Assembly: GCA_903839615.1 (NCBI GenBank)
Contig: CAIMCX010000021.1
Span: 1 to 36,725 of the forward strand
Length of the DNA: 36,725 nt
Direction: 5' to 3'
Source of the DNA: an uncultured bacterium
GTDB lineage: Bacteria > Bipolaricaulota > Bipolaricaulia > UBA7950 > UBA9294
The notes under the pieces were generated by a model that had not been told where the DNA came from, searched no databases, and was given only the letters and a program-made list of their open reading frames with translations. The translations under genes were made by a program, and so were the position numbers. Of this stretch, positions 1 through 36,725 are shown piece after piece. Numbering within the stretch: the stretch's first letter is position 1; every line of letters begins with the position of its first letter.

Positions 1-1050
1 CGCGCCGGACTCGCACCTTCTTCTTTGACCCGGCTGGTACGCGACCTCTTGGGTGAGGGAGTGGTGGTCGAGATCGGCAAGTCCGGATCGAGCGGAGGCC
101 GGCCCGCTGTTCTCGTCGCACTCGACCCGGACTACGCCCGTGCGATTGGAATCAAGGTCGAAGCTCGCCGGATCCTCGCAGCCAGTGTCGATATGAGCGG
201 CGCGATCGTCAGCCGTGCTGAGACGGCCTTCGACCACTCGCCGACTCCGGACGAAGCCATCGAGGCCATCGCCCGCCTCACCGAACAGCTCCAGGCAGGC
301 AAGACACTGGGCGTCGGCGTTTCGATCTCGGGCTTTGTCGATCCCATCACCGGCGCCGACCTGTATTCCCCGATTCTCGGGTGGGAGCAGGTTCCGCTTC
401 GCGAGTCGCTCTCGGACCGAGTCGGCCTCCCGGTGTGGGTGGAGAACGACGTCAACGCACTTGCGTTGGCCGAGCTGTGGTACGGCGCGGGTCGCCGCTT
501 TCAGCATTTCGTCTGCATCACCGTCGGAGAAGGGATCGGCGCCGGCGTGGTCATCCACGGCGAGATCTACCGCGGGGCGTTCGGCGGCGCAGGCGAGCTG
601 GGTCACATGACGATCGATCCCGACGGCCCGGTATGCCGGTGCCAGGAGCGGGGCTGTCTGGAAGTCTATGCTTCCGACCGGTTCCTGTCGGAGGAAGCCG
701 GTCGGCTGGGATTCACGAGCATCGCCGACATGGCAAGGGCAGCGCGTGATGGTGGCAACGGCGCGCGCGAGGCGTTCGCCCGTATGGGCCGGTTCCTCGG
801 ACTCGGTGCGAAGAACCTGGTGAACTTGCTCAACCCGGAAGCCATCTTGCTTGGTGGAGAGCGCATGGACGAGTCCGACCTCTTTCTCCCGGCGCTTGAG
901 GAGGAGGTCCGCCGCCACTCGTTCCCCGCTGAAGCGGAGAAGCTCTCCATCGTATACGCGGAACTCGGCGCGGACGGATTCCTCATTGGACCCGCCACGC
1001 TCGTCGCAGCGGATTTCTTCCGTGTTCCGGCGCGAGGAGGATGGGGATGA
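1..1050 (+). CDS. ROK-family transcriptional regulator / sugar kinase, 5'-truncated by the window edge
   Basis: The frame stays open to base 1 (RAGLAPSSLTRLVRDLLGEGVVVEIG...GGRP, a ROK winged-helix tail), so the TTG at 25 in the ORF track is not a real start. The ROK Cys/zinc-type motif CRCQERGCLEVYAS is present. Confidence 0.88.
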   Translation, partial: RAGLAPSSLTRLVRDLLGEGVVVEIGKSGSSGGRPAVLVALDPDYARAIGIKVEARRILAASVDMSGAIVSRAETAFDHSPTPDEAIEAIARLTEQLQAGKTLGVGVSISGFVDPITGADLYSPILGWEQVPLRESLSDRVGLPVWVENDVNALALAELWYGAGRRFQHFVCITVGEGIGAGVVIHGEIYRGAFGGAGELGHMTIDPDGPVCRCQERGCLEVYASDRFLSEEAGRLGFTSIADMARAARDGGNGAREAFARMGRFLGLGAKNLVNLLNPEAILLGGERMDESDLFLPALEEEVRRHSFPAEAEKLSIVYAELGADGFLIGPATLVAADFFRVPARGGWG

Positions 1051-1424
1051 GTGCGCGAGTCGAGCTTGACGGAAACGGGGACCTGTCGATTCGCAGCAGT
1101 GACACGGTGTTCGTGACAGGTTTCCGCGTGCGGCTCGGACGAGGAGAGGCGGCAAGCGACGGAGAGGCCCTGCGGCGCGAGCATCCCGCTCTCCGCACCG
1201 GCTCCTTGGTGCCGGTATCCGCTGCAGACGGGCTCGTTGTTTTCCGCCGCGAGCTCGCGGGCGAACGCATCCTCGTGGCGCTGAACGCGGACAGGCAGCA
1301 TGCGGCCTCCGTCCCTCTCGGGAACAGAGGCCGCTCCGCGGATGCGTTCTCCGATGAACCACTGACCGCCACGCTCGTGGTCCCACCGCTCGACGCCCGC
1401 GTGGCCATCGAGCGCACGTCCTAG
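1047..1424 (+). CDS. Orphan GH13-type amylase C-terminal beta-domain (probable remnant without catalytic barrel)
   Basis: ATGA overlap with the upstream ROK stop. The stretch ALRREHPALRTGSLVPVSAADGLVVFRRELAGERILVALNADRQHAASVPL resembles the end of GH13 alpha-amylases. No barrel motifs upstream. Confidence 0.55.
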   Translation: MSARVELDGNGDLSIRSSDTVFVTGFRVRLGRGEAASDGEALRREHPALRTGSLVPVSAADGLVVFRRELAGERILVALNADRQHAASVPLGNRGRSADAFSDEPLTATLVVPPLDARVAIERTS

Positions 1425-1450
1425 CCCCTCGGCGCCGGCAGCCGCTCTGC

Positions 1451-2875
1451 CTAGCGCCCGAGCTTGCGGTACAGGTCGCGGTAGGCCTTCGCCGAGTTCT
1501 CCCAGGAGAGATCTTGATCCATGCCCTTCATCACGATGTCTCGCCAGCCGCGCGGGTCGTCTCGGTGCAGCGTGACAGCGCGAGCGAGCGCTCCGAGCAT
1601 CTCGTCGGCGGTGTAGGCCTCGAAGGAAAAGCCGTTGCCCCGGCGCTTGTCGCTCCCAACGTCCACGATCGTGTCGCGCAGCCCTCCGGTCGCTCTTACG
1701 ACCGGCACCGTCCCGTACGCGAGGGAGTACTGCTGGTTCAGACCGCAGGGCTCGAAGCGCGACGGCATGAGGAAGATGTCCGACGCGGCCTCGATCCGAT
1801 GGGCCCATTCCTCGGAGAACGTGATGAGCGCAGCGACACGCCCGCGGTAGCGCTCGGCGGCTTCGCGGAAGAACCGCTCGTACTCCGGAGCACCGCTACC
1901 GAGGACGACAAACTGGATCCCGAGATCAAGCAGACGGTCGAACGCCGGCATGATCAGATCGAAGCCCTTCTGCTCGGCGAGCCGCGAGATCGTCCCGACA
2001 AGGGGCGCGCGGCTATCTACCGTCAGCCCGAGCTCCTTCTGCAAGAGTTCCTTGTTCCGCGCCTTTCCGGCCAGGTTCTTCCTCGTGTACGTCGCCCAGA
2101 GGAGAGGGTCGGCGGCGGGGTTCCACACCGTCGTGTCGATCCCATTCAGGACGCCGTACAACGCGTTGGCGCGGCTTCGCAATTCCGCCTCCAGGCCGTC
2201 CCCGTGTTCGAGGATCTCCTTGGCGTAGGTCGGCGACACAGTATTGACTAGGTCCGCAGTGAGGATGCCGCCGCGCAGCAGGTTCACCTGGTCCCCCCGC
2301 AGATAGGGTTCAAGGTCGGCTCCCGTAAGCCCGATCGTATCGGCCTGCGCGCGAGAAAAGGCTCCTTGATAAGCAAGGTTGTGGATCGTGAGCACGGTCT
2401 TCGCCCCCTTCGATCGCGCGAGACCAAGGGACTTCACGTACGCCGGGAGAAGCGCCGTGTGCCAGTCGTTGGCATGAACGATATCCGGCGACCAGCCGAG
2501 CGCTTCGCAGAGCTCGAGTGCGCCGCGCGACAGGAAGGTGAACCGCTCGAGAGCATCGGGATACTCGCTCACCTCCCCGTAGATGGCTGAGCGATCGAAG
2601 TACGCATCGTTCCCAAGGAAGTAGATCGGCACCTTGCTCTCAGGAAGCGTCCCGCGGAACGCGATGCAATCCTTGGCCTGTCCTGAGACCGGAACCGTGA
2701 ACCGCGCCGCTTCTCGCAGCTCGGCCTTCGCGGCCACGGAGCGGTGCTTTGGCATGACAACAAGAACATCGGCGCCCAGCGACGCGAGCGCCCTCGGAAG
2801 CCCAAGAGCTACATCCGCCAGTCCGCCCGTCTTGGCGAACGGAGCGACCTCGGCGGCGACAAACAGAATTCGCAT
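1451..2875 (-). CDS. glgA: Glycogen/starch synthase (GT5)
   Basis: Starts MRILFVAAEVAPFAKTGGLADVALGLPRAL; contains HANDWHTALLP and the C-terminal PSRFEPCGLNQQYSLAYGTVPVVRATGGL. Start moved from 3028 to the ATG at 2875, which is preceded by GGAGGTGAAGAA. Confidence 0.95.
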   Translation of the reverse strand: MRILFVAAEVAPFAKTGGLADVALGLPRALASLGADVLVVMPKHRSVAAKAELREAARFTVPVSGQAKDCIAFRGTLPESKVPIYFLGNDAYFDRSAIYGEVSEYPDALERFTFLSRGALELCEALGWSPDIVHANDWHTALLPAYVKSLGLARSKGAKTVLTIHNLAYQGAFSRAQADTIGLTGADLEPYLRGDQVNLLRGGILTADLVNTVSPTYAKEILEHGDGLEAELRSRANALYGVLNGIDTTVWNPAADPLLWATYTRKNLAGKARNKELLQKELGLTVDSRAPLVGTISRLAEQKGFDLIMPAFDRLLDLGIQFVVLGSGAPEYERFFREAAERYRGRVAALITFSEEWAHRIEAASDIFLMPSRFEPCGLNQQYSLAYGTVPVVRATGGLRDTIVDVGSDKRRGNGFSFEAYTADEMLGALARAVTLHRDDPRGWRDIVMKGMDQDLSWENSAKAYRDLYRKLGR

Positions 2876-2894
2876 TTCTTCACCTCCAGAAGAA

Positions 2895-2923
2895 AGTATC
2901 GATGGAATGCGGCATTCGGTCAA
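2895..2923 (-). promoter_or_regulatory. Candidate sigma70-type promoter for glgA (TTGACC-N17-GATACT)
   Basis: Read on the minus strand directly upstream of the glgA RBS. Confidence 0.4.
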
Positions 2924-3000
2924 CCGGTCTACGTCGGCGGGAGCAGCGCGCCTCGCGGGAGTACAATACAGGGGTACGATTCGGAGACGAAGGGACGACC

Positions 3001-4038
3001 ATGCCAGAGCTACGACGCGGACCGACAAGCAACCGATGGGTCATCGTGGCGCCGGAGCGCGCCAAGAGGCCGACCGACTTCGAGCGCAAACCGGACCCGA
3101 GTGCGATCGACGAGAAGCCGGCGAATTGCCCGTTCTGCGCCGGCAACGAGGCGATGACTCCGCCTGAGATTTACCGGATCCACGACGGGGCGGGATGGCG
3201 CGTTCGCGTCGTGCCAAACAAGTTCCCCGCGCTGCAGGTCTATCAGGAGCTGGGACGCGAGGCCGTCCTCGGCGTCTTCGACCGGATGCGCGGCGTCGGT
3301 GCGCACGAGATCGTGATTGAGACACCGGAGCACGTCCGCGACCTCGCCGACATGAGCGAGGAGCAGGTCAAGCTCGTCATCGACACTTACATCGCGCGGC
3401 TGCAGGACCTCATGAAGAACCCATGGTTTCGATACATCCTCTTGTTCAAGAACCATGGCAAGGAGGCGGGTGCCTCGCTCTCCCACCCTCACTCCCAGAT
3501 TATCGCCACGCCGATCGTGCCCCAGGAAGTCCGCAATTCACTCATGACGGCGCGCACGTACTACGAGAAGAAGGAGCGCTGTCTCTACTGCGACGTGATG
3601 CTCGAGGAAATTCGCAGCGGCGAGCGCGTCGTCGAAGAAGTGGACGGCCACGTCGTGTGGGCGCCGTACGATTCCCGTTTCCCGTTTGAGCTCGTCGTCT
3701 ACCCCAAGCAACACTCGCACGATTTCACGTCGCTGTCCACGGAGCAGCGCTACGGCCTCGCGCGCACGCTCATCCGCACGCTCGGGCGCCTGAGAGCCCT
3801 TCTCGGAGACGTGCCATACAACTTCGTCCTGAAGACGACGCCAAACCCGGTGCCACGCCCCGGTCGTCCGGGGTACTGGTCCACCTTGCCGTACGACTAC
3901 CACTGGCGCATCGCCATCTTGCCACGTCTGACCCAGGTGGCCGGATTTGAGTGGGGAACGGGCTTCTACATCAACCCGATGCCGCCCGAGAGTGCCGCCA
4001 AGCACCTGCGGGACGTCAAGCTCGAGACCCCTTCCTAG
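3001..4038 (+). CDS. galT: Galactose-1-phosphate uridylyltransferase family (HIT-superfamily nucleotidyltransferase)
   Basis: MPELRRGPTSNRWVIVAPERAKRP; CPFCAGNE; KNHGKEAGASLSHPHSQIIATPIVP active-site block. ATG at 3001 chosen over the ORF-track start at 2902. Confidence 0.9.
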   Translation: MPELRRGPTSNRWVIVAPERAKRPTDFERKPDPSAIDEKPANCPFCAGNEAMTPPEIYRIHDGAGWRVRVVPNKFPALQVYQELGREAVLGVFDRMRGVGAHEIVIETPEHVRDLADMSEEQVKLVIDTYIARLQDLMKNPWFRYILLFKNHGKEAGASLSHPHSQIIATPIVPQEVRNSLMTARTYYEKKERCLYCDVMLEEIRSGERVVEEVDGHVVWAPYDSRFPFELVVYPKQHSHDFTSLSTEQRYGLARTLIRTLGRLRALLGDVPYNFVLKTTPNPVPRPGRPGYWSTLPYDYHWRIAILPRLTQVAGFEWGTGFYINPMPPESAAKHLRDVKLETPS

Positions 4039-4075
4039 TTCGCACGAGACGCGCCGTTCGACCCGTCCTCTCGGA

Positions 4076-5098
4076 CTAGCGCTTCGCAGTGCTCGAATCG
4101 CTCTCGCCGGACGGATTCGCGTGGCCGCCGCTGCTCCCCTGCGCCAGAAGCTCGCCGGCGATCCACTTGATCTTCTCTTGCACGAGCTTCCCGGCAACAC
4201 GGGGGTCGAACAGCTTCTTGTCCGGACTCCAGTCACTCTTCGAGAAGAGGTCGACAATGTCGTCCTCGACCCCATCCGGCGGCATGATCGCGCGCGAATT
4301 CTTGAGGTAGAACTCGCACGCGGCTCGGCTGTACACGTATTGGTAGTGCGTGTCCTTGTTCAGCTTGCAGACTCCGTAGCGAATCGCGTCCCTCACCTGC
4401 CCCGGGAGGAGGCCGGACGAGCCGTGGAGGACGAGCGGGGTGTCGAGGCCGGCCTCATGGAGCTTCGCCTGGATCGCCTTCGCCAGGTCCACGCGCAGCT
4501 CGATCTTCCGCCCCTTCGAGACGCCGTGTTCCGTCCCGATCGCGATCGCGAGGAGATCCGCGCCGGATGCGCGGACGAACTCCACCGCCTCATCCGGATG
4601 AGTGTAGAACGCTTCGTCCGACGAGATTTCGTCTTCTACGCCGCGGATCTTGCCGAGCTCAGCCTCGACGAGGATGCCGCTCCCTTTGGCCATTCGGACG
4701 ACCTCCGCGCTCGCACGGATGTTCGCCTCGAACGACTCCGCCGACGCATCGATCATGATCGACGACACGAGACGCTCTCGAATCGCGACGTCCATAAGCG
4801 CTAGCTCCTGCGTCGTGAAGTGGTCGAGGTTGATGAAGACGCCGATCGGGCGGTTCACCGCAAGGACACTGATGAGTCCCGACAGGGCGCGCAACCCAGC
4901 CAGCTTGTCTCCGCCTCCGGCATACTTCGCCGCTCCGGGGCTGATCTGAACGACCAGATCCGACTTCGCTTCCGTGTAGGCGTCGAGAAGGCCGAGAAGT
5001 GTGTTCGGCTCGGCGATGTTGTTTGCCATGTAGGCGTACCCGCCGCGCTGGGCTCTTCGGTACGCCTCTTTCAGAGCGCTTCCTCCAAGGAACGGCAT
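4076..5098 (-). CDS. Class II fructose-bisphosphate/tagatose-bisphosphate aldolase family, divergent
   Basis: FINLDHF, VEAELGKIRGVED, AIGTEHG and LHGSSGL blocks match the order of class II aldolase metal/substrate motifs. ATG at 5098 is preceded by GGGAGGT. Confidence 0.85.
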   Translation of the reverse strand: MPFLGGSALKEAYRRAQRGGYAYMANNIAEPNTLLGLLDAYTEAKSDLVVQISPGAAKYAGGGDKLAGLRALSGLISVLAVNRPIGVFINLDHFTTQELALMDVAIRERLVSSIMIDASAESFEANIRASAEVVRMAKGSGILVEAELGKIRGVEDEISSDEAFYTHPDEAVEFVRASGADLLAIAIGTEHGVSKGRKIELRVDLAKAIQAKLHEAGLDTPLVLHGSSGLLPGQVRDAIRYGVCKLNKDTHYQYVYSRAACEFYLKNSRAIMPPDGVEDDIVDLFSKSDWSPDKKLFDPRVAGKLVQEKIKWIAGELLAQGSSGGHANPSGESDSSTAKR

Positions 5099-5140
5099 GG
5101 TCGAGGCACCTCCCAAGGTCACCTGTGCAGAGACGCGGGT

Positions 5141-5168
5141 AGTCTACTCTCTGCGGAAGACCGATCAA
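5141..5168 (-). promoter_or_regulatory. Candidate promoter for the aldolase gene (TTGATC-N16-TAGACT)
   Basis: Minus-strand -35/-10 pair in the divergent aldolase-transketolase intergenic region. Confidence 0.45.
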
Positions 5169-5265
5169 ACCGGCCTTCCTTGACAACCTGAACTGTGGTG
5201 AGGAAAGTGTCGCCGCAAGCGTCTCATGCAGTTCGGGCGAGGCGCCAAGGGATCTGGGGGAGATC

Positions 5266-7320
5266 ATGGAGAAGCGGGAGACGATCGACACTCGGTGCGT
5301 CAACGCGTTGCGATTCCTGGCCGTTGACGCCGTGGAGGCGGCCAATTCGGGTCACCCTGGGCTGCCTCTCGGCGCCGCGCCGATGGCGCACGTCCTCTGG
5401 TCGCGCTATCTGCGCCATGATCCACGGGACCCGCGCTGGCCGGACCGCGACCGATTCGTCCTCTCCGCCGGTCACGGATCGGCTCTCCTCTACGCCCTCC
5501 TTCACCTCCACGGGTATGACCTTCCGCTTGCGGAGCTGCGCGCATTCAGGCAGTGGGGAAGCCGCGCGCCCGGCCATCCAGAGAGCCACCTCACCCCCGG
5601 CGTGGAGGTGACGACCGGACCTCTCGGGCAAGGGATCGCTAACGCCGTCGGTCTCGCCATCGCCGAGCGACACCTAGCCGGCATCTTCAATCGGCCCGGG
5701 AACGAGATCGTCGATCACCGCACGTTCGTCCTCGCCGGAGACGGCGACTTCATGGAAGGCATCTCCTACGAGGCGTGCGCGTTGGCCGGCCATCTGCGTC
5801 TCGGCAGACTGATCGTTCTCTACGACTCGAACGGCATCTGCCTCGCGGGCACGACGTCCCTCTCGACGTCCGAGGACGTCGCCGGGCGCTTCGCTGCCGC
5901 CGGGTGGACGGTTGAGACCGTCCGCGATGGGAACGATCTCGGCGCCATCGACGCTGCGCTCCGCTCCGCCGTGGCCGCAGAGGATCGGCCCCACCTCATC
6001 GTGGTGAAAACCATCATCGGGTACGGCGCGCCGACGCGGCAGAACACGTACGGCGCCCACGGAGCACCGCTCGGGAAAGACGAGGTCGCGGCAACGAAAC
6101 GGGCTCTCGGATGGCCGGAGACGCCGTCGTTCTTCGTTCCCGACGACGTGCGGACGCGGTTCGGCGAGATCGCAAGAGAGGCCGCAGCCGCCCACAGCGC
6201 GTGGCAGGAGCGTTTCGATGCCTATCGGACTGCCTACCCCGACCTCGCGATCGAATTCGAGCGCCGCATGAACGGACTCCTTCCCAAAGGGTGGGACCGG
6301 GACCTGCCGCAGTTCGACGCCGATCCGAAGGGAATCGCTACCCGCAAGGCATCGGAGACGATCCTGCAATCGATCACAAAGGCTCTGCCGGAAACGATGG
6401 GAGGCTCAGCCGACCTCAATCCCTCGACTCTCACGTGGCTCAAGCATGAGGGGGATTTCGAGCATCCGGGGACTCGCCCCATCCAGGTTCAGGGGACTCT
6501 CGGCGAGGCGTGGGACTACACCGGACGAAATATCCATTTCGGAGTCCGCGAGCACGCCATGGGGGCCATCGTCAACGGCCTCGCCGCACACGGTGGAACG
6601 ATCCCGTATGCTTCCACGTTCCTCGTCTTCTCCGACTACCTCCGCCCGGCGATTCGCGTCGCCGCACTGGCTCACTACCGCTCGATCTTCGTCTTCAGCC
6701 ACGACTCGATCGGCGTCGGCGAGGACGGGCCGACGCACCAGCCCGTGGAGCAGATCGCCAGCCTTCGCCTCATTCCGAATCTCGTCGTGCTGCGACCTGC
6801 CGATGCCAACGAGACTGCTGAGGCGTGGCGCACGGCCGTCGAGAGGGCGGACGGCCCGTCCGTCCTCGTCTTGTCGCGGCAGGCGGTTCCAACGTTTGAC
6901 CGGACGGGAGTCGCATCCGCAGACGGGGTTCGGCGCGGCGCGTACGTCTTATGGGATTCGGCTCCGACGCCCGAACTCATTCTCCTTGCGACGGGCTCCG
7001 AGGTCGCGCTGGCGTTCGACGCCGCGCGACACCTAGCGGGAGATGGAATTCGCGTCCGCGTCGTCTCCATGCCAAGCTGGGAGCTGTTCGACGCGCAGCC
7101 GGCGGCCTATCGGACAAGCGTGCTTCCCGAGGAGGTTTCAGCGCGCGTGTCGGTCGAAGCAGGCCGCACGACGGGCTGGGAGCGTTACGTCGGAGCGCAC
7201 GGCGTCTCGATCGGCGTCGACCGATTCGGGGCCTGCGGCCCCGGACCCGAGGTCTTCTCGCACCTCGGGATCACGGTCGAATCGATCGAGCAGCAAGCCC
7301 GAGAAGCGCTCAAGCGATAG
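5266..7320 (+). CDS. tkt: Transketolase
   Basis: [86 protein letters not shown]. Full length, 684 aa. Confidence 0.97.
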
Positions 7321-7336
7321 AGCGCGGGAGGTCAGC

Positions 7337-8581
7337 TTGCTCCGCGAGTACGCAACCGCAATCCGCGCTTTCTCAAGAGACGCCCGCCTCTTCCTCGGGG
7401 CGTCGATCCTGTTCGGCTTCTGCACGGGGATTGTCTACGTCTTCTTCAACCTGTACGTGCTTTCGCTCGGTTACGACCAGGCATTCGTCGGCCTCCTCGC
7501 AAGCCTGCCTGCATTCACCACCGCGGCGGCCGCCGTGCCAGTCGGCCTTGTGCTTCCGCGCCTCGGATTCCGAAGAGCCCTCTTTCTCGGTCTCGCCGTG
7601 TATGCAGGCGCGCAGCTCGCTTGGGTTCTCTACCCGACTCGGCCCATTCTTATCCTCGCGTCGATTGTGTCAGGGCTCGGCAGCGTCCTCCTATCGGTCG
7701 TCTCCTCGCCGCTCATGACCGCCGTGAGCACGGAGGAGACGAGGACGCACTTGTTCGGCGTGCAGTTCGCGCTGAACACCTTCGCGTCCGTGGTCGCCAG
7801 TCTGGTCGCGGGCCAGCTCACACGCGCGTTCGGCGCCGGGATGGTCGGCACGAGCGCCGGATATCGCGGCATCCTCCTGGTCGCGACCGGCGTCTCCTTG
7901 TTCGGGCTCATCCCCATTCTGCGCCTTCGCGGAATGGCGCCGGCTGCGCCGGCCGAACGGCCTCCGCGCGGCCAATGGCGGCCATATCGAGCCCTCCTTG
8001 GGAAACTCCTTGTGATCCAGCTCATCGGATCGCTCGGAGCCGGGTTGACGATGCCGTTCCTGAACGTCTTCTTCCGCCTTCGTTTCCATGCATCTGACGC
8101 GACGCTCGGCCTCGTCTTTGGGATTTCCTCGTTTCTCACGGGCTGCGCCGGCTTCGTCGCGCCGTGGATTGCGACAAGGCTCGGCAAAGTGCACGCGATC
8201 GTGCTCACTCAGGCTCTGTCCATCCCACTCCTTCTCGCCATGGGTTTCGTCCCCGCATTTGGCGCGTCGGCAGGGACGTTCCTCATTCGCACCGCGCTCA
8301 TGAACATGAGCTCGCCCGTCTTCTCCGCATACTCCATGGGCATCGTCCCGAAAGGCGTTCGACCCCTCGCCGCCAGCTTGCTGATGCTCGCATGGAACGC
8401 CGGCTGGGCCATCTCGGCGTGGATCAGTGGGTACGTGCAAGTCTCTGCCGGATTCACGCCTCTCTTCGTCGCCACGGCCACGCTCTACACCGTGTCGATC
8501 GTCATGACGTACGTCGTGTTCCGCCGCGTCGGCGAGCTGTCGGAGATGGAGGGCAACGCAGCGCAGGCAAATGTCGCGTGA
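7337..8581 (+). CDS. MFS transporter
   Basis: About 12 hydrophobic segments. TTG start at 7337 preceded by GGGAGGT, just after the tkt stop; the 7043 start in the ORF track overlaps tkt and is rejected. Confidence 0.85.
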   Translation: MLREYATAIRAFSRDARLFLGASILFGFCTGIVYVFFNLYVLSLGYDQAFVGLLASLPAFTTAAAAVPVGLVLPRLGFRRALFLGLAVYAGAQLAWVLYPTRPILILASIVSGLGSVLLSVVSSPLMTAVSTEETRTHLFGVQFALNTFASVVASLVAGQLTRAFGAGMVGTSAGYRGILLVATGVSLFGLIPILRLRGMAPAAPAERPPRGQWRPYRALLGKLLVIQLIGSLGAGLTMPFLNVFFRLRFHASDATLGLVFGISSFLTGCAGFVAPWIATRLGKVHAIVLTQALSIPLLLAMGFVPAFGASAGTFLIRTALMNMSSPVFSAYSMGIVPKGVRPLAASLLMLAWNAGWAISAWISGYVQVSAGFTPLFVATATLYTVSIVMTYVVFRRVGELSEMEGNAAQANVA

Positions 8582-8604
8582 GCGGTCTCGTCTCTTCTAT
8601 CGGC

Positions 8605-9618
8605 TCAGCGCGCGACCGACGGCGCAGTCGCGTCCGCGGCCGGAGGCTCGGGGGCGTCGGTCGCCGGGGCGGGAGGAGCCGGGCGGAACCGCCCAATGGC
8701 TCGATAGCGTGCATAGCGCCGGGCGAGCCGCTCGTCGGTCGGCGCGGCTTCGAGTTCGGCCAGTCGACGAAGGATCTCGCCCTTGAGCGCGGCTTCGGTC
8801 TTGGCCGGATCCTTGTGGGCCCCGCCGAGCGGCTCGGGCACGATCCCGTCGATCAGCCCCAGGGTGAGCAATCGGTCAGCCGTCATCTGCAACGCGGCAG
8901 CCGCCTCCTTCGCCTTGTCCTTGTCTTTCCAGAGAATCGAAGCGGCGCCTTCCGGGGTGATCACCGAGAAGATGGCGTTCTCAAGCATGAGGATACAGTC
9001 GGCGAGACCGATCGCGAGCGCGCCTCCCGATCCTCCCTCACCGATGACGACAGCCACGGTCGGCACGCGGACGCCGGCCATGGCTTGGAGGCTTTCGGCG
9101 ATCGTCGCGCCGATGTTCTGTTCTTCCGCCTCGAGCCCGGGATACGCGCCGGGGGTGTCGATCAGCGAGATGAGGGGAAAGCCGAAGCGGTCGGCCAACT
9201 CAATGGCACGCCGCGCCTTGCGGAAGCCCTGCGGTCGCGGCATTCCGAAGAACCGCTCCTTGTTCTCCTCCGTCGTCCTCCCCTTCTGCTGGGCAAGGAT
9301 GACGACCGGGCGGCCGTCCAGTCGCGCGAGTCCGGTCAGGAGAGCCCGATCGTCTCCCGTCACGCGATCGCCTCGCAGCTCGTAGAACCCTTCGAAGACC
9401 GTCTCGAGGTAGTCGAGCGAGTAGGGTCGCTTCGGGTTTCGCGCCAGTTTCACTCGTTCCCAGTCGCTCAAGTTCGCGTAGAGCTTCTCTCGCAGATGCT
9501 GGAGTTTCTCTTCCAGGCGCGCGATCTCCTTCGAGAGGTCGATCCCTTCCACCGCGTTGAGCTGTCGCAGTTCCCCGATCTTCGCCTCGAGGAGATCCAG
9601 CGTCCGTTCGTCGGTCAT
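8605..9618 (-). CDS. accA: Acetyl-CoA carboxylase carboxyltransferase subunit alpha
   Basis: KLARNPKRPYSLDYLETVFEGFYELRGDR...QQKGRTTEENKERFFGMPRPQGFRKA...FPLISLIDTPGAYPGLEAEEQ...GEGGSGGALAIGLAD. Confidence 0.97.
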   Translation of the reverse strand: MTDERTLDLLEAKIGELRQLNAVEGIDLSKEIARLEEKLQHLREKLYANLSDWERVKLARNPKRPYSLDYLETVFEGFYELRGDRVTGDDRALLTGLARLDGRPVVILAQQKGRTTEENKERFFGMPRPQGFRKARRAIELADRFGFPLISLIDTPGAYPGLEAEEQNIGATIAESLQAMAGVRVPTVAVVIGEGGSGGALAIGLADCILMLENAIFSVITPEGAASILWKDKDKAKEAAAALQMTADRLLTLGLIDGIVPEPLGGAHKDPAKTEAALKGEILRRLAELEAAPTDERLARRYARYRAIGRFRPAPPAPATDAPEPPAADATAPSVAR

Positions 9619-10457
9619 CGTGCCCCCGCGAAAAACCCGAGCGCCAGTGCCAGCTCGTCCCGCAGTTCCTCGCGGCGGACGACGCGGTCAATCTGTCCGC
9701 GCTCCAGAGCAAACGTCTCGGTCTGGAAGTGCTGCGGCAGCTCCTCGGAGATCGTCTGCTGAATCACCCGACGCCCGGCGAACCCGATCAGCGCGCCCTT
9801 TTCGGCAATGAGAATGTCACCGAGCGAGGCAATCGACGCCTGGACGCCTCCCGACGTCGGGTAGGTCATGACCGAGATGAATGGAAGCCCGGCGCTGGCG
9901 AGGCGGCGACGCACTGTGACCGTCTTCGCCATCTGGAGGAGTGAGAACACGCCCTCCTGAATCCGCGCCCCGCCGGACGACGACACGAGGACGAATGCGC
10001 GCCGCTCGGCGACGGCCGTCTCCATTGCTCGGCACACGTGCTCACCCATCACCGAACCCATGGTCCCGCCGATGAACCGAAAGTCCATCGCACCAAGCAC
10101 GACGGGGATTCCATGAATCGCGCCGCGCCCGATGAGGATAGCGTCCAGCAGGTCCGTCTTCTGTTGTGCTTCGCGCAGGCGATCGCTGTAGGGTTGGTTG
10201 TCCACGAAGCCGAGTGGGTCATCGGTGACGATCGGTTCGGTCAGGTTCTCGAACGAGCCGGGGTCGAGCAGCGAGTCGATCCGCTCCTGCGCCGTAAGGA
10301 AGAAGTACTCGCCGCAGTTGGGACAGACGTTGTTGTTCTCGCGAACCCTCCGCTTGAACACGAGCTCGCCGCAGGACTTGCACTTCATCCACAGGCTGTC
10401 GTCCGCCTCGCGATCAACGCGGATGCGCAGGTACTGGCGCTCTTTGAACAGCGACAT
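9615..10457 (-). CDS. accD: Acetyl-CoA carboxylase carboxyltransferase subunit beta
   Basis: Zinc finger CKSCGELVFKRRVRENNNVCPNCGEYF; SSSGGARIQEGVFSLLQMAKT. Overlaps the accA start by 4 nt (ATGA). Confidence 0.97.
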   Translation of the reverse strand: MSLFKERQYLRIRVDREADDSLWMKCKSCGELVFKRRVRENNNVCPNCGEYFFLTAQERIDSLLDPGSFENLTEPIVTDDPLGFVDNQPYSDRLREAQQKTDLLDAILIGRGAIHGIPVVLGAMDFRFIGGTMGSVMGEHVCRAMETAVAERRAFVLVSSSGGARIQEGVFSLLQMAKTVTVRRRLASAGLPFISVMTYPTSGGVQASIASLGDILIAEKGALIGFAGRRVIQQTISEELPQHFQTETFALERGQIDRVVRREELRDELALALGFFAGAR

Positions 10458-10671
10458 GTCACTCCCTCGTCTTCGCCGCGCCGTGGCGCGATCTTCCGAG
10501 ACTGCCTCGTGCGCTCTTGCGAGTCCCGTGAGTCACTCTCTAGACTAGGATACGTCCCCCCGCGCTGAAACTCGAACGGGGTTCGCCGGCCGCACTCCCC
10601 AGGCGTCCTGTCTCTCACCGCATGGAACGTCATGGAGCCCCGCGCTGGAATCGATCCCGTATGATGGGCCT

Positions 10672-11226
10672 ATGGCGGGCCGACGGGCGAGGGTCGTGCG
10701 ATCAAGTGTCTTCGTCGCCCTCGCGCTCCTTTTCCTCTACGCCAGCGCAGTGGGCTTCCGCGTTCTCTACCCCGCGGAGCGGATCGACCTCGTGCGCGCC
10801 ACGGCCGCGGCCGCCGGCCTCGACCCCGCCCTCGTGTGCTCCGTCGTCCGCGCCGAGAGCCGTTTCCACGCAGACGCCGTATCGTCGCGCGGCGCCGTCG
10901 GCCTGATGCAGCTGATGCCGGACACGGCCGACTGGATCGCCCAGCGCCTCGGATTCGCGACACCCGATCTCTACGATCCCGAGATGAACTTGCGCCTCGG
11001 AACCTGGTATCTGCGCTATCTCATCGACCGATACGGCCGCGTCGATCTTGCGCTCACTGCCTACAACGCCGGCCCGTCGCGCGTCGACCAGTGGGTGACC
11101 GGCGGACAGACGGCCTTCGCCGAGACCGCCGGTTTCGTCCGCCGCGTTCTCCGCGCCGTGCCCGTGTATCGCGTCGTTCTCGGCGCGCCGATTCTCGTCC
11201 AGATTACGCCTTCGCTCCTCTTCTAG
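10672..11226 (+). CDS. Lytic transglycosylase (SLT-type), single N-terminal TM/signal anchor
   Basis: LVCSVVRAESRFHADAVSSRGAVGLMQLMPDTADWIA...LRLGTWYLRYLIDRYG...ALTAYNAGPSRVDQW. Confidence 0.92.
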   Translation: MAGRRARVVRSSVFVALALLFLYASAVGFRVLYPAERIDLVRATAAAAGLDPALVCSVVRAESRFHADAVSSRGAVGLMQLMPDTADWIAQRLGFATPDLYDPEMNLRLGTWYLRYLIDRYGRVDLALTAYNAGPSRVDQWVTGGQTAFAETAGFVRRVLRAVPVYRVVLGAPILVQITPSLLF

Positions 11227-11228
11227 CG

Positions 11229-11257
11229 TTGCAGGCCGAAGTCCGTTGGGCTAGCAT
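11229..11257 (+). promoter_or_regulatory. Candidate promoter for acs (TTGCAG-N17-TAGCAT)
   Basis: -35/-10 pair about 40 nt upstream of the acs GTG start. Confidence 0.45.
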
Positions 11258-11296
11258 CTCGACCTGTTTTCACACCGCGCTACAGGAGGTTCCAAC

Positions 11297-13255
11297 GTGT
11301 CGGAGGCGAAGAAGTGGGTCAAGAAAGACCCAACGCGTGAGAACGTCTTCTGGCCCACAGACGAACTGAAGAAGCGAGCGTGGGTCTCGGACGAGGCGAT
11401 CTACAAGAAGGCAGCGGCGGATCCCGTCGCATTCTGGTCCCAGTTCGCCGAGGAATTGCACTGGTTCAAGAGATGGGACAAGGCCTACGACCCAACTCCC
11501 TACGCCTACAAGTGGTTTGTCGGTGGGAAGATCAACCTCTCCTACAACAGCCTCGACCGGCACATCCAGGCCGGCCACGGCGACCGGGTCGCCATCATCT
11601 GGGAACCCGAGCCGATTGAGGAGAAGGCCGTCCGCATCACGTACAAAGAGCTCCACGAGCGCGTCTGCAAGTTCTCGAACGGCCTCAAGTCCCTCGGCGT
11701 GAAGAAGGGCGATCGCGTCGGCATCTACATGCCGATGATCCCGGAAGCCGTTATCGCCATGCAAGCCTGCGCCCGCATCGGCGCGCCGCACAGCGTCGTC
11801 TTCTCCGCCTTCAGCCCGGAGTCGCTGCGCGACCGCATGGATGACGCCGGCGCGAAGGTCGTCGTCACGGCCGACGGCTACTATCGCCGCGGCAAGCCGA
11901 TCGACCTCAAGAAGGCCGCCGAGCAGGGCTGCGAGGGAACGAAGGTGGAGAAGATCGTTGTCGTGAAGCGCCTCGACGGCTCGGCGCCGATGAAGGCCGG
12001 CCGCGACGTCTGGTATCACGACCTCGTCGCCAAGGCGTCGGCCGATTGCCCGGCCGAAGAACTCGACGCCGAACATCTGTCGTTCCTGCTCTACACCTCA
12101 GGCACGACAGGCAAGCCGAAGGGCATCATGCACACGACCGGCGGGTACGCCGTGCAGTCCTACGTGACCGCGAAGTGGAACTTCGACATGCACCCCGGCG
12201 ACATCTTCTGGTGCACGGCCGATGTCGGCTGGGTCACCGGCCACACGTACATCAACTACGGACCCTTGATGAACGGCGTCACGTCGTTCATGTACGAGGG
12301 CTCTCCCGACATGCCCGACTACGGCCGCATGTGGGACATGGTCCAGAGGCACAAGATCACCCAGCTCTACACCGCGCCGACCCTCATCCGCATGCTGATC
12401 AAGCAGGGCGACGAGTGGCCGGCGAAGTACGACCTCTCGAGCCTCCGCGTCCTCGGCACGGTCGGCGAGCCGATCAACGTCGACGCGTGGATGTGGTACT
12501 TCGAGAAGATCGGTGGCGAGCGCTGCCCGATCATTGACACATGGTGGCAAACGGAGACCGGCGCGAACATGGTCAACAACCTGCCCGGCATCGGGCCGTT
12601 CATCCCGACCGTCGCTGGTCGCGGATTCCCCGGCGTCTTGGGTGACATCCTCGACTCGGGCGGCCAGTCAATGAAGGTCAACGAGGGCGGCTACCTCGCG
12701 ATCTTCAGCCCGTTCCCGCCGTCCCTCACGCGCGGCATCTACGGCGACATGGAGCGGTTCAGGAACCAGTACTTCTCGGACTACGGCCCGGATCGCTACT
12801 TCACGAGCGACGGCGCCCGCAAGGATGAGATGGGCAACTTCCGCATCACCGGCCGTGTCGACGACGTCATGAACGTCGCCGGCCACCGCCTGGCGACCGC
12901 CGAGGTCGAGAGCGCGCTGGCGCAGAACAGCAACGTCAGCGAAGTCGCTGTTGTTTCCAAGCCGCACGACCTGAAGGGCGAGGTTCCGGTGGCGTTCGTG
13001 CTCCTGCGCAAGGGGGTCGAGCCGTCGGAAGAGATCCGCAAGGACCTCCTGGCAACGGTCAACCGCGTGATCGGTCCTACCGGACGGCCGGAGGAGATCA
13101 TCTTCGCGCACGACGTGCCGAAGACCCGCAGCGGCAAGATCATGCGACGCATCCTGAAGTCCCTCGTTCGCGACGAACCGATCGGCGACCTAACAACGCT
13201 CCTGAACCCGGAGACCGTCGAGGAGCTCAAGAAGGCCGTCGGCTACAAGGGATAG
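11297..13255 (+). CDS. acs: Acetyl-CoA synthetase (AMP-forming)
   Basis: [54 protein letters not shown]-terminal [17 protein letters not shown] start preceded by AGGAGGT. Confidence 0.96.
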
Positions 13256-13291
13256 GGTACGTGCCAGTGAACGGCACACGGAGAAGCTACG

Positions 13292-13314
13292 GAGGGGCGG
13301 CACGGCCGCCCCTC
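13292..13314 (+). terminator. Strong hairpin between acs and the MFS gene (10-bp stem, 3-nt loop)
   Basis: GAGGGGCGGC-ACG-GCCGCCCCTC followed by TCTCTT; only a weak T tract. Confidence 0.55.
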
Positions 13315-13334
13315 TCTCTTCGGGGGAGGGACCG

Positions 13335-14603
13335 ATGACTGAAGTGGCGAAGGAGAGGCAGCTCGAGACGTCGCGCTGGATGTATGTCGGAGTCGGGTTT
13401 CTGATCAATATCTGCCTTGGCGCGGTCTACGCGTTCAGCGTGTTCCGCGGACCGCTCAAGACGCTGTGGAGCATCACGGACACCCAGGTTGGGTTTCCGT
13501 ACATGATCTTCCTCGGCATGTTCGCCCTCGGCATGGCGCTCGCCGGCCCGCTGGTCGAGAAATGGGGTCCGCGCAAGACGAGCCTTCTTGGCGGGGCGCT
13601 TGTAGGCAGCGGATGGATCCTGTCGGGTCTCTCGCCCAACATCTGGATCCTGACGCTTCTCTACGGTGTGGTCGGGGGAAGCGGAGTCGGCGTGATGTAC
13701 GGCTGCCCGATCGCCGTGTCCGGCAAGTGGTTCCCGGACAGGAAGGGCCTCGCCGTCGGGCTCACCGTCATGGGCTTCGGCCTATCGGCCCTCATCCTCG
13801 CACCGATCGCCGACTCGCTCATCACCTCGATGGGCGTCATCCGAACGTTCAGCGTGCTGGGTGGGGTCTTCCTCGTCCTCCTGCTCGCGCTCGCGCTGCC
13901 TCTCAAGTTCCCGCCGCAGGGCTGGGCACCCAAAGGTTGCGAGCCTGCTGTGAACAAGCCGGGGAAGACACCTGCTTGCGTCTTCGGGGACCTGGACCGG
14001 GGGCAGATGATTAGGCAGCCAGCGTTCTACGCGCTCTGGGGCTGCTACACGATCGGTTGCCTTGCCGGTCTGATGTCGATCGGCATCGCCAAGCCGTTCG
14101 GCCTGGAAGTCGCCGGAGTCTCGAGCACGTTGGCAACGCTCGCGGTATCCATCTTCGCCATCCCGAACGCCGTGGGGCGGCCGCTGTTCGGGTGGCTCAC
14201 CGATCGTTTGACGCCGCGCTATGCCGCGGCCATGTCCTTCGTGCTAATCCTGGTTGCAGCGGCTCTCGTCTACTTCCTTGGCAAGGGCAGCACAGCGATC
14301 TACTTCGTCTCGTTCGTCCTCCTCTACCTCAACCTGGGTGGGTGGCTGGCGATCGCGCCGACGGCCACGGCAACGTTCTTCGGGACAAAGCACTACGCGC
14401 GGAACTACGGCATCGTGTTCACGGCGTACGGAGTCGGAGCGATCCTCGGTACGACGCTCTACGGCGTCATCCGCGACAAGTGGGGCGCTCTCCCTGTCTT
14501 CCTTCCCGTGATGGGACTCGCCGTTCTCGGACTCATCGTCGCGCTGGTGGGCCTCAAGTCGACCCCTCTTCCAGGAGTGTCGGGCGCCGCAGCAAAGGAG
14601 TAG
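13335..14603 (+). CDS. OFA-family MFS transporter (oxalate/formate antiporter-like, monocarboxylate-type)
   Basis: RWMYVGVGFLINICLGAVYAFSVFRGPL start; GWILSGLSPNIWILTLLYGVVGGSGVGVMYGCPIAVSGKWFPDRKGLAVGLTVMGFG is typical of the OFA family. Confidence 0.9.
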   Translation: MTEVAKERQLETSRWMYVGVGFLINICLGAVYAFSVFRGPLKTLWSITDTQVGFPYMIFLGMFALGMALAGPLVEKWGPRKTSLLGGALVGSGWILSGLSPNIWILTLLYGVVGGSGVGVMYGCPIAVSGKWFPDRKGLAVGLTVMGFGLSALILAPIADSLITSMGVIRTFSVLGGVFLVLLLALALPLKFPPQGWAPKGCEPAVNKPGKTPACVFGDLDRGQMIRQPAFYALWGCYTIGCLAGLMSIGIAKPFGLEVAGVSSTLATLAVSIFAIPNAVGRPLFGWLTDRLTPRYAAAMSFVLILVAAALVYFLGKGSTAIYFVSFVLLYLNLGGWLAIAPTATATFFGTKHYARNYGIVFTAYGVGAILGTTLYGVIRDKWGALPVFLPVMGLAVLGLIVALVGLKSTPLPGVSGAAAKE

Positions 14604-14626
14604 GGGATCCACAAGCTTGTCTTCGT

Positions 14627-14652
14627 CGGGGCGGCCTCTCCCGGCCGCCCCG
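14627..14652 (+). terminator. Hairpin after the OFA transporter (10-bp perfect stem, 6-nt loop)
   Basis: CGGGGCGGCC-TCTCCC-GGCCGCCCCG followed by CTCCTTTC. Confidence 0.6.
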
Positions 14653-14736
14653 CTCCTTTCGGGAAGCGCCGGAGCGGGCTCACCTCGTCGGTAGCCGCCT
14701 CCCTCTCGCCACGCTAAGCTTTCGCTCAGGAGGGCC

Positions 14737-15288
14737 ATGGCCAAGAGTCTCAACAACCTCGTGTGGGTCGACCTCGAGACGACAGGACTCGATCCCGACT
14801 CGCGCGTCATCCTCGAAATCGCGTGCCTCGTGACGGACGGAGACCTGAGCGAGCTCGGCGACGGAATCGATCTCGTCGTACACCAGGAAGGCCACGCAAT
14901 CGGTCAGCTTGATCCATGGTGCGTCAAACAGCACGGCGCGAGCGGACTCCTCGAAGCATCTCGTGCTTCCAAGACCTCGCTCGTCGAAGCGGAAGCACTG
15001 ACTCTGGCCTACGTGCGCAAGCACTGCCTGTCAGGAAAGGCGCCGCTCTCCGGCAACAGCGTCTGCTTCGACCGCCGCTTCCTCATCCGCCACATGCCGA
15101 AACTTGAGGCCTACTTCCACTACCGCAACGTGGACGTAAGCTCGATCAAGGAGCTCGTCCGCCGGTGGCGCCCGGGCATGGTCGACAAGGTGACCAAGGC
15201 ATCACGCCACCGGGCGCTCGACGACATTCGAGAGTCCATCGCCGAGCTGCGCGTCTACCGCGATGCGTTCTTCAAGGAGCCCGCGTGA
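14737..15288 (+). CDS. orn: Oligoribonuclease (DEDDh exonuclease)
   Basis: NLVWVDLETTGLDPDSRVILEIACLVTD; PLSGNSVCFDRRFLIRHMPKLEAYFHYRNVDVSSIKEL; HRALDDIRESIAELRVYR. Confidence 0.96.
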   Translation: MAKSLNNLVWVDLETTGLDPDSRVILEIACLVTDGDLSELGDGIDLVVHQEGHAIGQLDPWCVKQHGASGLLEASRASKTSLVEAEALTLAYVRKHCLSGKAPLSGNSVCFDRRFLIRHMPKLEAYFHYRNVDVSSIKELVRRWRPGMVDKVTKASRHRALDDIRESIAELRVYRDAFFKEPA

Positions 15289-16253
15289 GCGAACTCGTCG
15301 GCTGGAAGGACATCGAGGCGGCGCGCGGCCGCATCGCTCTTCTCGCCCACCGAACACCCGTGCACACGTCGCGGCTCCTCGATGCAGCCTGCGGCGCGAG
15401 CGTCTTCCTCAAGTGCGAGAGCTTCCAGCGAGCGGGATCGTTCAAGTTCCGCGGCGCATCGAACGCTGTCGCCGCGCTGTCGCCGGCCGAGTGGACGCGC
15501 GGCGTGGCCGCCGACTCAAGCGGCAACCACGCCCAGGCACTCGCATTCGCCGCGTGCCTGCATCAGATTCCCGCCACGCTGGTCATGCCCGAGAATGCGA
15601 ACCCCGCCAAGGTTGAAGCAACGCGGGGCTACGGTGCCCGCGTCGTCTTCTGCCCGCCGACACACACGGGCCGCCGCGAGGCCGTCAAGCACGCGGTAGA
15701 AGAGAGTGGCGCCGTCTACGTTTCGCCGCACGACAACCCGTTCGTCATCGCCGGGCAGGCAACGGCGGCATGCGAGCTCTTCGAGGATGTTCGAGACCTG
15801 GATATGATCCTCGCGCCCCTCGGCGGCGGCGGTCTTCTCTCCGGCACGCTCCTCGCCGCGCGGCACATGGCTCGAGAAGTGAGGGTCGTCGGCTGCGAAC
15901 CGGCCGGCGCCGATGACGCTGCGCGCTCACTGAGAACGGGCGAACGCGTCACGGACTTCGTGCCGCGCACGATGGCCGACGGCCTGCGGACGCCGCTCGG
16001 CGAGCTGCCGTTTGAGATTCTTCGAGCGCACGGACTCGACGACGTCATTCTCGTCGAGGAGGACGACATCTTGATGGCCATGCGTTTCGTCTGGGAGAGA
16101 ACGAAGCTCGTGATTGAGCCCTCCGCGGCCGTCGCCGTCGCCCCGCTCCTGCTCGGGAAGTTCGATGCCGCAGGGAAGCGCGCCGGCGTGATCCTCTCGG
16201 GGGGCAACGTCGACCTCGGTCCACTCTTCGCAACTCTGAAAGGAGCCAAGTGA
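15285..16253 (+). CDS. PLP-dependent serine/threonine dehydratase family
   Basis: FLKCESFQRAGSFKFRGASNAV (PLP lysine), SSGNHAQALAFAA, PLGGGGLLSG. GTG start overlaps the orn stop (GTGA); the 15165 start is rejected. Confidence 0.92.
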   Translation: MSELVGWKDIEAARGRIALLAHRTPVHTSRLLDAACGASVFLKCESFQRAGSFKFRGASNAVAALSPAEWTRGVAADSSGNHAQALAFAACLHQIPATLVMPENANPAKVEATRGYGARVVFCPPTHTGRREAVKHAVEESGAVYVSPHDNPFVIAGQATAACELFEDVRDLDMILAPLGGGGLLSGTLLAARHMAREVRVVGCEPAGADDAARSLRTGERVTDFVPRTMADGLRTPLGELPFEILRAHGLDDVILVEEDDILMAMRFVWERTKLVIEPSAAVAVAPLLLGKFDAAGKRAGVILSGGNVDLGPLFATLKGAK

Positions 16254-16711
16254 CTCAACAGAGACTCGATGCCTTCTGCGGACTCTACTGCGGGGCCTGT
16301 CTGATCTACCAGTGCACCCAGAACGGCGATCTTGCTCAGGCGGCCGCCGCGTTCGGCCGGCCGGAGGAAGGCCTCGCCTGCGATGGTTGCCGCTCGAGCC
16401 GAGTGACGCTTGCCTGCGGCGACTGCTGGTACCGCGACTGCCCGACTGGGAAGGGCTACTCGTCCTGCGCGGACTGCCCGGAAATGCCCTGCGCCGCACT
16501 CCGGGACCTCCGGACGCGGCGTCCACACCTGGCTGAACTCGTGGACAACCTCCAAGCGTTGCGCGCCGATGGCAGCGCCCGCTGGTGCGCCGACCAGGCC
16601 AAGCGCTGGACGTGCCCGTCGTGCGGCAAACCGACCTGGTGGTACGAGACGACGTGCTCGAAGTGCGGAGCAGTCACTCCGACCGGCTTCCCGCCGCCCG
16701 AGCGGCACTAG
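16250..16711 (+). CDS. Cys-rich DUF3795-like protein with C-terminal zinc-ribbon-like segment
   Basis: FCGLYCGACLIYQC...CDGC...CGDCWYRDC...SCADCPEMPC plus WTCPSCGKPTWWYETTCSKCG; 17 Cys in 153 aa. GTGA overlap with the upstream gene. Confidence 0.8.
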   Translation: MTQQRLDAFCGLYCGACLIYQCTQNGDLAQAAAAFGRPEEGLACDGCRSSRVTLACGDCWYRDCPTGKGYSSCADCPEMPCAALRDLRTRRPHLAELVDNLQALRADGSARWCADQAKRWTCPSCGKPTWWYETTCSKCGAVTPTGFPPPERH

Positions 16712-16771
16712 CCCACTCCGGGCCCAGCTCACTCGCTCTTGCGGCGCCGAGTGCGTCCCGAGGCCCGGCTG

Positions 16772-17590
16772 CTAGTCCGGAGATGAGTTTCTCCAGAAGG
16801 TCTTCGCGAGCCACTGGTCGATTGGCGAGAATCGTCCCCGACCGTGCTGCAGCATGTAGAAGCAGTAGTCCACGGGCAGGATCCGTCGGGCGAGGAGCAT
16901 CCACGCAACGCGGCCTCCGTAGTAAGAGACGAGGAGGATCGCAAGAACGTAGATCAGGAAGACGAAGCGATCCTCTCTCAAGGCCGCGGGCGCCGCGAGA
17001 AACCCGGCAATGGCCGCGGCGGCCGGCAATCCCATCACAAGCAGCCGGCGAACCTGGATCTCGATTTCCCTTCTCTGCGCCGGGATCGCAAGGTCGTGCT
17101 CGTTGATCGTGAGCCGCCGGACGCGGAAGTAGGCCTGTACGGCATGCTCGAACGAGCGTCGCCTCGATTCGGAAAACGTCTCGTAGCCCGGGATGTCGAA
17201 CGCGTAGTCCGAGCCCTTGGGCGGCTTCGACGGCACGAGAGTGACGCTCCGACCGTGCGCGTGGTCGGCCAGGAGTCGCATCAGGTGTCCGATCACTCGG
17301 AGTTCGTAACTGAGAAAGGCTCCCGCAGGACCAAACAACGTGAGCGTCCCGACGTCCTCGGCGGGGAAACGGTCACCGAATCGAGACCGCACGACGTCCT
17401 CGCTCTCGCCGATTGCCAAGATGAGGCCGCGGCGCTTGTTGACGACGATCCGGTTCGGGAACTCAAGATGAGCGCCCGATTTGCGGTCCTCGATGCGCAG
17501 CCTCGCAGGATCGAGTTGGAAGACGAACTCACTGGCCACGGTGTGCGATCCTACGGTCCCGCAGGACGTTCCACAAGGGACGCAGGGCAT
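16772..17590 (-). CDS. Hypothetical membrane protein with soluble N-terminal domain and C-terminal TM helices
   Basis: Hydrophobic segments LLVMGLPAAAAIAGFLAAPAAL and FVFLIYVLAILLVSYYGGRVAWMLLA. ATG at 17590 has an AGGAGAA RBS; alternative GTG at 17539. Confidence 0.6.
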   Translation of the reverse strand: MPCVPCGTSCGTVGSHTVASEFVFQLDPARLRIEDRKSGAHLEFPNRIVVNKRRGLILAIGESEDVVRSRFGDRFPAEDVGTLTLFGPAGAFLSYELRVIGHLMRLLADHAHGRSVTLVPSKPPKGSDYAFDIPGYETFSESRRRSFEHAVQAYFRVRRLTINEHDLAIPAQRREIEIQVRRLLVMGLPAAAAIAGFLAAPAALREDRFVFLIYVLAILLVSYYGGRVAWMLLARRILPVDYCFYMLQHGRGRFSPIDQWLAKTFWRNSSPD

Positions 17591-17607
17591 CTGACTTCTC
17601 CTGCTGA

Positions 17608-17965
17608 GGCTCCCTCTCTCGGCGTCCTGCGAACCTCGTTGCTGTGGGATGCCTGATCTGCACGGGCATCGCGAACACCCACTCCAACGGCCCCGAGCCA
17701 CCCCTCTACCAAACGGACGTGCCTCCCGAAACTCCGGGGTCGCATCATGCGCCCCAACGACGCGGTGAGCCAGGCGATGTACCCACTGGGGCTTGTCATC
17801 GCCGCGCCTCTCATCACCGGGTTCGGTGTGCGTCCGCTCCTCTCCGCCGGCGGCGGTTGCCTGCTCTCCCCTGGGCTCTTCGCGTTCATCCCGATCGTCC
17901 GGAACCTGGAGTCCAGTCTCGACCGGCGGAAGAAGGCACCGGAGGTGGAAGAGGTCGCGGGCTGA
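17608..17965 (+). pseudogene. C-terminal remnant of an MFS transporter, frameshifted near 17737
   Basis: Frame A NLVAVGCLICTGIANTHSNGPEPPLYQTDVPPETPG continues in frame B GRIMRPNDAVSQAMYPLGLVIAAPLITGFGVRPLLSAGGGCLL, matching an MFS loop plus late TM helices; the N-terminal part is missing. Confidence 0.65.
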
Positions 17966-18008
17966 GGCTCGCAGGACTCAGCGCACAGGCCGCTGCGAGC
18001 AACCAGCC

Positions 18009-18150
18009 GGAAACGGCCACCGCGGCGGCTTCCCCGGCGTCGAGGCATTCGTCACGTGTCACCTCGCGACCGACCACACGCTCGTCGTCCTGTCGAACTG
18101 CCATGACCCAGCCTTCCCGCTCATGGAGGAGTCCCAGCGGCAGTTTGCGA
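18009..18150 (+). pseudogene. C-terminal fragment of a beta-lactamase/CubicO-type serine hydrolase
   Basis: GNGHRGGFPGVEAFVTCHLATDHTLVVLSNCHDPAFPL resembles the family's GHGGGxPGxxxx...TVVVLSN block; no SxxK-containing N-terminal part nearby. Confidence 0.55.
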
Positions 18151-18254
18151 GGTGCTGCAGGGGCTTGAAGGGCAACGAGCTCAGGGCTTGCCCCGGCCGT
18201 CCACGCCGACCAACGCCAAGAGCAAGATGCTGCCGCAGCAGCTCACTGGTCTAG

Positions 18255-19077
18255 CTACTGGTCATCGTCTGGGCCATCAGTCTGGAACGCCGCCCACACG
18301 ATTGCATGTGCGCTGAACCCCGGTCGGCCAGCTGGGAGTCGACGCCCCAGGAGCCGAGCCACTCGAGCCTAGTCGTTGCGCTGTGTCGAACGCCACGTAG
18401 TCCACCCCGCTCCTGCTGGCTGCATTCCACCCCTCTGAGAGCACAATTTCGCTCACGTTCAGGTCGCCGCAGAGGACGGGATCTCGTTCGGCGGGGTCCG
18501 CGGCCAGAAGCGCACCTAGCGCTCCAGCGAGCTTCTGCGCCTCTCCTTCCGACGACGCTGAACTGCCCCCGCTTGCGCCGTGATAGTCAACCAGTGTGAA
18601 GTCGAACTACCCGGCCCGGTAACTGGCCCAGAAGGGAGGTCTCACATCGAAGACGGGTGAGTCCGGGATTTCGTTCACCGTGCCCTCCCGCCCTGTCCCC
18701 GTCACGACGGAAGAGTTGTATAGGATCGCGCAGTGCTCGTATCGAGTGCCGTACCTGAAGACACTCGAGAGGCGACACAACCACTCGACACCGCTCGCAA
18801 CGTCCATCAGCTGAAGCAGCTTGTCGACTTGGCATGTTGCACCCGCGCACCCGTAGCACTTCCGCCCGCCTTCCGATGCCCTCATGACCTCCTGGCATGC
18901 GACGACGTCATACTGGCACAGAATGCGCGCCAGCTCCGAAAGGCGTGCATCTCTGCAGTCTGTGCCCCCGCAGCCGAACCTGTTCAGATTGGCAGTGGCT
19001 ATCCGGACTGCGCCGAGCCCACCTGAAGAAGCCAGCACCACAACCAGCATGATCGTCATCGCGGTACTTCTCACCAT
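18255..19077 (-). pseudogene. Secreted endonuclease/exonuclease/phosphatase (EEP) family protein, inactivated
   Basis: Signal peptide, then VRIATANLNRFG...DVVACQEVM...YEHCAILYNSSVV; in-frame TAG at 18607-18609; then FDFTLVDYHGASGGSSASSEGEAQKLAGALGALLAADPAERDPVLCGDLNV; after further shifts LEWLGSWGVDSQLADRGSAH / AIVWAAFQTDG. Confidence 0.75.
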
Positions 19078-19202
19078 GACTCCCTCTCTTCTAGCGGCGC
19101 CGAACGTTTGAGCCAGGTCACCGCATTTGCGTTCTCTGGGTGATGGCTCTTCACCATGCCATGCGCGGTTGGAGTGCAAGCCAGCGAGGGTCCAGGAGAG
19201 GC

Positions 19203-19250
19203 TTGACGGCAGAGCTGCGCGCGCTAGAATATGAATGAACGTTCATTCAT
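19203..19250 (+). promoter_or_regulatory. Promoter TTGACG-N16-TAGAAT followed by perfect 20-bp palindromic operator ATGAATGAACGTTCATTCAT (19231-19250)
   Basis: The palindrome lies directly after the -10 element, over the expected +1, and just upstream of the TetR gene. Confidence 0.8.
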
Positions 19251-19263
19251 GCAGGAGGCGACG

Positions 19264-19872
19264 ATGGCGACCGACCCGGCGAAGCAGGATCTGATACGCA
19301 ACGCGGCGATTCGCGTATTCGCGCGCAAGGGATTCCACGCGACGCGGGCGGAGGAGATCGCCGAAGAGGCCGGGATCGCCGTCGGGACGATCTACAACTA
19401 CTTCGAGAGCAAGGCCCAGATCCTCCTCTCGATCTTCGAACGCGAGTTCGACGAAGAGGTCGGGCTCTACGAATCGCTGGCGAAGAGCGGCGTGTCGGTG
19501 CGCGAGCGTTTCAGCAAGATTCTGAGCGCCCACTTCGCGCGGCTCGCGGAGTCGCGCGACCTGGCAATGGTCCTCGTGCGCGAACGCTACAACGGGTCGG
19601 GCGAAATCGGCGAGGCCATGGCGAAGATGCAGCGCAAGATGCTCGACAAGATCGAGAAGCTGATCCAAGACGGCGTCGACGGTGGATGGCTGCGGACGTG
19701 CAACGTGCGCATGGTCGCGCCCGCCCTCTTCGCGGTCGTTCAGTCAATCAACGAGGCGGCGATGATCTACCCGGAGACTCAACAGAAAGCGTTCCTCGCC
19801 CGAGCGCCGGAGGAACTGGCGGCTCTGATATGGAGTGGACTCGCTCACGACGCGAAAGGAGCCCTGACATGA
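19264..19872 (+). CDS. TetR/AcrR-family transcriptional regulator
   Basis: AIRVFARKGFHATRAEEIAEEAGIAVGTIYNYFESKAQILLSIFE. ATG at 19264 follows GGAGGCG; the ORF-track start at 19231 lies inside the operator. Confidence 0.93.
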   Translation: MATDPAKQDLIRNAAIRVFARKGFHATRAEEIAEEAGIAVGTIYNYFESKAQILLSIFEREFDEEVGLYESLAKSGVSVRERFSKILSAHFARLAESRDLAMVLVRERYNGSGEIGEAMAKMQRKMLDKIEKLIQDGVDGGWLRTCNVRMVAPALFAVVQSINEAAMIYPETQQKAFLARAPEELAALIWSGLAHDAKGALT

Positions 19873-20030
19873 CGCGCGGTGACTCTGTGGTCGCGGCCGT
19901 CCTCGCGGTCCTCCTGTTCGTCCATCTGGCGAAGGCGATCGATAGGGCGCTGCCCGAGGCAGCACACGCGCCCACCACGGAAGGGGACTCTGCGATCGCG
20001 CGGAAGACCGCGGGCGGAAGGGAGCCATGA
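19869..20030 (+). CDS. 53-aa single-pass membrane microprotein in the TetR/MMPL operon
   Basis: MTRGDSVVAAVLAVLLFVHLAKAIDRALPEAAHAPTTEGDSAIARKTAGGREP; its ATG overlaps the tetR stop and its TGA overlaps the MMPL ATG (4-nt overlaps). Confidence 0.65.
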   Translation: MTRGDSVVAAVLAVLLFVHLAKAIDRALPEAAHAPTTEGDSAIARKTAGGREP

Positions 20031-22363
20031 TGCGCAAGTTCACCGGCTGGATCGTCGACCACGCCTGGCTGTCGCTCGCCGTCGTCGTCGCGCTCACCGT
20101 CTTCTTCCTCCTCTTCATCCCCAAACTCCAGTTACAGACTGACTTCGGCAAGTACCTGCCGGACAGCGACCGCTCGGTCCAACTGATGCACAAAGCGGAG
20201 AAGATCTTTGGATCGCAGGAGTTCTTCATGGTCGTGGTCGAGACGCCGAACACGATCTTCGACGTCAAGACCATCGCCGAGATCCACGCGATGGAGATCG
20301 AGTTCCAGGGTCTACATGAGATCGATCAGGTGATCGGGCCGACCACAGCGACCGTCATTTCTGCAACGAACGACAAACTGACGATCGAAAAGGCAGCGGA
20401 ACTCCTGCCGACGACGCCGGAGGAAGTCGAGAGCTATCGCCAGAAGGTACTCGGTGACCGCAATCTGAACGGCTACATCTTCGCGTCGAACGAGCGCGCG
20501 GCGGGCATCGTGCTCAAACCGAGCCCGTACCTCGACGACACGAACGCCCTCGTCGCGACCGTCAACCAGATCGCGCAAGCCCACAGTCACGAGGGGTTCA
20601 CGGTCTACGTCGGCGGCATCGCTCCGCTTCGCGCCGCGATCGGCGACAGCATGATGCACGACATGCTCGTCTTGACCCCACTCGTCTTGCTCGTAATGGA
20701 ACTCCTCGTCTTCCTCGCGTTCCGTACCGGGCGCGGCGTCGCGCTGCCGTTCCTCCTCATGACCTTCTCGACCATCTGGACGGTCGGGCTGATGGCGCTC
20801 GTCCACGTGCCACTCACGGCGTTCTCGTTCTTCATGCCCGTCATGCTCATTGCAGCAAGCAAGGCCTACGCGATTTTCACCGTGAACCGCTACTATGAGG
20901 AGGCCCAGCACGCCGATCGCCTGCCGCGGCGCGAGTTGGTCATTCAGACAATGCAGGACATGGCAAAGCCCCTGTCGATGGACGCGCTGGCCGAGGCAAC
21001 CGGGTTCCTGTCGCTCCTTGCCGCGAGCCTGTGGCCGCAGCAAACGTTCGGCTTGTTCATTGCGATCGGCATCGCGTTCACGCTCCTGCTCAACTTCATC
21101 CTCCTGCCCGCAATCCTCGCACTCCTACCTCTGCCGAAGAAGCACCGCGACTACGGACACGGCTGGCTCCCGAACGCGCTTGTCCGCTTCGGTCGGTTGA
21201 TCTCGCGGCGACGCGCCGTCGTCCTCATCCTGTCGGCCGTCGTGCTCGTCGCGTTCGCCGTGGCGATCCCGCGCCTCGTCGTCGATACGTCGCCGACCGA
21301 GTACCTGGGGAGCGAGCACGCGGCGATGGACGCCATGCACGCTCTCGACCGGAACTTCGGCGGCAGCTCCCAGGTTTCGATTCATATCGCGACTGGCCGC
21401 ACGAACGGCCTCAAGGATCCAACCGTCCTGAAGGCCGTCGTCGCGCTCGAGGACTTCATCCAGGCGCAGCCCGAGTACGGAGGCAGCATCACGTCGCTCG
21501 CCAACGTGATGCGCGAGATGAACCAGAAGTTCCACGCCGACGATCCAAGCTTCTACGTCATCCCCGACGATCCGAAGCTCGCGGCACAGCTTCTGACCTT
21601 GTTCACGTTCTCCGGCGGTGAGCTGTGGAACATGGCGACGCCCGATCTCTCGCAGGGTGAAGTGGTGGCGCGCACGAGCCTTCACGGCACGGCGCAGATC
21701 ATCGACCTCGCCGGACGCATCAGGGACTATGCGGCCGGCGTCCTGCCGGTCGGAGTCACCGCGGAGTTTGTCGGCGCCGAGCAAGCGTGGGCATCGCTCG
21801 CCCAGGAGACCGTGCCAAATACCGCGCTGACCCTTGCTATTGCGCTGGCGGCCGCGCTTCTCATCGTGACGATCCTCCTGCGCTCAATCGTCGCCGGCCT
21901 CGTCGCCGTGTCGCCGATGATCCTCACAATCGTGATCAACCTCGGGACGATGAGCTATCTCAAGATGCCGCTCGATCTTGCATCTCTGATGATCGGTTCG
22001 ATCACGGTCGGCGTCGGCATCGACTACACGATCAACTTCATCATCCGCTGGAGGACCGAGATGGCGCGCGGCCACACGATCGAGGAAGCCCACGAGATTA
22101 CGATGCGCACCATGGGGCGCGGCATCTTGTTCAACGCCCTGACGCTCACAGCGGGGTTCGCGATGTTCTACTTCTCGGCGTTCAAAGGCCTGCGCAACTT
22201 CGGACTCTTGATCAACCTCACGATGATTTGGTCGTTCTTCGGTTCGTTCATCGTCGTGCCGGCGCTCTTGCTCACCCTCAAGCCACGGTTCCTCACAGGC
22301 AAGAAGCGGTCGCAGGCCCCGGATAGCGACTCCACGTCTTCCACCCAGGAGGTTTCCCCATGA
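20027..22363 (+). CDS. RND-superfamily MMPL-type (HAE3-like) exporter
   Basis: Twelve-TM RND layout with two repeats, e.g. LDLASLMIGSITVGVGIDYTINFIIRW and GRGILFNALTLTAGFAMFYFS; large periplasmic loops. Confidence 0.92.
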   Translation: MMRKFTGWIVDHAWLSLAVVVALTVFFLLFIPKLQLQTDFGKYLPDSDRSVQLMHKAEKIFGSQEFFMVVVETPNTIFDVKTIAEIHAMEIEFQGLHEIDQVIGPTTATVISATNDKLTIEKAAELLPTTPEEVESYRQKVLGDRNLNGYIFASNERAAGIVLKPSPYLDDTNALVATVNQIAQAHSHEGFTVYVGGIAPLRAAIGDSMMHDMLVLTPLVLLVMELLVFLAFRTGRGVALPFLLMTFSTIWTVGLMALVHVPLTAFSFFMPVMLIAASKAYAIFTVNRYYEEAQHADRLPRRELVIQTMQDMAKPLSMDALAEATGFLSLLAASLWPQQTFGLFIAIGIAFTLLLNFILLPAILALLPLPKKHRDYGHGWLPNALVRFGRLISRRRAVVLILSAVVLVAFAVAIPRLVVDTSPTEYLGSEHAAMDAMHALDRNFGGSSQVSIHIATGRTNGLKDPTVLKAVVALEDFIQAQPEYGGSITSLANVMREMNQKFHADDPSFYVIPDDPKLAAQLLTLFTFSGGELWNMATPDLSQGEVVARTSLHGTAQIIDLAGRIRDYAAGVLPVGVTAEFVGAEQAWASLAQETVPNTALTLAIALAAALLIVTILLRSIVAGLVAVSPMILTIVINLGTMSYLKMPLDLASLMIGSITVGVGIDYTINFIIRWRTEMARGHTIEEAHEITMRTMGRGILFNALTLTAGFAMFYFSAFKGLRNFGLLINLTMIWSFFGSFIVVPALLLTLKPRFLTGKKRSQAPDSDSTSSTQEVSP

Positions 22364-23271
22364 TCGGCAAGCGCTTTCCTACGTTCCTCTTTGCCTCTGT
22401 CGCCGCCGTCGCGCTTTCTCTCGGAAGCGTGGGCGCGGCAGCGCAGTCGCTTGGCGCCTCCGACATCCTCGCCGCGATTGATGCGCGCGGCGGAATCACG
22501 GGTGTCGGAAGCCAGGTAGCATTCCTCTCGTTCGTCGTCCAGGACAAGAACGGCTCCGTGCAGGAAGCGTCCTTCGTCTCGTTCGCGAAGACCTCGTCGG
22601 ACCCGCAGGTCCCGGACGCCGGACTGATCTACTTCCTAGCTCCTCCGGCCGAGACGTGCGGCACAGTCTTCTTGACCATCGATCGCAAGATCTCGGGCCA
22701 GTCGACCGAGCTCTATCTCTACCTGCCCGCGCTCGGCATGCCGAAGGAGCTCGTCTCGAGCGGAGAGCGGAAGGGCTCGTTCGCCGGATCGAACATCCAG
22801 TTCGACCAGATCGGACGAAGCGAACTCGCCACGAACTTCGTCGGCGAACTCCTCGGGGAGACAACCCTGGACGTGACCGTTGAAGGCGTCGCCACGAGCC
22901 GTCCCGTCTACGTGCTCCATCTGACGGCAAACCCGAGCACGAATCCCAACGAAACCTTCCCCGACCGCACGGTCTGGGTGGACAAGGAGGGTTTCCTCGT
23001 CCTCGCCATGGAGAGCAAGAACACGCTGGGGAAACTTCAGAATGTCCTCCGCGTCAACGCTCTCGCGACATTCGAGAGCCGGCTCGAGTACACGGACATG
23101 ACCGTCTCGAACGTGCTCGACACGAGCTCGACGCGGGTTACGGTCTCCGATCGCGAGGATGTCGGGGAGTTCCCGGACTCGATGTTCGATCCTGCAGCGC
23201 TTGCCCAGTTCAATCCGCTGGCCTGGAATAACCTGCTCCAGGTGAAGGTGCCGGACCCCGTCTGCCCGTAG
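22360..23271 (+). CDS. LolA-like outer-membrane-lipoprotein-sorting family periplasmic protein (copy 1)
   Basis: Signal peptide MIGKRFPTFLFASVAAVALSLGSVGAAAQ; beta-rich body; C-terminal EFPDSMFDPAALAQF. ATGA overlap with the MMPL gene. Confidence 0.75.
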   Translation: MIGKRFPTFLFASVAAVALSLGSVGAAAQSLGASDILAAIDARGGITGVGSQVAFLSFVVQDKNGSVQEASFVSFAKTSSDPQVPDAGLIYFLAPPAETCGTVFLTIDRKISGQSTELYLYLPALGMPKELVSSGERKGSFAGSNIQFDQIGRSELATNFVGELLGETTLDVTVEGVATSRPVYVLHLTANPSTNPNETFPDRTVWVDKEGFLVLAMESKNTLGKLQNVLRVNALATFESRLEYTDMTVSNVLDTSSTRVTVSDREDVGEFPDSMFDPAALAQFNPLAWNNLLQVKVPDPVCP

Positions 23272-23307
23272 GCTGCAGGCAGCGCCCCCCTTGCGAGGGC
23301 GTGGCAA

Positions 23308-23330
23308 GGCGAGCGCCTCACGGGCTCGCC
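23308..23330 (+). terminator. Weak candidate terminator after the MMPL operon
   Basis: GGCGAGC...GCTCGCC 7-bp stem followed by a C/T-rich run. Confidence 0.25.
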
Positions 23331-23409
23331 CCGCCGCGTCCTCTCTTCTTCTCCGGCTGTGCTAGACTTCCCGACGTGCCGGCGTGGGGTCGACACGGAA
23401 GGCTAACGC

Positions 23410-24666
23410 ATGGGCGAAGAGGCGAGTGTCGGGCAGCTAGCGCGCGAGTTGCTTGAAGAACATGAGGCCGCGTGGTGGGCCGGGCGCTCCGAATTGCCTG
23501 ACCTCGGTCGCACCTACACGCCGCGCGAGCAACAAGCAAGAGGGAAAGAACTTGGCCTGCTCGTCAACCAGCTCCTTGCGGAGATGCGGCATCCACCGGC
23601 CACCGCGAACGATCGGGAGGTTCTCGAGCAGAGAGTGACGCTGTCTGGACGGGCGTTCGCGCGCTCGTCGCTCGGCGTCGACGACGCCCACATGGATCTC
23701 CTGTTGCAGGGCGGGTTCACGCCGTGCGCGCGTGAGTTCGCCGAACGCGCCCGCCGCTTCGATCCTCGGATGCCGTTCGAGGACATTGTCCAGGCAAGCC
23801 GCAACGTGTGGACCATGAACGGACTCCAGATGATGCTCGGACTCCCGCTTCGCGTCACGCCGTCCGTCTTCGGGTACAGCATGCTCTACCCCTACACCGA
23901 CAACCTTCTCGACGATGCCGGTGTCACCGAAGACAAGAAGGTCCTGGCGAGCGAGCGCTTTGGCCGCCGCATCGCTGGAGAGGCGCTCGCCCCGGCCGAC
24001 GACCACGAGAAGAAGCTCTGGGCCCTATTCTCGGAGATCGAATCGGAGCACCGGCGCGACGAATCGCCGCGCGTCTACGAGAGTCTCGAAGGGATCCATC
24101 GCGCGCAGACGCGAAGCGTGTTGCTAATGAGGCCCGATGAGCCTCCCTACGCAGTGGACGTGCTCGGAATCAGCCTCGAGAAGGGCGGCGCGTCCGTCCT
24201 CGCCGATGGCGACCTCGTGGCCGGTAACCTGACGCGGTCACAGGCCGCGCACTTCTTTGGCCTCGGCGCCCTCCTCCAGCTCGCCGACGATCTCCAGGAT
24301 GTCAACAGCGACTCACGGTCGGGAACGCTCACGGTGTTCTCTCAGGCAGCCCAACGCTGGCCGCTTGACCGACTCGTGAGCCGCCTCCTCCACTTCCGCG
24401 CCTACGTGCTCGCGGAGTTCAGCCCGGGAGACGCGCCCGGCGCAGCACGACTCGGGGACTTGATGCGCGGCGCCAGCCTTCAGCTCATCCTCGGAGCCGT
24501 CGGGACTGCGCCCAAGCTCTTCACGCGGCAGTACGTTCGGGAACTGGAGGCCTTCTCGCCGTTCCGCTTCCGCGAGCTCGTACGGCAGCGCGGGAGACTG
24601 GAGCGACAGCGCGTCTCCTTCCTCGGCCTGGCCGCCTCGGCGCTCGAGAACGCCTCGTCGCGCTAG
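23410..24666 (+). CDS. Divergent class-1 isoprenoid-synthase-like protein
   Basis: Two Asp-rich motifs at plausible spacing: YPYTDNLLDD (Asp-rich part 23899-23916) and LLQLADDLQDVNSD (DDLQD at 24286-24300) in a helix-rich protein. Confidence 0.6.
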   Translation: MGEEASVGQLARELLEEHEAAWWAGRSELPDLGRTYTPREQQARGKELGLLVNQLLAEMRHPPATANDREVLEQRVTLSGRAFARSSLGVDDAHMDLLLQGGFTPCAREFAERARRFDPRMPFEDIVQASRNVWTMNGLQMMLGLPLRVTPSVFGYSMLYPYTDNLLDDAGVTEDKKVLASERFGRRIAGEALAPADDHEKKLWALFSEIESEHRRDESPRVYESLEGIHRAQTRSVLLMRPDEPPYAVDVLGISLEKGGASVLADGDLVAGNLTRSQAAHFFGLGALLQLADDLQDVNSDSRSGTLTVFSQAAQRWPLDRLVSRLLHFRAYVLAEFSPGDAPGAARLGDLMRGASLQLILGAVGTAPKLFTRQYVRELEAFSPFRFRELVRQRGRLERQRVSFLGLAASALENASSR

Positions 24667-26612
24667 CTCTCGGACGGCGGCGCCGACCCGCGCTCGAACC
24701 GTCTCCAGCCGTTGCGGCCCTGCGCCTTGACCGAGTACATCGCCGCATCGGCCTGCTGCAGGAGGTGCGTCGCGGTCTCGCCATCGTCCGGGAAGAGGGC
24801 AATGCCGATGCTGACGGATAAGCCGAGGCTCCCGTCGTCCGGAATCTTGAAGGAGTCGCGCAGAGCCTGTAGGACTTTGTCCGCCGCAATCTCGGCGTCC
24901 CGCGGGCTGTCGATCCCCGGCAGGAGCGCGACGAACTCGTCGCCGCCGAGGCGAGCGATCGTGTCGCTTGCGCGCAGCGCCTCTCTCAGACGCGCTCCCA
25001 CTTCCTGCAGCACGCGGTCGCCGGCCGCGTGGCCGTGCACGTCGTTGACTTCCTTGAACTTGTCAAGGTCAAGATAGAAGACGGCCAGGCGATCGAGGTT
25101 CCTCATCGCGCGGGCGATCTCGAGCCTCAGCACGTCGTCGAGAGCGCTCCGCGTCAGGAGCCCCGTCAACGGATCGTGCGTCGCGAGGAACGACAACTTC
25201 TCTTGGTTGCGCAGGAGCTCCGTCACATCCCGGATGATGCCTTGGTACACACGCCCCTCGTTTCCCGTTGAGGTTTCGAGGATGCTCGTCAGTAGACAGC
25301 GCAGGTGCGCGCCATCCTTCCGCTTGAGCGTGACGGGGTAGCTCGTGACGAACCCATTCTCTCCGATGGCGACCTGGAACGCTTCCCGATCTTCCGGATT
25401 GACGTAGAACTGGCCAGCCGTCATCGTCATGATCTCCGCTTTCGGGTAGCCAAGGAGGTCGACGAGCGCTTGGTTCACGTCGATGAACCGCCCGTCTTCG
25501 GCCGTGATGTAGATCGGATCCCGCGACGACTCGAAGAGGTTGTGATACTGTCGCTCGCTTCGCGCTAGAGCCTCGCGGGACTCCTCGATCGATGCGAGCA
25601 TGCCGTTGATGTTCGTGCCCAGCCGCGCAAGTTCGTCCCTGCCGCCAGCGGGTACCCGCTGCGATGCGTCGTGCTCCCGGGCAATCTGCGCCACATCGCG
25701 AGTCAGGCGGGCGGTCCGCGACAGGACACGCCGGTCGAGGAAATACAGGAACCCCCCACCGAGGACGGCGAGTGTCACGAGCAGCGCCAGCATCAGGTAG
25801 TCGGACGTCGCCATACCCGCCCTGTACGTGTCGCGCGCAATCTCCACGCTGAGGACGGCGACCGGCTTCCCGAGTAGATCCCGCCACACGGCGTATCCCG
25901 CAACGCTGTCCTTGTTGAGCGGTACCACGGCGGACCGGGGACCCGTGGAGTCGCCGCCCACCAAGGTCGCCAACACGCTTGGAGGGTTGCGCGGGTCGTC
26001 TGCCGTGCGAAACAGAAGAGGCATCGCAATCTGGGCCGCCAGGCGATCGACCTCGGCCGCGTCAGCGATTCGCCCGATGGCCAGCATGCCCACGGCCGGA
26101 GGTTCATGGAGGCTCGAGAGAATCGGATGGATGGCAACGAGAACCAAGCTGCCGCCGAGCGCCATGACTCCAGCGCGGCTCGACGTGTCGTCGGTCGACG
26201 TCCACAGTGCGCGAATCGAGGCCACGGCGGTCAGGAAGTCCCCGGCCGGCCGTTCTGTGCCGTAGCTCTTGACGTAGACCGCTCGCCCCGCGGAGTCGAA
26301 GAACACCATGAAGTTCAGCCGCAGATTGACGAAAGCATCGTCCGTGAGGTTCTCGGTCGGGAACGTCGGAAGCGTGCCCTGGACGAACTCGAGCGACTCG
26401 TCCCATGCCGCCCAGTCGTGTGACGTCGACTCGAGATTGGAGAGTTCCGTGGCCACAGCATTGCTCGCGCGGCCGACGTCTGTCTCGACCTCGGCGCGCT
26501 CAATGTCAGAGAACGTGCGGCTCATCCGCGGTGACACGACGGCGAAGAGGAGAGTGACAACGAGGAGGCTCATCCCGACAATCCCCACGACAACTTGCGT
26601 GCGGAGACTCAT
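24663..26612 (-). CDS. Membrane diguanylate cyclase, CHASE4-like sensor + HAMP + PAS + GGDEF
   Basis: N-terminal TM, WAAWDESLEFVQG (CHASE4-like), HAMP/PAS region, RASDTIARLGGDEFVALLPG with an RxxD I-site; no EAL domain. Start at the internal ATG 26612. Confidence 0.88.
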   Translation of the reverse strand: MSLRTQVVVGIVGMSLLVVTLLFAVVSPRMSRTFSDIERAEVETDVGRASNAVATELSNLESTSHDWAAWDESLEFVQGTLPTFPTENLTDDAFVNLRLNFMVFFDSAGRAVYVKSYGTERPAGDFLTAVASIRALWTSTDDTSSRAGVMALGGSLVLVAIHPILSSLHEPPAVGMLAIGRIADAAEVDRLAAQIAMPLLFRTADDPRNPPSVLATLVGGDSTGPRSAVVPLNKDSVAGYAVWRDLLGKPVAVLSVEIARDTYRAGMATSDYLMLALLVTLAVLGGGFLYFLDRRVLSRTARLTRDVAQIAREHDASQRVPAGGRDELARLGTNINGMLASIEESREALARSERQYHNLFESSRDPIYITAEDGRFIDVNQALVDLLGYPKAEIMTMTAGQFYVNPEDREAFQVAIGENGFVTSYPVTLKRKDGAHLRCLLTSILETSTGNEGRVYQGIIRDVTELLRNQEKLSFLATHDPLTGLLTRSALDDVLRLEIARAMRNLDRLAVFYLDLDKFKEVNDVHGHAAGDRVLQEVGARLREALRASDTIARLGGDEFVALLPGIDSPRDAEIAADKVLQALRDSFKIPDDGSLGLSVSIGIALFPDDGETATHLLQQADAAMYSVKAQGRNGWRRFERGSAPPSES

Positions 26613-26800
26613 CCCGAGGCCCCCCTCCACGTCGTCAGCGCGCTCGAACGCGTTCTTTCGTTCACGTCCTGATTATTCCTCGCCGCGAGGGTAGGCGGAC
26701 AGACGCGCTTGTGTCAAGCGAAGACCAGGTATGGACTGTGGACGCGATGCCGACTGGGGATGCACATCGAGGCCTTGCGCTGCAGGCCACCATCTCAGAG

Positions 26801-28324
26801 CTACTCCCACTCGATCGTCGCCGGCGGTTTGCTCGTGATGTCGTAGACCACCCGGCCGACCTCGGGAATCTCACGCGTGATCCGCTGCGCGGCTTCGTCG
26901 AGCACGTCGTGCGGCAGCCGAGCCCAGTCCGCCGTCATCGCGTCGACACTGGTCACCGCGCGCAGGGCGACGACGTGACCGTAGCGACGCTCATCGCCGG
27001 CGACGCCCACGCTGCGAATCGGGGTCAGCACGGCAAGGGCCTGCCACGCATCGCCGTAGACGCCTCGCTTTCGCAGCGTCTCGATGAAGATCGCGTCCGC
27101 CCTCCGCACGATGTCCAAACGTTCCTGGGTGATCTCGCCAAGAATGCGCACCGCGAGGCCCGGCCCCGGGAACGGATGACGCAGGCGAATCTCATCGGGC
27201 AGTCCGAGAAGCCGTGCCACATCGCGTACCTCGTCCTTGAACAGGGTTCGGAATGGCTCGAGCAGCTCAAATCCAAGCTCCGCCGGAAGCCCCCCCACGT
27301 TGTGGTGGCTCTTGATGTTCGCTGTCCCCTCGCCGCCGGCTGACTCGATCACGTCGGGATACAGCGTCCCTTGAGCCAGGAAGCGAAACGGGCCGCGCGC
27401 TCGAGCGACCTCGCGGAATGCAGCTACGAACTCGCGTCCGATGATCCGACGCTTCTCCTCGGGATCCACAACTCCGCGCAGCGCGTGGAGAAACTGAGCC
27501 GACGCGTCGACGATCTCGAGACGGACTCCCAGAGGATGGAGCGCTCTTTCGACTTCGGTCCGCTCGCCCTCGCGAAGGAGTCCGTGGTCGACAAGCACCG
27601 CAACGTGATCGGCTTTGGCGCGAGCCAGCAGGAGAGCCAGCGCCGACGAATCGACGCCGCCGGACACTCCCACCAGGACACGATCACTTCCTACCCTCTC
27701 ACGGACATAGGCGAGAGCGCGGTCGAGCGACGCCTCGGGAGTCCAGTCTCGTCGCACATCCGAGTCTGCGAGGAAGTTGTCGAGCAACTTGACCCCGGAC
27801 GGAGTGTGAACAACCTCGGGATGGAACTGTACGCCGTGCATTCGGCCGTCGGGCGCGCCCACGGCGGCGTTCGGATTTGTCGCTGTCGCTGCGAGGCTCG
27901 CCCAGCCTTCCGGGAGGGCTGTCACCGCGGTCGAATGGCTCATCCACACAGACGCCCCCGACACGATGCCTCGGAAGAGCGAGCCTTCAACGCGCTCGAG
28001 CCGATCCGCTCCGTACGATCTCGTCCCCACATCACGGACTTCGCCGCCGGCGTGCTGAACGAGGAGCTGCATCCCATAGCAGATCCCGAGCAGCGGGATC
28101 CCCGCTCCGTACAGGCGCGGGTCAGGCATGGGGGCGCTAGGCTCGAACACCGTCCGCGGACCTCCGGAGAGAATCACCGCCTGCGGCGACTCGCCGAGAA
28201 TCCGCTCGAGCGTCGCCGTGCCGGGCAAGATGACCGAGTAGGCGCGGAGCTCCCGCACGCGGCGCGCGATAAGCTTCGTGTACTGCGAGCCGAAGTCGAG
28301 GATGACAACGCTCACGCCGCTCAT
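26801..28324 (-). CDS. guaA: GMP synthase (glutamine-hydrolysing)
   Basis: [83 protein letters not shown] terminus. Confidence 0.98.
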
Positions 28325-28330
28325 CCAAAC

Positions 28331-29338
28331 CTACTTGTACTTCTCGGCACTTCCACCGTATGCAACGCCCCGTTGCTCCTCGCTGCGGTCTGTCGCCGGC
28401 GGCGGGGTCGGAGTGAGCGAGGAGATGCGTGCGTACAGTTCATCCGTCATGGCGAACTCCGCTGCAGCGAGCGACGGCTCGAGCTGCTCCACGCTTCGGG
28501 CCCCGAGAATCGGCGCCGTCACGGCCGGATTCGCCTTGACCCACGCCACGGCGAGAGTTGCCGGATGGACGCCGACCTCGCGAGCGACCCCATGAAACGC
28601 ATCCGCCGCGCCGTAGTAGGCACTCTCTGCGTAGCGCGCGGCATACATGCGGTTCTCGATGAGACGCCCCCGCTCCGGGCGGCGTTGCGCGCCGTACTTG
28701 CCCGAAAGGAGTCCCCCACCAAGCGGGCTGTACGTCACGATGCCGAGGCCGAGAGCGCGTGCCATCGGGAGAATCTCCGTCTCGGCCTGACGTTTCACAA
28801 GGCTGTACATCGGCTGCACGCAGGCGAACGCTGCAAGCGCTTCGTGTCGGGAGGCTCCGAGAGCCGTCGCGATCTGCCACGCCGCCCAGTTGCTGACCCC
28901 GAGGTGGAGCACCTTCCCCTGACGCACCACGAAATCCAGGGCCCGGAGGGTCTCCTCGATCGGCGTCGCCGGATCCCACGTGTGGACGAAGAGGATCTCG
29001 ACACGATCGGTTCCGAGTCGGCGCAAGCTGGCTTCCACCGACTGAACGATGTGTCGCCGCGACAACCCCCGATCGTTCGGTCCTTCCCCGGTAGGGAAGC
29101 CGACCTTGGTCGTGAGCACAAGGCGGTCGCGCTCTCCCATCGCAAGGCGTCCGAGGATCTCCTCGGCGCGCCCGGCCGAATACACGTTCGCGCAGTCGAA
29201 GAAGTCGACTCCCGCTTCTCGCGCGCGTCGGTAAAGCGCAGCCGACGTCGCGTCGTCGGCCATGTCGCCGAACGACATCGTCCCGAAACAGAGCTCCGAA
29301 ACGCGAAGTCCGGTTCTGCCCAGCAGTCGGTGCTCCAT
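28331..29338 (-). CDS. Aldo/keto reductase
   Basis: MEHRLLGRTGLRVSELCFGTMSFG; DFFDCANVYSAGRAEEILG; VLTTKVGFP; 6-nt gap to guaA on the same strand. Confidence 0.93.
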   Translation of the reverse strand: MEHRLLGRTGLRVSELCFGTMSFGDMADDATSAALYRRAREAGVDFFDCANVYSAGRAEEILGRLAMGERDRLVLTTKVGFPTGEGPNDRGLSRRHIVQSVEASLRRLGTDRVEILFVHTWDPATPIEETLRALDFVVRQGKVLHLGVSNWAAWQIATALGASRHEALAAFACVQPMYSLVKRQAETEILPMARALGLGIVTYSPLGGGLLSGKYGAQRRPERGRLIENRMYAARYAESAYYGAADAFHGVAREVGVHPATLAVAWVKANPAVTAPILGARSVEQLEPSLAAAEFAMTDELYARISSLTPTPPPATDRSEEQRGVAYGGSAEKYK

Positions 29339-29403
29339 GGTCGCCCTCCTCCCTGCGCGAGGATCATAGCTCTAGCCGAGAACAACCGCTAGGAACGAAG
29401 CGA

Positions 29404-29432
29404 TTGAACGGGGCGGCCGGAGTCGGTAGTGT
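29404..29432 (+). promoter_or_regulatory. Candidate promoter (TTGAAC-N17-TAGTGT)
   Basis: Upstream of the glycosyltransferase GTG start at 29466. Confidence 0.4.
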
Positions 29433-29465
29433 GTGGCCGCACGGCCAGCGCCGTCAGGAGGAAGG

Positions 29466-30503
29466 GTGCGCATCGTCTACGGAGTCCAGAGCACCGGCAA
29501 GGGCCACCTGTCACGCCTCCTCGGTCTCCTGCCGCTCTTCCGTCGCGACGGACACGAGCTCCTCATCCTCGTCACGGGGCGGTGGGATCCTCCGCCCTAT
29601 TTCCTCGACGCGATCTCAGGGACGCCGTACCGCCGTTTCCCCGGACTTCCGATGGTTCCGGACGGAATGGGCGGCATCTCTAAACGCGGTACGGTGAGAG
29701 AGTTCGCGACGCGCTGGCCGGGCCTCTTTCGCAGCTTCCAGAAGGCCCATCGCCTGATCAGCGACTTCGATCCGGACCTCATCGTCAGCGACTTCGACCC
29801 CCTCACAGGATCGCCCTTCGTCGCTCCCGGAGTGTTCAAGGTCGGCATCGGCAACTACTTCACGCCGGCTCGGTCCGACGTCGAGCATCCCGACGGATTC
29901 CGGCGCGATCGCTTCAACGTCCGCGTCGTGGATAAGCTCGTGACCAGCGGGCTCGACGTCCGCTTCGGGTGCCACTTCTACCCTCTCGACGATCGGTGCC
30001 TCCCGCCGATCCTGCGCCCAGAGATCCTGACCATGCGGACAGAAGACCGCGGCCACCTCCTCGTCTACCATGCATTCCCGGGGCTCCTCGCCCCCGTCGC
30101 CGCGTACGCCGAGCGCCACCCGTCGACGTCGGTCATCGTCTACGGTCCCCGCTCTCGCCCGCGCGGCCTGCCCGACAACATGCATGTGGAGTTCGACTCC
30201 AATCGCTTCCTCAGCGATCTCGCCGGGTGCGATGCATTCATCGGGACTGCCGGGTTTCAATCGATTGCCGAAGGCTTCTACCTCGGGAAGAAGCTCGTCG
30301 TGCAGCCGATCGACGGCCACTACGAGCAGAAGTGGAACGCCTTCGAACTCGAGAAGCGAGGGATGGGGCGCTGGTGCCGAAACGGCCTCGAGGAAGCCCT
30401 CGATCAGACCTTCAACGCGGAGCTGCACGCCGAACTCGTCCCGTGGTACCGCACCGGCGCCGAGCGTCACTACGAGCAGATCCTGCTCAGCGGCGAGCGC
30501 TAG
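29466..30503 (+). CDS. Glycosyltransferase (UGT/MurG-like GT-B fold)
   Basis: RIVYGVQSTGKGHLSRLLGLLPLFRRDGHEL; GTAGFQSIAEGFYLGKKLVVQPIDGHYEQKWNA acceptor/UDP-binding-like block. GTG start with GGAGGAAGG RBS. Confidence 0.82.
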   Translation: MRIVYGVQSTGKGHLSRLLGLLPLFRRDGHELLILVTGRWDPPPYFLDAISGTPYRRFPGLPMVPDGMGGISKRGTVREFATRWPGLFRSFQKAHRLISDFDPDLIVSDFDPLTGSPFVAPGVFKVGIGNYFTPARSDVEHPDGFRRDRFNVRVVDKLVTSGLDVRFGCHFYPLDDRCLPPILRPEILTMRTEDRGHLLVYHAFPGLLAPVAAYAERHPSTSVIVYGPRSRPRGLPDNMHVEFDSNRFLSDLAGCDAFIGTAGFQSIAEGFYLGKKLVVQPIDGHYEQKWNAFELEKRGMGRWCRNGLEEALDQTFNAELHAELVPWYRTGAERHYEQILLSGER

Positions 30504-31702
30504 TCTGCCGAGTCGCCGTCGTACACGGTTCGACCCTCGATCAGGACCCGCTCGACGCGGCAGTGCGCAACGTCAAACGGATGGGCCGACAGAACCGCAA
30601 GATCGGCGTCCTTGCCTTGGGCGAGAGACCCCACACGGTCGTCGACCCCGAGGATTTCCGCCGGGGTGAGCGTGATCGCGCGCAGCGCGTCGCGCTCGTC
30701 CATGCCCTCGCTGACCGCGATTGCCGCGTTCAGCGCGAGGTAGCGAGTCGCGGACCCCTCGTCCGTCTGGATCGCCACCTTCACGCCTGCCCGGGAGAGG
30801 AGTCCGGCATTCCGCGGCGTGAGCCCACGCAGCTCGAGCTTCATCCGCGAGAAGAGGACCGGGCCGGCGACGCAAGGGATCCCCTTCTCGGCGATGAGGT
30901 CCGCGATCTTGTACCCCTCCGTCGCGTGGATGAGCACGAGATCGAGACCGAATTCCTCGGCGATTCGGATGGCCGTGACGATGTCGTCGGCGCGATGCGC
31001 GTGAATGTGGGTAGGGATTTCGCGTCGCAACGCGCTCGCAAGTACCTCGAGGCGGAGGTCCCGCTCAAATGGTTCCGGCCTCGCTTCGCCTCTCTTCCCG
31101 CGAGAGAATGCGGCCTCCTTCTCGGCGTGTCTCGCCGCCCGCTCGGCGTAGCCCTGGGCCTTGGTCAGGGCTTCTCGAAGGACGGCCGCGTTGCCCATCC
31201 GGGTGGAAGGCGCCCTCTTCTGATCGCCATAGACGCGCTTCGGGTTCTCGCCGAGCGCCATCTTGAGCGCCGCGGGGGCACGCATCAGCATCTCCTCAAC
31301 CGTGCGGCCGGCCGTCTTCACGATCGCCGTCTGCCCTCCGACGACGTTCGCACTCCCGGGACTGGTGTTAATCGTTGTGATCCCGGCGCGCCGCAGATCG
31401 GCGAACGCCAGGTCCTCGGGGTGAACCGCATCCAGCGCGCGGAGATGGGGCGTTACGGGATCCGTCATTTCATTCCCGTCGTAGAAGCGAGCATCGACTC
31501 CGTCTGCAAACAGCGCGACGTGGCAGTGCGCCTCCACAAGACCCGGGATGACGAATTTCCCCGAGGCGTCGAGCACTTCCGCCCGCTTGGACACCCGAGG
31601 AACTCTCCCAATCGCGGCGATTCTTCCCCGGTCGATGGTCACGTCCGTCTGTTCGAATCGGATGTCCGGCGTGAGTACCCTTCCGCCTTGGATGAGCAGC
31701 AC
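30500..31702 (-). CDS. Amidohydrolase (imidazolonepropionase-like metal-dependent hydrolase)
   Basis: GKFVIPGLVEAHCHVALF; THIHAHRADDI; VAIQTDEG; LTLTPAEILGVDDRVGSLAQGKDADLAVL-type C-terminus. GTG at 31702 follows AAGGAGG. Confidence 0.88.
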   Translation of the reverse strand: MLLIQGGRVLTPDIRFEQTDVTIDRGRIAAIGRVPRVSKRAEVLDASGKFVIPGLVEAHCHVALFADGVDARFYDGNEMTDPVTPHLRALDAVHPEDLAFADLRRAGITTINTSPGSANVVGGQTAIVKTAGRTVEEMLMRAPAALKMALGENPKRVYGDQKRAPSTRMGNAAVLREALTKAQGYAERAARHAEKEAAFSRGKRGEARPEPFERDLRLEVLASALRREIPTHIHAHRADDIVTAIRIAEEFGLDLVLIHATEGYKIADLIAEKGIPCVAGPVLFSRMKLELRGLTPRNAGLLSRAGVKVAIQTDEGSATRYLALNAAIAVSEGMDERDALRAITLTPAEILGVDDRVGSLAQGKDADLAVLSAHPFDVAHCRVERVLIEGRTVYDGDSAD

Positions 31703-31790
31703 CTTGCCTCCTTCGCCGCGCTGGCCGTATCCGTGGAGTGAGGGAAGTGTACGCAACGAGATCAGGAAGTGCACATCCCCCATTGGCGCC

Positions 31791-31819
31791 TTGCCAGATG
31801 CAGAATCGGACGATAGAGT
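31791..31819 (+). promoter_or_regulatory. Candidate promoter for the ABC/LolA-like operon (TTGCCA-N17-TAGAGT)
   Basis: -35/-10 pair about 30 nt upstream of the ATPase ATG (31849). Confidence 0.45.
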
Positions 31820-31848
31820 GGTCCAGGGAGAACCAAGGGAAGGGATCG

Positions 31849-32589
31849 ATGGGAAGCGATAGCCGGTTTTGTCACGTGCGCGGGAGGCCGTTCCTCGAGG
31901 CGAGGGACGTGACAAAGACCTATCAGGTCGGGGCGGAAACAGTCTACGCGCTCCGCGACGTGCAATTCGCCGCCCTGCAGGGGGATTTCGTCGTGATCAA
32001 CGGTCCCTCCGGCAGCGGGAAGACGACGTTCCTCAACCTCATGTCCGTGATCGACCGCCCGACGTCGGGCGATGTGTTCATCGAAGGGCAGTCGACCAGC
32101 GCGAAGTCCGAAGGCCAGCTTGCGCTCTTGCGGAAGACGAAGATCGGGCTCGTGTTCCAGTCGTTCAACCTCATCCCCGTCTTGAGTGCAGCGGAGAACG
32201 TCGAGTACCCGCTCCTTCTTCAAAAGAGGCCGCCGGCCGAGCGCCGGACGCGCGTTGCGGCGATGCTCTCCGAAGTGGGTCTCGACGCGCTTGCGCGCCG
32301 CCGGCCGAACGAGCTATCCGGCGGCCAGCGCCAGCGGGTGGCCATCGCGCGCGCCCTCATCACTGGACCGATGATCGTCCTTGCCGATGAGCCGACGGCG
32401 AACCTCGACTCCAAGACCGGCGAAGCGGTCATGGATCTGATGCGCCGATTGAACGAGGAACATTGCGTCACGTTCATCGTTGTGACGCACGATCCCGCGG
32501 TGTCTCGCTACGCCCAGCGTCGCGTTCGCATTCACGATGGACAGCTGATCGAGGAGGATGTAGGTGGGCTGGCGTCTCCCGCTTCGTAG
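31849..32589 (+). CDS. ABC transporter ATP-binding protein (LolD/MacB-type)
   Basis: GPSGSGKTTFLNLMSVIDRPTSG Walker A; LSGGQRQRVAIARAL signature; IVLADEPTANLDSKTG Walker B. ATG at 31849 with AAGGGAAGGG. Confidence 0.95.
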   Translation: MGSDSRFCHVRGRPFLEARDVTKTYQVGAETVYALRDVQFAALQGDFVVINGPSGSGKTTFLNLMSVIDRPTSGDVFIEGQSTSAKSEGQLALLRKTKIGLVFQSFNLIPVLSAAENVEYPLLLQKRPPAERRTRVAAMLSEVGLDALARRRPNELSGGQRQRVAIARALITGPMIVLADEPTANLDSKTGEAVMDLMRRLNEEHCVTFIVVTHDPAVSRYAQRRVRIHDGQLIEEDVGGLASPAS

Positions 32590-33775
32590 CCTGTGGCGGA
32601 ATCGTCGCCGCACGATCTTGTCGCTCCTCGTCATCGCTCTCGGCACGGCCGTTTCGGCCTTCGTCTTCGGGTTCCTCGAGAACTCGCGTCTGCAGATCCA
32701 GCAATCGACCGTGCAGGAGTACGGCAACCTGCAGATCGCGTCGCCGGAATTGTGGAACAGCAAGACCGACGGATATGGCTACCTGATCGCGCCCGCCGCG
32801 GCTGCACAGGTAGGCGGACTCCTGGCGCAAGAACCAGGCTTTCGCGGGTCGACGTCCCAACTTCAGTTTCCCGGTCTGCTCGGCACCGGACGCGACACGC
32901 AGGTCATCCGAGCCCTCGGCATCGAGCCCGGAAACCCTGTTCTTGACTTCGCCGACCACGTCGTGGCGGGCCGAGGTCTCGCGCCAACCGACACCGCCGC
33001 GGTGTTCGTCGGCCGCACTCTGGCCGACAAGCTGTCTCTCTCCGTCGGCAGCATTGTCATGGCCACGCTGACCACCGTCCACGGCGCGTACAACGCAAGC
33101 CCGTTCACGGTCGTCGGGATCTACAAATACACGAACGCGCAGTTCGAAGAGCAGGTTGTCTTCATTCCACTCGCTTTCGCGCAGCGCCTGCTCGACACCG
33201 ACGGCGTCGATCGTATCGTCGTCTCGCTCGACCAGATTGCCGAGACCTCGACGGTGGCAGTGCACCTCACGACTGGGCTTGCAGCAAGCGGCATCGCCCT
33301 GGCTCCACGGACGTGGGACGACCTCTCTCCTTTCTATCGCCAGCTTGCGTCCTACTTCAACGCGCTCTTCGCCTTCTTGTCCTTTGCCATCTCGATTCTC
33401 GTCTTCTTCATCATTCTGGAGGTCCAGACCCTGGCTTTCCTGGAGCGCACGCGCGAGGTGGGCACGATTCGCGCTCTCGGCACGACGCAGCGTGAGGTCT
33501 TCGTGCTCTTCTTCGCCGAGAGCGCGTGGCTCGCCGCCCTCGGCAGCGCGTCCGGCGTCGCCGTCGGAGCCCTTCTGATCGCTGCCTTCAATGCAGCGAA
33601 GATCCAGTGGCTGCCACCCGGCACCATTGACTACTTCACGCTGGGAGCGAAGATCGAAGTCGGGACCGTCCTCGTGCCGTTTGCGATCAGTTTCGTAGCC
33701 ACGCTCTTGTCCGCCTTGTATCCGGCCGCGCAGGCGTCGCGCTTGCGCGTCGTCGACGCGCTGCGAGTGGAGTAG
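32564..33775 (+). CDS. ABC transporter permease (FtsX/LolC/MacB-type), copy 1
   Basis: LPLRSLWRNRRRTILSLLVIALGTAVSAFVFGF; FLERTREVGTIRALGTTQREVF; 403 aa; GTG start, overlaps the ATPase gene. Confidence 0.92.
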   Translation: MGWRLPLRSLWRNRRRTILSLLVIALGTAVSAFVFGFLENSRLQIQQSTVQEYGNLQIASPELWNSKTDGYGYLIAPAAAAQVGGLLAQEPGFRGSTSQLQFPGLLGTGRDTQVIRALGIEPGNPVLDFADHVVAGRGLAPTDTAAVFVGRTLADKLSLSVGSIVMATLTTVHGAYNASPFTVVGIYKYTNAQFEEQVVFIPLAFAQRLLDTDGVDRIVVSLDQIAETSTVAVHLTTGLAASGIALAPRTWDDLSPFYRQLASYFNALFAFLSFAISILVFFIILEVQTLAFLERTREVGTIRALGTTQREVFVLFFAESAWLAALGSASGVAVGALLIAAFNAAKIQWLPPGTIDYFTLGAKIEVGTVLVPFAISFVATLLSALYPAAQASRLRVVDALRVE

Positions 33776-33783
33776 GAGGAAGG

Positions 33784-34995
33784 GTGGAACTGAAGATCGC
33801 ATTGCGCAACGTCTTCCGCAACCGGCGCCGAACCGCCTTCAGCCTCACGGTCATCGCCGTGGGAACGGCCGTGTTCCTGTTTGTGCTCGCCTACGTCGGA
33901 GAAGCCCTTCTCTCCGAACGCCTCTCGTCGGCCTGCGAGACCGGCGCGGTCCAAGTGGCGGACGAGCGGCTGTTCGCGAGTCAGGCGAACGGCTACGACC
34001 ACCTCATCTCTCCCGAGCTCCAAGCACGCGTCGTCGATCTCGTGACGAAGAGGCCCGGCGTTCTCGGGACGTCGCTTGAACTTGATTTCGCAGGCCTCAT
34101 CGGGGATGCCAACGGGAGCACGCTGGTTGTCGGCCGTGGTCTCACGCCGTGCGATTGCGTTCCGAACACCACCTGCTACGCGATCGAGGGCAAACCGATC
34201 TCGGGCGGCGACGCGCGTGAGGCTGTCCTGGGCAGAAGGCTCGCGGCAAAGCTCGGCGTGGATACCGGCGCATCGATCAACATCGCCACGGGGACCGTGA
34301 CGGGCAACTTCAGCGCCGCCACCGTGACGGTCGTGGGGCAGGTGTCGTACAGCCTTGGAACGGTCGAGGAACAGCTCGGCCTCTTCCCCACGGGGTTCGT
34401 GCAGCATCTGCTCAAGACAGACGGCGTCGAGCGCATCCTGATCGGACTCGACGACTTGAACAAAGCCCCGCAGTTCGCCGACGAGCTTCGCAGGGCACTC
34501 GCTGCAGAAGGGATCCCGCTCGGAGTCCGCACCTGGCAGGATTTGTCCACCGGCTACGCTTCGTCTCAGTCGTTCTACGCCGCGTTCTCAGGCTTGGCGG
34601 GGATCTCGGTGTTCGCGCTCGTCTTCTTCAGCGTCGTCGAGATCCTCACGATCTCCTTCCTCGAGCGCACGCGCGAGGTGGCAACGACGCGCGCCTTCGG
34701 CGCGACCCGTTGGCGCGTGTTCCGCGGCTTCCTCCTCGAGGGCGCGGCGATCGGCGCCATCGGCGCCGTGATCGGTGTCGTTCTCGCATCGGTGCTGACG
34801 CTCGCATTCAACGCCGCGAGGATCACCTGGATGCCGCCCGGCTCGGCCGTTCCGCAGGCGATTCACCTCTCTCTCAGCCTCTCCACGGCGCTCGTGCCCC
34901 TCGTGACGGTCATCCTCGCTACCGTAGCGAGCTCGGTGTACCCTGCATGGAAGAACGCACGATCAAGCGTGGTGAAGGCGCTTCAGGCCGTGTAG
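33784..34995 (+). CDS. ABC transporter permease (FtsX/LolC/MacB-type), copy 2
   Basis: IALRNVFRNRRRTAFSLTVIAVGTAVFLFVLAY; FLERTREVATTRAFGATRWRVF; also 403 aa. Confidence 0.92.
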   Translation: MELKIALRNVFRNRRRTAFSLTVIAVGTAVFLFVLAYVGEALLSERLSSACETGAVQVADERLFASQANGYDHLISPELQARVVDLVTKRPGVLGTSLELDFAGLIGDANGSTLVVGRGLTPCDCVPNTTCYAIEGKPISGGDAREAVLGRRLAAKLGVDTGASINIATGTVTGNFSAATVTVVGQVSYSLGTVEEQLGLFPTGFVQHLLKTDGVERILIGLDDLNKAPQFADELRRALAAEGIPLGVRTWQDLSTGYASSQSFYAAFSGLAGISVFALVFFSVVEILTISFLERTREVATTRAFGATRWRVFRGFLLEGAAIGAIGAVIGVVLASVLTLAFNAARITWMPPGSAVPQAIHLSLSLSTALVPLVTVILATVASSVYPAWKNARSSVVKALQAV

Positions 34996-35043
34996 CCCCG
35001 GCAAGCGGTCTGACGCGCCGGGATCAAGGCAAAGGAGACTCGG

Positions 35044-35796
35044 ATGAAGCTCGCTCTAGCGCTCGCTCTCACCTTGCTCGTCGCCGCGCCGGCAATCGCT
35101 CAGACTGCTCTGTCGGATTCGGACCTCTTGAGCGCCCTCGACGAGGCGCGCTTCCCCGCCGCGGACGTCAACGTCCTGCGCATCCACATCACGTCGATCA
35201 CGCCGGGTGCGACGCGCGAGGCCGAGATCCTTCTTCGGTTCAAGCAGATCAGCGGGAAGGACTACGCGCGGATCGAGTTCCTCTCGCCCGCCGACATGGC
35301 CGGCCAGATCTACCTCTCCACACCGGATGCGACGTACTTCTTCAGTCCGGACCTCACCTCGCCGATCAAGACGTCGGCAACGGCGGAGATCTTCGGCGAC
35401 TCGGCGGTCGCACAGACAAGCGGCATTCGCTTCCTCTCCAAGTACACGATCACCGCGCGACGGACCGTCCAGGGAGCCGACGGAAGCAAGCTCCTGGAGC
35501 TCGACCTCGCGGCCGTCGACTACACGGTGGCGTTCCAGGTCATCACCGTGCACGTCGATCCGGTGACGGTTCGCCCCGTGTCCGCCACGTTGTACGCCGT
35601 GAGCGGCCTTCCCTTCTACGACGTGACGTACAAGAACTACGTGACCCGCGACAACGGAGACGCCTACGTCGCAGTGCAGGAGATCACGAACCGTCTCTTC
35701 GCCGGCCGTACGACGACTTCGGAGATCCTCGACGCATCCGCAGCGGACCTTCCCGATGCGCTGTTCGATCCTGCACTGCTGGGGACATCGGGCTGA
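35044..35796 (+). CDS. LolA-like outer-membrane-lipoprotein-sorting family periplasmic protein (copy 2)
   Basis: Signal peptide MKLALALALTLLVAAPAIAQ; REAEILLRFKQISGKDYARIEFLSPADMAGQIYLSTPDATYFFSPDL; C-terminal DLPDALFDPALLG, similar to copy 1. Confidence 0.8.
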   Translation: MKLALALALTLLVAAPAIAQTALSDSDLLSALDEARFPAADVNVLRIHITSITPGATREAEILLRFKQISGKDYARIEFLSPADMAGQIYLSTPDATYFFSPDLTSPIKTSATAEIFGDSAVAQTSGIRFLSKYTITARRTVQGADGSKLLELDLAAVDYTVAFQVITVHVDPVTVRPVSATLYAVSGLPFYDVTYKNYVTRDNGDAYVAVQEITNRLFAGRTTTSEILDASAADLPDALFDPALLGTSG

Positions 35797-35899
35797 CGGC
35801 GAGACGAAGGCCGTGCCTACGGCACCCTCGGACGAGACACGTGCCAGGACAGCAGGCGGCCTTCCGTGCTAGGATCGCCTCCTGCAAGAGGGAGGGACC

Positions 35900-36277
35900 A
35901 TGGAGAACGGGAAGCGCATCGCCATTTTCGCTCTCGCCGGGCTGCTGCTCGCTGCCGCGTTTGTGGGCGTCGGCCAGCAGGTGGCCGCGCCGCACAACGT
36001 GAAACAGGCAAGCCCCAGCGCGGTCGATCAGGTGCTCACCTTCGTCGAGAGCGTGTCGGACTACCTCGGAAGGGGGCTCGTCTACGTTCTCAACCTCATC
36101 ACGGGCAACCGCCTGTCGAAGGATCTCGAGAAGCCTCTCGGCTACATGGCCTTCATCACGCTGCTTCTCGTCTTCTTTGCGCTGATCGAGTTCGCGCGGA
36201 AGGTCATCTGGATCGGAGTCATCATCGGCTGGGTGCTCCTCGTCGTGCGGATCATTCTCGACGCCCTGAAGGCCTAG
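35900..36277 (+). CDS. Small membrane protein, unknown function
   Basis: 125 aa; N-terminal hydrophobic segment plus MAFITLLLVFFALIEFARKVIWIGVIIGWVLLVVRIIL; GGGAGGG RBS. Confidence 0.65.
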   Translation: MENGKRIAIFALAGLLLAAAFVGVGQQVAAPHNVKQASPSAVDQVLTFVESVSDYLGRGLVYVLNLITGNRLSKDLEKPLGYMAFITLLLVFFALIEFARKVIWIGVIIGWVLLVVRIILDALKA

Positions 36278-36314
36278 CCGGCGCGACGCCCTCAAGCCCT
36301 GGGCGGTACGGGCC

Positions 36315-36725
36315 TCAGGCAGATCTCTCTTTGGCGCCGAGCACGCCCCAGACGCCGACGAGCACGAGAGCCATTCCTCCCGCATCGGCCAGCGTCATCC
36401 GTTCGCCCAGGAGAATGGCCCCGAGTACGACGGCGATGACCGGGTTCGCATAGGCATACGTCATCACCACACGAGTCGGGAGCAAACGAAGAACGCGCAC
36501 GAACGACGTGAATGCGCCAACCGAGCCGACCAGCACAAGGTATGCGAAGGCTCCCCACGCCGCCGCGGACGGGGCGGGCAGAGGCTCTCCCAACGCAAGG
36601 AACAGAACAGCGAACCCTGCGGCCCCGAAGAGGTGCAGGTACCCGGCGGAGACCACCGGGCTCACGGTCACGGGACGTCGCGTCTGAAGGACAGATCCAC
36701 AAGCCCACGTGATCGGCGCCACGAG
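36315..36725 (-). CDS. EamA/DMT-family transporter, 5' end beyond the right edge
   Basis: FTSFVRVLRLLPTRVVMTYAYANPVIAVVLGAILLGERMTLADAGGMALVLVGVWG is the conserved C-terminal EamA block. The frame remains open through the end of the window. Confidence 0.88.
   Translation of the reverse strand, partial: LVAPITWACGSVLQTRRPVTVSPVVSAGYLHLFGAAGFAVLFLALGEPLPAPSAAAWGAFAYLVLVGSVGAFTSFVRVLRLLPTRVVMTYAYANPVIAVVLGAILLGERMTLADAGGMALVLVGVWGVLGAKERSA

Follow-up and report, generated by a model that had tools for sequence, protein, structure and literature searches.

A conserved operon joining a type VII ABC transporter to a LolA_like carrier in a Bipolaricaulota genome, a probable lipid export cassette

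The stretch of DNA analysed here (the window; 36,725 nucleotides) comes from a Bipolaricaulota MAG of an uncultured bacterium, in agreement with the original prediction that the host was not a proteobacterium. A promoter-like site, an ABC ATPase, two 403-aa permeases (P1 and P2) and a LolA-like carrier lie on one strand at positions that had been predicted correctly to the base (Table 1), and the gene junctions are coupled or short at −26, +8 and +48 nt for ATPase/P1, P1/P2 and P2/carrier, respectively. Good ribosome-binding sites were found for every downstream gene (GAGGAGG at 32551, AGGAGG at 33774 and AAGGAG at 35032). Two promoter-like sites were observed in the region in comparison to 0.2 expected by shuffling, which is weak evidence taken alone, and the operon call was not rested on the promoter match by itself. 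The divergent amidohydrolase is a neighbour of the operon in no family other than the window's own (f1), and the next gene after the carrier, 104 nt away, encodes a 125-aa membrane protein lacking a Pfam family.

Table 1. Features of the operon, its flank and the second carrier-exporter cassette of the window.
Feature	Position	Strand	Remarks
Promoter-like site TTGCCA-17-TAGAGT	31791-31819	+	9/12 matches; weak basis taken alone
LolD/MacB-type ABC ATPase	31849-32589	+	246 aa; LolD-model match, all catalytic motifs intact
Type VII (FtsX/LolC/E-fold) permease P1	32564-33775	+	403 aa, GTG start; from Pfam, profile and fold
Type VII (FtsX/LolC/E-fold) permease P2, P1 paralogue	33784-34995	+	403 aa, GTG start; from Pfam, profile, fold and tree
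Secreted LolA-fold carrier, Pfam LolA_like PF17131	35044-35796	+	250 aa, type I signal peptide
Amidohydrolase, divergent	30500-31783	-	Shares 65-nt intergenic region with operon; outside the system
MMPL/RND exporter, second cassette	20027-22363	+	
Second LolA_like carrier	22360-23271	+	Start overlaps end of MMPL gene

Adjacent genes for an ATPase, type VII permease(s) and a carrier, referred to here as a cassette, are thus present in the window. The order ATPase-P1-P2-carrier was found in 30 clusters from 26 genomes, corresponding to at least 26 of the 100 phylum genomes, while four other gene orders in relatives (five overall) retained the same parts, so that the linkage is both conserved and reshuffled. 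Because the four genes and their order reappear in other genomes of the phylum with junctions that hardly differ, the arrangement is not due to chance and the operon is real.

The ATPase matched Pfam ABC_tran, with intact Walker A (GPSGSGKTT), signature (LSGGQ), Walker B (VLADEP) and H-loop, and its best NCBIfam match was the LolD model TIGR02211 (224.8 bits) despite falling below the curated cut-off of 307.75. Both permeases matched Pfam FtsX and MacB_PCD, the latter under its cut-off in P2, and scored 90.7 (P1) and 75.5 (P2) bits against the LolC/LolE model TIGR02212, missing the curated cut-off of 362.45. By profile, P1 and P2 scored LolC/E/F far above MacB, and the predicted models (mean pLDDT 84–86) showed the type VII fold with LolE/LolC as the nearest PDB structures (TM 0.70–0.75) in comparison to MacB (TM 0.46–0.63); both profile and fold therefore upheld the proposal of LolC-type permeases, with LolC/E/F the closer and MacB the more distant match.

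A permease tree, built without the unstable YbbP halves and without one Burkholderia sequence, placed the window, proteobacterial and Borrelia cassette permeases in one clade (100/99) set apart from LolC/LolE and from MacB; type B, C and D permeases joined this clade only at 70/83. Membership of a MacB-type clade had been named among the outcomes that would together speak against the prediction; P1 and P2 fell outside the MacB branch, whereas the two other full permeases of the same genome (C98 and C81) grouped within it. Judged from this tree, the P1/P2 duplication is separate from that of LolC/LolE, and the operon's permeases carry an xxPPG motif that is absent from LolC/E. The Hook hairpin of LolC recruits LolA. 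Six residues of this hairpin were absent in all ten cassette permeases aligned and its position in the P1/P2 models is a 5-residue turn, so that the LolC-type hook sought in P1 and P2 was not found.

The carrier, whose type I signal peptide ends in AIA before Q, matched Pfam LolA_like (PF17131) at 57 bits (gathering cut-off 30) and has a solved relative in NE2245 (3buu; E 7e-30 with the profile). No match to Pfam LolA (PF03548) was found in the carrier, and hhalign against E. coli LolA gave a probability of 1.7%, with no detectable sequence kinship. Among the 100 phylum genomes, canonical LolA was restricted to four weak matches over the cut-off, none of them in the window's genome. The carrier is therefore LolA-like in the sense of the Pfam LolA_like family and not of Pfam LolA, and although each of the four products looks like a Lol component, true Lol membership was not supported, given that no curated Lol cut-off was reached, the LolC-type Hook is lacking and the carrier has no detectable sequence relationship to E. 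coli LolA. E. coli LolCDE plus LolA and the window system have in common the permease fold, an ATPase with two permeases and a LolA-fold carrier; the latter differs in the separate permease duplication as well as in the missing Hook and cut-offs, and, unlike the E. coli system, encodes its carrier within the operon.

Neighbour counts made with family profiles showed that 57 of the 103 LolA_like ORFs examined had an adjacent type VII permease and 38 of 103 an adjacent MMPL gene, while the third LolA_like gene of the window's genome adjoins an ABC-2 exporter. The expected conservation of the carrier beside the permeases was confirmed by these counts, and the linkage of exporter and carrier is real; it is not special to this genome, being the rule for LolA_like genes of the phylum and also seen in Proteobacteria and Borrelia. 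As unrelated exporter classes share this carrier family, this suggests that the LolA_like carrier binds hydrophobic cargo generally. A scan of the genome collection with the operon's carrier as query returned only three close relatives, and the window's MMPL-type carrier gave one weak match when plasmids were searched.

Plasmid-borne cassettes were identified in the Proteobacteria E. coli G8 (NZ_CP060058), Enterobacter (NZ_CP110986), Klebsiella (LR134125), Rahnella (NZ_CP019063), Vibrio and Plesiomonas. These share with the window the order ATPase-permease-carrier and a PF17131 carrier, annotated 'outer membrane lipoprotein-sorting protein', but possess one permease instead of two. The E. coli G8 permease is a full-length homologue (hhalign E 2e-44, in comparison to 1e-17 for LolC/E) and its carrier is also a homologue (E 4e-17). 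A barrel-like protein of ~400–460 aa follows the proteobacterial carrier, with no counterpart next to the window carrier; barrel test z values of 0.6–2.6 (FadL control 2.3) are suggestive only. Several Enterobacterales cassettes are located within fatty-acid-synthase-like clusters containing ACP, ketosynthase, dehydratase, ketoreductase and malonyltransferase genes, an acyl-activating enzyme adjoins other such proteobacterial cassettes, and the Enterobacterales hosts already possess LolCDE-LolA (E. coli K-12 checked).

Borrelia BBJ26-BBJ27-BBJ28, part of BBJ23-29 (PMC13078400), has the same three parts in the same order. Its permease can be aligned over the full length of P1 (hhalign E 3e-27) and of P2 (8e-30), whereas the carrier BBJ28 is only marginally similar in sequence and has no Pfam match; unlike the operon, the Borrelia cassette has a single permease and occurs together with TPR proteins and an Omp85 protein that lacks POTRA domains. 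The aryl-polyene lipid cluster of E. coli encodes a dedicated transport system of ApeM (RND exporter), ApeL (LolA-like) and ApeN (LolB-like), in which a LolA-like carrier moves a specialised lipid to the outer membrane (PMC8253772). This module parallels the MMPL-LolA_like cassette of the window, while the exporter of the operon is an ABC and not an RND protein.

Within Bipolaricaulota, no outer-membrane acceptor is encoded beside the operon, and the closest to a candidate partner is a secreted HEAT-repeat protein adjoining the cassette in f6/f9 relatives. In some relatives the neighbouring genes include regulators of the PadR or TetR family. The operon's neighbours in this phylum include no recognised gene for lipid synthesis, and the argument on cargo consequently rests on the one-permease relatives of other phyla.

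We consider, with moderate confidence, that the operon is a dedicated export cassette for a lipid (or lipid-like molecule) that works in the manner of LolCDE-LolA, and not a housekeeping Lol pathway. Two ATPase subunits would drive a P1-P2 type VII heterodimer and, by analogy with LolCDE, the permeases would extract a hydrophobic molecule from the outer leaflet of the inner membrane. Pushed upward via the periplasmic domains, the cargo would then enter the cavity of the dedicated soluble LolA_like carrier and be taken by it in the direction of the outer membrane. The export route for envelope lipids or lipoproteins that was originally proposed was the right kind of inference, and the informative neighbourhoods of relatives point to lipids over lipoproteins; a lipid or a molecule resembling one is a likelier cargo than the lipoproteins at large.

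Alternatively, the cargo could be triacylated lipoproteins, which we regard as unlikely but as the most serious competing interpretation. LspA in 93 of 100 phylum genomes indicates that lipoproteins are made and Omp85 in 88 of 100 that an outer membrane is present, the near absence of canonical LolA leaves a vacancy, LolF/LolE/LolC are the nearest solved structures to the permeases, and a two-permease split is also seen in E. coli LolC/LolE. However, unlike LolCDE plus LolA, the cassette is not universal among lipoprotein-making relatives, as one nearly complete genome (G004; one contig, 96% complete) possesses LspA and Omp85 and lacks the cassette. The Enterobacterales relatives occur in Lol-bearing hosts within lipid-synthesis clusters, and the independent permease duplication and absent Hook likewise argue against this interpretation, as do surveys in which, among diderm Terrabacteria, Lol and outer-membrane lipoproteins were reported from Halanaerobiia alone (PMC11784454, PMC10665443).

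A MacB-like efflux system or bacteriocin/peptide exporter, in which the LolA_like protein takes the place of a MacA adaptor as an accessory binding protein, is improbable. MacB and further exporters belong to the type VII ABC transporters, and the MacB_PCD matches of P1 and P2 and the regulators near some relatives would fit such a role. Against it stand the profile and fold results, with MacB far below LolC/E/F, and the position of P1/P2 outside the MacB branch that holds the genome's two other full permeases. In addition, no MacA-type membrane-fusion (adaptor) gene was found among the scanned genes adjacent to the operon, and we know of no role for a LolA-fold carrier in MacAB-TolC. Non-transporters also exist among type VII ABC proteins. 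A signalling or hydrolase-linked complex with no net outer-membrane export (as FtsEX-EnvC or YbbAP-TesA) has a precedent in YbbAP-TesA, described as a lipid hydrolase complex (PMC12646458) that draws hydrophobic compounds out of the inner membrane, but is highly improbable here given a partner that is a LolA-fold cavity protein and neither an amidase activator nor a hydrolase, the pairing of MMPL and ABC-2 exporters with the same carrier family, and the predicted outer-membrane barrel added in proteobacterial relatives.

In summary, the operon belongs to a widespread family of cassettes that pair a carrier with an exporter. These cassettes probably bring lipids in the direction of the outer membrane, lipoproteins being a less probable cargo. 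More tentatively, LolA-fold carriers may be old modular periplasmic lipid shuttles plugged into three unrelated exporter types (type VII ABC, MMPL and ABC-2). The ABC version may be a lipid exporter that was either the source or a sister of the lipoprotein-specific LolDF/LolCDE-LolA pathway. If this doubtful proposal is true, such ABC cassettes would still serve outer-membrane building in Terrabacteria thought to lack any such route. Such a pathway has been described as absent from the phylum group in which the operon occurs, and the operon family provides concrete exporter-plus-carrier candidates that LolA-based surveys would miss, with the E. coli plasmid relatives offering a genetically tractable system for finding the cargo.

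The source genome of the window (contig C21; genome 1.34 Mb, 76% complete) carries an ABC ATPase, two type VII (FtsX/LolC/E-fold) permeases, P1 and P2, and a secreted LolA-fold carrier in a single operon, and the coordinates given for this stretch in the original prediction were exact. The junctions between the genes measured -26, +8 and +48 nt; because they are short and each has a good ribosome-binding site in the sequence, co-translation of the operon genes is likely. ATPases of Bipolaricaulota families f1 (the window's own) and f3 are extended at the N-terminus (window 31849-31910) by a stretch in which FC(H/Y) is conserved; it was absent from f6.

Features of the ATPase-P1-P2-carrier operon in the window
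Feature	Position	Strand	Basis
Promoter-like site	31791-31819	+	sequence
ABC ATPase, Pfam ABC_tran	31849-32589	+	motifs intact (sequence)
Permease P1, 403 residues, Pfam FtsX/MacB_PCD	32564-33775	+	ORF, Pfam
Permease P2, 403 residues, Pfam FtsX/MacB_PCD	33784-34995	+	ORF, Pfam
Secreted carrier, 250 residues, Pfam LolA_like PF17131	35044-35796	+	ORF, Pfam

By curated models this operon is not Lol: the ATPase scored 225 bits against a LolD cut-off of 308 and the two permeases scored 91 and 75 bits against a LolC/E cut-off of 362. The carrier had no match to LolA PF03548 in the Pfam scan, and a profile comparison with E. coli LolA gave no similarity; its solved relative is NE2245 (3buu) of the LolA superfamily. 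The profile comparison proposed in the original prediction did place the permeases nearer to LolF/LolE/LolC (best E-values ~1e-20 to 1e-23) than to MacB (1e-12 to 1e-14), and their fold agreed, with AlphaFold models (mean pLDDT 85.6 and 84.1) giving TM values of 0.70-0.75 to LolE/LolC and 0.46-0.63 to MacB. Docking of the carrier in the LolC manner would not be expected, because six LolC residues at the Hook hairpin were missing from 10 of 10 cassette permeases aligned.

The ATPase-P1-P2-carrier order was found in at least 30 clusters from at least 26 of 100 phylum genomes in several families, with junctions almost unchanged among relatives, and some permease-carrier cluster occurred in at least 46 of the 100. 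The same parts also appeared in the orders P-carrier-P-ATPase, P-carrier-ATPase, carrier-ATPase-P-P and ATPase-P-carrier (P, type VII permease). The predicted carrier-exporter linkage is thus conserved and survives reshuffling of gene order, which argues for joint function of the parts and not merely shared descent.

Plasmid searches with P1 and P2 identified ATPase-permease-LolA_like cassettes in E. coli G8, Enterobacter, Klebsiella, Rahnella, Plesiomonas and Vibrio, and versions from Burkholderia and Bdellovibrio were also found; a partial literature search found no published description of these proteobacterial cassettes. Against the P1 profile, the E. coli G8 permease aligned over its full length (hhalign E 2e-44), and the G8 carrier matched the carrier profile (4e-17). 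Borrelia BBJ27 aligned end to end with P1 and P2 (3e-27 and 8e-30), in comparison to 1e-17 and 2e-21 for LolC/E and 1e-10 to 1e-11 for MacB. In a maximum-likelihood tree built without LolF sequences, the window, proteobacterial and Borrelia permeases formed one clade (100/99) with LolC/LolE and MacB outside, contrary to the possibility, raised at the outset, that the permeases fall within MacB. Single-permease operons of family f6 branched beside P1/P2, and types B, C and D joined the clade as tentative members, at only 70/83 support. The P1/P2 split is independent of the LolC/LolE split, because P1 and P2 are sister groups. At the ATPase-permease-carrier level, the Borrelia cluster, described as Borrelia-only (PMC13078400), has relatives in Proteobacteria and Bipolaricaulota.

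Among 103 LolA_like ORFs, picked from strong matches and not a random sample, 57 adjoined a type VII permease, 38 an MMPL exporter, none both and eight neither. Three of these eight were cut by a contig end, one had a permease fragment and one an adjacent ATPase; the remainder were mostly from genome G058 (4.1 Mb, expanded LolA_like set), in which four LolA_like genes had no exporter nearby (loci L100, L101 and L102). The window's genome has exactly three LolA_like genes above threshold, partnered with type VII ABC (the window's operon), MMPL and ABC-2 exporters. The ABC-2 case, on contig C93 (L197 5786-9028), has TetR, LolA_like, ABC ATPase and ABC-2 permease genes in a row, and adds ABC-2 to type VII ABC and MMPL as the third class of exporter that has a LolA-fold carrier as partner. 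The MMPL and LolA_like genes (window 20027-23271) overlap by 4 nt and are preceded by a TetR regulator, forming a second cassette (19231-23271) 8.6 kb from the first. Directly after it lies a 418-aa protein (23410-24666) that matched neither Pfam nor PDB sequences and whose DNLLDD and LADDLQDVNSD stretches have, by eye, a class I terpenoid synthase look; if it is one, it would hint at isoprenoid cargo for the MMPL cassette.

Enterobacterales cassettes, including that of Klebsiella, were located amid acyl carrier protein, ketosynthase, dehydratase, ketoreductase and malonyltransferase genes, and an AMP-binding acyl-activating enzyme adjoins the Burkholderia cassette. Plesiomonas and Vibrio cassettes lacked lipid genes and neighboured a histidine kinase and LytTR regulator. 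LolCDE and LolA were found on the E. coli K-12 chromosome, and the other Enterobacterales hosts of these cassettes also have them already. In most of these cassettes the carrier is followed by a secreted ~400-460 aa protein of no Pfam family. Its amphipathic pattern is modestly barrel-like (z at most 2.6, with 2.3 for the FadL control), which makes a full inner-to-outer-membrane route plausible in those cassettes. The E. coli G8 plasmid cluster (L192 6879-18075), of a type that just 2 of 5,426 E. coli genomes carry, combines a fatty-acid-synthase-like cluster and an N-acyl amino acid synthase (FeeM) domain protein with the full exporter-carrier-barrel-like set. Helical-repeat partners recurred, as weak TPR matches upstream of the E. 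coli and Enterobacter cassettes, a secreted HEAT-repeat protein encoded by the fifth gene of f6 and f9 operons (L079 4566-6176; L182 7911-9584), and TPR proteins in a single f6 operon (one protein) and in the Borrelia cluster (PMC13078400).

Of 100 Bipolaricaulota genomes, 93 encode LspA and 88 encode Omp85, so most members produce lipoproteins and possess an outer membrane. The cassette is not the phylum's general lipoprotein pathway, because genome G004 (one contig, 96% complete) possesses LspA and Omp85 yet has no type VII-carrier cassette, its sole LolA_like gene being MMPL-linked. Most probably, the cassette is an exporter of a lipid or a lipid-like compound that works through a LolCDE-LolA-type hand-off. 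The interpretation in the original prediction is thus supported in part. We infer extraction, hand-off, direction and cargo alike: the cassette would extract its cargo and hand it to the carrier. The aryl-polyene cluster is a precedent in which a LolA-like carrier serves a specialised lipid, although its exporter is of the RND type (PMC8253772).

A 2024 review described diderm Terrabacteria as without the Lol pathway, Halanaerobiia excepted (PMC11784454), and a 2023 survey, which took LolA as the Lol proxy, reported that Terrabacteria lack Lol and that in Bipolaricaulota the outer membrane is detached at the cell poles (PMC10665443). The window's operon links two permeases and their carrier genetically, within a phylum group that has been described as Lol-less. 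The operon belongs to a cross-phylum family whose context is lipid-leaning, and a survey with LolA as proxy would miss this LolA_like cassette family.
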